DNA from: a virus | Strand: one strand, 5' to 3' | IMG/VR virus record: IMGVR_UViG_3300002460_000009 | Span: 1 to 44,858 of that record | DNA: 44,858 nucleotides | Shown here: piece after piece, positions 1-44,858 of the stretch | Numbering within the stretch: the first letter of the stretch is position 1 | Layout of the letters: every line of letters starts with the position of its first letter | Notes under the pieces: model-generated | What the model was told of the DNA's origin: nothing | Database searches by the model: none | Seen by the model: the letters and a program-made list of their open reading frames with translations, nothing else | Made by a program: the position numbers and the translations under genes

Positions 1-81
1 GACCTGGAAAACCGCGAGCTCCGGCCGCGGCCGCCGTTCGACCTCGTCGGCACCGCGCCGAACGGCGGCTCGATCCTCGGC
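1..81. repeat. Terminal direct repeat, copy 1 (circular closure)
   Basis: These 81 bases are identical to 44778-44858. The reading frame of the gene ending at 1479 continues across the join without interruption, so the repeat is best read as the overlap of a circular assembly. A true short terminal repeat of the packaged DNA is less likely because the repeat lies inside a coding sequence. Confidence 0.95.
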
Positions 82-1479
82 GGCGGCTCGCTGCTGAAGA
101 CCGACGGCACGGTCAAAGCCTTCTTTCAGGCCGGGACCAACGTCTATCAATGGGACGGCACGGATTTTCAGGCGTCGCCGCTCCTCGACACGGTGAGCGC
201 CAGCGCCAAGCTGCGGGCGCATTTCCACTCCCACGCCTGGGCGCTCGCCGACAAGATCCTGATCACCGACCTCGCTCTTGCCGAGGTGGTCAAGGAATGG
301 GACGGCACGACCTGGGCCGATGTGACCTTCCTGTCGGGGGCGTCGGCAGCCTTTGGCAACTTCTTCGCCAAATACATGCTCATCTCCAACGAGCGGGCCG
401 TCTTCGCGCATGTGAAGGATGCGGGCGCCACGAGCCGGCACATGATCGTCGGCTCGCAGCGCGGCGATTACACGAAGATTTCGGTTTCAGACCGGCCGTC
501 GTCGTCCTTGGCCGAGGACGATCCGTTCTTCCTGCTGGCGCCCGATCTGAAGCCGATCAATGCGCTGGTCGAGGCGTTCGGCTCGACGATCATCTCGACC
601 GAGCAGGGGCAGATTTACGACCTGACCGGGGCGAGCGCGAAGGATTTCGCCTTCGACGATTTCTACGCCGGGTCGGCGGCGATCGGCGACGAGTCGATGT
701 CCTTCGTCGGCAACGACATCATCTACGGACGCCGCGGGCGGATCGAGAGCGTTCGCGACACCGACCGCTTCGGCGACTCGGAATCCGACGATCTGAGCCG
801 GCTGATCGCCGACACGGTGAAGACCTATCCCGGCTGGACCGTCGTCTACAATTCGCGGCTCAATCGGGTCTATCTCTTCCCCGAGGGCATCTCGGAAGTC
901 TGGGTTTTCGACACCGCCATGCTCGGCGGCGAGGTGTCGCCGTGGATGCGTTGGAAGACCGCGCACGCGCTCGCCTTCCAGCCGACGTTCGTCGCCTCGA
1001 TGCTCGATCCGTCGGATGGCCTCGAATATGTCTTCATGGGCAATTCGAGCGGCAACGTGTTCCGGCTCGAAGGCACCGGCACGGACGGCGATGGCGGCAC
1101 GACGAACATCGCCGTCGAGTTCCTGTCGAAGCTGTTCTCGGTCCCGCTCAACGCGCAAAGCTTTGAAATTGAAGGCTACATCAAGTATCGGAAGATCGAG
1201 ACGGCTTCGACGGTCGAGATCATCTTCGAGTATGCCGGCGAGAACATCTTCAGCCAGTCGATCACGCTCACCTTGCCCGCAGCCGAGGGCGGCTGGTATT
1301 GGGGCGGTGAGATGTATTGGGGTGGAAGCTTCTACTATGGATCAATCTCAGGAAAGCTCGCGCGTCAGCCGATCTTCCCGCCCGGCCAAGGCAACGAATT
1401 CCAGGTCCGGGTCAAGGTCAACGGAACGGAAGATTTCGCCATCAACGAAATCGGCCTCCGTTTCCGCGCTGCCGGCTAA
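1..1479 (+). CDS. Tail hub / stabilization protein (3' part; 5' part at 44652-44858)
   Basis: This is the larger part of a 534-residue protein that starts at GTG 44652 and crosses the circular junction; the codon at 44778 is in phase with base 1. It is rich in Gly, Asp, Phe and Trp with repeated blade-like segments (KAFFQAGTNVYQWDG, GNDIIYGRRGRIESV, LNRVYLFPEGISEVWVFD), which suggests a beta-propeller. Its length and its position directly after the 222-residue head-tail adaptor match the podoviral tail component of the P22 gp10 / T7 gp12 type, which closes the portal channel and holds fibres. The C-terminus (FAINEIGLRFRAAG) is a typical beta-rich end. The structure is inferred; the role rests on gene order. 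The next gene overlaps its 3' end. Confidence 0.72.
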   Translation, partial: DLENRELRPRPPFDLVGTAPNGGSILGGGSLLKTDGTVKAFFQAGTNVYQWDGTDFQASPLLDTVSASAKLRAHFHSHAWALADKILITDLALAEVVKEWDGTTWADVTFLSGASAAFGNFFAKYMLISNERAVFAHVKDAGATSRHMIVGSQRGDYTKISVSDRPSSSLAEDDPFFLLAPDLKPINALVEAFGSTIISTEQGQIYDLTGASAKDFAFDDFYAGSAAIGDESMSFVGNDIIYGRRGRIESVRDTDRFGDSESDDLSRLIADTVKTYPGWTVVYNSRLNRVYLFPEGISEVWVFDTAMLGGEVSPWMRWKTAHALAFQPTFVASMLDPSDGLEYVFMGNSSGNVFRLEGTGTDGDGGTTNIAVEFLSKLFSVPLNAQSFEIEGYIKYRKIETASTVEIIFEYAGENIFSQSITLTLPAAEGGWYWGGEMYWGGSFYYGSISGKLARQPIFPPGQGNEFQVRVKVNGTEDFAINEIGLRFRAAG

Positions 1480-1996
1480 AACGGCGCGGTGGAGCGTCCG
1501 CAAGACGCTCGGCAGGAAGCCCGAGTTCCGGCCGATCGAGGCCGACGACTTGGCCTATGTGTGGGCGGCCTACAAGAAGGGCGTCGAGTTTCCCGGCATT
1601 CCGCTCGATCTGGCGGCGGCCGGCTTCAAGGCGACGTTCGAGGAAATGATCCTCACCAACTACGACGCGGCCTGGACGATATTCGCGCAGGCCAAGGGGA
1701 AGATGCAGCCGGTCGGTTTGGCGCTCGGCTTCTGGTCGCACCCGAAGGCGCGGACAATGGTGCTCGACCGGCTGGTCTGGTTCCCGTGGGCGAGCACCCG
1801 CAATCGGATCGAGAGCGCCGTCAACTTCTTCGTCAAGGTCCGCCATGAAATCCCGATGATTGGCTTCGCTCGACCGGAAGATGAGGTGTTTTTTGTTGCC
1901 CTGCTTCGACATGGTATGCTGCGGCGCGTCGGGACATCGTTCACCGTCTTTGAGGACGAGCAGGCGATGGTCTACGAGACAAGGCTCGAAAACTGA
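1337..1996 (+). CDS. Virion-associated protein, GNAT-like fold possible
   Basis: Up to 219 residues. The convincing part begins near residue 57 (KPEFRPIEADDLAYVWAAYKKG) and resembles the start of GNAT-like proteins found in podoviral tail/internal-virion modules; the end (TSFTVFEDEQAMVYETRLEN) is a plausible terminal strand. The start is uncertain. The only ATG/GTG/TTG codons in this frame are ATG 1337, which has a GGAAG ten bases upstream but forces a 143-base overlap with the tail hub gene and a Ser/Arg-rich leader, and TTG 1550 or GTG 1559, which would cut into the apparent domain. It is coupled to the next gene by an ATGA overlap. No catalytic residue can be assigned. Confidence 0.6.
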   Translation: MDQSQESSRVSRSSRPAKATNSRSGSRSTERKISPSTKSASVSALPAKTARWSVRKTLGRKPEFRPIEADDLAYVWAAYKKGVEFPGIPLDLAAAGFKATFEEMILTNYDAAWTIFAQAKGKMQPVGLALGFWSHPKARTMVLDRLVWFPWASTRNRIESAVNFFVKVRHEIPMIGFARPEDEVFFVALLRHGMLRRVGTSFTVFEDEQAMVYETRLEN

Positions 1997-2667
1997 TGGG
2001 CAGCATTTTCGGCAAGGGCAGCAAATCGAAGATGCCGTCGAGTGCGAACATCAGCGCCGGCGGCATCACCACGAGCGGGCAGAAGACGATCTCGGCGGAG
2101 AGTTCGCCCCTGCGGCAGGGCTTGGTCGGCCGGATCGCAGCCACTTTCCCCGAACAGGCGAATTTCCTCGCCGGGCTGCGGTCCAAGGTTTCCCCCGGCG
2201 TCAGCGCCTTGCGGGCGTCGCGCCTTGCCGGCCTTGAAGGCTCGCGGAGCCGGGCCGTCGGCGATCTCCGCGAGAACCTGTCGCAGCGCCGCGTCCTTGG
2301 CTCGAGCTTCGCCCAGGACGCCCTCACCCGCGCCAATCTCGAATTCCAGCAGGAGAAGGACAAGGTTGAAGCCGAGTCCTTCCTGCAGGAGCTTGAACTG
2401 AGCCACATGATCGCGACCGAGGAATTCGAGGCGCGGCGCGGCGAGTTTCAGACGACGATCGACGAATTGAACCTGCAGGCCGACATTGCGACGAAACTCG
2501 CGACCGCCGCCACGTCGCAACTCGGCGCCAACGCCCGGTTGAAGGCGGAACTCGATGCCAAGAATGCGGCAGGCACTGGTCAATTCCTTGGCAAACTGCT
2601 TGGTTTTGCTCTTGCTCCGGCAACGGGTGGGGCGAGCCTGATCCCGGCATCGGTAGGAATGTTCTGA
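1996..2667 (+). CDS. Internal virion (ejection) protein, coiled-coil
   Basis: 223 residues. A Ser/Gly-rich N-terminus is followed by a long charged helical stretch (about residues 90-160, with EFQQEKDKVEAESFLQEL) and a C-terminal Gly/Ala-rich hydrophobic tail (KLLGFALAPATGGASLIPAS). Mostly helical, small-residue-rich proteins just downstream of tail-hub genes are the usual ejection (internal core) proteins of podoviruses. The start ATG overlaps the upstream stop (ATGA), and the stop overlaps the next ATG, so translation is coupled. Function is inferred from composition and gene order. Confidence 0.62.
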   Translation: MGSIFGKGSKSKMPSSANISAGGITTSGQKTISAESSPLRQGLVGRIAATFPEQANFLAGLRSKVSPGVSALRASRLAGLEGSRSRAVGDLRENLSQRRVLGSSFAQDALTRANLEFQQEKDKVEAESFLQELELSHMIATEEFEARRGEFQTTIDELNLQADIATKLATAATSQLGANARLKAELDAKNAAGTGQFLGKLLGFALAPATGGASLIPASVGMF

Positions 2668-4382
2668 TGGCAAATCTCGGCCTCATGCTCGGTGGCGTCG
2701 CGGCTGGCCTTCAGTCGGAGCAGGATCTCGGCCTGCAACGCCGCGCGCTCGACATGGAGCAGAAGCGGATCGATCTCGATCTCCGCGGCCAGGCGCAGAG
2801 CGCGATCAAGTCGACCATGGAACTCGCGAGCGGCGTGATCGAAGGCTACAAGAGCACGCAACTGGACGTGGGCGGCATCGACCTCTACGCCGACGCCATC
2901 GCCTCGATCGAGAGCGCCGGCAGCGGCGGCTATCAGGCGATCGGGCCGACCACAAAGACCGGCGACCGCGCCTACGGCAAATTTCAGGTGATGGGCGCCA
3001 ACATCCCGGCCTGGACGCAGGAAGTGTTCGGCAAGTCGATGTCGCCGCAGGAATTCCTCGCCAATCCGGCGGCGCAGGATGCCGTCTTCAAGGCGAAGTT
3101 CGGCCAATATGTCGAGCAGACCGGCAGCACCGCGGATGCCGCCTCGATGTGGTTCACCGGCAAGCAGCTCGCCGAAGGTGGGGCGCTCGCCGATCTCAAT
3201 GGCGTGACCGGCCTCGAGTATGTGCGGCGGTTCATGCAGGCGACCAAGGAAGTCCCGGTTCGCAAGATCGCCGCCGGAGTCAAGCCGTTCATCGACGAGA
3301 TCAGGAGCTTGGGCCAAAAGGCCGGCATCGACACGACCGACATCGAAAAGCAGGTGCAGGCCATGGTCCTGTCGACGCCGACGGCGCTCGACAAGGCGCT
3401 GGGCGAAGGCCGCGCCGACGCGATGAAGAAGATCGCCGAGGCGGAAACCCTTGTGCAGTCGGCCGGCCTGACGGGCGACGCGGCCAATCAAGCCGTGATC
3501 GGCCAGCTTTTCCCCGGCGACAAGAAGGGCGAGTTCCTCGGCCTCATCGACGCGCTCAAGGCTGCGCCGCCGGGCTCGCCGGAATTCGAGTTCATCCGCG
3601 GCCGCATCAATCGGCTGAGCGGGCCGGAATCCGGCTTCAGCGTCGAGGTCGGCGCCGACGGCAGCGTGTCGGTCAGCCAGGGCGGCGAGACTGGCGCCGT
3701 GCCGAACAAGATGCTTCTCGGCGGCCCACAGCTCGACGAATTGCGCGCCGCGCAGTCGGCAATCGATTTCGGCACCAAGGCGATCGACGCGCTCCTCGGC
3801 GAGATCGAGAAAGACCCGAGCAAGTTCGGCGCCGTCGGCACGGTGCGGCGCGGCGTCGAGTCCGTGAAGGGCATCGCCGAGGATGTCGCCAAGACCGGAT
3901 TGTCGGTGCTCGGCATCGATGCCGGCCAGTTGAGCGGTTGGATCGACAACGTGATCCAGTTCGAGCGCGAGGCCGGCACGCCGGAAAACGTCATCGGCGT
4001 CCTGAAGCCGACCACCACGCGGGCGAGCGACGTGTACGCCCAGGCGCTCACCTATTCGCTCGCGCGTGCGCTGCAACCGGAAGGCCGGCTGCTTGCCAGC
4101 ACGATCGAGCAGGCGAACGACATGGTGAAGATCACCGGCGCCCGTGGCTCGCGGCAGGTCGCCGAGCAATTGCAGGCGATCAAGTCCATCCTGCAAACGC
4201 AGGGCGCGGACCTTCAGCGCCGCATGGAGCAGGGCGTCACCGGCACGGCTACGACGCCACGCGTGGCGCCCGAGATCAGCCCGCCGGCCGAGAAGGGCGG
4301 CTCCTCGCCGCGAACGGACCAGCCGGCGAAGAAAGAGAACGACTGGCTGACAATCGATGGCGTCAAGATCAGGCGGAAGTAG
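2667..4382 (+). CDS. Internal virion protein with lytic transglycosylase domain
   Basis: 571 residues. Residues about 74-165 carry an SLT-type lytic transglycosylase signature: ADAIASIESAGSGGY with the probable catalytic Glu at 82, followed by YGKFQVMG and the DAASMWFTG segment. This domain would cut peptidoglycan to let DNA through during ejection, as in T7 gp16. The remaining 400 residues are helical and Ala/Lys/Glu-rich, as expected of an ejected core protein. It overlaps its upstream neighbour by one base and abuts the next gene directly (stop at 4382, ATG at 4383), so the block 1996-6335 is one translationally linked ejection-protein set. Confidence 0.78.
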   Translation: MANLGLMLGGVAAGLQSEQDLGLQRRALDMEQKRIDLDLRGQAQSAIKSTMELASGVIEGYKSTQLDVGGIDLYADAIASIESAGSGGYQAIGPTTKTGDRAYGKFQVMGANIPAWTQEVFGKSMSPQEFLANPAAQDAVFKAKFGQYVEQTGSTADAASMWFTGKQLAEGGALADLNGVTGLEYVRRFMQATKEVPVRKIAAGVKPFIDEIRSLGQKAGIDTTDIEKQVQAMVLSTPTALDKALGEGRADAMKKIAEAETLVQSAGLTGDAANQAVIGQLFPGDKKGEFLGLIDALKAAPPGSPEFEFIRGRINRLSGPESGFSVEVGADGSVSVSQGGETGAVPNKMLLGGPQLDELRAAQSAIDFGTKAIDALLGEIEKDPSKFGAVGTVRRGVESVKGIAEDVAKTGLSVLGIDAGQLSGWIDNVIQFEREAGTPENVIGVLKPTTTRASDVYAQALTYSLARALQPEGRLLASTIEQANDMVKITGARGSRQVAEQLQAIKSILQTQGADLQRRMEQGVTGTATTPRVAPEISPPAEKGGSSPRTDQPAKKENDWLTIDGVKIRRK

Positions 4383-6335
4383 ATGGCCGTTTTCGAGCTG
4401 GAAGACCCGTCGGGCACCTTCGAGGTCGAGGCCGATACGCCCGAGACCGCCGTCGCGACGCTCAAGAAGCTGAAGGCCGCCGCCGGCGACAAGCAGCCGA
4501 CATCGCTCCCGGAGCTGACGGGCGGGCTGGTCACGCGCGGCGCCTTTGAGGCGGCCGGCGGCGTGGCGGGCGGCATCGCCGGAAGCGGGCTAGGTCTTCC
4601 CGGCACGCTGGCGGGTGGCGCACTCGGCGCGGCCGGGGGCTCGCTCGCCTTCGACAATATCGAGGGGTTTCTCGAATTTCTCGGCGTCCTCGACCCGAAG
4701 AGGCAGACGACGGGCGAGAAGTTGACGGGCAGCCTGATCGCGGCGGGCAAGGCCGGCGCCATGGACGTTACCGGCGCCGGCGCCGGCATGATCCTCGGTC
4801 AGATGTTCCGGAGCGCGAAGCCGCTGCTCGGCAAGATCCTCGGCGTCCGCGGCCCGGAGGTCGACGCGATCGTGCTGCAGGCCAAGAATGCCGGCCTGAC
4901 GACGGGCGGCGTGCCGGCACTCGGCGCCGTCGATGTGATGCAGGGCGGCAAGGGCCGGGTGGCGCGGGGCGCCTCAAAAGTGCTCGGCATCTTCCCGTTC
5001 ATCGGCTCGCCGTTCCGCAAGGCAGCAACCGAGAAGGCCGCCGTCGTCATCGATCGGGTGAACGACACGCTCAATGCGATGGCGCCGACGGCGACGATGG
5101 CCGACGATCTCGGCGTCGACATGGTGCGCGCGGCGCGCAACTCGCAGCAGGAATTCCGCTCGACCGCCGGCCGGCTCTACGAAAATTTCCGCTCGCTGGC
5201 CCGCCCGGCCGGCAATATCGTCCCGACGGCGCCGCTCAAAGCCCGCGCTGCGGCCGCGGATATCCAGGCGGGGCGCGAGCGGATCGATCTCGGCGACGAG
5301 GTGCTCGAGGGCGCCGCCGCCGATCAGATGAGCGGCCTTCTCGCCCGCTGGCAGAAACTTCCCGAGTTCATCACGGTCGATCAGATGCAGGGCCAGGCGA
5401 ACCTTTTGAAGCAGATCGCCGACGCGGCCCGTGCCGAGGGCTTCGACATCTCGCGCTTCGTCGAGTTCAAGAAGGGCATCGAGGAAGCGATCTCGAACCT
5501 TCAGTTGAGCGGCCTGCCGAAGGCCGAAGCCGACGCGATCAGCGGCGCCAAGAAGGCCGCCGACAACTTCTTTGCCAAGGGCATCGCGACTTTCCAGACC
5601 TCGACGGCGCAGAAGTTCGGTCGCGTCGATAAGAACATCTTCAAGTTCGGCCCCGACAAGCCAGGCAGCCTGAATGAAGACGAACTCGCCAGCGTGGCGC
5701 TCAACCTCAAGAGCCCGCAGGCCGTCCGCGATCTCGCGACCCTCGTTGGCAAGGAGAACATGGGCAAGGCAGCGCGGGTGCATGTCGAGCGCGCCTGGGA
5801 CGACTCGCTGATCTTCAAGGACGGGCAGATCACCGGCATCAATTGGGAGCAGTTTCGCAAGAACATCGGCCTGACCGCGCCGCGCGCCCTCGCGCAGGCC
5901 GACAAGGCGCAAGGCTTGCGCGAGCTCATCAGCCAGTCCGGCATCAACATGAAGCAGGTCGAGGATCTGATCAGCGTCGCCAGCAAGATCGAGGTGCCGA
6001 AGGACGTGAACACGTTCATCGCCAGGCGCGCCGCGCTCGGCGGGCTGAAATCGGCGGCGGCCGCGGTGACGATGACCTCGCTCGCCGGCGAAGGCGTCCT
6101 CAGTATGGTCGGCGTCGGGCTCCTCCTTCGCTACGGCGGGCGCATCCTGTCGAGCCCGATCCAGTTGGAGGCCATGCGCCGCGTCCTCGTGCAAAGCACG
6201 CCGGCCGCCCAGAAGCGGGCCATTCTCGGCAAGCTGTTCGAGAACCTGCTGCAGTCGCGGGAAGAGGTCGGCGAGGTGCAAGAGCGCCAGCGCACCCGCG
6301 TGACGGCGGAAAGCCTCGGCGTCACCGCGCAGTAG
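4383..6335 (+). CDS. Large internal virion protein
   Basis: 650 residues. After a short acidic N-terminus (FELEDPSGTFEVEADTPE) comes a glycine-rich membrane-active-looking segment at about 40-85 (GGVAGGIAGSGLGL, GTLAGGALGAAGG) and then a long helical body. A second hydrophobic stretch lies near the C-terminus (TSLAGEGVLSMVGVGLLLRY). Two membrane-compatible Gly-rich segments in a large helical virion protein fit a protein that enters the host envelope during DNA delivery. It is the last gene before the CTATAG-family site at 6341-6360, so it probably ends a transcription unit. No enzymatic motif is seen. Confidence 0.65.
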   Translation: MAVFELEDPSGTFEVEADTPETAVATLKKLKAAAGDKQPTSLPELTGGLVTRGAFEAAGGVAGGIAGSGLGLPGTLAGGALGAAGGSLAFDNIEGFLEFLGVLDPKRQTTGEKLTGSLIAAGKAGAMDVTGAGAGMILGQMFRSAKPLLGKILGVRGPEVDAIVLQAKNAGLTTGGVPALGAVDVMQGGKGRVARGASKVLGIFPFIGSPFRKAATEKAAVVIDRVNDTLNAMAPTATMADDLGVDMVRAARNSQQEFRSTAGRLYENFRSLARPAGNIVPTAPLKARAAAADIQAGRERIDLGDEVLEGAAADQMSGLLARWQKLPEFITVDQMQGQANLLKQIADAARAEGFDISRFVEFKKGIEEAISNLQLSGLPKAEADAISGAKKAADNFFAKGIATFQTSTAQKFGRVDKNIFKFGPDKPGSLNEDELASVALNLKSPQAVRDLATLVGKENMGKAARVHVERAWDDSLIFKDGQITGINWEQFRKNIGLTAPRALAQADKAQGLRELISQSGINMKQVEDLISVASKIEVPKDVNTFIARRAALGGLKSAAAAVTMTSLAGEGVLSMVGVGLLLRYGGRILSSPIQLEAMRRVLVQSTPAAQKRAILGKLFENLLQSREEVGEVQERQRTRVTAESLGVTAQ

Positions 6336-6340
6336 TGGGC

Positions 6341-6360
6341 CTATTCACTATAGAGGATAT
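6341..6360 (+). promoter_or_regulatory. CTATAG-family site 1
   Basis: CTATTCACTATAGAGGATAT lies in the 66-base gap between the internal virion protein and the tail fibre gene, 41 bases before the fibre start. It is one of ten related near-palindromic sites (see findings). The right half carries AGAGGAT, which can also act as a ribosome binding sequence. Confidence 0.8.
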
Positions 6361-6401
6361 GTCGCGTATTCTGCCGCCTTCGCTTTGCGGCGGGACGCGA
6401 C

Positions 6402-7835
6402 ATGGCCGACCCCTATACCTCAGTCACCGTCACCGATTACAACCTCAATCCGCCGGCGGATGACGGCTCGGCGGTGCCGAGCAATCAGGGCACATGGGCG
6501 GGCGTCAAAACGAAGCTCGCCGATCCGGTCAAGACGGCGCTCGAATCGATCAACACGAATGTCGGCTCGGCGGTCGACAAGCTCGCCGGCGGCATCACCA
6601 GCGTCTCGGACGACTACACGGTCCTCGCCTCGGATCAGGGCAAGCTGATTGTCGAGACGGTCGCGGCGAAGACGATCACCACGCTCGCTGCGGCCACGGC
6701 CGCATCCCCCTTCCGCTTCGGCGTGCTCAACAATTCGAGCGGTGATCTGACGCTGGAAGGCAATGCCTCGGAGACCATCGACGGCGCGGCGAACGTCACC
6801 ATCCCCTCGGGCTGCGGCGTCATCATCGAAACCGACGGCTCGAACTGGAAGACGCACGGCCAGAATTGGGTTGTGCGGCCGATCGCGTTGTTTCCTCCGA
6901 CGGGGCGGCTGACGCTGACGAGCGGCTCGCCGGTGCTCTCTGCCGACGTGACCGCCCAAGCGACGGTCTACTACACGCCGTACAACGGCAATTCGATCAT
7001 GCTCTACGACGGCACCCGATGGGTGTCGCATTCCTTCTCCGAGCTCTCGCAGGCGCTTTCCGACACGACCAAGAGCCCGGCCGCGGCGGCTGCCGATTCG
7101 GTCTATGACATGTTCGTCTGGAACGATTCCGGCACGTTGCGCTGCACGCGCGGCCCGGCCTGGTCGAGCGCCACCGACCGCGGCACCGGCGCGGGCACCA
7201 CTGAACTCGCCCGCACGAATGGCGTCCTGATGAACGCCAACGCGATCTCGAACGGCCCGGCGGCTCAGCGCGGGGTCTACGTCGGCACGATCGCGACCAA
7301 CGGCTCGACGCAGCTCGCGATGATGTTCGCGCCGGCGGCGGCGGCGGGCGGCTCAGCGAACCGGCTCGACGTATGGAACATGTACAACCGGGTCGACGTG
7401 GCGAGCGTCTGCCGGGATTCGACGGACACGTGGACCTATACGACTGCCACGCTGCGCGCTGCGAATGCTGCGGCTGCGAGCGGCGTCGCCAATCGGATTG
7501 CCTTGGTGCGCGGGCTCGATGAAGAGCCGGTGTCGGCTGAATACAATGCGCTTGGAAGCAATAGTGCGGCCGGGACTGGTGTTCGGTTTCTTGTTGGCGT
7601 CGGATTAGATTCCACCTCGGCAATTGCGGCCGGCTCGGTTACTGGCAGCTTGGCGATAGGCGACAGCGCCGGTCCCAATTCGTTAGTCGCGAAGTACAAT
7701 GCTCTGCCGGGAATTGGGCTGCACTTCTTGCAGGAGCTTGAATATTCGGTCGCGGCCAGCACGACGACTTGGTATGGAGACGGCGGCGCTCCGTTGATCA
7801 CGCAGTCCGGCATGACGCTGCGGACGCGGATGTGA
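6402..7835 (+). CDS. Tail fibre-like protein
   Basis: 477 residues, rich in Ser, Thr, Ala, Asn and Gly with little charge, as in trimeric beta-structured fibres. The first 90 residues (MADPYTSVTVTDYNLNPPAD, then a helical segment with VKTALESINTNVGSAVDKLAG) look like a virion-binding domain. The middle contains fibre-style repeats (LYDGTRWVSHSFSE, VYDMFVWNDSGTLRC) and the end (LQELEYSVAASTTTWYGDGG) looks like a receptor-binding tip. It sits after the ejection proteins and before lysis, the usual place for a fibre. The last ~350 bases are less GC-biased at third positions than the rest, which suggests exchange of the tip. Confidence 0.7.
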   Translation: MADPYTSVTVTDYNLNPPADDGSAVPSNQGTWAGVKTKLADPVKTALESINTNVGSAVDKLAGGITSVSDDYTVLASDQGKLIVETVAAKTITTLAAATAASPFRFGVLNNSSGDLTLEGNASETIDGAANVTIPSGCGVIIETDGSNWKTHGQNWVVRPIALFPPTGRLTLTSGSPVLSADVTAQATVYYTPYNGNSIMLYDGTRWVSHSFSELSQALSDTTKSPAAAAADSVYDMFVWNDSGTLRCTRGPAWSSATDRGTGAGTTELARTNGVLMNANAISNGPAAQRGVYVGTIATNGSTQLAMMFAPAAAAGGSANRLDVWNMYNRVDVASVCRDSTDTWTYTTATLRAANAAAASGVANRIALVRGLDEEPVSAEYNALGSNSAAGTGVRFLVGVGLDSTSAIAAGSVTGSLAIGDSAGPNSLVAKYNALPGIGLHFLQELEYSVAASTTTWYGDGGAPLITQSGMTLRTRM

Positions 7836-7876
7836 CGATGCGTAATCTCCGATTGCATGGCGAGCCACCGTGCGCC

Positions 7877-7896
7877 GTATCCTCTATAGTGAACAG
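7877..7896 (-). promoter_or_regulatory. CTATAG-family site 2
   Basis: GTATCCTCTATAGTGAACAG, the reverse orientation of the family. It lies between the fibre stop (7835) and the muramidase ATG (7906). Confidence 0.8.
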
Positions 7897-7905
7897 GATG
7901 CGGTC

Positions 7906-8718
7906 ATGACTGATTTCAACGGCTTCAAGGGACGCGCGAAGAAACTCGATGATGTTGATCTACCGCGCATCGGTGCGCGCATCGGCGTCGGCGAGGACGA
8001 GCTGCACGCCTTCATGGAAGTCGAGGCGGCTGGATCCGGCTTCGACGGCCAGGGCCGGCCGAAGATGCTTTTCGAGCCGCATGTTTTCTATCGGAACCTG
8101 ACCGGATCGAAGCGCGCCGCCGCCGTCCAGAACGGCCTCGCCTATGCGAAGTGGAAGGCCGGCAATTATCCCAAGGACAGCTATCCGCGTCTCGAGAAGG
8201 CGATCGAGATCGATGAAACAGCTGCTTTGAAGGCGGCCAGCTGGGGCCTCGGCCAGGTGCTTGGCGAGAACCACAAGATGCTCGGCTACGAGACGCCGCA
8301 GGCGATGGTCCTCGCCTTCATGGATGACGAGGAGAAGCACGTCGATGGCATGGTTGACTTCCTGATCTCAGCCGGCATCGACGACGATCTCCGCGCGCAT
8401 CACTGGGCGACCATCGCCCGCGTCTACAACGGCCCCGGCTACAAGACGCACAACTACGATGGCCGGATGCACTCGGCCTATCAGAAGTGGGCGAAGATCA
8501 AGGACACCCCTTGGACGCCCGGTCAGGACGCCGGCGAGATCACCCCGGCCGTCCGCCCCGATCCCGGCCTTAACGCGCCGGAACCGCCCGTCCAGGCCCC
8601 ACAGCGCCCTGCTGACGAGGTGCTTGCCGAGCGCGTCCCGGCCGCGCCGGCGAGTCGCCAGAGCAGCCTCGCGGGCCTTCTGATCGCCATCCTCAAACTG
8701 ATCTTCGGGAGACGCTGA
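7906..8718 (+). CDS. Endolysin, N-acetylmuramidase (DUF3380 type)
   Basis: 270 residues. Residues about 20-200 match the DUF3380 N-acetylmuramidase family: IGVGEDELHAFMEVEAAGSG with the likely catalytic Glu at 40, then GQGRPKMLFEPHVFYRNLTG, YPRLEKAIEIDETAALKAAS and YNGPGYKTHNYD. It cleaves the glycan backbone of peptidoglycan at the end of infection. There is no N-terminal signal peptide, but the C-terminus ends in a hydrophobic helix (SSLAGLLIAILKLIFGRR) after a Pro-rich linker, which could tether it to the membrane. I chose ATG 7906 rather than GTG 7870 because the earlier start would place the CTATAG site inside the gene and 7906 has AGGAT upstream. Confidence 0.85.
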   Translation: MTDFNGFKGRAKKLDDVDLPRIGARIGVGEDELHAFMEVEAAGSGFDGQGRPKMLFEPHVFYRNLTGSKRAAAVQNGLAYAKWKAGNYPKDSYPRLEKAIEIDETAALKAASWGLGQVLGENHKMLGYETPQAMVLAFMDDEEKHVDGMVDFLISAGIDDDLRAHHWATIARVYNGPGYKTHNYDGRMHSAYQKWAKIKDTPWTPGQDAGEITPAVRPDPGLNAPEPPVQAPQRPADEVLAERVPAAPASRQSSLAGLLIAILKLIFGRR

Positions 8719-8719
8719 G

Positions 8720-8971
8720 ATGTCTAATATCGCCTGGATCGTCGGCGGCATGGCCGTCATCACGGCCGTCGCCTATCTGGCATGGGACTATATCAAGCCG
8801 TGGTTCAAGGATTCCGAGACGCTGTTCTGGGGTCGGCTTCAGGTGCTGCTTGGCACGCTGATGGCGGCGAACCTCGCCCCGATCGTCCCGGCTGAGTACC
8901 TGGCCTACTATGTGCTCGCGTCCGGCCTGATCACCGAAATGGCGCGCCGATCGCGCGAAAAGAACCTCTGA
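8720..8971 (+). CDS. Small membrane protein, holin-like
   Basis: 83 residues with at least two hydrophobic segments (about 5-23, VGGMAVITAVAYLAWDY, and about 42-75, VLLGTLMAANLAPIV and YLAYYVLASGLITEM) and a positively charged tail (RRSREKNL). Size, topology and position between the muramidase and a 3TM holin suggest a holin or antiholin. The start is one base after the muramidase stop; the stop overlaps the next ATG. Confidence 0.65.
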   Translation: MSNIAWIVGGMAVITAVAYLAWDYIKPWFKDSETLFWGRLQVLLGTLMAANLAPIVPAEYLAYYVLASGLITEMARRSREKNL

Positions 8972-9354
8972 TGTTCGCCTTCCTCGCCAAGATCGGCATC
9001 GGCTCTATCGTCGGCCAGATCGCGGAAGCCTACACGGCGAAACAGAACGCGACGACCGAACAGGAGCGCATCGCCGCCGATGAGCGGATCAAGATGCTCG
9101 AGGCTAAGCGCGATGTACTGGTCGCGGAGTCGGCAAGCGGCGGGCCGGCATCGTGGATCCGCCCGCTCTTTGCTCTGCCCTTCGTGATCTACATCTGGAA
9201 GCTGGTTATCTGGGACAAGGTGTTGGCCGCGTGGACCGGCGGATCGACCGACGCGCTATCGCCGGAACTCAGCGATATCATGATGCTAGTGATCGGCGGG
9301 TATTTCCTCGGGCGGACGGCTGAGAAGGTGACGCGCATCGTCAAGCGGAAGTGA
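8971..9354 (+). CDS. Holin of the GTA 3TM family
   Basis: 127 residues. A short hydrophobic N-terminus (FLAKIGIGSIVGQIAEAY), a charged helix (QERIAADERIKMLEAKRDVL), then RPLFALPFVIYIWKLVIWDK and IMMLVIGGYFLGRTAEKV. The last two segments are characteristic of the 3TM holin family first defined in alphaproteobacterial gene transfer agents. It would permeabilise the inner membrane to release or trigger the endolysin. It is coupled by overlap to both neighbours. Confidence 0.8.
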   Translation: MFAFLAKIGIGSIVGQIAEAYTAKQNATTEQERIAADERIKMLEAKRDVLVAESASGGPASWIRPLFALPFVIYIWKLVIWDKVLAAWTGGSTDALSPELSDIMMLVIGGYFLGRTAEKVTRIVKRK

Positions 9355-9671
9355 GCGCTGTTGGGCCGGACATGCAAACAGGCTGGCATCTCGACCGCCG
9401 CGTCCCTATTGCCCTGATCTTCGCCATAGCGGCGCAAACCGGGGCGGCAATATGGTGGATCGCGAAGACCGAAAGCCGCATCCAGGTAGTGGAAAACACA
9501 CTTCAGGCTCGGACGCCGATCGTCGATCGGTTCCTCAAAGTCGAGGCCGACACCTACTCGCTCCGCGTCGAGGTCATGGGGCGTCTTGACCGGATTGAGA
9601 ACAAGGTCGACCGGCTTATCGAGCGGCAGGCCAGCGAGAACCGCACCCGTTTTCCGCAGGTCGAGCCATGA
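9351..9671 (+). CDS. TM plus coiled-coil protein of the lysis cassette
   Basis: 106 residues from a GTG that overlaps the holin stop (GTGA); ATG 9372 is an alternative. One TM helix (about 19-40, VPIALIFAIAAQTGAAIWWI) is followed by a helical charged segment (ESRIQVVENTLQ, then VMGRLDRIENKVDRLIERQ) with heptad-like spacing. A single N-terminal anchor plus periplasmic coiled coil in a lysis cassette is the layout of an i-spanin (Rz-like), which would fuse inner and outer membranes. No sequence motif proves this. Confidence 0.6.
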   Translation: MSAVGPDMQTGWHLDRRVPIALIFAIAAQTGAAIWWIAKTESRIQVVENTLQARTPIVDRFLKVEADTYSLRVEVMGRLDRIENKVDRLIERQASENRTRFPQVEP

Positions 9672-9988
9672 CCCGGCTTATCCTCGCGGCTCTCGCCGTC
9701 ATGCTGGTATCAGGGGCAGAGGCAGATGAGCAACCGATCGGATGCTATCCGTCTATTAAGGAAGCCATCCAACACGTCGCCGACAAGTATCAGGAAAAGC
9801 CGCAGGCGGTGTTCCGGAGCTTCTTCAACGGGCTCGTGGTGCTGATGACGGCCAATCTGAAAACCGGGACATGGACGATGTTCGCGGCAAAAGGCCCTAA
9901 CGAGTTCTGCATGATCAACATTGGCGACAGCTTCGGCGAGCCATCGGACAAGATGAAGGAACTCGGCGCGCCCGGAATGGATATGTGA
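9668..9988 (+). CDS. Secreted protein of unknown function
   Basis: 106 residues with a clear signal peptide (MTRLILAALAVMLVSGAEAD; cleavage likely around residues 17-20). The mature part has two cysteines (GCYPS and FCMINIGDS) that could form a disulfide, and no lipobox, so it is not a standard o-spanin lipoprotein. It overlaps the spanin-like gene by an ATGA junction and is the last late gene before the attachment region. It may be an outer-membrane partner in lysis or a host-modifying periplasmic protein. Confidence 0.6.
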   Translation: MTRLILAALAVMLVSGAEADEQPIGCYPSIKEAIQHVADKYQEKPQAVFRSFFNGLVVLMTANLKTGTWTMFAAKGPNEFCMINIGDSFGEPSDKMKELGAPGMDM

Positions 9989-10024
9989 TCGCCGCGTGGT
10001 GCGCCCAACGTCCAGCGCGGCGTA

Positions 10025-10058
10025 GGCCGGCCCCTGACTGCAACCCTCGGGGCCGGCC
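10025..10058. terminator. Strong GC hairpin 1 at the end of the late operon
   Basis: A perfect 10-bp stem (GGCCGGCCCC / GGGGCCGGCC) with a 14-base loop, 37 bases after the last late stop. No T-run follows, so intrinsic termination is uncertain; it could also block convergent transcription. Confidence 0.5.
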
Positions 10059-10109
10059 GACCATCCGATCGGCGCGCGTCTATCCTCCCAAGATGCACGC
10101 GCTGATGTG

Positions 10110-10140
10110 CCGGCCCCGTGGTGATGCCTCACGGGGCCGG
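10110..10140 (+). terminator. Strong GC hairpin 2, probable terminator
   Basis: A perfect 11-bp stem (CCGGCCCCGTG / CACGGGGCCGG) with a 9-base loop, followed by TGCTATTTGG. It is better placed than hairpin 1 to end the rightward late transcript before the attachment site. Confidence 0.6.
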
Positions 10141-10169
10141 TGCTATTTGGATAGGATCGTGAAAAAAAT

Positions 10170-10188
10170 GCGTTGCGATTTGCGTTGT
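10170..10188 (+). other. Integrase arm-type sites, left pair
   Basis: GCGTTGC (10170) and GCGTTGT (10182) are spaced 12 bases start to start. The same heptamer occurs as an inverted pair on the other side of the tRNA-like core (10339-10358). Paired repeats on both sides of a core are the usual arm-type layout of tyrosine integrases. Confidence 0.6.
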
Positions 10189-10212
10189 AACGCTCGACGT
10201 GTCTAAACCGGG

Positions 10213-10232
10213 CTGTTCACTATAGAGAACGG
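10213..10232 (+). promoter_or_regulatory. CTATAG-family site 3, nearly perfect palindrome
   Basis: CTGTTCACTATAGAGAACGG. The core GTTCACTATAGAGAAC is symmetric at 14 of 16 positions and is the most symmetric member of the family. It lies inside the attP region between the left arm sites and the core. Confidence 0.75.
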
Positions 10233-10274
10233 TTTTGTTTGGGGTCGCGCCCAATGAAATCAAAGACTTCGGGA

Positions 10275-10314
10275 AGCTTGGGAAGCTGCCGTTCTGCCAT
10301 TGAACTACACCCGC
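10275..10314 (-). other. attP core: 5' half of a tRNA-Gly (CCC) gene
   Basis: Read on the minus strand from 10314, the sequence follows tRNA-Gly: acceptor GCGGGTG, then TA, D-arm GTTCAATGGCAGAAC, and anticodon stem/loop GCAGC-TTCCCAA-GCT, with anticodon CCC. The match stops after the anticodon arm; no T-arm or CACCCGC acceptor partner follows. Integrases commonly use tRNA genes, so this is the predicted crossover identity region. The host target would be a tRNA-Gly gene, whose identity to this phage segment covers the 5' half rather than the more common 3' half. Confidence 0.8.
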
Positions 10315-10338
10315 ATTCCGCCATTTCTGTCTATATCT

Positions 10339-10358
10339 TTGCAACGCTTTTGCAACGC
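10339..10358 (-). other. Integrase arm-type sites, right pair
   Basis: TTGCAACGC occurs at 10339 and 10350 (11 bases apart), which is GCGTTGCAA on the minus strand. It matches the left pair in inverted orientation. Confidence 0.6.
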
Positions 10359-10368
10359 TCTTTTCTAC

Positions 10369-10533
10369 TTATGTTCTGCTCATCAAAATGATCGAGGCGA
10401 TGGTCCCGATCAGTGACGCGGCCAAATAAAACGCTACCGCCAAATAATCCACATCGGGCGCGTAGAGCAATGAAACAGCGCGGCCGGCAACCAAGCCGGA
10501 TGACCAAAATAAGACCGCGATCATAGTCCTCAT
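10369..10533 (-). CDS. Small two-helix membrane protein
   Basis: 54 residues starting MRTMIAVLFWSSGLVAG, with two hydrophobic helices (about 4-22 and 30-51, LAVAFYLAASLIGTIASIIL). The ATG overlaps the upstream stop (ATGA). It is the last gene of the leftward early operon, downstream of integrase and next to attP. Function is unknown; a 2TM peptide expressed with integration genes could be a superinfection-exclusion protein. Confidence 0.55.
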   Translation of the reverse strand: MRTMIAVLFWSSGLVAGRAVSLLYAPDVDYLAVAFYLAASLIGTIASIILMSRT

Positions 10534-10769
10534 TTCGCCTCGTCCTTCTTCCTGCTCGCCGGCTGTACGTCCATGATCTCGATTTGGCCGCCCTTCCATC
10601 GGAGCGCATAAATTGCCACGCCCTCTTCCGGCCCGAAGTCGCATGTGAAATGGAAGGTCGCTTGTCGGAAGACCCGCCAGCGTATCCAGCGCCACAGTCG
10701 GTAGCGCAGCGTCGGCTTGACCACCATCCGGTCGATCTCGTTCGTCCAGATCGTTCCCAACTCACCCAT
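10530..10769 (-). CDS. Hypothetical protein downstream of integrase
   Basis: 79 residues, basic, with an Arg/Trp-rich middle (TLRYRLWRWIRWRVFRQATF) and beta-like second half (FHFTCDFGPEEGVAIYALRW). It overlaps the integrase stop by 8 bases, which supports coupled translation. No family recognised. Confidence 0.6.
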   Translation of the reverse strand: MGELGTIWTNEIDRMVVKPTLRYRLWRWIRWRVFRQATFHFTCDFGPEEGVAIYALRWKGGQIEIMDVQPASRKKDEAK

Positions 10770-11973
10770 CGTCCTGCCCCTTTTTCCGACTGGCGACCCT
10801 GAACGTCGCCACCCGCTCGTTCGCCTTGAGATTGTCGCCGCGGATGTAGCGGTCGGTCATGCGCGGGTCTTTGTGCGTGGCCTGCCGCTGGATGTCGTTC
10901 CGGTCGGCGCCGGCCGCGTCCGCCTCCGTCAGCCCACCCGACCGGCTATCCATGTTCCACACGTCCTTGGGCACGCCCGCAGCGTCGGCGATCTTGCGCC
11001 AGGCGAGGCGGAAGGGATCGGCGCGGTACGGCCGGCCGGTCGTCTCGCATACGACCATCGGGCCGATGCGCTCCTCCGCCGGGATCGTGGCGAGCACCTT
11101 CAGGACCAGCGGGCAAAGCGTCAGGTTCCACGCCGAGCTGGCCCTTGTCTTGGTCGTCTTCTTCCGCAAGATCATGTCGGGCGAGAGGTCGGACCAGAGC
11201 ACGCCGCCGGACCAGCGGGAGCCGTGCGAGGCGATGCCACCCTCGTAACTTTTTGCATTCTCATTTGAGGTAGGCTCGAACGTCCACTCGCCGATCACGT
11301 CCTTCTGCCGCAGCGTCGTCTCGAACTGCAAAGCCTGAGCCAGCGCGATCGACCGGCTGCCGAGCGACAGGGCAAGATCCACGATCGCTGACGCCTGCTC
11401 AAACGTCATCGACGACTCCCGAGCCGCCGGCATCTCGAACCGCATCTCCGCCAGAATGTCGCGCATGTCCCGGCAGCCCTCGTAGCGCATCGACACGCCG
11501 TAGCTCGCGATCGTCCTGAGCAGCTTCATGCACCCCCAGGCGCGGCGCTCGCGCTCCGGCCCGCCCGTCGTCTTCGGCGCCTTGAACGCGCGATGCCAGT
11601 GAGCGAAATCCTTCCGCGTCAGCGTCGCTACGTCGCCGTGCCCAACCCACTTCTTCAGGAGGTCGAGGCTCTGGTCATATTCGCGCCGCGTGTTCGATTT
11701 GACGCCGCGATAGGGCGAGTCCTCGTCGCTCCGGTAGCAGTCGATCAGGCTGCCGATCGTCCCGCTGAACGTCGAGGCCGTCGCTCGGCCCGCGATCCAT
11801 TCCCGCAGTTTCGCAGCATGGACCCGCGCCTGCGCCTGCGCCTCGTCTGCGTCGTCGGACAGCCGGCACGTCTTGATCTCGTAGCCGGCGGCATGGCGCG
11901 ACACCCGCCGCGCAACCCAATAGAAGCTGTAGGCACCATCCGCCCTGCGGACGCGCTGAAGCCCGTCACTCAT
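10762..11973 (-). CDS. int: Tyrosine recombinase / phage integrase
   Basis: 403 residues. The C-terminal catalytic domain shows Arg222 (FETTLRQKDVIGEW), Lys near 274-276 (KKTTKTRASSAWNL), Arg344 in MDSRSGG, His367 (THKDPRMTDRY) and the nucleophile Tyr376. The usual His of the HxxR box is replaced by Met341; from memory, MDSR-type boxes recur among alphaproteobacterial integrases. The N-terminal 60-180 region would be the SAM-like core-binding domain. ATG 11973 was chosen because GGAGGA lies upstream. It ends about 400 bases from the tRNA-Gly attP core. It is co-directional with, and overlapped by, the small DNA-binding gene upstream, as in an xis-int pair. Confidence 0.92.
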   Translation of the reverse strand: MSDGLQRVRRADGAYSFYWVARRVSRHAAGYEIKTCRLSDDADEAQAQARVHAAKLREWIAGRATASTFSGTIGSLIDCYRSDEDSPYRGVKSNTRREYDQSLDLLKKWVGHGDVATLTRKDFAHWHRAFKAPKTTGGPERERRAWGCMKLLRTIASYGVSMRYEGCRDMRDILAEMRFEMPAARESSMTFEQASAIVDLALSLGSRSIALAQALQFETTLRQKDVIGEWTFEPTSNENAKSYEGGIASHGSRWSGGVLWSDLSPDMILRKKTTKTRASSAWNLTLCPLVLKVLATIPAEERIGPMVVCETTGRPYRADPFRLAWRKIADAAGVPKDVWNMDSRSGGLTEADAAGADRNDIQRQATHKDPRMTDRYIRGDNLKANERVATFRVASRKKGQDDG

Positions 11974-12233
11974 GTGAACTCGTCCTCCCATTTGTGGCCA
12001 CCTGCCGCATCCGCCCCCGATGGTGCTTCGATGCCGTCGTGCCGGTCAAGCCACGCCTTGACGGCGGACCAGCGGCGGCGGTTTGCAAACTTGGGATCTC
12101 GCTTCGGCAGCCCGGCGCGCTCGAGGCCCGGCGCCTGCTTCAGCCAATAGTCGTAGGACACGCCGAGCTCCGCGGCGATCTGCTTGTCGGTCCAGTAGAG
12201 GCCCGACCGTTGTGTGAGGTCCGGCCTGCTCAC
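11970..12233 (-). CDS. Possible excisionase / helix-turn-helix DNA-binding protein
   Basis: 87 residues from a GTG that overlaps the preceding stop (GTGA). The segment YWTDKQIAAELGVSYDYWLK (about residues 11-30) reads as an HTH or winged-helix of the AlpA/excisionase kind, and FANRRRWSAVKAWLDRHDG follows. It directly precedes and overlaps int (ATGA), the usual place of a recombination directionality factor. The excisionase role is inferred. Confidence 0.65.
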   Translation of the reverse strand: MSRPDLTQRSGLYWTDKQIAAELGVSYDYWLKQAPGLERAGLPKRDPKFANRRRWSAVKAWLDRHDGIEAPSGADAAGGHKWEDEFT

Positions 12234-12664
12234 GGTGCACCGCGGGGGAGGGCGAGGGCGACGAGAACGGAAGCCGGCACGTTGAAAAAGCTGAGATGGC
12301 CTTTGTAGGGTATTGGTGTCGCCAGCGGCTTTGGGTCGGCGAGCACAAAGCCGTAATCGCCGAAGAACCACGGCGAGGCGTGTTCGCTCACGCAATCGGC
12401 TATGGTGACACCACCGAAGAGGCAGCCGTGTGGCAGGTCGGCCATTGCAGGAACGGTCGCTACCGGATGTCCGAAGCTTTGCTCCTCAAAGAACTCGCGA
12501 AAGCTCTCGTACTCGGCTCGGGTCATCCCTGCAGATGCGTGAATAAGAATGCGCCCACGCTCGCGCGTCTGCCATTGCCGGTTCTCAATATCCTTACCGG
12601 CATGGAAGATCGCCCACACCCACGGCTGGCGGATCGAGAGGCAACGATAGGTCCGCTCTCCCAC
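12230..12664 (-). CDS. ASCH domain protein
   Basis: 144 residues. The N-terminus RCLSIRQPWVWAIFHAGKDI followed by ENRQWQTRERGRILIHASAG is the hallmark of the ASCH/PUA-like beta-barrel fold, which binds RNA or modified nucleic acid. Later segments (GCLFGGVTIADCV, PWFFGDYGFVLADP) complete the barrel. Such genes are frequent in phage early operons, with unknown substrate. Adjacent stop/start with the upstream gene and GTGA overlap downstream show operon coupling. Confidence 0.8.
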   Translation of the reverse strand: MGERTYRCLSIRQPWVWAIFHAGKDIENRQWQTRERGRILIHASAGMTRAEYESFREFFEEQSFGHPVATVPAMADLPHGCLFGGVTIADCVSEHASPWFFGDYGFVLADPKPLATPIPYKGHLSFFNVPASVLVALALPRGAP

Positions 12665-12997
12665 CTACCCCTCCTCGACCTTGAGTGCTCGGACAGCGGC
12701 GGCGGCGCGTTGACCTATTTGTTCAATCCACTGGTCCTTGGCGTTTCTTTGTGGGGGCGCCCTAGTCGCATCTTCCACAGCCGTTGCCGCTTCCTCTCGC
12801 ATCGCGTGGCGGCCGGCTGCATGGGCGGTGGTGAGTGCTTCGGTGATGGCGCGTGTCCAGATGCTAATCTCATCGCCATGATCGAACTTGCCAGGACCAC
12901 CACGAATCCAATCGCCGTGAGCACGCATAATCTCGGTGTAGGTGCGCTCTGAAATCTCCCGCGCAATCCGCTCCGCCACCGCCCGCGCTTCGGTCAT
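12665..12997 (-). CDS. Hypothetical helical protein
   Basis: 110 residues, largely helical and charged (AVAERIAREISERTYTEIMR; AITEALTTAHAAGRHAMREE). Its ATG overlaps the upstream stop (ATGA) and it abuts the ASCH gene. No family recognised. Confidence 0.6.
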   Translation of the reverse strand: MTEARAVAERIAREISERTYTEIMRAHGDWIRGGPGKFDHGDEISIWTRAITEALTTAHAAGRHAMREEAATAVEDATRAPPQRNAKDQWIEQIGQRAAAAVRALKVEEG

Positions 12998-13269
12998 GGG
13001 CGGGGACCGGGAAATGCGCGGTTCATTTTCTGCCGCACGTCGACAAGTCGAGCGCGCCGCCTCTCCGCGCCGTCGTGTCGTGTCAGAACGTCATGGCAAA
13101 GCCTAGACATCATGCGAAGGCCGAGCAGCAGAGGATGGGTGCCGACATCGAAGCCGTGCGCCTCAAGCCGTGTTATGGTTTCATCAATTGCAATCTCAGC
13201 GGCCGTCAACCGGTCGAGTTCCCAATCTTCGAGACCATGAAGGTCGAAATGCGAAACGGGTAGGTCCAT
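12994..13269 (-). CDS. Hypothetical protein
   Basis: 91 residues, acidic N-terminal half (FDLHGLEDWELDRLTAAEIA) and basic C-terminal half (GAERRRARLVDVRQKMNRAF). Coupled to neighbours (2-base gap upstream, 4-base overlap downstream). No family recognised. Confidence 0.6.
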   Translation of the reverse strand: MDLPVSHFDLHGLEDWELDRLTAAEIAIDETITRLEAHGFDVGTHPLLLGLRMMSRLCHDVLTRHDGAERRRARLVDVRQKMNRAFPGPRP

Positions 13270-13271
13270 GG

Positions 13272-14039
13272 CTACTCTCCCCTGCGTGCGCGGCGGGCGA
13301 CATCCGCTATCTGTCCAAGCCCATATTGCAGATCACCGCGTGTCAGTGTGGCCTCGACGAGATTTTCAATTTCGGCCAGCGCATCGCTCTGAGGAGCCGG
13401 GGAGGCAGGCGGGACGGCGGCGAGACGGTCGCCGAAGCGTGTGGCATAGGCCCTGCGGTAGTCGTCATCAATTGGCAGACCTAGCGCAACGCGCATCAGC
13501 ATGATCTCATGCGAGTGTCGTGAGGCGAGCGCCATCGGATCGCCGTTGAGGTCGAAACGGCCCTCTGAGCCATCGAGGCGAGCGATTAGCTCTTTCGCTA
13601 TCTCGATAAGTGCGTCACGCCAGTCGAACCCGGTTGCGGCTTCGAACATAAGCGGCTCGCAATAGTTCGGTGCAATCGCGGCGATCCTTGTCAGTTGTTC
13701 CACGATATCATCCACGGCTGTTGTCCTTCTTCTCCGGCAGTCTCCGCTATAGTCCCGGTTGCCGTGCTTCAGGGTGATCTCGGCCAGCTTGGCGGCGATC
13801 CGTTGGTCTCGCTCGGCAAGCTCTTCAACTGTCCAGCTGGCATAGTGTGGACAGCGGGCGCGCGTCTCTGGCGTGAGGCCGATGCACGGCATGGCGTCGA
13901 TGTTCTCGAAAGGCTGGGTGCCGGGAATCTCAAACAGATGGAAGTCGACGCGCGCCTTGCAGGTCTTGAACTCGCTTGTGAACGGCGTCCGGTGCCGGCA
14001 CCATGTACGGCCGTCGTCTTCGCGGCGATCACTCGGCAT
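13272..14039 (-). CDS. Hypothetical protein with Cys-rich N-terminus
   Basis: 255 residues. ATG 14039 is chosen for the strong AGGAGG upstream; earlier in-frame starts read into Pro/Ser-rich shadow sequence. Cysteines at WCRHR, KTCKAR, MPCIG, RCPHY and GDCRR in the first 100 residues could bind a metal. The rest is helical (VEELAERDQRIAAKLAEITL; DWRDALIEIAKELIARLDG). A TCCGCTATAGT sequence inside the gene (13742-13752) partly resembles the late-site family but is coding and probably fortuitous. Confidence 0.6.
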   Translation of the reverse strand: MPSDRREDDGRTWCRHRTPFTSEFKTCKARVDFHLFEIPGTQPFENIDAMPCIGLTPETRARCPHYASWTVEELAERDQRIAAKLAEITLKHGNRDYSGDCRRRRTTAVDDIVEQLTRIAAIAPNYCEPLMFEAATGFDWRDALIEIAKELIARLDGSEGRFDLNGDPMALASRHSHEIMLMRVALGLPIDDDYRRAYATRFGDRLAAVPPASPAPQSDALAEIENLVEATLTRGDLQYGLGQIADVARRARRGE

Positions 14040-14049
14040 GGTCGTCCTC

Positions 14050-14400
14050 CTAAGCGGCGCGGGAGTCGAGAGCGGCGAGAAGAGCAGACAGGACGGCGAG
14101 GGTCGGTGATGGGGGCGTAAAATGTCTGGCAATGTGTTGTTTCCCACGAGGAGACATGACCCACGCTGAGCCGGTACTGGTCACGTCCCAAATCCATTCT
14201 GGCAGCACATTTTCAACGAGGCTGAGAGCAGCGTTGAGGTTGTCGGTGATTGCTACGTCACCGACATAGTCGAGCGCCCACAGGAGGGCGCCAGATTTAT
14301 GCGTCTTGAAGCCGCACGCTTCAAATATCGCGCGGTCCAATCCGCTATCCGGCCCGCTTGCCGCTTCTACTCTCTTCCGAAGGTCGGAAAGGTCGGTCAT
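14050..14400 (-). CDS. Phage ABA-sandwich domain protein
   Basis: 116 residues. The pattern LRKRVEAASGPDSGLDRAIF, then NLNAALSLVENVLPEWIWDV, is that of the phage ABA sandwich family, small alpha-beta-alpha proteins of unknown function found in many phage early regions. ATG 14400 overlaps the stop of the AAA ATPase gene upstream (ATGA). Confidence 0.7.
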   Translation of the reverse strand: MTDLSDLRKRVEAASGPDSGLDRAIFEACGFKTHKSGALLWALDYVGDVAITDNLNAALSLVENVLPEWIWDVTSTGSAWVMSPRGKQHIARHFTPPSPTLAVLSALLAALDSRAA

Positions 14401-15398
14401 GGGGCGGGCCTCGAGGCTTCGGCGGCGGCCGTCCATCGCTCGCGCAGATCATCGCTGATCGCATCGACCTTCGCCTGGTCGTCGTCGTCGAGCTTCTTGA
14501 ACCACAGCGAGAATGCCGACTTGCCTTCGGACGCCTTCGCTCGCGCGGTGTCGAGCAGGCTGGGGACAGCATCGCCGGGGAGACTGTCGGTCGAGGGGGG
14601 CGAGGTCGCAGCCTCCCCGGCTGGCTCCGCGCCGCCCTTCGCCCACGCGGCGAGCTTCTCGCCGATGGCCTCGGACAGCGGTTGTTCCTTCTCAAAGATG
14701 CCGCGGAACTGCTCGGGCAGCTTCATCATCATCTTCTCGCCGACCTGATCGGAGCGCCACGTCGGCACGCCGTCGGCATGGGGCAGCAGCAGACAGTTGA
14801 CCGTCATCTCGAAGACAAGCTCGTCGCCGGCGATCGGCATGAAGCCCTGCGGGATAGGCTGCTTGCCGGCGATGATCTTCAGCTTCTCCTTGGCGCGGAA
14901 GCAGAAGATGAAATTGGCGTTCAGCTGCAGGATCCCCGAGATCATCGCCTGCCGGGCGGCTTTCGGCTTCTGCCAGGCGAGCATCTTCATACGGTCGCGC
15001 TTGCCGTAGTCGTCGCCGGCGAGCCGGTCGAGTTCCTTGTCGTGGAAGTCGAGGAGCCCGCCGACGTTGTCGTGCTCGTGGCTCATCGAGTCGATGATCA
15101 CCACGCCGGCGCCGGCCTTCACGCACTGGCGGATCGCCGACAGGTAGTCGAGCGAGCCGAACGGCGCATCGAACTGGACGTGCCGGAACTTGAAGCGGTC
15201 GGCGTAGTGCAGCATCCGGCGGGCTTCGGTGTCGATGCCGTAGATTTCGCCGCCGTGGATCTTCTGGATGCCGGTCGCGAGGCGGAGCGCGGAGAAGGTC
15301 TTGCCGCCGCCTGACGGCCCCATGAGCCCGACGAGAAGCGGGACGGATTCGCGGACAGCGGGCTTGGCCTCGAAGCTGCGGGCGGACGGGGCGTTCAT
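14397..15398 (-). CDS. AAA-type ATPase, Sak4/RecA-like recombinase candidate
   Basis: 333 residues. Walker A is GPSGGGKT (27-34) and Walker B is VVIIDSMSH (99-107), in a RecA-like P-loop domain; the C-terminal third is a disordered Ala/Pro/Ser linker plus helical tail. Phage ATPases of this size act in recombination or annealing on ssDNA. Placement beside a RecE-like nuclease and a DHH phosphoesterase supports a recombination/repair role. ATG 15398 is preferred for the AAGGAG upstream and the ATGA overlap. Confidence 0.75.
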   Translation of the reverse strand: MNAPSARSFEAKPAVRESVPLLVGLMGPSGGGKTFSALRLATGIQKIHGGEIYGIDTEARRMLHYADRFKFRHVQFDAPFGSLDYLSAIRQCVKAGAGVVIIDSMSHEHDNVGGLLDFHDKELDRLAGDDYGKRDRMKMLAWQKPKAARQAMISGILQLNANFIFCFRAKEKLKIIAGKQPIPQGFMPIAGDELVFEMTVNCLLLPHADGVPTWRSDQVGEKMMMKLPEQFRGIFEKEQPLSEAIGEKLAAWAKGGAEPAGEAATSPPSTDSLPGDAVPSLLDTARAKASEGKSAFSLWFKKLDDDDQAKVDAISDDLRERWTAAAEASRPAP

Positions 15399-16285
15399 GC
15401 GGCATCTCCTTCCCATCCGAGCGGCATTCGGAATCCCGATGCGTGGGGATGCCCCCCGCCGCCGTAGCTCTTAGCGACGGTGCTCACGTCCATGCCGTCG
15501 TCAGTTGACCGGAGCGAGAACACGCGCCCGTCGGGCGTATCCCAATAGCAGGCGGCGAACGGCTCGCCTTGCGCCATCAGATGCCCGGCGTCGCTGGTCA
15601 GGGTGTAGGGCAGATTGGCAACCGGGATGCTGTGACCGCCGATAGTCATGCGTCGCTTCATGACGCCGACCAGCTCGGCGATATCTTTGTGATGCTTTCG
15701 CTCGATGGCTGCGCCCTGAGACGCAACGTCGTCGAAGTCGATAGTTATCAACTTCTCGATGCGGTCCCAAGCCTGGAAGTCATAGGGATGCGAGAAGACG
15801 ACGGCATTGATCTCGCGCGACCACGAAAGCTCGAAACGCCACAAGTCGCGATCACCGACGTAATCGACCAGCGAGGGACGAGGCGTATCCTTGTGGAAGA
15901 AATCCCAAGCGATCTGCGCGCCGGATCGCTCCATATCGAACAGAGCGTAAATCTGCGCGCAGTTTTCCATCGTATCTTGCGCGATGTTGTCGAGATGGCG
16001 CTGCCAACCCGGCCCGTAGGGTGCGCGCAATCCGGCAAGGTCTTCAGCCGCCGTCTTATGATGGTCGAGGATGAGGAGCGAGTTTGCCTTGCGGAAAATC
16101 TCATTGAGGACGGGCCGCTTGTAGGAGAAGTCCACCATGACAACATCGCGGCCAGCACAGTCCGGCGGGGGGTTCTGGTAGACGCCAGGATGAAACTCGA
16201 CTTCATCGCCGAGCGCCTTCCAGACCGCCCACGCGGCCGTGAAGCCATCCGCACAATTCCCGTGATAGATGCAAAGAGGTTTCAT
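15395..16285 (-). CDS. DHH/DHHA1 family phosphoesterase
   Basis: 296 residues. DHH motifs are clear: HGNCADG (8-14), VDFS (51-54), DHHKTA (74-79), VDYVGDRDLWRF, and the DHHA1 glycine motif GGGGHPHASGF near the C-terminus. The family includes NrnA oligoribonuclease/pAp phosphatase and RecJ; this size fits small oligonucleotide or nucleotide-signal hydrolysis using Mn2+. ATG 16285 has GGTGAG upstream; GTG 16294 overlapping the previous stop is an alternative. Confidence 0.85.
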   Translation of the reverse strand: MKPLCIYHGNCADGFTAAWAVWKALGDEVEFHPGVYQNPPPDCAGRDVVMVDFSYKRPVLNEIFRKANSLLILDHHKTAAEDLAGLRAPYGPGWQRHLDNIAQDTMENCAQIYALFDMERSGAQIAWDFFHKDTPRPSLVDYVGDRDLWRFELSWSREINAVVFSHPYDFQAWDRIEKLITIDFDDVASQGAAIERKHHKDIAELVGVMKRRMTIGGHSIPVANLPYTLTSDAGHLMAQGEPFAACYWDTPDGRVFSLRSTDDGMDVSTVAKSYGGGGHPHASGFRMPLGWEGDAA

Positions 16286-16290
16286 CGTTC

Positions 16291-17211
16291 TCACCCTGCG
16301 CTTAGAATGTTGATGGGAGGCCTCGGCTTCCGCTCGCTCTCCTCGACCTCGCGGGACAACCAGCGGGTCTCGGCGGCGCCGGGATAGCTCGGCAGCACCG
16401 TCTCAAGCGGATAGGCCGGCCACTCGTTTGCCGCCATGCACGTCGACCACAGCACGATCGCGTAGTGGAGTTTTTTTCTGCCCATCGTGAGGACGGATTC
16501 GGGAAGCCGAACGACCGTCAGCGCGTAGGGCTCGAAATTCTCCTGCACGACGAAGAGGTGCTCGCGGCGGCCGGCGTTGTCGGGGTCGATGGCATCAAGG
16601 ATGCGCTCGTGCATCGCGGCTTGGACATCCCACCCCTGTTCGACGAGCCGCCAGTCGAGCGAATAGGGCGACGCCGAGGCTGCCGTCGTTTTCAAATCCC
16701 AGACGCGGCGCCGGTCCTTCGCCAGCCAGTCGACCATCGCGCGATACCAAAGGCCGGACTGCTCGGCGACGATCACGGCCTCGGCGTCGCCGTCGGCCCA
16801 ATCCCACTCGAAGCCGCGCTCGGCAAGTTGCTTGCCGGCCGCAGCAGCCATTTCCCGGCCGATCTCGTAGTGCTTCGCCAGCACGCCGAGCTTGCCTTCG
16901 GCCTGGGCGATCTCGCGCGCCTCTTGTGCGTCCTTCTTTCGCCAGTCGTCGAAGCCCTCGATCACCTGCAGCGCCTTGCCGCGGCCGAGAAGCAGAGCAT
17001 GGGCGATGTTGCCGATGTCGTATTTCGTCGGGTCGGCGGGTTCCCATTTCGGATTGAGGCGCGGATGCTCGATCCATGCGTGGGCCGGCGACCGCTCGAT
17101 CAGCACCTTGGCGATCGACTGAGTGAGCGAGGGGCTTGGCGTCGGGTCAGCAAAATAGTCCGCCGTCGGCACGTCCGTGTAGATGCCGGGGCTCGTGATC
17201 GTGAAGGTCAA
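16291..17211 (-). CDS. RecE-like PD-(D/E)XK exonuclease
   Basis: 306 residues. DIGNIAHALLLG (65-76) and WYRAMVDWLAKDRRRVWDLK with D161 and D172-x-K174 form the PD-(D/E)XK core typical of RecE / DUF3799 phage exonucleases, which resect dsDNA for single-strand annealing. With the AAA ATPase it makes a likely two-component recombination system. TTG 17211 was preferred over ATG 17235 because GAGGGAGAG precedes it and it overlaps the upstream stop as TTGA; ATG 17235 has no ribosome site. Confidence 0.82.
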   Translation of the reverse strand: MTFTITSPGIYTDVPTADYFADPTPSPSLTQSIAKVLIERSPAHAWIEHPRLNPKWEPADPTKYDIGNIAHALLLGRGKALQVIEGFDDWRKKDAQEAREIAQAEGKLGVLAKHYEIGREMAAAAGKQLAERGFEWDWADGDAEAVIVAEQSGLWYRAMVDWLAKDRRRVWDLKTTAASASPYSLDWRLVEQGWDVQAAMHERILDAIDPDNAGRREHLFVVQENFEPYALTVVRLPESVLTMGRKKLHYAIVLWSTCMAANEWPAYPLETVLPSYPGAAETRWLSREVEESERKPRPPINILSAG

Positions 17212-17393
17212 AGCAGTCTCTCCCTCTGCGCCCATATCGCGTAGTCGGCGCGGATCGCTTCCATGACGGCGATCTGCCGGTCGGCGAGGGCTTGCGTCAT
17301 CTTCTCGGCCTCGATCCAGCGCGGATAGACGCGGCGCCGGTATTTCAGTTCGCGATCGACGGCCTCAAGCTTCTCGGTGAAGGTGAAGGTCAC
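17208..17393 (-). CDS. Small hypothetical protein
   Basis: 61 residues from a GTG that overlaps the upstream stop (GTGA). Helical and charged (TEKLEAVDRELKYRRRVYPR; ADRQIAVMEAIRADYAIWA). It precedes the RecE-like nuclease with a TTGA overlap and may be a co-factor; no family recognised. Confidence 0.6.
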   Translation of the reverse strand: MTFTFTEKLEAVDRELKYRRRVYPRWIEAEKMTQALADRQIAVMEAIRADYAIWAQRERLL

Positions 17394-17908
17394 CGCACCG
17401 TCTCGCAGGTCACGTCGCAGTCGCGTATCGTCGGCCGCGGGCACGCCGGCAGGTCGTCAGGCGCCGAGGCCTTGCATGCGTCGCAGGTGTAAACGTCGGT
17501 GCCCGGCCCGTAGTCCTGCCTCGAGGGCGTCTCGATTTGCGTCAGATCGCTGAGCACGCCGTGCGCGGCGGCGATCTGGCAGCGGCGCACATCGACTGCC
17601 GGGATCAGGTCGAGCTCGATCATCGTCTTCTGATCATGGATCAGCCGCCGGCACTCGGTGGCGAGGTCGTCGACCGTGCCCTCGGGCGGCCAGAAGCAGC
17701 CGCCGGTGACGACCTCGTTGACCAGCTTCAGGTCGCGCGAGAACATCTGTCGATAGGCGAGCGTCAGACCCTCGGCGTAAGAAAGCCTCGAGCGGTAGAG
17801 CCGGAAGCGCGGATGCTCGTTGATCCAGTTCGCCAGGACGACGTTCGAGTCGTCTGGCGTGGCGAGCCGCAGGATCTCGGCGACGTGCGTCTGCCGGTCG
17901 ACGTTCAT
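17390..17908 (-). CDS. Hypothetical protein with C-terminal Cys motifs
   Basis: 172 residues. ATG 17908 overlaps the stop of the 31-residue membrane peptide. The C-terminus has CDACKAS and PACPRPTIRDCDVTCE, which could form a zinc knuckle. The N-terminal 120 residues are mixed alpha/beta (HVAEILRLATPDDSNVVLAN). No family recognised. Confidence 0.6.
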   Translation of the reverse strand: MNVDRQTHVAEILRLATPDDSNVVLANWINEHPRFRLYRSRLSYAEGLTLAYRQMFSRDLKLVNEVVTGGCFWPPEGTVDDLATECRRLIHDQKTMIELDLIPAVDVRRCQIAAAHGVLSDLTQIETPSRQDYGPGTDVYTCDACKASAPDDLPACPRPTIRDCDVTCETVR

Positions 17909-18000
17909 CTCGTCACCATGATCAGGAGTTCCGCCCCCGCCAGGGAGGCGTAGAAGCAAGCGAATATGAAAGCCGCGGTGAGGGCGACGGAGAGGGTCAT
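17905..18000 (-). CDS. 31-residue membrane peptide
   Basis: MTLSVALTAAFIFACFYASL plus a further 11 residues: one TM helix and nothing else. It has CAGGAG 9-14 bases upstream of ATG 18000 and overlaps both neighbouring genes by ATGA junctions, so it sits in the operon like a real gene. Confidence 0.5.
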   Translation of the reverse strand: MTLSVALTAAFIFACFYASLAGAELLIMVTR

Positions 18001-18164
18001 CGACGGCTCCTGTCCATCCACCAATGCAGCCCGTGATAAGCAAAGATGGCGATGAGCGGTCCAGCCGCTCCGAACGGCACGGTCAAGCACAGCATCAATG
18101 CCCAGAGCAGAAGCATCGCTTTCCACTCGTCGACGGTCAGCGGCTTAAAATCGCGCTCGCCCAT
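17997..18164 (-). CDS. 55-residue membrane protein
   Basis: Begins MGERDFKPLTVDEWKAMLLL and continues through two hydrophobic segments (WALMLCLTVPFGAAGPLIAI) to WWMDRSRR. ATG 18164 overlaps the upstream stop by one base (TGATG), and the stop overlaps the next ATG. It pairs with the adjacent 31-residue TM peptide. Function unknown. Confidence 0.5.
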   Translation of the reverse strand: MGERDFKPLTVDEWKAMLLLWALMLCLTVPFGAAGPLIAIFAYHGLHWWMDRSRR

Positions 18165-18751
18165 CACTTCCCCCACCGCGCTAGGAGGTCGTCGACGGCG
18201 ACCTTCGTGTTGACGCGAAAGTCGTGATGGCTGATGTCTTGGTTCTCGTAATCGCGGTCAATGTCCTCCAGCACCTTCCTCACCTCGTCGGGAACGGGGG
18301 CTTCGGAGCCGGACACGAGCGCGGCCCGGCCTTCGTCCGTCATCTTGGCGAGGAAGTCGGCGGCGGCGCGGAGGTCGCCGATGTTGATCCAAATCTGGAC
18401 TGCATCGTCCGCACTCCACGCCGGGTCGTCAGCCACTCGGTTGCGCGCGTGATCAACCAACGGCTCCATCACCTTCACCGCCTCAGCGAGGAGGTCGGGA
18501 ACGGGGGCTTCGGAGCCGGGAGGGGCGGGGAGCGGTTGCCAGTGACCGCTATTGAAGCAGTCCTCAAATTCCGGCCACCAAATGACGCTGAAGGTCCACC
18601 TGCGTCTTGCGAACTCGCCATTGTCACCGACCCAAAGGAAATGCGTCCCGTCCTTCGGCGCGCTTGCAATGTCGAGCCACGGGCCGGGGGAGGCGGCGGC
18701 GCGCTTCTCCGGCGTGTATTCCTCCATGCCCATGGAGGGGTTGTTGTTCAC
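18164..18751 (-). CDS. Hypothetical protein with DUF551-like segment
   Basis: 195 residues from GTG 18751; ATG 18733 or 18727 are alternatives, none with a good ribosome site. The segment DIASAPKDGTHFLWVGDNGE to HWQPLPAPP resembles the small DUF551-type module (a conserved W near an LP-x-P end). The rest is helical. A 26-base exact direct repeat (18287-18312 and 18494-18519) encodes GSEAPVPD twice, apparently duplicating a linker. Confidence 0.6.
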   Translation of the reverse strand: MNNNPSMGMEEYTPEKRAAASPGPWLDIASAPKDGTHFLWVGDNGEFARRRWTFSVIWWPEFEDCFNSGHWQPLPAPPGSEAPVPDLLAEAVKVMEPLVDHARNRVADDPAWSADDAVQIWINIGDLRAAADFLAKMTDEGRAALVSGSEAPVPDEVRKVLEDIDRDYENQDISHHDFRVNTKVAVDDLLARWGK

Positions 18752-18761
18752 GGTGCGCTCA

Positions 18762-19004
18762 CTAGTGGTTCTCGGCAAAGCCGCCGGTCCAAGCGTCGCC
18801 GGTTTCGGGAGGCTCGTAATTGGCGTAAAATTCGCGGGCGGCTTCGTCGCGGGCGCGCTCAGCGCCAACCCAAGACGAAAACACCGTGAACGGTTCTGCC
18901 CATTCGCCAAATGCATCGATGAGACAAAAGCCGTCGCCATTGGCCTCGATGGTCCAGTTTTCCGGCGAGGCATCAGCCGCGTACATTGGGGGTCGGTCGG
19001 TCAT
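18762..19004 (-). CDS. First gene of the leftward early operon, hypothetical
   Basis: 80 residues (MTDRPPMYAADASPENWTIE...). ATG 19004 has GAGGA eight bases upstream; the TTG at 19031 would begin at or before the predicted transcript start and is not favoured. Composition suggests a small mixed alpha/beta protein (VFSSWVGAERARDEAAREFY). It lies immediately downstream of the leftward promoter. Confidence 0.65.
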   Translation of the reverse strand: MTDRPPMYAADASPENWTIEANGDGFCLIDAFGEWAEPFTVFSSWVGAERARDEAAREFYANYEPPETGDAWTGGFAENH

Positions 19005-19026
19005 TGCCCGGTCCTCTATTCGTGAG

Positions 19027-19061
19027 GACAATCATTACACCCGGCGTAGCACGCGGGTCAA
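19027..19061 (-). promoter_or_regulatory. Leftward early promoter (PL-like) with operator
   Basis: On the minus strand: -35 TTGACC (19061-19056), 16-base spacer, -10 TGTAAT (19039-19034), predicted start near 19027. The -10 is embedded in CTACGCCGGGTGTAA (19047-19033), the same operator core as at the rightward promoter 0.93 kb away. Confidence 0.72.
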
Positions 19062-19067
19062 GCCGGA

Positions 19068-19089
19068 AATTGCACCGGGTGCAGCAATT
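19068..19089. promoter_or_regulatory. Upstream palindromic operator
   Basis: TGCACCGGGTGCA (19071-19083) is a perfect palindrome around a central G, nested in a longer AATTGC-N10-GCAATT dyad (19068-19089). It shares the CACCGGGTG core with the two promoter operators and lies just upstream of the leftward -35. Confidence 0.7.
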
Positions 19090-19238
19090 GTGACGAAAGA
19101 GGGAATCGGATCGTTACATTGTGCGCTGCATTAGCGGCAACAGGTGCGGAAAATAGCTAGCCGGATCATAGCAATGAAAAATTTAATGATGCATCTTGGG
19201 GGTGTGCATGCAAGCATCTGCTGCAACGCGGCGTAGTG

Positions 19239-19553
19239 CTAGACGACGGCTGAGTGAAATGCCTTGGCCAGTTGAATGACGGCGGCCTGCTGGCTCGCGT
19301 CGAGGCTAACGAAAACCTTGAACCGCTGCTCCTCCTCGGCGGAAAGGTCGAGCCCCAAGATCACCCACGCCGCGCTCACATCGGTTGCGGCGATAACGGA
19401 GAGCAGCTTGTCTATGGTGGGGTCTTTTTCGTCGACTAGGATGCCGTAAACGTAGCCGGGATTGTAGCCGGCCGTCAGCGATATCTCCCGCATCGATTTG
19501 CCACTGGTTTCAACGGCTTGGCTTAATCGATGCCGCCACGTCTCCCGGCGCAT
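19239..19553 (-). CDS. XRE-family regulator, second gene of the lysogeny operon
   Basis: 104 residues. HTH at about 8-60: RHRLSQAVETSGKSMREISL, TAGYNPGYVYGILVDEKDPT, IDKLLSVIAATDVSAAWVIL. The C-terminus (LSAEEEQRFKVFVSLDASQQ) is a short helical dimerisation-like tail. It starts one base after the stop of the upstream repressor gene, so the two are co-transcribed. It could be the second subunit or a modulator of the immunity repressor. Confidence 0.75.
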   Translation of the reverse strand: MRRETWRHRLSQAVETSGKSMREISLTAGYNPGYVYGILVDEKDPTIDKLLSVIAATDVSAAWVILGLDLSAEEEQRFKVFVSLDASQQAAVIQLAKAFHSAVV

Positions 19554-19554
19554 G

Positions 19555-19899
19555 TCAGGCAGCCTCCGAGACGCGTTTGATCGTCTTGATGATTTCGACG
19601 GCCTGCCGCCTTTCCCCGGGTTTCAGCGTCTCCCAGATTGTCCAGGGGGCTTCCGGGTCGCTCGGGTTCCGCATCAGGAGGTCGGCAGGCGAACAATTGA
19701 AAGCTTCGGCAAGAGCCTCGAGTAGCGGCTGGCTATACGGCTGCAATCCGCGCTCAATCCGGCTTAGGCTGGCATCGGAGACCAGGGAATCGCCGCTCTC
19801 GGCGTCGACAAGTCGATCGGCGAGTCGCCGCAGGCTGAGCCCGCTATGCTTCCGCCACTCCTTGATAAAATGGGCCTTTTTCAACCGCCTCACGTTCAT
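19555..19899 (-). CDS. XRE-family immunity repressor candidate
   Basis: 114 residues. The order KKAHFIKEWRKHSGLSLRRL, ASLSRIERGLQPYSQPLLEA, LAEAFNCSPADLLMRNPSDP, then a terminal helix (RRQAVEIIKTIKRVS), is a common alphaproteobacterial XRE repressor type. There is no S24/LexA peptidase domain, so RecA-stimulated self-cleavage is not expected and induction must work another way. ATG 19899 (MNVRRLKK) is preferred over ATG 19911, which lies within a palindrome. It diverges from the Cro-like gene. Confidence 0.75.
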   Translation of the reverse strand: MNVRRLKKAHFIKEWRKHSGLSLRRLADRLVDAESGDSLVSDASLSRIERGLQPYSQPLLEALAEAFNCSPADLLMRNPSDPEAPWTIWETLKPGERRQAVEIIKTIKRVSEAA

Positions 19900-19902
19900 G
19901 AG

Positions 19903-19917
19903 GTGTAGCATCTACAC
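19903..19917. promoter_or_regulatory. Palindrome at the repressor start
   Basis: GTGTAGCATCTACAC: perfect 6-bp arms around CAT. The arms repeat the GTGTAG half-site of the operators but in the opposite relative orientation. It overlaps the upstream edge of the repressor gene, so autoregulation is plausible. Confidence 0.55.
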
Positions 19918-19929
19918 GCCAAACATGGT

Positions 19930-19947
19930 CGCCTAGGCCCCTAGGCG
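19930..19947. promoter_or_regulatory. CCTAGG inverted repeat
   Basis: CGCCTAGGCCCCTAGGCG: 8-bp arms separated by two bases, located between the divergent repressor and Cro-like genes. CCTAGGCG also occurs once near 20558, upstream of the GapR homolog. It could be a second regulator's site. Confidence 0.5.
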
Positions 19948-19958
19948 TAGCACCGCTC

Positions 19959-19986
19959 TTGACGCCTACCTTGCACCGGGTGTAGT
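19959..19986 (+). promoter_or_regulatory. Rightward early promoter (PR-like) with operator
   Basis: -35 TTGACG (19959-19964), 16-base spacer, -10 TGTAGT (19981-19986). The operator TTGCACCGGGTGTAG (19970-19984) overlaps the spacer and -10. The predicted start lies within a few bases of ATG 19996, so the Cro-like mRNA is probably leaderless; no ribosome site is visible. Confidence 0.72.
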
Positions 19987-19995
19987 GGTTTGTCT

Positions 19996-20220
19996 ATGGC
20001 AAATCATTCCAAGCTCCGGGAGTGGCGTGAAGCCCGCAGTCTGTCAGCGGCGGCTTTCGCCGGGATGATCGAGTCCAGTTCAGCTTCGGTGATCCGGCTT
20101 GAGCAGGGCAAGCAATCGCCCTCTTTCGATCTCCTGAAGCGCATCCATGAAGCGACCGGCGGCGCTGTGACACCCAACGATTTTCTGCCCGCGTCCGAAC
20201 CTGCGGCAGCGGCCGAATGA
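19996..20220 (+). CDS. Cro-like XRE regulator
   Basis: 74 residues. HTH: KLREWREARSLSAAAFAGMI, ESSSASVIRLEQGKQSPSFD, LLKRIHEATGGAVTPNDFLP. It is the first gene of the rightward early operon and divergent from the immunity repressor, the position of Cro. ATG 19996 was preferred to TTG 19990. The stop overlaps the next ATG (ATGA). Confidence 0.8.
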   Translation: MANHSKLREWREARSLSAAAFAGMIESSSASVIRLEQGKQSPSFDLLKRIHEATGGAVTPNDFLPASEPAAAAE

Positions 20221-20465
20221 CTGTGACCGACGAGTTGCTCGCAGAAATCAGCCAATTCCTCGCCGAGACTGGCATGGGATCGGCGTACTTCGGCAAGGCT
20301 GCCGTTGGCCAATCCGAACTCATCAGGCGATTGGAGGAAGGCGGTTCGGTAACGCTGCCGACACTCTGGCGTTTGCGCGCCTTCATGGCGCAGCGCAGCG
20401 CCGGCGAACGGCCGCGCCACATCCCGACGCCGCGCGCCAAAGCGCCCGCCGAGGCATTCCAGTGA
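20217..20465 (+). CDS. Small HTH-like regulator
   Basis: 82 residues. ISQFLAETGMGSAYFGKAAV, GQSELIRRLEEGGSVTLPTL, WRLRAFMAQRSAG reads as an XRE-like helix bundle with a basic Pro-rich tail. Second in the rightward operon, where phages often place a CII-like activator or other modulator. Coupled by overlap at both ends. Confidence 0.65.
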   Translation: MTVTDELLAEISQFLAETGMGSAYFGKAAVGQSELIRRLEEGGSVTLPTLWRLRAFMAQRSAGERPRHIPTPRAKAPAEAFQ

Positions 20466-20548
20466 AAGTCCTGAAACACAGCCGCCGTCGCCCCGAGGGG
20501 CCGCACCCGGCGCGTTTTCAAGCACAGACCGATTCGCAAAGCAACTGA
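20462..20548 (+). CDS. Possible 28-residue basic peptide
   Basis: GTG 20462 overlaps the preceding stop (GTGA) and opens MKVLKHSRRRPEGPHPARFQ plus 8 residues. The strongly basic content and coupling suggest a real micro-gene, but there is no independent support. Confidence 0.3.
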   Translation: MKVLKHSRRRPEGPHPARFQAQTDSQSN

Positions 20549-20582
20549 GGCAACTACCTAGGCGGACTACGAGGAGGCCACG

Positions 20583-20918
20583 ATGGCGAAGAAAGACGAC
20601 GGGAATGCCGGTGTCGGACACAACAGCGCGATCAACGGGATCGCGAAGGATCAACTGAAGTCGGTCGTCGAGCGGATCGAGAAGCTCGAGGAGGAGAAGA
20701 AGGCCATCGCCACCGACATCAAGGAGATCAAGCAGGAGGCGAAGGGCAACGGCTTCGACATCTCCATGATCAACGAGATGGTGAAGGTTCGCCGGCTCGA
20801 CGCCAAGGAGCGGCAAGAGCGCGAAGACCTCCGCGACGTGTACATGCACGCGCTCGGACTGATCGCCGACATGCCGCTCGGTCAGGCCGCGATGGAAGCC
20901 GCCGGCGCGACCGCCTGA
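20583..20918 (+). CDS. GapR-family (DUF2312) nucleoid protein
   Basis: 111 residues. The segment VVERIEKLEEEKKAIATDIK followed by EAKGNGFD (about 28-59), then VKVRRLDAKERQEREDLRDV and YMHALGL, is the GapR/DUF2312 signature. In Caulobacter, GapR is a clamp-forming protein that binds overtwisted DNA ahead of replication forks and transcription. A phage copy in the early replication operon could relieve torsion or mark phage DNA. An extra 25-residue N-terminus includes GVGHNSA. Good ribosome site (GAGGAGG). Confidence 0.88.
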   Translation: MAKKDDGNAGVGHNSAINGIAKDQLKSVVERIEKLEEEKKAIATDIKEIKQEAKGNGFDISMINEMVKVRRLDAKERQEREDLRDVYMHALGLIADMPLGQAAMEAAGATA

Positions 20919-20987
20919 CTTGTAGCCACGCGAGTCCGGCCGCCGCCACCGGAATTGGCGGCCCCCAAATTCAGATGCGGCGGGGCG

Positions 20988-21464
20988 ATGATCATTCAAT
21001 TCGACGTTCCGGGCGATATCGTCCCGTGGGCCAGGGCGGGCGGGCGCGGCTCGTTCCGCTTCACGCCCAAGCCACAGCGAAATTTCATGGCGATGATCCG
21101 GCAACTCGCCGCCGACGCAATGGCCGGTCGGCCGCTGATCGACGGGCCTTGCGAGCTCACCATCACGGCGACGTGGCTTTGGCCGAAGTCGATAAGCCCG
21201 AAGAAGCGGGCGCGTCCGGGCGCCAACCTGAAGACGACCCGCCCTGACGCCTCCAATGTTGCCAAGATCGTTGAGGACGCGATCAACGCGATCGTGTGGA
21301 CCGACGACGCGCGGGTGTCCGACACGCACATCTACAAGCGCCTGGGCGACCGTCCGGGCCTGTCGGTGACGATCCGGACGCTGACCGAGGCGCCTGCCCG
21401 TCCGCGCGATCTCAGCGGCTTCCCCGACATCATCCTCCCGTCGCAGCACATGGCCGAAGCATGA
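20988..21464 (+). CDS. RusA-family Holliday junction resolvase
   Basis: 158 residues. Signature: PWARAGGRGSFRFTPKP near the N-terminus and KTTRPDASNVAKIVEDAINA then VWTDDARV (82-110), with the acidic residues that bind Mg2+ in RusA. It would resolve branched DNA before packaging. ATG 20988 was preferred over TTG 20955 for the GGGGCG upstream and family-like length. ATGA overlap with the following methyltransferase. Confidence 0.88.
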   Translation: MIIQFDVPGDIVPWARAGGRGSFRFTPKPQRNFMAMIRQLAADAMAGRPLIDGPCELTITATWLWPKSISPKKRARPGANLKTTRPDASNVAKIVEDAINAIVWTDDARVSDTHIYKRLGDRPGLSVTIRTLTEAPARPRDLSGFPDIILPSQHMAEA

Positions 21465-22060
21465 CGATGCTTGCCCTCGAAGAGCCCCGACCGCTCAACG
21501 CGCACGTCTGGCAGCGCGACGTCCTCGACTGGTACGTCGAGCCGCCGCGCGCCACTGAGGCGCTGCTGACCGTCGAGCGATTCGTCGGGCCGGTGTGGGA
21601 TCCAGCGTGCGGCCAAGGCAACATCGTCAGGGCGCTGGAGGCGGCAGGCATCGAGGCGCACGGGTCGGACATCGCCAATCGCGGCTTCGGAGGTGTGCAG
21701 GATTTTCTCGCGCCCGAATGCGATTTCGTCGGCGTCCTCAACATTGTGATGAACCCGCCGTTCTTTCGCGCGAAGGGCGCCGAGGCTTTCATCCGGCGCG
21801 CGCTGACGGTCGCGTGCGGCAAGGTCGCCGCCTTCGTCGATATCCGGTTTATCGCCGGCGCCGAGCGCGCTGACGGGCTGTTCGCCGACCATCCACCTCA
21901 CCGCATCTGGATCGTGACGCCGCGCGTCTCCTGCCCGCCGGGCGATTACCTCGCCGCTGGCGGCAAGGCGGGCAACGGCTCGTCCGATTGGTGCTGGCTC
22001 GTTTGGGATCTCACCGCTCCGTACTCGGCCACGACGCTCGGCTGGCTGCGGCGAACATAG
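21461..22060 (+). CDS. DNA adenine-type methyltransferase
   Basis: 199 residues. SAM-binding motif I is WDPACGQGN (46-54) and the catalytic motif is NPPF (98-101), as in amino-methylating DNA methyltransferases. There is no obvious large target-recognition domain and no restriction endonuclease nearby, so it is an orphan enzyme, probably for protecting phage DNA or timing expression. N6-adenine rather than N4-cytosine is likely but not proven by NPPF alone. Confidence 0.8.
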   Translation: MTMLALEEPRPLNAHVWQRDVLDWYVEPPRATEALLTVERFVGPVWDPACGQGNIVRALEAAGIEAHGSDIANRGFGGVQDFLAPECDFVGVLNIVMNPPFFRAKGAEAFIRRALTVACGKVAAFVDIRFIAGAERADGLFADHPPHRIWIVTPRVSCPPGDYLAAGGKAGNGSSDWCWLVWDLTAPYSATTLGWLRRT

Positions 22061-22069
22061 GAGGCAAGC

Positions 22070-22387
22070 ATGAAGACCGACCACATAGACGCGGCCAACG
22101 CGGCCGTCGACACCGCGATCGAGCGGCTCATGGACATGGCGAGCCTCAACCGCCAGCAGGCCGACGGTGCCGAGATCGGCGCGGGCGTCCTCCGCACGCT
22201 GATGACCGGCGTGCTCACGCCCGAGGGCAAGAAGGACATCGCCGACCTCGCGGCCCGCTTCAGCCGGCAGCCGGTGCCCGACAAGCCCGATTTCACGGGT
22301 GGCAAACGGCCCGCTCCGGCCGTCGTACCCGCCCGCACGGTCCCGAACGGCACCGACAAGCCGGCCGGACAGGTCGCCGCCGAATAG
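22070..22387 (+). CDS. Hypothetical early protein
   Basis: 105 residues. Helical first half (AANAAVDTAIERLMDMASLN; GAEIGAGVLRTLMTGVLTPE) and a Pro/Lys-rich, probably disordered tail. AGGAGG precedes the ATG. No family recognised. Confidence 0.6.
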   Translation: MKTDHIDAANAAVDTAIERLMDMASLNRQQADGAEIGAGVLRTLMTGVLTPEGKKDIADLAARFSRQPVPDKPDFTGGKRPAPAVVPARTVPNGTDKPAGQVAAE

Positions 22388-22415
22388 TTCACGTTGCTTT
22401 TGTGGAGTTAGTCAA

Positions 22416-22688
22416 ATGTCTGCCAAAGGGCTGGAAATACTTAACGCGCGGATCATGGATGCTTACTCGCTCGCAAAGAACCGGCTGTACCGGCGCCGCG
22501 TCACCGTCACCGTCGGCGCCAACAAGGGCAAGTCGGGCATCGTCCAGTCGACGCTCCTCGGCACCCGCGGCGAGCTCATGGCCGCGGTCATGGTCGACAA
22601 CCATGCCGTCCGCCGCGGCGTGCGCCGTCCGCGCCTCATCCTGCCGATCGGCCTCCTCGACATCGGCGACGAGGAGAAGCTGAGTTGA
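22416..22688 (+). CDS. KOW-motif-like small protein
   Basis: 90 residues. RRRVTVTVGANKGKSGIVQS (26-45) is a KOW-like stretch, a small beta-barrel element of ribosomal proteins and NusG that binds RNA or polymerase. ATG 22416 has GGAG nine bases upstream. The stop overlaps the next start (TTGA). A role in antitermination is possible but unproven. Confidence 0.55.
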   Translation: MSAKGLEILNARIMDAYSLAKNRLYRRRVTVTVGANKGKSGIVQSTLLGTRGELMAAVMVDNHAVRRGVRRPRLILPIGLLDIGDEEKLS

Positions 22689-23488
22689 TCCGGCCGCTCG
22701 CCATCGATCTTTTTTGCGGCCTCGGCGGCTGGACCGACGGCTTGATGGCCGAGGGCTATGACGTGATCGGCTTCGACATCGAACGGCACGAATACGGCGA
22801 CCATCGCTATCCGGCGCAACTCGTCATCCAGGACGTGCTCACGCTGCACGGCTCGCAGTTCCGCAACGCCGACCTGATCGTCGCCTCGCCGCCCTGCCAG
22901 GAATATTCCTACATGGCGATGCCGTGGTCGAAGGCGAAGGCGAAGGCCGCCGACTACCGGAGCGGCAGGCGCAACGTGAAGCAACTGACCGCGCTGTTCG
23001 ACGTTTGTTTTCGCATCCAGCGCGAGGCTTGCGAGGCGGCCGGTCGGCAGATCCCAATGGTGGTCGAGAACGTCAAGGGCGCTCAGCCGTGGGTTGGTCG
23101 ATCGCGCTGGAACTTCGGCAGCTTCCATCTGTGGGGCGATGTGCCGGCGTTGATGCCGCCGGTTGTTGCCATCAAGAACAACGGCGGCTCCTGGTTCAAC
23201 ATCGGCTCACCCGGACAGAAGGTCGTCGGGCAAAATCCTGACGGGCGTCTCATTCATCGTCGCGATGGCCACGACCACACGCGCCGCCCGACCAATCCGG
23301 CTGAGCACACAGGCATCAAGAACGGCGCTGACTGGTTTGGGGCAGGCCAAAACTGTTCTGCTCAGCGCCGCGCCGGAAGCAAATCGTCCGCCCGCAAGGC
23401 CGCCTCTGCCATGATCGCGAAGATCCCGCTGCCGCTCAGCCGCCATATCGCCGCGACCTTCCGGCCGGCCGAACGGGTGGCCGCATGA
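22685..23488 (+). CDS. C5-cytosine DNA methyltransferase
   Basis: 267 residues from TTG 22685 with GAGGAG upstream. Motif I DLFCGLGG (8-15), motif IV PPCQ (69-72) with catalytic Cys71, motif VI VVENVKG (126-132) with Glu128. The target-recognition region is short. It transfers a methyl group to C5 of cytosine. It pairs with the orphan adenine methyltransferase upstream. Confidence 0.9.
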   Translation: MIRPLAIDLFCGLGGWTDGLMAEGYDVIGFDIERHEYGDHRYPAQLVIQDVLTLHGSQFRNADLIVASPPCQEYSYMAMPWSKAKAKAADYRSGRRNVKQLTALFDVCFRIQREACEAAGRQIPMVVENVKGAQPWVGRSRWNFGSFHLWGDVPALMPPVVAIKNNGGSWFNIGSPGQKVVGQNPDGRLIHRRDGHDHTRRPTNPAEHTGIKNGADWFGAGQNCSAQRRAGSKSSARKAASAMIAKIPLPLSRHIAATFRPAERVAA

Positions 23489-23652
23489 CCGAGCGCCACA
23501 AATGGGGTGACCCGCTCCGCCTGGAGCACCACACCGATCGCATCTGCGCCCGATGCGGCCTCGTCAAGCGCACCAGGCACGAGCCCGACGCCCGGCCGAT
23601 GCACTGGACCGAGTTCTTCAACGGCGAGACGCCCGCCGAGGTCAACGCATGA
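23485..23652 (+). CDS. Small zinc-finger-like protein
   Basis: 55 residues (MTERHKWGDPLRLEHHTDRI then CARCGLVKRTRHEPD). CxxC with nearby His residues (HH, H) could form a single zinc site. ATGA overlaps at both ends place it firmly in the operon. Confidence 0.6.
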   Translation: MTERHKWGDPLRLEHHTDRICARCGLVKRTRHEPDARPMHWTEFFNGETPAEVNA

Positions 23653-23942
23653 CCCACCAGCCCGCCGCCCCGCCGATCATCGTCAGCGACCACGCGCTCA
23701 TCCGCTACATGGAGCGCGTCATGCGCCTCGACATCGAGGCCGTCCGACGCAAGATCGAGCGGGCCGTCAAGCCGATCGCCGGCGGCAGGGGCAGGCGCAA
23801 TCTCAAGGCCGGCGGCTTCACCTACGTCCTGCAGAACAACCACGTCACCACTGTCCTCGACAACGGGATGCGCGCCACCAACCGCGTCGATCACCCGGCA
23901 GCGCCAGCCTTCGCCAACGGCCAGCACAAGGACGCGACGTGA
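23649..23942 (+). CDS. Hypothetical protein, DUF4258-like pattern
   Basis: 97 residues. SDHALIRYMERVMRLDIEAV, RRKIERAV and GGFTYVLQNNHVTTVLDN resemble small alpha/beta proteins with a HAxxRxxER-type helix, as in DUF4258/RelE-like folds. Immediately upstream of the replication initiator. Confidence 0.55.
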   Translation: MTHQPAAPPIIVSDHALIRYMERVMRLDIEAVRRKIERAVKPIAGGRGRRNLKAGGFTYVLQNNHVTTVLDNGMRATNRVDHPAAPAFANGQHKDAT

Positions 23943-24766
23943 TGGCGAGGATCCGCACCATCAAGCCGGAATTCTTCCGTCATGAACGGTTGTTCGAGGC
24001 CGAGCGCGAAAGCGGCTTGCCCCTTCGTCTCGCCTTCGCCGGCCTCTGGACCACCTGCGATCGCGAAGGTCGTTTTGCGTGGCGACCGCGGCAACTGAAG
24101 CTCGATTGCCTGCCCTACGATGAACTCGATTTTTCACGCGTGCTCGACGCGTTGACCACGCGTGGCTTTCTCGTGCGCTACCGTGTCACTGATGAGAACG
24201 GCGCGCACGATTTTGGCTTCATCCCGAGTTGGCGGAAGCATCAGGTCATAAATCCGCGAGAGCGCGATTCCGAACTCCCTGACCCAGACAATTGCGAGAT
24301 ACTTCAAGAGGATGCTGACGCGTCAGGCACGCGTGAGCCACGCGACAGTAAAATGCATGTGCATGCACGTGGGGAAAGGGAAAGGGAAAGGGAACTGGAA
24401 GGGAAGGGAACAAGCACACTGTCGGCTGCGCCGACGGCGCGTGTGCAGGATGAGTTTTCGCTGACAGGGGACGAGCACCCTCCACCGAAAGCCAACGGCG
24501 CCAGCCACCAAGAATATCCCGACGACTTCGAGGGGGTGTGGCACGAGTATCGCGTCATCGGCTCACCGAACTCCTCGAAAGCCGCCGCCTTCAAGCGATT
24601 CTCGAAGTTGTCGCCCGAAGACCGAACGGCCTGCTATTCGGGCCTGATCAGCTACGTCCTCTGGCTGATCGATGAGCGCAAGAGGCGCGCCGACTATCCC
24701 GCCAAGCACCTCGCAACCTTCATCACCGAGCGCGGCTGGGAGCCGTTTCTGGAGAACGCCGCATGA
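23942..24766 (+). CDS. Replication initiator, DnaD/phage O-like
   Basis: 274 residues. The N-terminal winged-helix-like region (ARIRTIKPEFFRHERLFEAE, LPLRLAFAGLWTTCDREGRF, RPRQLKLDCLPYDELDFSRV) is a common phage replication protein start; the C-terminus (FEGVWHEYRVIGSPNSSKAA, RFSKLSPEDR) looks like a DnaD/DnaT-type loader-binding end. A low-complexity linker (GERERERELEGKG) is encoded by a GGGAAA repeat. The linker DNA is a candidate origin. Confidence 0.75.
   Translation: MARIRTIKPEFFRHERLFEAERESGLPLRLAFAGLWTTCDREGRFAWRPRQLKLDCLPYDELDFSRVLDALTTRGFLVRYRVTDENGAHDFGFIPSWRKHQVINPRERDSELPDPDNCEILQEDADASGTREPRDSKMHVHARGERERERELEGKGTSTLSAAPTARVQDEFSLTGDEHPPPKANGASHQEYPDDFEGVWHEYRVIGSPNSSKAAAFKRFSKLSPEDRTACYSGLISYVLWLIDERKRRADYPAKHLATFITERGWEPFLENAA
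24354..24367. repeat. TGCATG dyad next to the purine tract
   Basis: TGCATGTGCATGCA: two overlapping TGCATG units immediately 5' of the GGGAAA repeats within the replication gene. It could be an initiator binding element. Confidence 0.4.
24371..24410 (+). repeat. GGGAAA tandem repeat in the replication gene
   Basis: Three perfect GGGAAA units followed by degenerate GGGAAC/GGAAGGGAAGGGAA, a 40-base tract that is purine on one strand except for a C and a T. Together with the TGCATG dyad it resembles the repeat-plus-skewed-tract layout of origins located inside initiator genes. Confidence 0.6.
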
Positions 24767-25470
24767 TCTCCACCGCCGAAATCCGCGAGCACCTGATCGG
24801 CCGCCTCGAGCCGCTGTTCGGTAAGGTCAAGAGCGCCGACGGACTCGCCGCAGAGCTCGCCAAGCACATCCCCGAGCACGCGACCGTCGGGGGTCTCGAC
24901 GGACTCGCCGACAGGATCATCCAGACGCGCAAGGCCAAGAGCTTCCCTGCGGCGAGCGAGATGATCACGGCGATCAAGGGCATCGCGCCGGCGGCTTCGA
25001 TCGTTGGCGGTACGAAGCGGCTCTACACGCCGGCCGACTATCTCGCGAAGCGCCAGGCCGAGGACAAGGCTGAGGCGGATGCGGTCAGGCTGCTTGCCGG
25101 TACCGATCTCGCGCGCCGGGCTGTCGAGGAGCGATGGGCGCCGGGGCTCCTCGATTTCACCACGACGGCGGGCCGCGCGCCGGCGCTCGACGAGGAGCGC
25201 GTGATCAAGGCGAAGGTCTATCGCAACGACGCGATGGTCGAGGAGGATCCCGGCGTGCTCGGCGATGGCCTGATCACGCTCCGCCATTGGATGCACGTCA
25301 AGGCGTGCCGGCTGCTCGGCTTCCCGATCGAGGAGCCGCGGCCCACCACAAAGCGCGTGCCGACTCGGTTCGACATGCGTCCGATGAAGGAACTGCCGCC
25401 GGTGACGGCCGAGGAATTGGCGCCGACGCCGCAGCTCCTCGCGACACTCAGAAAGCTTGCCCCAGAATGA
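24763..25470 (+). CDS. Hypothetical protein following the initiator
   Basis: 235 residues, helical first 130 residues (AEIREHLIGRLEPLFGKVKS; ADGLAAELAKHIPEHATVGG) then mixed alpha/beta. No Walker motif is present, so it is not an AAA loader, but its place right after the initiator (ATGA overlap) suggests a replication accessory role. Confidence 0.6.
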   Translation: MISTAEIREHLIGRLEPLFGKVKSADGLAAELAKHIPEHATVGGLDGLADRIIQTRKAKSFPAASEMITAIKGIAPAASIVGGTKRLYTPADYLAKRQAEDKAEADAVRLLAGTDLARRAVEERWAPGLLDFTTTAGRAPALDEERVIKAKVYRNDAMVEEDPGVLGDGLITLRHWMHVKACRLLGFPIEEPRPTTKRVPTRFDMRPMKELPPVTAEELAPTPQLLATLRKLAPE

Positions 25471-25513
25471 GCCTTCATTCCGACGACGAAACTATTTTGC
25501 GAGGCGAATCGCG

Positions 25514-25708
25514 ATGAGCGACGACGGCCGCGTGGTGCCGATCAGGCGCGAGGTCTGGCAGCACGTCCACCGGACACCGATGCTGCGGTGGCACGGCGGC
25601 AAGCTCGAGCAGCTCATGATGGTCGAGGGCATCGCCGAGGACCGCGTGACGGTGGTCGACATCCGCCAGGAGTGGCGCGCGGTGCCAACGGAGGACGCGG
25701 GCACATGA
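25514..25708 (+). CDS. Small hypothetical protein
   Basis: 64 residues (MSDDGRVVPIRREVWQHVHR, TPMLRWHGGKLEQLMMVEGI...). ATG 25514 has GCGAGG upstream; the in-frame ATG at 25457 would overlap the previous gene. beta-rich. No family recognised. Confidence 0.55.
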   Translation: MSDDGRVVPIRREVWQHVHRTPMLRWHGGKLEQLMMVEGIAEDRVTVVDIRQEWRAVPTEDAGT

Positions 25709-25809
25709 CCGGGTACGTGCTCGCCTTTCTCGCCGGCGCCGTGACAGCCTTCGGGCTTAGCTTCGTGCTGAGCATCTTCCTCGTCGATCAATCGCGGTGG
25801 CGAGAATGA
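25705..25809 (+). CDS. 34-residue single-TM protein
   Basis: MTGYVLAFLAGAVTAFGLSF followed by VLSIFLVDQSRWRE: one TM helix. ATGA overlap with the previous stop. The same frame continues after its UGA with a second TM-like segment (next entry). Confidence 0.55.
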   Translation: MTGYVLAFLAGAVTAFGLSFVLSIFLVDQSRWRE

Positions 25810-25896
25810 CCGCCCGCCTCGTGGGCCATCTGGCTCGGCCTCGCAATCGGCATCTACGTCGTCGGCAAGGTCTGGGTCGAGAGGACGAGGCAGTAG
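25810..25896 (+). other. In-frame TM segment after UGA, no start codon
   Basis: Directly after the UGA at 25807-25809 the same frame reads PPASWAIWLGLAIGIYVVGK VWVERTRQ to TAG, a convincing TM helix with basic tail, but it contains no ATG, GTG or TTG. The overlapping ATG at 25806 is in another frame. Possible readings: UGA readthrough giving a two-TM hairpin, a frameshifted small gene that once started at ATG 25806, or a sequencing error in the CCGCCCGCC run. Confidence 0.45.
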
Positions 25897-25900
25897 GCGC

Positions 25901-26152
25901 TCACCGAAGCGCGCGCCGTAGCTCTTTCGCGATCTCGTGCAATTCCGTCTCGCGCGCCTCGATGATCGCGAGCAGGTCGGCCACGATGCCCGCGTGGATG
26001 CCCCTCGAGCCGTCGGCCATGTAGTGCAGCGACCGATCGGACATGTCGAGATCCCGAGCGAGCGGCATTTTCCAGTTTTCGCCGTAGAGTGCCCGCCCGA
26101 CGCGGGCGAGCGCATCGGGCGAGATCACGGCCTGCTTAAAGGGCGCGGGCAT
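25901..26152 (-). CDS. HTH-like regulator
   Basis: 83 residues. ISPDALARVGRALYGENWKM, PLARDLDMSDRSLHYMADGS (about 11-50) is an HTH with a typical recognition helix, followed by GIHAGIVADLLAIIEARETE. This type is frequent as a single-domain regulator in alphaproteobacterial phages. It is convergent with the rightward early operon and last in the leftward cluster. Confidence 0.7.
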   Translation of the reverse strand: MPAPFKQAVISPDALARVGRALYGENWKMPLARDLDMSDRSLHYMADGSRGIHAGIVADLLAIIEARETELHEIAKELRRALR

Positions 26153-26159
26153 AGGTTCC

Positions 26160-26591
26160 TCAAATCGCTTGAATGACGGTGTAGCCGACGGCCTGCAGAT
26201 AGGCGAGTCCGGCCTCGCGGTAGCAGTTCATATATCCGGCGGGCTTGCCCTTCTCGGCCGGCAGATAGTTCGCGAAGATCCAGCCGCGGGGAGCCTTGGA
26301 GCCGTGGGGCCAGCGCCCGCCCTTCGGCGGCAACTTCGTCCCCTCGCAATGGTCGGTCATCTTGTGGCCGTCGATGGTCAGACCAGCCAGCGCGGCGTGA
26401 AAGCGGTCGTAGCCGTAGCCGGTCGCCTTGCCGGACTGGAAGGGCGTATCGCCCGACATGTGGAAGACGTTGACGAGGCAAGATGACTGCGTATAGGCGG
26501 CCTGCACCTTCGCGATGGGGCGCTTTCCCTTCATCACGATCCATGCGGAGATTGAACGGCCGGCGGCGGTGTCGTTGACGTACTTGGTCAT
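26160..26591 (-). CDS. Hypothetical protein
   Basis: 143 residues from ATG 26591 with GAGGA upstream. beta-rich N-terminal half (ISAWIVMKGKRPIAKVQAAY, LVNVFHMSGD) and a conserved-looking KATGYGYDRFHAALAGLTID. C-terminus YLQAVGYTVIQAI. No family recognised. Confidence 0.6.
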   Translation of the reverse strand: MTKYVNDTAAGRSISAWIVMKGKRPIAKVQAAYTQSSCLVNVFHMSGDTPFQSGKATGYGYDRFHAALAGLTIDGHKMTDHCEGTKLPPKGGRWPHGSKAPRGWIFANYLPAEKGKPAGYMNCYREAGLAYLQAVGYTVIQAI

Positions 26592-26651
26592 GGCTCGATC
26601 CTCGATCGATCCGCCCGGCCCCATGCCCGGCGGGAAGCTGGCGCTTCGTGC

Positions 26652-26672
26652 TGCCGGCCACGGGGACCGGCA
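26652..26672. other. Short hairpin between leftward genes
   Basis: TGCCGG / CCGGCA with a 9-base loop in the 101-base gap. No T-run follows on either strand, so it is at best a weak attenuator. Confidence 0.3.
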
Positions 26673-26692
26673 GGGCGCTGCGTCAGGCGGCC

Positions 26693-27154
26693 TCAGCGTA
26701 CAGCCTTCAGGAATTCCTCGACCTTGCCCACGGTCGCCTTAGCCGCGGCCCGAACCTCTGCCTTGGCGGCCCGTGCCGCATGCTCGGCGGCTTTGGCGCG
26801 CTCAATCCGCGTCGCGTTCATGGCCTCGTCATAGGCATTGACCAAATCGACGTCCGATCGGCACCGCCAGCTCTCAGCCAGCGCGCCTTCAAGCGCCCGT
26901 GTCTGCCGATCGCGGATAGCCTTCAAGATCGTCTTGCCGGTCGTGTGAGCGGTGCGGCTGGCACAATTCGGACGGCTGCCGACAAACTGGCGCTGCAGCT
27001 CCTGCCGCTGCAACGAGCGGATGGCCTCGAGCACGGCCTCACCATGCGCCCGGCGCTGCTCACGGGTCGGATGCTTGACCGCGCGCATCTTCGCGATCTT
27101 CGTGCCGAGGTTGGGATAGATCGGACCGTATTGCCCGGATTCGGGGGTTTCCAT
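26693..27154 (-). CDS. Hypothetical basic helical protein
   Basis: 153 residues, Ala/Arg/Lys-rich helices (KHPTREQRRAHGEAVLEAIR; RIERAKAAEHAARAAKAEVR, AAAKATVGKVEEFLKAVR). The charge pattern suggests nucleic-acid binding. No family recognised. Confidence 0.6.
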   Translation of the reverse strand: METPESGQYGPIYPNLGTKIAKMRAVKHPTREQRRAHGEAVLEAIRSLQRQELQRQFVGSRPNCASRTAHTTGKTILKAIRDRQTRALEGALAESWRCRSDVDLVNAYDEAMNATRIERAKAAEHAARAAKAEVRAAAKATVGKVEEFLKAVR

Positions 27155-27166
27155 CGTCGCCTCCCC

Positions 27167-27367
27167 CTAGGCCGGCCGCTCGATAGGCGCATAGGCCGTG
27201 CACCACAGGCGCCCGACGACGTAGCCTATTTGCACGGTGCGGCCGTCCTTCTTGTCGACGTACATCTTCGACACCTTGCCGCCAATCTTCTGCCGGAGCT
27301 CGGTGACCGTGCGCGCCCAATGCCGCTCGCCGTATTGATCGATGTAGAGGGTGAGATTGCCGTTCAT
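27167..27367 (-). CDS. Conserved small phage protein
   Basis: 66 residues: LTLYIDQYGERHWARTVTEL, RQKIGGKVSKMYVDKKDGRT, VQIGYVVGRLWCTAYAPIER. A short beta protein type that I recall from many temperate phages, without known function. Confidence 0.65.
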   Translation of the reverse strand: MNGNLTLYIDQYGERHWARTVTELRQKIGGKVSKMYVDKKDGRTVQIGYVVGRLWCTAYAPIERPA

Positions 27368-27467
27368 GGTGTTCGCCTCTGCGAAAACATCCGGCCTGAT
27401 TGCCTGATGTTGTGCGGAGCATACCGAACAACTAGCGACCCGTCAACAGCTCATTGATCACGAATTA

Positions 27468-27695
27468 TTACAGCTTCGCGCCACACTTTGAGCAGCGAAA
27501 GGTCGGCGCCGCACCTGCAGGGTGGGAGACCTTGCCCTGATGACCGCACGAACGACAATGAAGGCGCCGCACAGTCGGGAGCCGCGTGATCGTCACGCCG
27601 GCAGTCAGCACCGCAGCCTCAGCCCTCAGATCAGCCTTCGACGGCGCCTCAAGCACGGCGAGCATTTGATCGTTGTCGAGCGTGCCGAAAGCCAC
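27468..27695 (-). CDS. Zinc-ribbon protein
   Basis: 75 residues from GTG 27695, two bases after the upstream stop. The C-terminus LHCRSCGHQGKVSH and FRCSKCGAKL gives two CxxC pairs, a zinc ribbon. ATG 27761 would add a Ser/Arg-rich stretch overlapping the upstream gene by 65 bases and is not preferred. Such small ribbons can bind DNA or RNA polymerase. Confidence 0.65.
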   Translation of the reverse strand: MAFGTLDNDQMLAVLEAPSKADLRAEAAVLTAGVTITRLPTVRRLHCRSCGHQGKVSHPAGAAPTFRCSKCGAKL

Positions 27696-27696
27696 G

Positions 27697-28023
27697 CTAC
27701 CACGCCGGCTCTCGCTCTGCCTCGACCTCTGCCGGTCTTTCGACCAATTCCGGTTGCTCATGATTGAGATCCCACTCGACCTTCGCCTCGTCAGCCTGCT
27801 TCCTCAATCGCGCCTTGCTCGGCTTTCGCTTCCGCGGCCGCTCCGCCTTCTCCCATTGCTTCAGCAACAGCGCCGAGCGAGCGGACTTCCAATCGACACC
27901 GCGGCGCCGGCACCACGCATGAAGCGACTGCCGAGACACACACGCCAGCTCCGCCGCCTCGCTCAAGGTCAACAGCCCTCGCTCCAACATCGAGAGGGCC
28001 TTCAACCTGTTTCTGCCAATCAT
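27697..28023 (-). CDS. HTH protein at the head of the leftward cluster
   Basis: 108 residues. An N-terminal HTH (RNRLKALSMLERGLLTLSEA, AELACVSRQSLHAWCRRRGV) is followed by a strongly basic segment (KAERPRKRKPSKARLRKQAD) and an acidic tail. ATG 28023 lies 16 bases from CTATAG-family site 28039-28058, which itself overlaps a minus-strand TTGACA. The gene is divergent from the late operon. This makes it the best candidate for the protein that binds the CTATAG sites, with autoregulation. An alternative is a terminase-associated DNA-binding protein. Confidence 0.7.
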   Translation of the reverse strand: MIGRNRLKALSMLERGLLTLSEAAELACVSRQSLHAWCRRRGVDWKSARSALLLKQWEKAERPRKRKPSKARLRKQADEAKVEWDLNHEQPELVERPAEVEAEREPAW

Positions 28024-28038
28024 GTTGACGGATGTAAA

Positions 28039-28058
28039 TTGTTCACTATAGATGTCAA
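28039..28058 (+). promoter_or_regulatory. CTATAG-family site 4, overlapping a leftward -35
   Basis: TTGTTCACTATAGATGTCAA. Its right edge (28053-28058) is TTGACA on the minus strand, a consensus -35 for the HTH gene starting at 28023; the -10 is unclear. Binding here would be expected to affect that promoter. Confidence 0.72.
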
Positions 28059-28092
28059 CAGGCCAGCATTTCCGCCAAACCGCAGTATTCCG

Positions 28093-28112
28093 CCATTCGC
28101 TATCGAGGATAT
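28093..28112 (+). promoter_or_regulatory. CTATAG-family site 5, abutting a rightward TTGACA
   Basis: CCATTCGCTATCGAGGATAT, with CTATCG in place of CTATAG. TTGACA follows at 28112-28117 on the plus strand, and an A-rich stretch lies downstream, so this may be the operator of the rightward late promoter; the -10 is not convincing. Confidence 0.65.
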
Positions 28113-28233
28113 TGACAAGCACATAAAAAAACGCGCATTCTCCACGCGCCAACCAAACACGCGCGTCTTTTCCTTCCGCAGCGAGGCGACTAGCCGAGCG
28201 AGGACCAGCGCAGCGAGCAAGCGAGCAAGCGAC

Positions 28234-28806
28234 GTGCCGCCAAGCGACGCCGCTCAGTTGGTCGAAGAGCCCGACACCGACCTCCCGCCGCTCACTCACA
28301 AGCAGATGAAGTTCGTCGAGGCCCTCCTCAAGGGCCTCACCGGCGCCGACGCCTACCGCGAGGCATACGACTGCTCAGGCAGCGCCGACCCGACCATCTG
28401 GGCGCGCGCTTCCGAGCTTCGCGCTGACAGTAGAGTTGCGGTCTGGCTCTCCGCAGCTCGCCAAGCCCACCTCGGATCAGCCATCCTCACCCGCGAAAAT
28501 CACATGCGGGAACTCGAGCGACTTCGCGAACTCGCCATCGACCAGAAGGACGTGAAAACTGCCCTCGGTGCCGAAGTCCAACGCGGCCACGTCGCCGGCC
28601 TTCGCGTCGATCGTTCCGAGATCACCATCAACAATCCCGCCGCCATCCTCTCCGAGATCGGACGCATCAATCCCGATATCGCCCAGCGCATCGCCGAGAC
28701 CTACGCAATCCCGTTCGCGCCAATCATCGACATGACGCCAAACCGGCAGCCCGCCGATCTCGATGACGAGCAGAACGACGACTACGCTGACACACCAAGC
28801 GAATGA
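28234..28806 (+). CDS. terS: Terminase small subunit
   Basis: 190 residues from GTG 28234. LTHKQMKFVEALLKGLTGAD, AYREAYDCSG and ADPTIWARASELRADSRVAV (about 20-72) match the Terminase_2 small-subunit pattern, whose HTH recognises the packaging site. The C-terminus is Asp-rich (DLDDEQNDDYADTPSE). No ATG or better ribosome site is available upstream; TTG 28258 is an alternative. It is unusually far (8.5 kb) from the large subunit. Confidence 0.8.
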   Translation: MPPSDAAQLVEEPDTDLPPLTHKQMKFVEALLKGLTGADAYREAYDCSGSADPTIWARASELRADSRVAVWLSAARQAHLGSAILTRENHMRELERLRELAIDQKDVKTALGAEVQRGHVAGLRVDRSEITINNPAAILSEIGRINPDIAQRIAETYAIPFAPIIDMTPNRQPADLDDEQNDDYADTPSE

Positions 28807-29181
28807 CGAGCAGTTCGGGACTCGAATGTTTCCGCATTGCGACGCCTCCACGCCCGCGCGCGAGGCTGGCAGATCGGGGCCTTTGCAACAGCCAGCGTTG
28901 CAACGGATTGGCTGATCTCTGCGGGTTTCAAGGTCATTGTCGGCAGCTTCATAAGCTGTCGTGGTGTCGATCGGCTGCGAGGAGTGTCGGATTTCAGCCA
29001 TTCCGGCCTGGAGGGAGGGGGTAGGCCACCCCCGAGGCCCTGTCGTTCGGGTTCTAATCCCCCTCTGCAACCGGGTCGGGTTATCGGCCTTCGCAGTTGC
29101 GAGATATCGAGTGCGTCGCACAATGGAGAGGCTGAGTTGCGAGATTACGGAGTTCTGGTCTGCGCGCGAGGAGAAGCGTTC
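28807..29181. other. 375-base non-coding gap with structured RNA-like elements
   Basis: No convincing gene. It contains an inverted TTGCAAC/GTTGCAA pair (28882-28902), an anticodon-arm-like hairpin with loop TTCATAA (near 28955), a GGGGGT/ACCCCC hairpin (near 29013-29034) and a T-arm/acceptor-like stretch GGGTTCTAATCCCCCTCTGC near 29049-29068. The pieces do not assemble into one canonical tRNA. Packaging sites often lie beside terS, so cos/pac function is possible. Confidence 0.4.
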
Positions 29182-29409
29182 ATGTCCGGCAAAGACGATC
29201 TGAGCGGTTTTCGCACGCGCGAGGAAGCGATGATGGCGGGAGTCGAGGCAATCCAAGCGGATTTGCTGCCGGGCGACGATGCGATGCTGATCTGCTGCGC
29301 TGGTCCTCCGACCTGCCTGCTGCAAGCTGATGCTTGTGTCGAGGCGGCCAATCGTGGCTGCCCGAAGTGCACTCGGATTTTGATTGGCGAGGAATTGCCT
29401 CGCGCGTAG
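29182..29409 (+). CDS. Small Cys-rich hypothetical protein
   Basis: 75 residues (MSGKDDLSGFRTREEAMMAG...). AGGAG eight bases upstream of ATG 29182. Cysteines at ICCAG, TCLLQ, ACVEA and GCPKC may bind zinc. No family recognised. Confidence 0.6.
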   Translation: MSGKDDLSGFRTREEAMMAGVEAIQADLLPGDDAMLICCAGPPTCLLQADACVEAANRGCPKCTRILIGEELPRA

Positions 29410-29467
29410 GGGCTGCGGCTTGCAGGGAGCGTCGGTGGCTGGTTTTTGACGGGGTGTGGCTGTTGGG

Positions 29468-29487
29468 GTATCCGTTATAGCGAACGC
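29468..29487 (-). promoter_or_regulatory. CTATAG-family site 6
   Basis: GTATCCGTTATAGCGAACGC, 18 bases before ATG 29506. TTGACG at 29446-29451 lies upstream with TATCCG 17 bases later inside the site, a weak promoter match. Confidence 0.7.
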
Positions 29488-29505
29488 TTTCTGTAGGAGG
29501 CTCTG

Positions 29506-29799
29506 ATGGCGAAATTGTATATCGAGGAGGCGACGAGTTTGAGGGATGATGGTGGCGGCGAGACGCTTCCGGTCTTTCCTGAGCCATCCGGTTTTTCCGT
29601 AGTGACGTTCACGACCGCAGCGCAGAGCGCGGCCTTTGGCGGCGAGTTCATCCGGATTCTGGCGGATGCGAACTGCCATATCGCCTTTGGGTCAGATCCG
29701 ACGGCGACGGCCAATCATCCGAGATACGTCGCGGATGTTGAGTATTTCCGGTCTGTGCGATCGGGAGAGAAGCTTTCGGTTTACGACGGGACGAGCTGA
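29506..29799 (+). CDS. Hypothetical late protein, possible virion accessory
   Basis: 97 residues with a strong AGGAGG. beta-rich and low in charge (MAKLYIEEATSLRDDGGGET; FEPSG-like FPEPSGFSVVTFTTAA, GGEFIRILADANCHIAFGSD). Reads like a small head or tail decoration protein. Its stop overlaps the next ATG. Confidence 0.6.
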   Translation: MAKLYIEEATSLRDDGGGETLPVFPEPSGFSVVTFTTAAQSAAFGGEFIRILADANCHIAFGSDPTATANHPRYVADVEYFRSVRSGEKLSVYDGTS

Positions 29800-29984
29800 T
29801 GCGGCTGGTCCTCGGCCTTGGGCTTCCTCCGGCCAGCAGTGGCGGCGCGGGACCGTTTGGTGCCACGGCGGGTCTGTTGTTGGAGGGTGACATGGCGGCC
29901 GATCCCGCGGATTTTCTCTTGCTCGAAGGCGATATGGCGGACGACGCCAGTGATTTCCTGCTGCTTGAAGGGGATATGGTCTGA
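29799..29984 (+). CDS. Small protein with LLLEGDM repeats
   Basis: 61 residues. After a Gly-rich start, LLLEGDM occurs three times at about 27-33, 41-47 and 54-60, the last two preceded by DF. Short acidic-hydrophobic repeats of this kind occur in phage tail-region genes of unknown function. ATGA overlap with the fibre gene downstream. Confidence 0.6.
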   Translation: MRLVLGLGLPPASSGGAGPFGATAGLLLEGDMAADPADFLLLEGDMADDASDFLLLEGDMV

Positions 29985-31345
29985 TGGCTGACAAGAACCT
30001 CACGGCCCTGACCGCTGCGACGACGTTTGCCGCGTCCGATCTGCTCATGGGCAAGGTCGGCGCGAATAGCCGGAAGATTAGCGGCACGGTGCTTGCTGCC
30101 TTCCTCGCCACCGCCACCCTAGCGGCTGGTACGCTCACGGTTTCGTCGCCGTTCACGCTGACCCAGACGTGGAACGATGCGGGGGTGACGTTCACCGCCT
30201 TCGATCTGAACGTCACCGCCACGGCGAGCGCCGCTGCAAGCTTGTTGATGAATTTGCGGGTCGGCGCGACCAGTCGCTTCGCCGTGAATAAAAGCGGCAG
30301 CGTTACAATGGGCGACGGTTCCGAAACCAGCACGCTCGGGACGCTGTATTTCAATATCAACAGAGGAATAAATAATCCGTTTTTTGTTGGCTACAGGATA
30401 TCAAGTACCGATCTGCTTCTCTTCGGCGCGACAAACAACAGTGCGACCGGTTTTTCTTCTGTCGGATTGCAGTTTCTCTCCGGCTCATCCCTGTCGTGGA
30501 ACTCGTCGGCAAATTGGGCGGCTGCGACGCCAGACCTCTTCTTGTACCGCGACGCCGCCAACATTTTCGCCCAGCGCAACGGGACGGCGGCGCAGACGTT
30601 CCGCATCTACAACACGTACACGGATGGGAGCAACTACGAGCGCGGGTTTGCGCGGTGGGCATCGAATGTCTTTGAGTTCGGTAATGAGATTGCTGGCACT
30701 GGTGTAGCCCGACTTTGGAAGCTCACCAGCAACGGAAGTACATATTTAGAGTCCGACGCATCTAGTAATCTTATTGTCCAGCGACCGCTCCTGTTTGGCA
30801 CTGACAACTCACGAGACATCGGCGCAAGCGGGGCGAGTAGGCCGAGGACGGGATATTTTGGCACCGGACTCAGAAGTCCACTCTTGCAGTTTGGAGGCGC
30901 AGCGGCAACCAACGCTGCTCTTGCAGAGACCACAGTTACGGGCGGCTGGGGCCTGAACCTTCGTTCCGGTGCCAACACCAACGGACAGTTCATCGGCTTC
31001 GAGCAGGTCACGGAAGAGACCACAATTGCCGCCGCCGCGACGACCGACACGGCCATTCAAATTCCGGCCAATGCGATTGTCCTTGGTGTCTCGGTGCGGG
31101 TGACGACGATCATCCCGACCGCTGCGAACTTCACCGTCATCGGCACAACGTCCTCGACGGCATTCCAAACCGGAACGAATGTTTTGGTGGCTGCTGGTAC
31201 AACGGACGCCGGCACGAAGAACTGCCCGTATCTCAACGCGACCGCACAGACCATCCGCATCACGCCCGACCTGACGCCCGGCGACAACACGGGACGGGTG
31301 CGCGTGACGATCCACTACATCAAGGTCACACCGCCGACTTCGTAA
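29984..31345 (+). CDS. Second tail fibre / tailspike-like protein
   Basis: 453 residues, Ser/Thr/Asn/Gly-rich and weakly charged. The N-terminus (MADKNLTALTAATTFAASDL) is a typical fibre leader. The centre carries beta repeats, and DIGASGASRPRTGYFGTGL (about 287-305) matches the recurrent motif before the distal part of many phage fibres. The C-terminus ends in a beta-rich knob (RVRVTIHYIKVTPPTS). Codon use is less GC-rich than in head genes, suggesting acquisition by transfer. It lies upstream of the glycan cassette. Confidence 0.75.
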   Translation: MADKNLTALTAATTFAASDLLMGKVGANSRKISGTVLAAFLATATLAAGTLTVSSPFTLTQTWNDAGVTFTAFDLNVTATASAAASLLMNLRVGATSRFAVNKSGSVTMGDGSETSTLGTLYFNINRGINNPFFVGYRISSTDLLLFGATNNSATGFSSVGLQFLSGSSLSWNSSANWAAATPDLFLYRDAANIFAQRNGTAAQTFRIYNTYTDGSNYERGFARWASNVFEFGNEIAGTGVARLWKLTSNGSTYLESDASSNLIVQRPLLFGTDNSRDIGASGASRPRTGYFGTGLRSPLLQFGGAAATNAALAETTVTGGWGLNLRSGANTNGQFIGFEQVTEETTIAAAATTDTAIQIPANAIVLGVSVRVTTIIPTAANFTVIGTTSSTAFQTGTNVLVAAGTTDAGTKNCPYLNATAQTIRITPDLTPGDNTGRVRVTIHYIKVTPPTS

Positions 31346-31357
31346 GGAGCCCCCACA

Positions 31358-31642
31358 ATGGTCGCCTTCACAATCACTATAGGCACTAAGACGCGAACCA
31401 AGAATATCAGTGCTGCCTCGGCCACCCGTGCCGCTGCATGGGCCGCTGCCGCCTACGCCACCGTCCCGAACCCTGCTTATCCGGCGCCGGAAGGACAGCC
31501 GGCAGTGCCCGCCACCATCCCAAACCCCGAACCTGTCCTCTCCGCCATCGATGGCACGATGCAGGGCGTTATCGACAATGTGCGGAACTGGGAGCGCGAG
31601 CAGGCTAAGAAGGCCGTCCCCGAACCGGCGGACCTGACATGA
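31358..31642 (+). CDS. Small protein downstream of the fibre
   Basis: 94 residues. Ala/Thr-rich N-terminus, Pro-rich middle (YATVPNPAYPAPEGQPAVPA) and helical end (MQGVIDNVRNWEREQAKKAV). AAGGAG upstream of the ATG. It may be a fibre chaperone or attachment protein; unproven. Confidence 0.6.
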   Translation: MVAFTITIGTKTRTKNISAASATRAAAWAAAAYATVPNPAYPAPEGQPAVPATIPNPEPVLSAIDGTMQGVIDNVRNWEREQAKKAVPEPADLT

Positions 31643-31842
31643 CCGAAGCTGCACCCGCCGCACCCGCCCTCGATCCCAACGAGCGCCGCGTCGTCACTGC
31701 GACCAACGCCCAGTGGGGCAACATCATGCAGTGTATAGATCTGGCTCGCCGCAATGTGGCACTGGCCGAGGTGCCGACGATCATGGAACTGGCGGCGCTG
31801 ATCGCGACAGCGGTGCCCGTTGAGCCCAAACCGAACGGCTGA
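31639..31842 (+). CDS. Small hypothetical protein
   Basis: 67 residues, Ala-rich, helical core (AQWGNIMQCIDLARRNVALA, EVPTIMELAALIATAV). ATGA overlap with the upstream stop. Likely in the same fibre unit. Confidence 0.55.
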   Translation: MTEAAPAAPALDPNERRVVTATNAQWGNIMQCIDLARRNVALAEVPTIMELAALIATAVPVEPKPNG

Positions 31843-31992
31843 TGAAGCCAGCCGGCCAAATCCACCAGCCGGGCGGATAGCGGATGTCGCGGCCGTTCTT
31901 GTGCCAGCGCGGATGTCCAGGGTGCCAGTGCTGCATGACCGAACGATAGCGGCCGGTTGAAGAAGAAGCCCGCCAGCTTTTCTATTTCGCGA

Positions 31993-32012
31993 GTATTCAC
32001 TATAGAGGATAC
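31993..32012 (+). promoter_or_regulatory. CTATAG-family site 7, consensus member
   Basis: GTATTCACTATAGAGGATAC, the fullest palindrome (outer GTAT/ATAC as well as the core). It lies upstream of the glycosyltransferase/methyltransferase cassette. Its GAGGA can serve as ribosome site for the ATG at 32013. Confidence 0.85.
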
Positions 32013-32042
32013 ATGCTCTTCGCCCTCCTGCCTCGCGCATGA
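32013..32042 (+). CDS. Possible 9-residue leader peptide
   Basis: MLFALLPRA, starting right after the GAGGA of site 7 and ending with a TGA that overlaps the ATG of the glycosyltransferase (ATGA). It could couple translation to the downstream gene. Confidence 0.35.
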   Translation: MLFALLPRA

Positions 32043-32674
32043 CTGAAAAAATCCTGTTTGCCACTCCGGCCTACGGCAACATGGTCACGGCGGCCTACTG
32101 CCGATCGGCGCTCGTCGCGATGGAGGAACTCACCAAGGCCGGCATCGCGAACGACTGGATCATCCCCGAGAACAACGACAGCCTCGTCCATCGCGCCAGG
32201 ATGAAGATCGCAAAAACCTTCCTCGACCGGAAGGAATTCTCGCACCTCTTCTGGATCGACGCCGACATCGAATACGGGCCGGCCGACATCGCGGCGCTGT
32301 GGAACCTCACCGCCGACATCGCCGTCGGCGTTTACGCCATGAAAAAGCGCGAGGAGCAGTGGTTCGCCGCCTGGAAGGATGGCGCGCTGGTCAAGGATCT
32401 CGATCGGTGGAAGGGACCAACGCCGGTCGACTATGCCGGCACCGGCTTCATGCTCATCAAGCGCGCGGTCCTCGAGACGCTCGCCGAGATCGTTCCCCAC
32501 TTCGACGACGACGTGAAGGACATCCCCGCCCTCTTCATGACGCCGATCCACAACGGCGGGCTCGAGAGCGAGGACTATCATTTCTGCCGGATCGCCCGCG
32601 AGGCCGGCTTCAAGATCATCATGGATCCGAAGGTCCGCCTGAAGCATTGGGGCAGCTATGCTTTTGGTCAGTAA
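32039..32674 (+). CDS. GT-A type glycosyltransferase
   Basis: 211 residues. ILFATPAYGNMVTAAYCRSA near the N-terminus, HLFWIDADIEYGPADI (about 63-78) with a DxD-type metal/sugar-nucleotide motif, YAGTGFMLIKRAVLETL and EDYHFCRIAREAGFKIIMDP are the marks of a GT2/ANP1-like glycosyltransferase. It would transfer a sugar from a nucleotide-sugar donor in the cytoplasm. First gene of a cassette of eight coupled genes. Confidence 0.82.
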   Translation: MTEKILFATPAYGNMVTAAYCRSALVAMEELTKAGIANDWIIPENNDSLVHRARMKIAKTFLDRKEFSHLFWIDADIEYGPADIAALWNLTADIAVGVYAMKKREEQWFAAWKDGALVKDLDRWKGPTPVDYAGTGFMLIKRAVLETLAEIVPHFDDDVKDIPALFMTPIHNGGLESEDYHFCRIAREAGFKIIMDPKVRLKHWGSYAFGQ

Positions 32675-33302
32675 GCCGTCCTGGCTCGACGAATACGGCG
32701 GCCCCGGCTTCGCCATGCCCGAGATCGCCGGCCGCTACGCCGGCAAGAGCCTGGTCATCGTCGGCGACGCCCTCTGCGTCTGGGACGATCTCGCAAAGTT
32801 CGGCTGCGCCGTTCGTCACCGCCGCGGCGAGGTCGGGAAAAGCGGCTGGGATTTTCTGACGATCAACAAGATCGTCGAGACATTTCCGGGCAACATCGAG
32901 CACGCCTATTCCAACGACGGCGCCGCGTTGCCGAAATTCGTCGAGGTCCGCCGGCAGGAATACCGGACGGAGTTCGGTGGTCCGGCGCACACGCACTCCT
33001 GCAACAAGGGGGCGAAGTGGCGCTGGCCGTGGGGCGGCTGGGGCACGTCGGGGCTCGGCGGCTGCTTCGTCGGCAAGATGCTCGGCTACGACCGAGCCGT
33101 GATCGTCGGGATGCCGCTCGACGAAAGCCCGCATAACGGCGAGCCGCCCTGGCGCCACACGAATTTCACGCGCGAGGCGCCATCGACCGAGAAGGGCAAC
33201 ATGAACAAGCACTGGCTGCGCGCCCGCGACGCCTGGGGCGGCAAGCTGAAGTCGATGAGCGGGCGCACGCGCGAGTGGCTCGGCTCGCCGGAGAACTGGT
33301 GA
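32658..33302 (+). CDS. Unknown protein of the glycan cassette
   Basis: 214 residues, ATG 32658, overlapping the glycosyltransferase by 17 bases. KSLVIVGDALCVWDDL (about 30-45) reads as a Rossmann-like strand-loop, and GYDRAVIVGMPLDESPHNGE, PPWRHTNFTRE as a later conserved-looking site; the layout resembles DUF115/sialyltransferase-like GT-B-type proteins. No certain family. Confidence 0.6.
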   Translation: MLLVSKPSWLDEYGGPGFAMPEIAGRYAGKSLVIVGDALCVWDDLAKFGCAVRHRRGEVGKSGWDFLTINKIVETFPGNIEHAYSNDGAALPKFVEVRRQEYRTEFGGPAHTHSCNKGAKWRWPWGGWGTSGLGGCFVGKMLGYDRAVIVGMPLDESPHNGEPPWRHTNFTREAPSTEKGNMNKHWLRARDAWGGKLKSMSGRTREWLGSPENW

Positions 33303-34159
33303 TGCGCTCGATCCGCGGCGGCTCCGGGCTCGGCGACTCGCTCTACGTCCAGTCGATCGCCCGCCATCTCGTCATAAAGGGCGAGGAGCTCGAAATCTGC
33401 TCGAGTTGGGACGACGTGTTCCGGCCGCTCCGCCCGCGCGTCGAGGTCGTCATGTACCGCCGGACCCCCGTCGATATCGTCGCCCACTACATGCAGCGGC
33501 GCGATCTTCCGACCGACCAGTTCGAGGATGTGTGCATTTCGGCGCGGCTCCCCCCCGAAGATGTCGAGATGAAAATCGACTGGCAGATCGTCGGCTGCGA
33601 GCACCTGAAGAAGATCGCGCCGAAGGGCAAGCCGGTGATCGCCGTCCAGCTTCCGCGCAATCCGCTTGGCAAGGAAGGCAATGCGACGCTCGGCGCCGAC
33701 CTGCTACCGAATGTCGAGTTTATGCAGCGGGCGGTCGACCGGCTCAAGGGCCGCGCGTGGCTGATGCAGATCGGCCGCGGGACGCCACGCTGGTATTTCC
33801 GCGGCCTCGATCTCGATCTCGCCAACCGGACATCGATCGCCGAGCTTCTCGACGTGTCATCGCTGGCCGACGGTTTTTTCGGCTACTGCAGCTTCATGGT
33901 GCCACTCGCCGAGAGCTTCCAGAAGCCGGCGCTGTTCGCCTGGTCGCGGCGCGGCCTCGACTCGCGCGACAGCTACACCCGCCGCGTCCGCCCTCAGAAA
34001 ATCCTCCACTCCCCGTCCTCTCGTCACGTCATCGACAACGCGAGCGACGCGGAACTCGAAAGAGCCATCGATGAATTTCTTGACGCGATCCGAAATCCGG
34101 CCGGTGTTCAATGGGAAGCGAGTGGCGATCGTGGGGAGCGGGCCGGGCTCGCTGGATAA
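33302..34159 (+). CDS. GT9-like glycosyltransferase (heptosyltransferase-like)
   Basis: 285 residues. SIRGGSGLGDSLYVQSIARH (3-22) is the typical GT9/GT-B N-terminal loop; GKPVIAVQLPRNPLGKEGNA and MQIGRGTPRWYF are followed by SIAELLDVSSLADGFFGYCS, like the donor-side helix region. ADP-heptose:LPS heptosyltransferases have this arrangement. The stop lies 89 bases inside the next gene. Confidence 0.68.
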   Translation: MRSIRGGSGLGDSLYVQSIARHLVIKGEELEICSSWDDVFRPLRPRVEVVMYRRTPVDIVAHYMQRRDLPTDQFEDVCISARLPPEDVEMKIDWQIVGCEHLKKIAPKGKPVIAVQLPRNPLGKEGNATLGADLLPNVEFMQRAVDRLKGRAWLMQIGRGTPRWYFRGLDLDLANRTSIAELLDVSSLADGFFGYCSFMVPLAESFQKPALFAWSRRGLDSRDSYTRRVRPQKILHSPSSRHVIDNASDAELERAIDEFLDAIRNPAGVQWEASGDRGERAGLAG

Positions 34160-34757
34160 CGGGCCGGGCTTCATCGACGGCCACGAGGTCGTCGTTCGGA
34201 TCAATAACTACAAGCTCGTGCCGGCGGCGACCGGATCACGGACAGACGTGTTTTTTTCATTCTTCGGCAAATCGGTTCGCAAGACGGCGGCCGAACTCAG
34301 CGGCGACGGCGTGACGCTCTGCATGGCGAAGTGCCCGTGCGCGCTCGCGATCGACTCCGACTGGCACCGCGAGCGGAACAAGATGGAGGGCGTCGACTTC
34401 CGCTGGATCTACGACGACCGCGCCGATTGGTGGTTCTGCGACACCTATGTCCCGACGCTCGCCGACTTTCTGAAGGTCTTCGAGACGCTCGGCCGGCACA
34501 TCCCGACGACGGGCTTCGCAGCCATCCATGAAATTCTGCTCGCCGAGCCGGTATCCCTGTACCTCACGGGCTTCGATTTCTTCCGCTCTGGCATCCACAA
34601 TCTCAACGAGCCGTGGCGCGCGAAGAACAGCGATGATCCGATCGGCCACATGCCCGAGCGCGAGCTCGCGTGGCTGGCGGAAAACTGGTCGCGCCACCCG
34701 CTCGCCGGCGACCCGGCGCTGATGCGCGCGCTCAAAACCGCGATGGTGCCAGCATGA
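34071..34757 (+). CDS. GT29/sialyltransferase-like protein
   Basis: 228 residues. GKRVAIVGSGPGSLDNGPGF (15-34) followed by EVVVRINNYKL and GSRTDVFFSFFG (about 55-66) resembles the sialyl-motif L region of GT29-type enzymes, found in some bacterial and phage glycan clusters. GFAAIHEILLAEPVSLYLTG fits the later S-motif-like region. The first 89 bases overlap the upstream gene, though later starts would remove the motif. Confidence 0.72.
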   Translation: MNFLTRSEIRPVFNGKRVAIVGSGPGSLDNGPGFIDGHEVVVRINNYKLVPAATGSRTDVFFSFFGKSVRKTAAELSGDGVTLCMAKCPCALAIDSDWHRERNKMEGVDFRWIYDDRADWWFCDTYVPTLADFLKVFETLGRHIPTTGFAAIHEILLAEPVSLYLTGFDFFRSGIHNLNEPWRAKNSDDPIGHMPERELAWLAENWSRHPLAGDPALMRALKTAMVPA

Positions 34758-35029
34758 TCAACGGAATGTTTTTGGCCATCTTCTTTTACTTGGTCCCAAT
34801 CGTTGCCGTCGATGCGGACACATTTGTTGTCAGTGTCGAAGCCGTCGAAATGATCAATGATCAGTCCATCATTGGCGTTCGCACATTCTCGGAAATGCCT
34901 CAGAAGGACAAAAATAGTGTAATCGGCGGGGCGATCATTGTCGGCTTTTTGGGCCTCTTCGCCGCATATCTGCTCATACTGCGCGTAGTGTGGGATTGCT
35001 TCTATCGTAGGCGGGATCATCTTCGATGA
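34754..35029 (+). CDS. Membrane protein inside the glycan cassette
   Basis: 91 residues. Hydrophobic N-terminus (MINGMFLAIFFYLVPIVAVD), a short extracytoplasmic loop, and a second TM helix (GGAIIVGFLGLFAAYLLILR) with a basic end (CFYRRRDHLR). Lower GC than its neighbours. ATGA overlaps both sides. It could be a surface-receptor modifier or membrane anchor for the cassette. Confidence 0.6.
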   Translation: MINGMFLAIFFYLVPIVAVDADTFVVSVEAVEMINDQSIIGVRTFSEMPQKDKNSVIGGAIIVGFLGLFAAYLLILRVVWDCFYRRRDHLR

Positions 35030-35568
35030 TCTACACCTACCGCGGCCGCCTATATCCCTCCTATCTGAAAACCGGCAACGCCATGCAGTTCATCGCGCCG
35101 GCGGCGCTGCACTTCTGCCAGGGCGCGGGCCTTGACGTGGGCGCCGGCCGCTGGCCGCTGCCGGGGGCGATCCCGGTCGATCTGATCAACGGCGGCGACG
35201 CGATGAACCTGCCCGAGGGCGAATTCGATTTCATATTTTCCAGTCACGCGATCGAGCACCTCGCCAACCCGGTCGCGGCGATCGAGCACTGGAAGACGCG
35301 GCTGCGGCCCGGCGGTGTGCTTTTCGCCTATCTCCCGCACCCCGACATGACTTATTGGCTGCCGCAGTGGAATAGAAAACACTTGCACGCATGGCGACCG
35401 GCCGACGTCGCTCAGCTTTTTACCGATCTAGGCTTCGTCGACGTCATCCACTCCGAGCGCGATCTCGCGTGGTCCTTCGCCTGTGTCGGATTCAGCGCTG
35501 CGGCCGCGTGCTCTTTCACGAATATTGGGAGGCGCAGCCAGCCGTCGTGCGAGCCGTCGGCGCTCTGA
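35026..35568 (+). CDS. Class I SAM methyltransferase 1
   Basis: 180 residues. GLDVGAGRWPLPGAIPVDLI (about 35-54) is motif I and FDFIFSSHAIEHLANPVAAI, then GVLFAYLPHPD, are Methyltransf_11 features. After DLAWSFACVGF the tail looks like shadow sequence while another frame reads VLFHEYWEAQ, so the 3' end may carry a frameshift. Substrate unknown; small-molecule or sugar methylation is likely from context. Confidence 0.75.
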   Translation: MIYTYRGRLYPSYLKTGNAMQFIAPAALHFCQGAGLDVGAGRWPLPGAIPVDLINGGDAMNLPEGEFDFIFSSHAIEHLANPVAAIEHWKTRLRPGGVLFAYLPHPDMTYWLPQWNRKHLHAWRPADVAQLFTDLGFVDVIHSERDLAWSFACVGFSAAAACSFTNIGRRSQPSCEPSAL

Positions 35569-35600
35569 CCGGCATCGTGGCGGAAAGGGAAGTACGCCCT

Positions 35601-36161
35601 GTGGCGACGAAAATAGTCGATCTCCGCGAAGTGATCATGGAAAAATGCGGCGACCAATTTCTCCGCAAGAGCGTGATCAGCATCCCCGGCCACGCCGAGG
35701 TGCTGGATTGGGTTCTGTCGTCGGGGCCGCCCTACGCCCGCGCGCTTGAGATCGGCACCTACCGCGGCATCGGCGCCGCCTGCCTCGCTCAATACTGCGA
35801 GCACGTCGACACGATCGACCTGATCGCCGGCGCCTTCGAGGCGCGCGAGCTGACGCCGAGCCGGGAATATTTTTGGTGGGCGATGAACGTCCTCGACCGG
35901 ATCGAGCTTCACCGCGTCGCCGGCAACAAGGAAAAGCGGGCGGTCATCGGCGCGCTCGACTTCGATCTCGCCTTCATCGACGGCGGCAAGTGGGACGTGG
36001 CGCCCGACTTCGCCTGGGCGCACCACTGCGGCGCGGTCCTCTTCCACGATTTGACCGACGGTACCGCGGCCGTCGATCGCAACCACGTCTTCCATCTCGT
36101 GAAGACGCTGCCGCAGGATGAAGTCTTCTACCTCGATGGATTCGCCTTATGGACCCCCTGA
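35601..36161 (+). CDS. Class I SAM methyltransferase 2
   Basis: 186 residues from GTG 35601, which has AAGGGAAG upstream. ARALEIGTYRGIGAACLAQY (motif I), VDTIDLIAGAFEA, LDFDLAFIDGGKWDVAPDFA and GAVLFHDLTDG are typical of Methyltransf_24-type enzymes of polysaccharide clusters. The end overlaps the next gene by 13 bases. Confidence 0.78.
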   Translation: MATKIVDLREVIMEKCGDQFLRKSVISIPGHAEVLDWVLSSGPPYARALEIGTYRGIGAACLAQYCEHVDTIDLIAGAFEARELTPSREYFWWAMNVLDRIELHRVAGNKEKRAVIGALDFDLAFIDGGKWDVAPDFAWAHHCGAVLFHDLTDGTAAVDRNHVFHLVKTLPQDEVFYLDGFALWTP

Positions 36162-37297
36162 TCCAGCGCTTCGGCGCGCGCCCCGACGGCGACCTGATGA
36201 TCTGCGACGACCGCGGCATCGCCTATCAGGCCGACATGAGCCGGATCGTCGACTACGGCCGCGATTATTTCAACAAACTGCTCTCCTACGAAGACAAGGA
36301 GATCGCCAGGAAGATCAACGCCGGCCGGATCGCGCTGGTGAAAAAGCATTTCGGCGACGGCATGGTGCTCGACGTGGGGGTCGGCTCTGGCGAGTTCATC
36401 AAGAAGCGCCCGAACACCAAGGGCTACGACATCAACCCGGCGGCGATCGACTGGCTCCGCAACAACGGGGCGCTCACCGGGCATTTCGACAAATTTGAGG
36501 CATACACCTTCTGGGATGTGATCGAGCATGTCCCCGATCCAAACAGCTATTTCCGCAGAATAGAGCCGAATACGTGGCTGTTCACCTGCCTGCCGATCTT
36601 CGCCGATCTCGACAAGATCAGGTCATCCAAGCATTACCGCCCGAACGAGCATCTCTATTATTGGACCGAACAGGGTTTCGTCGACTGGATGGCGCTCTAC
36701 CGCTGGCGGCATGTGGAAACCCAGCGCTTCGAGACCGCGGCCGGCCGCGAGAGCATCGTCAGCTTCGCCTTCAAGCGCGACCTGCCGACCTATCACGACA
36801 TGCTGGCGCAGTATCAAAAGCTGCACGAGAATTTCTACGGGGATTCGGCGTGGCTGCACCGCGCCGCCATCCTGAAGATCGTCCAGGCGGTCCAGCCGAA
36901 AAGCATCCTCGATTACGGATGCGGCCGGAGCGATCTCGTCGCCCACTTCTGGCGCGACGGCGAGCGCGAGATCGCCCGCTACGATCCCGCCATCCCGCGA
37001 TTTGCCACGATGCCCGAGAAGCGCTTCGATCTCGTCTTGTGCCTCGACGTGATGGAGCACATCCCCATAGAGCACGTCGACAAGATTTTCGGCGAGATTA
37101 AGGCCCACAGCCGCAACGTGGTTTTCACCATCTCGACCAAGCCGGCGCGGGCCAAACTGCCCGACGGCCGCAACGCGCACGTCACGCTGTTGAGCCATAA
37201 GGAATGGCTTCGCTGGATCGAGAGCACCTTCACCCACGCCTACCGAATTCCGACCGAGTGGGACCACGAACTGATGGTCCGAACGTTCCGCGTGTAA
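36149..37297 (+). CDS. Tandem methyltransferase (two SAM domains fused)
   Basis: 382 residues with two complete class I methyltransferase cores. Domain 1: MVLDVGVGSGEFIKKR (72-87), then GYDINPAAIDWL and TFWDVIEHVPDP. Domain 2: SILDYGCGRSDLVAHFW (about 251-267) and FDLVLCLDVMEHIPIEHVDK. A region with YRPNEHLYYWTEQGF joins them. Two methyltransferase domains in one chain suggest sequential methylation of one glycan or two substrates. It is the last cassette gene; terL begins 38 bases later. Confidence 0.82.
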   Translation: MDPLIQRFGARPDGDLMICDDRGIAYQADMSRIVDYGRDYFNKLLSYEDKEIARKINAGRIALVKKHFGDGMVLDVGVGSGEFIKKRPNTKGYDINPAAIDWLRNNGALTGHFDKFEAYTFWDVIEHVPDPNSYFRRIEPNTWLFTCLPIFADLDKIRSSKHYRPNEHLYYWTEQGFVDWMALYRWRHVETQRFETAAGRESIVSFAFKRDLPTYHDMLAQYQKLHENFYGDSAWLHRAAILKIVQAVQPKSILDYGCGRSDLVAHFWRDGEREIARYDPAIPRFATMPEKRFDLVLCLDVMEHIPIEHVDKIFGEIKAHSRNVVFTISTKPARAKLPDGRNAHVTLLSHKEWLRWIESTFTHAYRIPTEWDHELMVRTFRV

Positions 37298-37314
37298 AAT
37301 TTACCTGTTGATAA

Positions 37315-37334
37315 CTATTCGCTATAGAGGACAG
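37315..37334 (+). promoter_or_regulatory. CTATAG-family site 8, at the terL start
   Basis: CTATTCGCTATAGAGGACAG, one base before GTG 37336. TTTACC (37300-37305) and TATAGA (37323-37328) are 17 bases apart, a possible promoter. AGAGGA inside the site also serves as the terL ribosome binding sequence. Confidence 0.8.
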
Positions 37335-37335
37335 C

Positions 37336-38805
37336 GTGACCGCAGCAATTGCTCCGAACCCGGACGACGCCGAGCGCCTCACCGAGCTCGTCGGCCAGTT
37401 CCACCGCCTGATGGCGGAGAACCGGATCGGGTATTTCAAGCCCTACCCGTGGCAGACCGATTTTCACGCTGCCGGTGCCGAGTATCCAGAAAGGATGCTC
37501 ATGGCAGCCAATCGCACCGGAAAGACTATGTCCGCCGCGGTCGAATGCACCTACCACCTGACCGGCAACTATCCCGACGACTGGCAGGGCAAGCGGTTCC
37601 CCTTCCCGATCATCATGTGGACCGGCTCGCCGACGACCGAGACCTCGCGCGACATCGTGCAGCATGAGCTTCTCGGCGGGCTCGGCCAGGAGCTTGGCAC
37701 GGGCTGGATCCCCAAGAGCAAGATCATCGGCAACCCGACCATCCGGCAGGCGGGCGTCCGCAACGTGATCGACGCCTTCAAGGTCCGCCACGCCACCGGC
37801 GGCGTGTCGGTGTGCTTCCTCAAAGCCTACGAGCAGGGCTGGCAGAAGTTTCAGGGCGGTGCCCCGCATGTCGTGTGGCTCGACGAGGAGCCGAACGACT
37901 ACATGGTCTATTCGGAGGCTCAGACCCGCATCATCTCGTCGCGCGGGATTATCCTCGTCACCTTCACCCCGCTCCTCGGCGTGACCGAGCTCGTCGAGCA
38001 TTTCCAGGCCGGCGCGGCGCGGGCGACCAGCGGCATCTACCTCAAGGGCGCGACCTGGGACGACGCCCCGCACCTTGCCGAGGCCGATCGCAAGCGGATG
38101 CGCGAGTCCTATCGCGCCCACGAGGTCGACGCGCGCACGCAAGGCATTCCGATGCTCGGCGAGGGCGCCGTGTTCCCGGTGTCCGACGCCGAAATCCGCG
38201 TCGACCCGTTCAAGATCCCCGATCACTTCGCCCGGATCAAAGGCTGCGACTTCGGCATCGATCATCCGGCCGCCGGTGTCGATCTCGCCTGGGATCGGGA
38301 TCAGGATGTTGTTTACATTGTTGACACATATCGGAAGGCTCAGGAACTCGCCCCCTACCACGCGGCGTGGTTCAACAAGGCGAACAAGGCGATCCCGGTC
38401 GCCTGGCCGCACGACGGCATGAACCGCGAGAAAGCGGGCGGGCGGACGCTCGCCGAAGCCTACCGGCTGCACGGCGTCAACATGCTGTCGAAGTCGGCGC
38501 GCTATCCGCGGGCGAAGGGCGAGAAGACCGACAAGGGCGGGCCGCAGCCGGTCGAGCCGATCGTCGATGAGGTGCTCGAGCGCATGGTGACAGGCCGCTT
38601 CAAGGTATTCGCCAATCTGTCGATCTTTTTTGAGGAAAAGCGGTCCTATCACCGCAAGGACGGGAAGATCGTCGATCGCCGCGACGACGTGCTGAAGGCG
38701 ACTTTCTACGCCCTGATGATGAAGCGATACGCGGTCGCGCCGGAGTCCTTTGCCTACCGCCACTCGACGGCGCCGGCGCACCCGATCGCGAGCGCGAGGC
38801 TCTGA
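37336..38805 (+). CDS. terL: Terminase large subunit
   Basis: 489 residues from GTG. Walker A MAANRTGKT (56-64), Walker B HVVWLDEE (178-185), and the nuclease domain starts at CDFGIDHP (Asp305), continues with VVYIVDTYRKA and ends with an acidic RRDDVLKATFYALM. It powers DNA packaging through the portal and cuts concatemers. Adjacent to the portal module but 8.5 kb from terS. Confidence 0.93.
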   Translation: MTAAIAPNPDDAERLTELVGQFHRLMAENRIGYFKPYPWQTDFHAAGAEYPERMLMAANRTGKTMSAAVECTYHLTGNYPDDWQGKRFPFPIIMWTGSPTTETSRDIVQHELLGGLGQELGTGWIPKSKIIGNPTIRQAGVRNVIDAFKVRHATGGVSVCFLKAYEQGWQKFQGGAPHVVWLDEEPNDYMVYSEAQTRIISSRGIILVTFTPLLGVTELVEHFQAGAARATSGIYLKGATWDDAPHLAEADRKRMRESYRAHEVDARTQGIPMLGEGAVFPVSDAEIRVDPFKIPDHFARIKGCDFGIDHPAAGVDLAWDRDQDVVYIVDTYRKAQELAPYHAAWFNKANKAIPVAWPHDGMNREKAGGRTLAEAYRLHGVNMLSKSARYPRAKGEKTDKGGPQPVEPIVDEVLERMVTGRFKVFANLSIFFEEKRSYHRKDGKIVDRRDDVLKATFYALMMKRYAVAPESFAYRHSTAPAHPIASARL

Positions 38806-38820
38806 GTGACTGAAATCCTT

Positions 38821-38840
38821 GTATCCTCTATAGTGAACAC
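38821..38840 (-). promoter_or_regulatory. CTATAG-family site 9
   Basis: GTATCCTCTATAGTGAACAC, directly against ATG 38841. GTGACT (38806-38811) and TATAGT (38829-38834) have a 17-base spacer, a weak promoter match that would give a leaderless transcript. Confidence 0.8.
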
Positions 38841-39020
38841 ATGAACGCGCCGCCGAAACCCGTCGATGAAGGTTTTGCCGAGGAATTCTTGGCAAACAAT
38901 CCAGAAATTGATGAGGCTTTGAACGAACTTCTGGCGAAGATGGACGAACTTGCCAGCGATTCTGATTTGCTTGAGCTGTTCTTCGGGTTTCGATTGCCTC
39001 CGAGCGAGACCGAGCATTGA
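38841..39020 (+). CDS. Small acidic protein between terL and portal
   Basis: 59 residues (MNAPPKPVDEGFAEEFLANN, PEIDEALNELLAKMDELASD...), net acidic, helical. The ATG immediately follows the site-9 palindrome; the stop overlaps the next start (TTGA). No family recognised. Confidence 0.6.
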   Translation: MNAPPKPVDEGFAEEFLANNPEIDEALNELLAKMDELASDSDLLELFFGFRLPPSETEH

Positions 39021-39388
39021 ACGCACCGCAGCCGATCACCAAGGATCAGATCGAGGCGATGTGCCGGGTGGCACGCGCGACCCCCGAAAAGCGCCTGACC
39101 GTCGGCGACTACGATCTCCTGATCTCGGACGGCTTTTCGCTGCCGCCACACTTCGCCTATCGCCGCTTCGGCATCGACGCCGACGAGTTCAAGAACGGCT
39201 GCTATGTCACGGTCTGGTGGCTGATGAAGGGCGATGACCGGCTCTACGGCGGCGGCCGGTGCGTCTTCGACGCCTTCCACGATCCCGAATACGACATGGC
39301 GACGAAGAAGCGCGCCAGGATCAACACCGCGATCAAGACGGCCGAGCAGTTCGTTTCGCAACTGCGAAAGGTGAAGCTCAATGGCTGA
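39017..39388 (+). CDS. Hypothetical late protein
   Basis: 123 residues from TTG 39017 (TTGA overlap). Mixed alpha/beta (DYDLLISDGFSLPPHFAYRR, GCYVTVWWLMKGDDRLYGGG) with a helical basic end (INTAIKTAEQFVSQLRKVKL). Between terL and portal, a place for packaging accessory genes. Confidence 0.6.
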   Translation: MNAPQPITKDQIEAMCRVARATPEKRLTVGDYDLLISDGFSLPPHFAYRRFGIDADEFKNGCYVTVWWLMKGDDRLYGGGRCVFDAFHDPEYDMATKKRARINTAIKTAEQFVSQLRKVKLNG

Positions 39389-39701
39389 GCCGCGGCCGAT
39401 CATCGTCTATGTGAAGCAAGACGACGGCAGGAAGACCATCTACGTCGCTGAGCCGTGGCCGGACCTCGTAAGCATGAGCGATGTTTTCCTCGAATTGCCC
39501 GAAAACGTTGTCCCGCTGGTGCGCCGCGCCCGCACCGACGATGTTGCTTTCAAATGGATCGAGAGCAATCGGCGGTTTGAGATCGCGGCTGAGAACGCGA
39601 GAGCCGAATACGAGGTGACTGAGATTCGGCACTATGGATTCGACGCTCGCCTGATCCACGGCGAATGGACCCCAATCCCGGCGGAGATCGCACATGGCTG
39701 A
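39381..39701 (+). CDS. Hypothetical late protein
   Basis: 106 residues, beta-rich (PRPIIVYVKQDDGRKTIYVA; YEVTEIRHYGFDARLIHGEW). Overlaps the gene before and the portal ATG after, so translationally coupled. No family recognised. Confidence 0.6.
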   Translation: MAEPRPIIVYVKQDDGRKTIYVAEPWPDLVSMSDVFLELPENVVPLVRRARTDDVAFKWIESNRRFEIAAENARAEYEVTEIRHYGFDARLIHGEWTPIPAEIAHG

Positions 39702-41583
39702 CGGTTCGGCGGTCGAGATCGACAGGGACGGCTCGATCGAGAAGAAACGCCGCTTCGACGCCCGCGACTTCGACACCATCGCCGAATTCGTCATCGACGA
39801 ATACGAGACCCGCAGGAAGAAGCGCTCGACCCGCGAGAAACAATGGACCGAGATCGATCGGCAGATCGACATGGAGCCCGACATCACGCACAAGCGGATG
39901 CCGAACGGCGAGATCGACAGCAAGAAGATGTGGATGTCGGAGATGGAGCTGCCGCTCCAGGCGCAGGCGCTCGAAGTCCTCACCGCCGACGCCCGCCGCA
40001 TGATGTTCCCGCGCACCGGGCCGGCCTTTCGCGCCCATGTCGAGACGACCGACGCCTACCTGGAAAAGGCCCAGACCGACGTGCGGATCGTCGGCGACGA
40101 GAACGACATCCCGTCGAAGATCGCCCAGGACAACGCCGACAAGCTCGCCGAAGGCTTCCTCAACCATCTCTTCCGGCAATATGGCTTCAAGGGCCGCTGC
40201 GATCGCATCAATGCCGAAGCCTTCCGCTACGGCATGGGCGTCGGCCGCGGCCGCATGGAGACCAAGAATGTCTACATCCACGAGGCCCGCGGCGTGCGGA
40301 AGGAAAAGCAGCGCATCCCGGTCCTCGTCCCGGTCTCGATCAAAAACCTCTATCTCGACGAGCCGATGCCCTCGATGCACTCGGCGACGATCTTCGGCGA
40401 GTCGCACATCGCGCGGGACTGGCTGAAGCTCGCCAACCTTCAGGTTGCCGCGAGCCGGGGCTCGACCGACCCGAACGACGAGGACGGCGGCTGGATGCCG
40501 GCGAATGTCAAGAAGCTCGAGGCCGATAAGGACGGCTACGTGATGCTCCTCGAGATGGAGGGCGACATCATCGTGCCGCGGAAGACGGTCAGGAGCGTCG
40601 TCATTCCCGGCACCATCGTCACGGTCGCCGTCGGCGCGCCCGACAAGGCCGGCACCGTGACCCGCTCGGTCATTCGCTTCCGCTTCCGCAAATACCCGTT
40701 TTCGAGCTATCTGCTCTTCCCCTACCACTACGAGAGCGCCAGCGACGCCTACCCGACGAGCCCGTTGATGAAGGGCCGGACGGTGCAGATCATGGCCGTG
40801 CAGGCGCTCAACCGGCTGCTCGACTCGGCCGCGCTGAAGAACGCGCCGCCGGTCGGCTATGACAAATCGAACATGCAATTTGCCGCCGAAGGCGGGCCGG
40901 TGATCCACCCCTATGCCCAATGGGGCACGATGGATCCGGTCGAGGTCTACGACAAGATCGGCGGCGACCCGACGGCGCTCGCCGGCATCTTCTCGACGGC
41001 CATCAATTTCTACGCCGAACTGACCGGCATCCTGCCCGCCAGGCTCGGCGCCCAGACCGTCTCGCACACGACCGCCTTCGCCAAGGATGCCGAGCTGCAG
41101 CGCGGCGCCGTCCGCACCGTCGATTACGTCGATGAGGTCGAGGACAATCCGATGGAGCGGTGGCTCGACATGGCCTATCGGATGGGCCGCGATTCGCTCG
41201 ACGGGCGGCTCAGCGTGTTCATCGACGCCTACGGCGGCTTCGTCGAATTCAGCCGGGAAGGCTTGCCGGAGAACGCGATCTTCGAGTGGTTCGGCGCCGG
41301 CGGCCCCGCCGAGGCGGCGCAGCGGCAGCAGGCGAAGCTTCAGAGCCTTGCGCTGGCGCTGCAGATGGATCAGGTCGGCGCCTCGCTCGGCCAGCAGCCC
41401 GACATCGATCTCGCTGCGGCGAAACGGGAAGTTCTCCGAGAGGGAGGTTGGCAGGATGTCGACATCATCATCCGCGCTGCAGGAGCTTCTGGTGGTAATC
41501 AGGCAGCATCCGGCGCGACAGGAGTTGCTGGAAATGGTGCCGGCGCCGCGACTCTCGCGCTTCAAAATCTCGTCAGCGGGTGA
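39694..41583 (+). CDS. Portal protein
   Basis: 629 residues. Podoviral portal features: helical charged N-terminus (FVIDEYETRRKKRSTREKQW), a central stem/wing region (SYLLFPYHYESASDAYPTSP, LMKGRTVQIMAVQALNRLLD), and a Gly/Ala-rich C-terminal tail. It forms the dodecameric channel for packaging. Position between terL and scaffold/coat supports the call. A small gene overlaps its last 128 bases in another frame. Confidence 0.85.
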   Translation: MADGSAVEIDRDGSIEKKRRFDARDFDTIAEFVIDEYETRRKKRSTREKQWTEIDRQIDMEPDITHKRMPNGEIDSKKMWMSEMELPLQAQALEVLTADARRMMFPRTGPAFRAHVETTDAYLEKAQTDVRIVGDENDIPSKIAQDNADKLAEGFLNHLFRQYGFKGRCDRINAEAFRYGMGVGRGRMETKNVYIHEARGVRKEKQRIPVLVPVSIKNLYLDEPMPSMHSATIFGESHIARDWLKLANLQVAASRGSTDPNDEDGGWMPANVKKLEADKDGYVMLLEMEGDIIVPRKTVRSVVIPGTIVTVAVGAPDKAGTVTRSVIRFRFRKYPFSSYLLFPYHYESASDAYPTSPLMKGRTVQIMAVQALNRLLDSAALKNAPPVGYDKSNMQFAAEGGPVIHPYAQWGTMDPVEVYDKIGGDPTALAGIFSTAINFYAELTGILPARLGAQTVSHTTAFAKDAELQRGAVRTVDYVDEVEDNPMERWLDMAYRMGRDSLDGRLSVFIDAYGGFVEFSREGLPENAIFEWFGAGGPAEAAQRQQAKLQSLALALQMDQVGASLGQQPDIDLAAAKREVLREGGWQDVDIIIRAAGASGGNQAASGATGVAGNGAGAATLALQNLVSG

Positions 41584-41704
41584 GCCGGAAAAAGCGCAGG
41601 CGAGGTGGGTGTTCGAGTCCGGGCTGGTGACGCAGCACGAGAAATGGATCGAGGCACTTTCCGGCCGACCGGCGGCCGACGTTTTGACAAGAAACGAGGA
41701 ATGA
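41456..41704 (+). CDS. Small gene overlapping the portal C-terminus
   Basis: 82 residues (MSTSSSALQELLVVIRQHPA, RQELLEMVPAPRLSRFKISS...ARWVFESGLVTQHEKWIEAL). I recall proteins of this pattern after portals in related podoviruses. GGGAGG lies upstream of ATG 41456. Its first 128 bases overlap portal codons. Function unknown. Confidence 0.65.
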   Translation: MSTSSSALQELLVVIRQHPARQELLEMVPAPRLSRFKISSAGEPEKAQARWVFESGLVTQHEKWIEALSGRPAADVLTRNEE

Positions 41705-41709
41705 CGTAA

Positions 41710-42321
41710 ATGCCAGAAGAGAAGCAAGCCGTGGTCACGGCGACCGACGATCAGTCAAAGACTGGTGCCGAGGCGACCGACGCACGGGACAAGGACGATC
41801 TCGACAGTCTGCTCGACGAATGGAAGTCGAGCGCAACCGAGCCGTCCAAATCCACGCCCGAACAGAAGACCGACGCGGACAAGTCGAAGTCCGATGGCGA
41901 CGATCGTCTGGCGAGGCTGGAACGCCGACTTGAAGATCAGCAGTTCAAGTCCGACATCGCCCCCGTGCTGGCGAGCTTCCGCGATCAGATACCGGACACG
42001 GTGCTGACCGACAAGGAGCTCACCAATCTGATCAACGGCTGGGCGATCGACGACCCGAGGCTGCGAACCGCCTGGCTCAATCGCCACGACGATCCCGGCA
42101 AGTGGGGTCGGACGGTGAAGGGCCTGAGCGACTCCTTCAAGAAGCGGTTTTCCTCCCTGCCCGACAAATCGGCGACCGAGGACAGAGAGGCCGTGACGGC
42201 TGCGGTTCGGGGAGCGTCAACCAAGGCCCCCGAAGATCGGCCCCCGTCCTACGGCAACGCATCCAACAGTGAATTCGCGTCGGATGTCGAGAAACGCTAC
42301 GGATACCGGCCGAGCGTCTGA
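41710..42321 (+). CDS. Scaffolding protein
   Basis: 203 residues, very acidic and Ser/Asp/Lys-rich (DARDKDDLDSLLDEWKSSAT; DADKSKSDGDDRLARLERRL) with a helical C-terminal half. This composition and the place between portal and coat identify an assembly scaffold. No protease domain seen. Confidence 0.78.
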   Translation: MPEEKQAVVTATDDQSKTGAEATDARDKDDLDSLLDEWKSSATEPSKSTPEQKTDADKSKSDGDDRLARLERRLEDQQFKSDIAPVLASFRDQIPDTVLTDKELTNLINGWAIDDPRLRTAWLNRHDDPGKWGRTVKGLSDSFKKRFSSLPDKSATEDREAVTAAVRGASTKAPEDRPPSYGNASNSEFASDVEKRYGYRPSV

Positions 42322-42330
42322 ATAAGACGC

Positions 42331-42364
42331 GATCGCTTCGGAGGCCAAGCCCTTCGGAGCGATC
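42331..42364 (+). promoter_or_regulatory. Coat gene leader with hairpin and duplicated CTTCGGAG
   Basis: GATCGCT (42331-42337) pairs with AGCGATC (42358-42364), ending at the ATG 42365. CTTCGGAG occurs twice (near 42336 and 42352), each with a GGAG. The hairpin and duplicated ribosome-like sites suggest tuned high translation of the coat protein. Confidence 0.5.
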
Positions 42365-43453
42365 ATGGCCCTCACCGTCACTGCAACCGACACCGAACTT
42401 CAGAAGCCCGTAAACGTCGTCTTTCAGCAGACGTTTTTGCGGCGCGCGCAACAGATGTGCCCGTACTTCCTCGGCACCATGCCGGGGCAGATCAACCGGC
42501 AGATGGGCACCTCGACGATCAAATGGCGCCGGATCGAGCAGGAAACCCCGTCGACCGCGGCCCTCTCCGAGCTGACCGGCGCATCGACCTACATGCAGGG
42601 CCGCGACGCCGACACGCCGACCTTCACCGACGTTCTGGCCACGCTCTCGAAGTACGGCCAGTTCTACATCGTCAACGAGGAAGTCGACCTCTACAACCCC
42701 AACGGCACGACCGACGAGCTGGTCGCGGTCCTCGGCGAATCGGCCGGGCGCTCGCTCAATCAGCTCATGCGCGACATCATGGAGGACAACGCGACCAAGC
42801 GGTACGCGGGCAATGTCGCCTCCGATGGCGTGGTCGACGCGGCGGTGACGGTCGGCGACTTCGACCGCATCGTCAACGAACTCACCAAGAACTCGGCACG
42901 CATGTTCTCGCCGATGTCCAACGGCTCGATCAACATCGGCACGGTGCCGATCCTGCCGGGCTATTGGGGCCTCTGCCATCCCGACGTGGCCTACGACATC
43001 GCCAAGCTCACCGGCTTCGTTTCGGTCGAGAAGTACGCCGGCCATGTGGCGGTGGCGCAGGGCGAATTCGGCCTCTACTCGATCGCCGGCCGGTCGATCC
43101 GGTTCATCCAGTCGGAAGACGCCGGCTCCGATCCGAACGCCGGCAACAACCTGTCGACCACCGATCTGAGGACGACCAGCTCCTCGCTCGTCGACCTCTA
43201 TACGACGGTGGTCTACGGCAAGGATGCTTTCGGCTCGGTCGGCCTCGGCAAGCGACACACCGACGGCAGTTACTTCGCCGGCGAAAACACCGAGGGATTC
43301 GAGATCATCTTCCACCCGCGCGGCTCGGGCGGCATCTCCGATCCCTTCAACGAGATCGCGACGCTGGCCTGGAAAGCGTTCTTCGCTGGGGCGGTGCTCA
43401 ACGCCAACTGGTCGCGGGCGCTCCGCACCGGCGCGACGAACCTGACGAACTAG
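42365..43453 (+). CDS. Major capsid protein, N4-gp56 family
   Basis: 362 residues. TSTIKWRRIEQETPSTAALS and FTDVLATLSKYGQFYIVNEE, then AGRSLNQLMRDIMEDNATKR, are the P-domain and E-loop-like signatures of N4-gp56-type HK97-fold coat proteins. KDAFGSVGLGKRH and NEIATLAWKAFFAGAVLNAN complete the core. It forms the T-number icosahedral head with the scaffold upstream. A terminator follows. Confidence 0.9.
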   Translation: MALTVTATDTELQKPVNVVFQQTFLRRAQQMCPYFLGTMPGQINRQMGTSTIKWRRIEQETPSTAALSELTGASTYMQGRDADTPTFTDVLATLSKYGQFYIVNEEVDLYNPNGTTDELVAVLGESAGRSLNQLMRDIMEDNATKRYAGNVASDGVVDAAVTVGDFDRIVNELTKNSARMFSPMSNGSINIGTVPILPGYWGLCHPDVAYDIAKLTGFVSVEKYAGHVAVAQGEFGLYSIAGRSIRFIQSEDAGSDPNAGNNLSTTDLRTTSSSLVDLYTTVVYGKDAFGSVGLGKRHTDGSYFAGENTEGFEIIFHPRGSGGISDPFNEIATLAWKAFFAGAVLNANWSRALRTGATNLTN

Positions 43454-43466
43454 CCTCTCGGGGCCG

Positions 43467-43486
43467 GTATCCGCTATAGTGAATAG
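43467..43486 (-). promoter_or_regulatory. CTATAG-family site 10
   Basis: GTATCCGCTATAGTGAATAG, between the coat stop and an intrinsic terminator whose stem begins at its last base. It precedes the gene at 43528. Confidence 0.78.
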
Positions 43487-43510
43487 GGCGGGGGACGATC
43501 CCCGCCCTTT
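43486..43510 (+). terminator. Intrinsic terminator after the coat gene
   Basis: GGGCGGGG / CCCCGCCC stem (8 bp, 43486-43493 and 43500-43507), loop GACGAT, then TTT. It would limit readthrough from the coat gene into the tail genes. Confidence 0.75.
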
Positions 43511-43527
43511 CCGCATAGGGAGACCCC

Positions 43528-44001
43528 ATGTCGATCCAGCTTCTCAAGATCACCGACCCGCGGGACAATCTCGAGAAGGCGCGCCGTCGAGAACTCGTTG
43601 CCTTCGCCCACGCGAACGGTCTGAAAGAGATCAACGACGAGATGCCGGCGATCCTGATTCGCCGCATTCTCCGCCGCCACAACCTGACGCAGATCACCAT
43701 CCCCAAGCGCGTGCTCGGCTCGACGGCGGGTCCGGTGGCCGATGCCGTGGTCGACGCTGCGGCCGAGGGTCCGAAGATCGACATGGAAGACGATCTCGCC
43801 CGCCAGTATGGCGTCGACCTGACCTCCGCCGCGCCGTCCGAGCAGGCGCCCCCGCCGAAGCCGAAGCCCGATTTACCGCCGCGTCCGCTGATCGAGCGCA
43901 CGCGGCTGATGCGGCTCGCCAAGGCGCGCGGGATCAAATGCGGTCGCAAGGACACGCTGCAAACCCTGAAAGAAAAGCTCGGTGGCCAAATCGCTGCTTA
44001 A
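43528..44001 (+). CDS. Head/connector accessory protein with SAP-like end
   Basis: 157 residues. Helical N-terminus (DNLEKARRRELVAFAHANGL; DEMPAILIRRILRRHNLTQI), a Pro-rich linker and a C-terminal TRLMRLAKARGIKCGRKDTL, QTLKEKLGGQ that resembles a SAP/HeH-type DNA-binding helix-extended-helix. It lies between coat and adaptor. AGGGAGA precedes the ATG. Confidence 0.62.
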   Translation: MSIQLLKITDPRDNLEKARRRELVAFAHANGLKEINDEMPAILIRRILRRHNLTQITIPKRVLGSTAGPVADAVVDAAAEGPKIDMEDDLARQYGVDLTSAAPSEQAPPPKPKPDLPPRPLIERTRLMRLAKARGIKCGRKDTLQTLKEKLGGQIAA

Positions 44002-44650
44002 TGCCACGAACGAAATCCTGAAGCGCACCGGCATCATCGCGGGCGACGCCGGGCTCCTGACGACGCTCACCGACTCGGCCCGCCAGCGCGCGATCGACAT
44101 CGCCGTCCAGGTGGTCAACGAAGGCATCGACGCGCTCTACTCTGCGGCGGCAGTCGCGGCGCCCAACGAGCAGGCCGAGAGCACGATCACACTTGTCGCC
44201 GGCACCCGCGCCTACACGCTCGCCACCGATCTCGTGCAAATCCGCTGGCCGATGGTCGACAAGACCAACACGCAATTCCTCAAGGAATATCCCGGCGGCT
44301 ATAACAAGATGCTCCTCGCCGATCCCGAGCAGGACGACACCGGGCTCCCCTACGGCGCCGCGATCCGTCCGACCGACGGCAAGCTCTTTCTCGACCGGGC
44401 GCCGACCTCCGTCGAGGCGAGCCGCGTCTACACCTACCAATACGACAAGGATGTCTCGCTCACTGCAGCCGCGAGCACAGTGCCATTCTCGGATGCCGTC
44501 TTCCGGGGGATGGTGCCGGCCTGGGTGCAACTCTGGAAGCGCGAGATGCGGAACGAGTTCGACGGCGACCTGTTCAAGGCGAGCATCGGCCGGGCGGCTG
44601 GCTTCCTGACGCAGCAACAGGTCCGCACGCACTACAATCCGCGGTGCTGA
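43982..44650 (+). CDS. Head-tail adaptor (P22 gp4 / T7 gp11-like)
   Basis: 222 residues from GTG 43982, overlapping the previous gene by 20 bases. KSLLNATNEILKRTGIIAGD, SARQRAIDIAVQVVNEGIDA and AVFRGMVPAWVQLWKREMRN match the helical adaptor ring that extends the portal in podoviruses. It is followed after one base by the tail hub gene. Confidence 0.75.
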   Translation: MAKSLLNATNEILKRTGIIAGDAGLLTTLTDSARQRAIDIAVQVVNEGIDALYSAAAVAAPNEQAESTITLVAGTRAYTLATDLVQIRWPMVDKTNTQFLKEYPGGYNKMLLADPEQDDTGLPYGAAIRPTDGKLFLDRAPTSVEASRVYTYQYDKDVSLTAAASTVPFSDAVFRGMVPAWVQLWKREMRNEFDGDLFKASIGRAAGFLTQQQVRTHYNPRC

Positions 44651-44651
44651 T

Positions 44652-44858
44652 GTGGTCTCGAAGATCGGCCCGGACGAATTCGATCTGACGATCAAGTTCG
44701 GCGGCGGACTGCACACCCGCGCGGCCGAGGACGACATCCACGAGCGCGAGGCCGCCGACGGCAACAACTTCCTCCTCGACCTGGAAAACCGCGAGCTCCG
44801 GCCGCGGCCGCCGTTCGACCTCGTCGGCACCGCGCCGAACGGCGGCTCGATCCTCGGC
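44652..44858 (+). CDS. Tail hub / stabilization protein (5' part; continues at 1-1479)
   Basis: GTG 44652 starts MVSKIGPDEFDLTIKFGGGL HTRAAEDDIHEREAADGNNF, and the frame continues through the terminal repeat into base 1 of the window. The start is one base after the stop of the adaptor gene. The whole protein is 534 residues once the circle is closed. Confidence 0.85.
   Translation, partial: MVSKIGPDEFDLTIKFGGGLHTRAAEDDIHEREAADGNNFLLDLENRELRPRPPFDLVGTAPNGGSILG
44778..44858. repeat. Terminal direct repeat, copy 2
   Basis: Identical to bases 1-81; see the first entry. Removing one copy leaves a 44,777-base circle. Confidence 0.95.

Follow-up and report, generated by a model that had tools for sequence, protein, structure and literature searches.

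Does the dense run of predicted sugar-transfer and methyltransferase genes in front of terL form one functional unit, and on which acceptor would its products act? The locus belongs to IMG/VR virus record IMGVR_UViG_3300002460_000009, analysed over its positions 1 to 44,858 (44,858 nt, hereafter the window). The initial annotation had described an eight-gene glycosyltransferase/methyltransferase cassette between terS and terL that might decorate the virion or alter host LPS or capsule.

Layout of the block

The cassette ORFs (g1 to g8) span positions 32039-37297 on the plus strand. Their ends nearly touch or overlap, mostly by a few to some tens of bases, i.e., the tight spacing is borne out. 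The location between terS and terL also holds, except that the ORFs at 29506, 29984, 31358 and 31639 separate terS from g1. On the right, terL (37336-38805, plus strand) bounds what turns out to be a variable site. The block is not a single eight-gene unit but a composite: g1 and g2 are core genes, g3-g4-g6-g7-g8 form a separable, exchangeable cargo unit and g5 is an orphan, probably an unrelated insertion.

The block had further been placed behind one CTATAG site. This site exists (core at 32000) within the intergenic motif TTCACTATAGAGGA (31996-32009, plus strand) 5' of g1, a possible promoter or operator, but a second copy, TTCGCTATAGAGGA (37318-37331, plus strand; CTATAG at 37322), lies between g8, the last cargo gene, and terL. 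Overall, the window contains 10 CTATAG cores versus 0.87 expected. The extended, near-palindromic intergenic motif TTCACTATAGAGGATAC occurs in 8 copies (6344, 7880, 10216, 28042, 31996, 37318, 38824 and 43470) and is missing from most sister phages. We see no support for a T7-type promoter: 3/8 copies are reverse-oriented within plus-strand gene runs, and a search for a T7-type polymerase gave no match, as did its control. The motif could be a promoter, an operator or a stoperator.

Enzyme families

Since single glycosyltransferase (GT) proteins of the window score weakly in family searches, we built alignments from related viral loci. With these, the three proposed GT-type genes (GT-A, GT9-like, GT29-like) keep their assignments, which the relatives' profiles sharpen. 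The product of g1 (32039-32674, plus strand; PHROG_1574) shows weak Pfam matches to PF01501 and PF13641, while its profile matches the viral GT STIV A197 (E 0.0024). Its DxD motif (D74/D76) is invariant in the alignment of relatives. Given GT-A relatives and this motif, g1 is classified as a GT-A-like glycosyltransferase.

The next gene, g2 (32658-33302, plus strand), had been called unknown and Rossmann-like. Its AlphaFold model (pLDDT 78, pTM 0.82) has as best PDB matches in Foldseek the GT42 sialyltransferases CstII and Cst-I (E 4e-4 to 4e-3), followed by SteA, ST8SiaIII and Maf. For CstII we find an E of 4e-4 and a probability of 1.0, yet a TM score of only about 0.45 (0.45-0.5 over the best matches). 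The model thus assigns a sialyltransferase (GT42/GT29) fold to g2. Profile comparison via hhalign also connects g2 to relatives of PHROG_4603 (E 5.6e-6). The same alignment connects to g4 (E 9.6e-7), while a direct g4-g2 profile comparison with small alignments gave no link.

With regard to the cargo, g3 (33302-34159, plus strand; an alternative GTG ORF is open from 33275) is its first gene. PF01075 (GT9) is matched by 5/35 g3 relatives (best E 3.7e-4) and not by the window protein itself, and a g3 profile search of the PDB found nothing. We accordingly speak of a putative GT9-like (GT-B) glycosyltransferase. For g4 (34071-34757, plus strand), 33/44 relatives match PF00777 (GT29; best E 9.6e-9), a match that the window protein lacks at the relatives' threshold. 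Within the g4 family, our own sialylmotif patterns are present in 62/80 (L-like) and 78/80 (S-like) sequences, and the L region aligns with ST3Gal-1 at E 0.4. The initially proposed structural check is here only suggestive, in contrast to g2: the g4 model is poor (pLDDT 58) and its best Foldseek match is a mammalian sialyltransferase at E 0.11. The family profiles nevertheless predict g4 to be a GT29-like glycosyltransferase.

The three methyltransferase genes with four domains are confirmed. All are of class I, namely g6 (35026-35568, plus strand; Methyltransf_11/23), g7 (35577-36161, plus strand; Methyltransf_24-like) and the two-domain g8 (36149-37297, plus strand; N domain PHROG_6564, C domain PHROG_24759), of which many relatives have the N domain alone. 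Pfam scores of g6 (38 bits) and g8 (76.1 bits) exceed the cut-off of 27, while g7 stays with 24.2 bits just below the PF13578 cut-off of 26.3.

Phage GT clusters that glycosylate DNA have been described (Pyle 2024, as cited in PMC12619734), such that the genes could serve to hypermodify the phage's DNA with sugars. We consider this very unlikely. A Pfam search places g6, g7 and g8 in no DNA methyltransferase family, and the window holds no thymidylate-synthase-type hydroxymethylase (search control positive). Tet/JBP matches were likewise absent from the window and 22 relatives, a weak argument as the control of the relatives' run also had no match.

The remaining ORF, g5 (34754-35029, plus strand), is the proposed TM gene. 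It is small and hydrophobic (maximal Kyte-Doolittle value 2.5), so a TM-type ORF does exist, but it hardly belongs to the system. Because its GC content is low (0.49 compared to 0.61-0.67 for the other cassette genes) and no relative was found in any related locus fetched, we read g5 as a later insertion into the cassette, probably a recent one.

Core and cargo across viral loci

We compared the block with a clade of phages whose terL is 62-72% identical to that of the window. Nearly all clade records long enough to show both genes have g1 and g2 upstream of terL; one exception (L031) has g1 but not g2. Two g1 copies (4-537 and 7792-8400) are present in one phage, L103. The gap between g2 and terL varies from 0.7 to 5.4 kb. 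In sister phages it holds genes for hexapeptide transferases, radical SAM proteins, GT2 enzymes, methyltransferases and a PIG-L-like deacetylase (a weak match, E 0.0016), while the window cargo is shared within the clade by L022/L129 only. A more distant phage (L191; terL 46%) shows the order g1-g3-g4-g6-g8-g2-terL. Because sister phages hold other sugar-modification genes at the same site, we regard it, judging by gene content, as a hot spot for such genes.

The cargo itself is far more widespread. With g4 as the query we obtained 80 viral loci, which were reduced to 61 non-redundant ones (window counted) by removing near-copies at 90% g4 identity. Nearly all show g3, then g4, then g6/g7 in either order or number, and finally g8, with open frames and conserved motifs. 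Such a recurrence of genes and order, over 61 non-redundant loci, places the cassette as a unit far above chance. That is, an accidental or decaying run of genes taken from hosts, without joint function, in line with which g5 resembles an insertion, is contradicted by the conserved order g3-g4-methyltransferases-g8 and is hardly credible.

To assess the neighbourhood, we used the 29 loci whose flanks reach 2.5 kb or more on each side of the unit. Packaging, head or tail genes are found within 6 kb on the same strand in 27/29 of them, and on both sides in 20/29. The usual order is terL, MCP/protease, portal, collagen-like protein, head-tail adaptor, PHROG_4603, the unit (g3, g4, methyltransferases, g8), head closure/neck and then tape measure. 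Cluster names are PHROGs matches of representatives, while the labels major tail and tail completion are our own reading; ORFs of related loci were called by a simple script, and the IMG/VR contigs are often fragments. A PHROG_4603 protein is located upstream of the unit in 33/51 loci; in L188, its usual place directly before g3 is taken by a g2-type protein. The unit is carried by phages with unrelated packaging genes, i.e., by the window clade (window, L022/L129 and the more distant L191) as well as HK97-type siphophages, and in reduced form by D3/PMG1/PAJU2 and the jumbo phage Eowyn. In the g4 tree the three terL-linked cassettes are scattered, yet their grouping in one clade is statistically acceptable (p-AU 0.53), and we therefore do not claim independent acquisition by the window clade.

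We find little to suggest a bacterial or plasmid origin. A non-exhaustive short-peptide pattern scan of GTDB species genomes, which can miss relatives, found no g2 and one g4 relative, and no g4 was found in plasmids. The single hit (L195) is a contig of a betaproteobacterial groundwater MAG that carries the cassette together with a collagen-like protein and is probably a prophage.

Two protein families were considered as a common glycan acceptor. In many siphophages (L124, L125, L137, L152 and L160, among others), collagen-like Gly-X-Y proteins with a long repeat (cluster c10) are encoded just 5' of the head-tail adaptor and the cassette; they are possible acceptors. Since they are present in only 27/70 loci with a called g4 ORF and absent from the window, no common acceptor was found. 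The second family comprises small proteins of about 100 aa near sugar cassettes (window 29506-29799, L125:12842-13159, L019:1951-2205), but it is present in only seven loci of different phage types.

Among 50,697 sequenced phage records, tblastn found no relatives of g2, g3 or g4, and a divergent g4 used as query likewise gave none. Sequenced phages do contain relatives of the methyltransferase and PHROG_4603 genes. PAJU2 carries, in this order, a head closure gene, PHROG_4603, gp11, the methyltransferase gene gp12, gp13 and a tail terminator gene, and D3 and PMG1 have PAJU2's genes with connector genes in between. The triad gp10-gp11-gp12 is annotated as PHROG_4603 'alpha-2,3-sialyltransferase', hypothetical protein and methyltransferase; PAJU2 gp11 and D3 orf12 are distant relatives of g3 (E 1e-5 to 1e-6 by hmmsearch of a small set, 4e-7 by hhalign). 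Like the window, D3, PMG1 and PAJU2 thus combine a sialyltransferase-fold protein, a GT9-like protein and a g8-type methyltransferase within a head-to-tail gene run, while they are without a g4-like GT29, g6 and g7, and their methyltransferase is single-domain, with only 33-36% identity to g8. By these similarities, the three phages hold a minimal version of three genes at the corresponding site.

In the Klebsiella jumbo phage Eowyn (gp003-gp005), a methyltransferase, a GT9-like protein and PHROG_4603 form a free unit, which differs from the window in lying on the opposite strand to its neighbours and in the absence of g4. Its GT9-like protein was found by hmmsearch with E 3e-4 (5e-15 after adding D3-type sequences to the profile) and by hhalign with E 2.7e-4. 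In Caulobacter jumbo phages, PHROG_4603 and methyltransferase genes adjoin tail genes.

The P1 cluster pmgO-pmgP-ppp-pmgQ is partly related: pmgO is of PHROG_4603 type, pmgP matches weakly, and pmgQ is a GT homologous to GTs of sister-phage cargo (E down to 1e-34). In contrast to the window, it has no GT9-like, GT29 or methyltransferase gene. Both pmgO and pmgP look sialyltransferase-like (P1 79.6-82.2 kb; L199:5593-8151), and the 'morphogenetic' genes pmgO, pmgP and pmgQ may be glycan genes. Annotation of the pmgO region shows C1 operators as well as a late promoter, and pmgO is dispensable for laboratory lytic growth (PMC10695390).

Proposed virion glycosylation and its alternatives

What would such a cassette do? 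We observe its enzyme families, a conserved gene order, sharing between unrelated phages and a neighbourhood of virion genes. Our preferred reading, which we hold to be about evenly poised between right and wrong, is a late, phage-encoded virion glycosylation unit whose soluble enzymes would equip a virion protein with a short, O-methylated glycan. Made alongside the head proteins, the enzymes would act in the cytoplasm, taking host nucleotide sugars and transferring them to this protein. Here, g1 and g2 may begin the glycan, g3 and g4 would lengthen it, and g6, g7 and g8 would subsequently O-methylate it. Since the unit is exchangeable, i.e., sister phages retain g1-g2 and carry other sugar-tailoring genes, the coat glycan would differ between phages. 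The methylated glycan from host nucleotide sugars suggested initially is thus still the best reading; its enzyme assignments hold, while we infer late expression, the virion acceptor, catalysis, sugar identity, methylation of the sugar and order of steps.

The main rival, rather improbable in our view, is a host surface glycan (LPS, capsule) modified late or in lysogens, which would block superinfection or keep progeny from re-adsorbing to debris. LPS and capsule loci commonly include GT9 and O-methyltransferase families, sister cassettes contain hexapeptide transferases and deacetylase-like genes, and a weak integrase match in the window hints at a temperate phage. D3, moreover, is a known seroconverting phage, although through other genes (PMC12373910). 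Against this, a Kyte-Doolittle screen of g1-g4 and g6-g8 revealed no strongly hydrophobic segment, such that all cassette enzymes look soluble (the orphan g5 excepted). A search aimed at the GtrA flippase, as expected for Gtr-type seroconversion, found none in the window or 22 related records. Furthermore, most loci have the genes within the head-neck run, not beside an integrase or repressor. The initial annotation had left virion and host LPS side by side; that many phages have the unit among their virion genes speaks for the virion rather than a lysogenic LPS change. The late-gene position as such is equally compatible with a virion acceptor and a late host-surface change, i.e., the 27/29 loci with enzyme genes in the late/virion region support the function without defining it.

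Alternatively, the enzymes might glycosylate a host protein (such as pilin, flagellin or S-layer) in the cytoplasm, much as Maf glycosyltransferases do with flagellin. Maf (E 0.042) and related folds are among the matches of the g2 model, and soluble cytoplasmic enzymes would fit. This leaves unexplained why the unit persists beside virion genes across lineages with different hosts, and we know of no host acceptor common to Pseudomonas, Klebsiella and the uncultured hosts. We thus judge it unlikely. The dispensability of P1 pmgO and the lack of a common acceptor, in turn, count against virion glycosylation.

We found no published description of the cassette in a literature search mostly outside subscription papers. 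Still, the earlier statement that no close equivalent has been described does not stand given the D3-type reduced version and two functional equivalents. Mycobacteriophage GTs glycosylate capsid and tail proteins (Freeman 2023, as cited in PMC11256854 and PMC12619734), i.e., phage-encoded GTs act on virion proteins as proposed here. Their genes are described near the 3' genome end (PMC11256854), and the likeness drawn here is one of described function. In the chlorovirus PBCV-1, virus-encoded GTs and an O-methyltransferase build a methylated capsid glycan, with A064R acting as GT-GT-methyltransferase (PMC7826918). PBCV-1 is an algal virus in which a single fusion protein combines the GT and methyltransferase domains, and is likened here to the window by function.

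Which sugars might be used can be guessed from the families. GT9 enzymes classically use ADP-heptose, while the GT29/GT42 group uses CMP-sugars, with CMP-Kdo available in LPS-making hosts. On this family knowledge, a widespread swappable cassette could coat virions with O-methylated host LPS inner-core sugars, i.e., a methylated heptose-Kdo glycan, which we consider doubtful. If true, cassette swapping would constitute a phage 'serotype' system.

Given a cassette in dozens of unrelated uncultured phages and its reduced form in D3, a coat of methylated sugars may be common on phage particles. Virion glycans affect how antibodies recognise phages, which has been reported for mycobacteriophages, and may also influence stability and adsorption. 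As D3, PMG1 and PAJU2 carry the minimal version, the question can be tested with laboratory phages. If virion glycosylation holds true, the few proven cases would greatly understate how common glycosylated virions are among phages of Gram-negative bacteria, and phages would possess a swappable glycan locus comparable to the O-antigen loci of bacteria.
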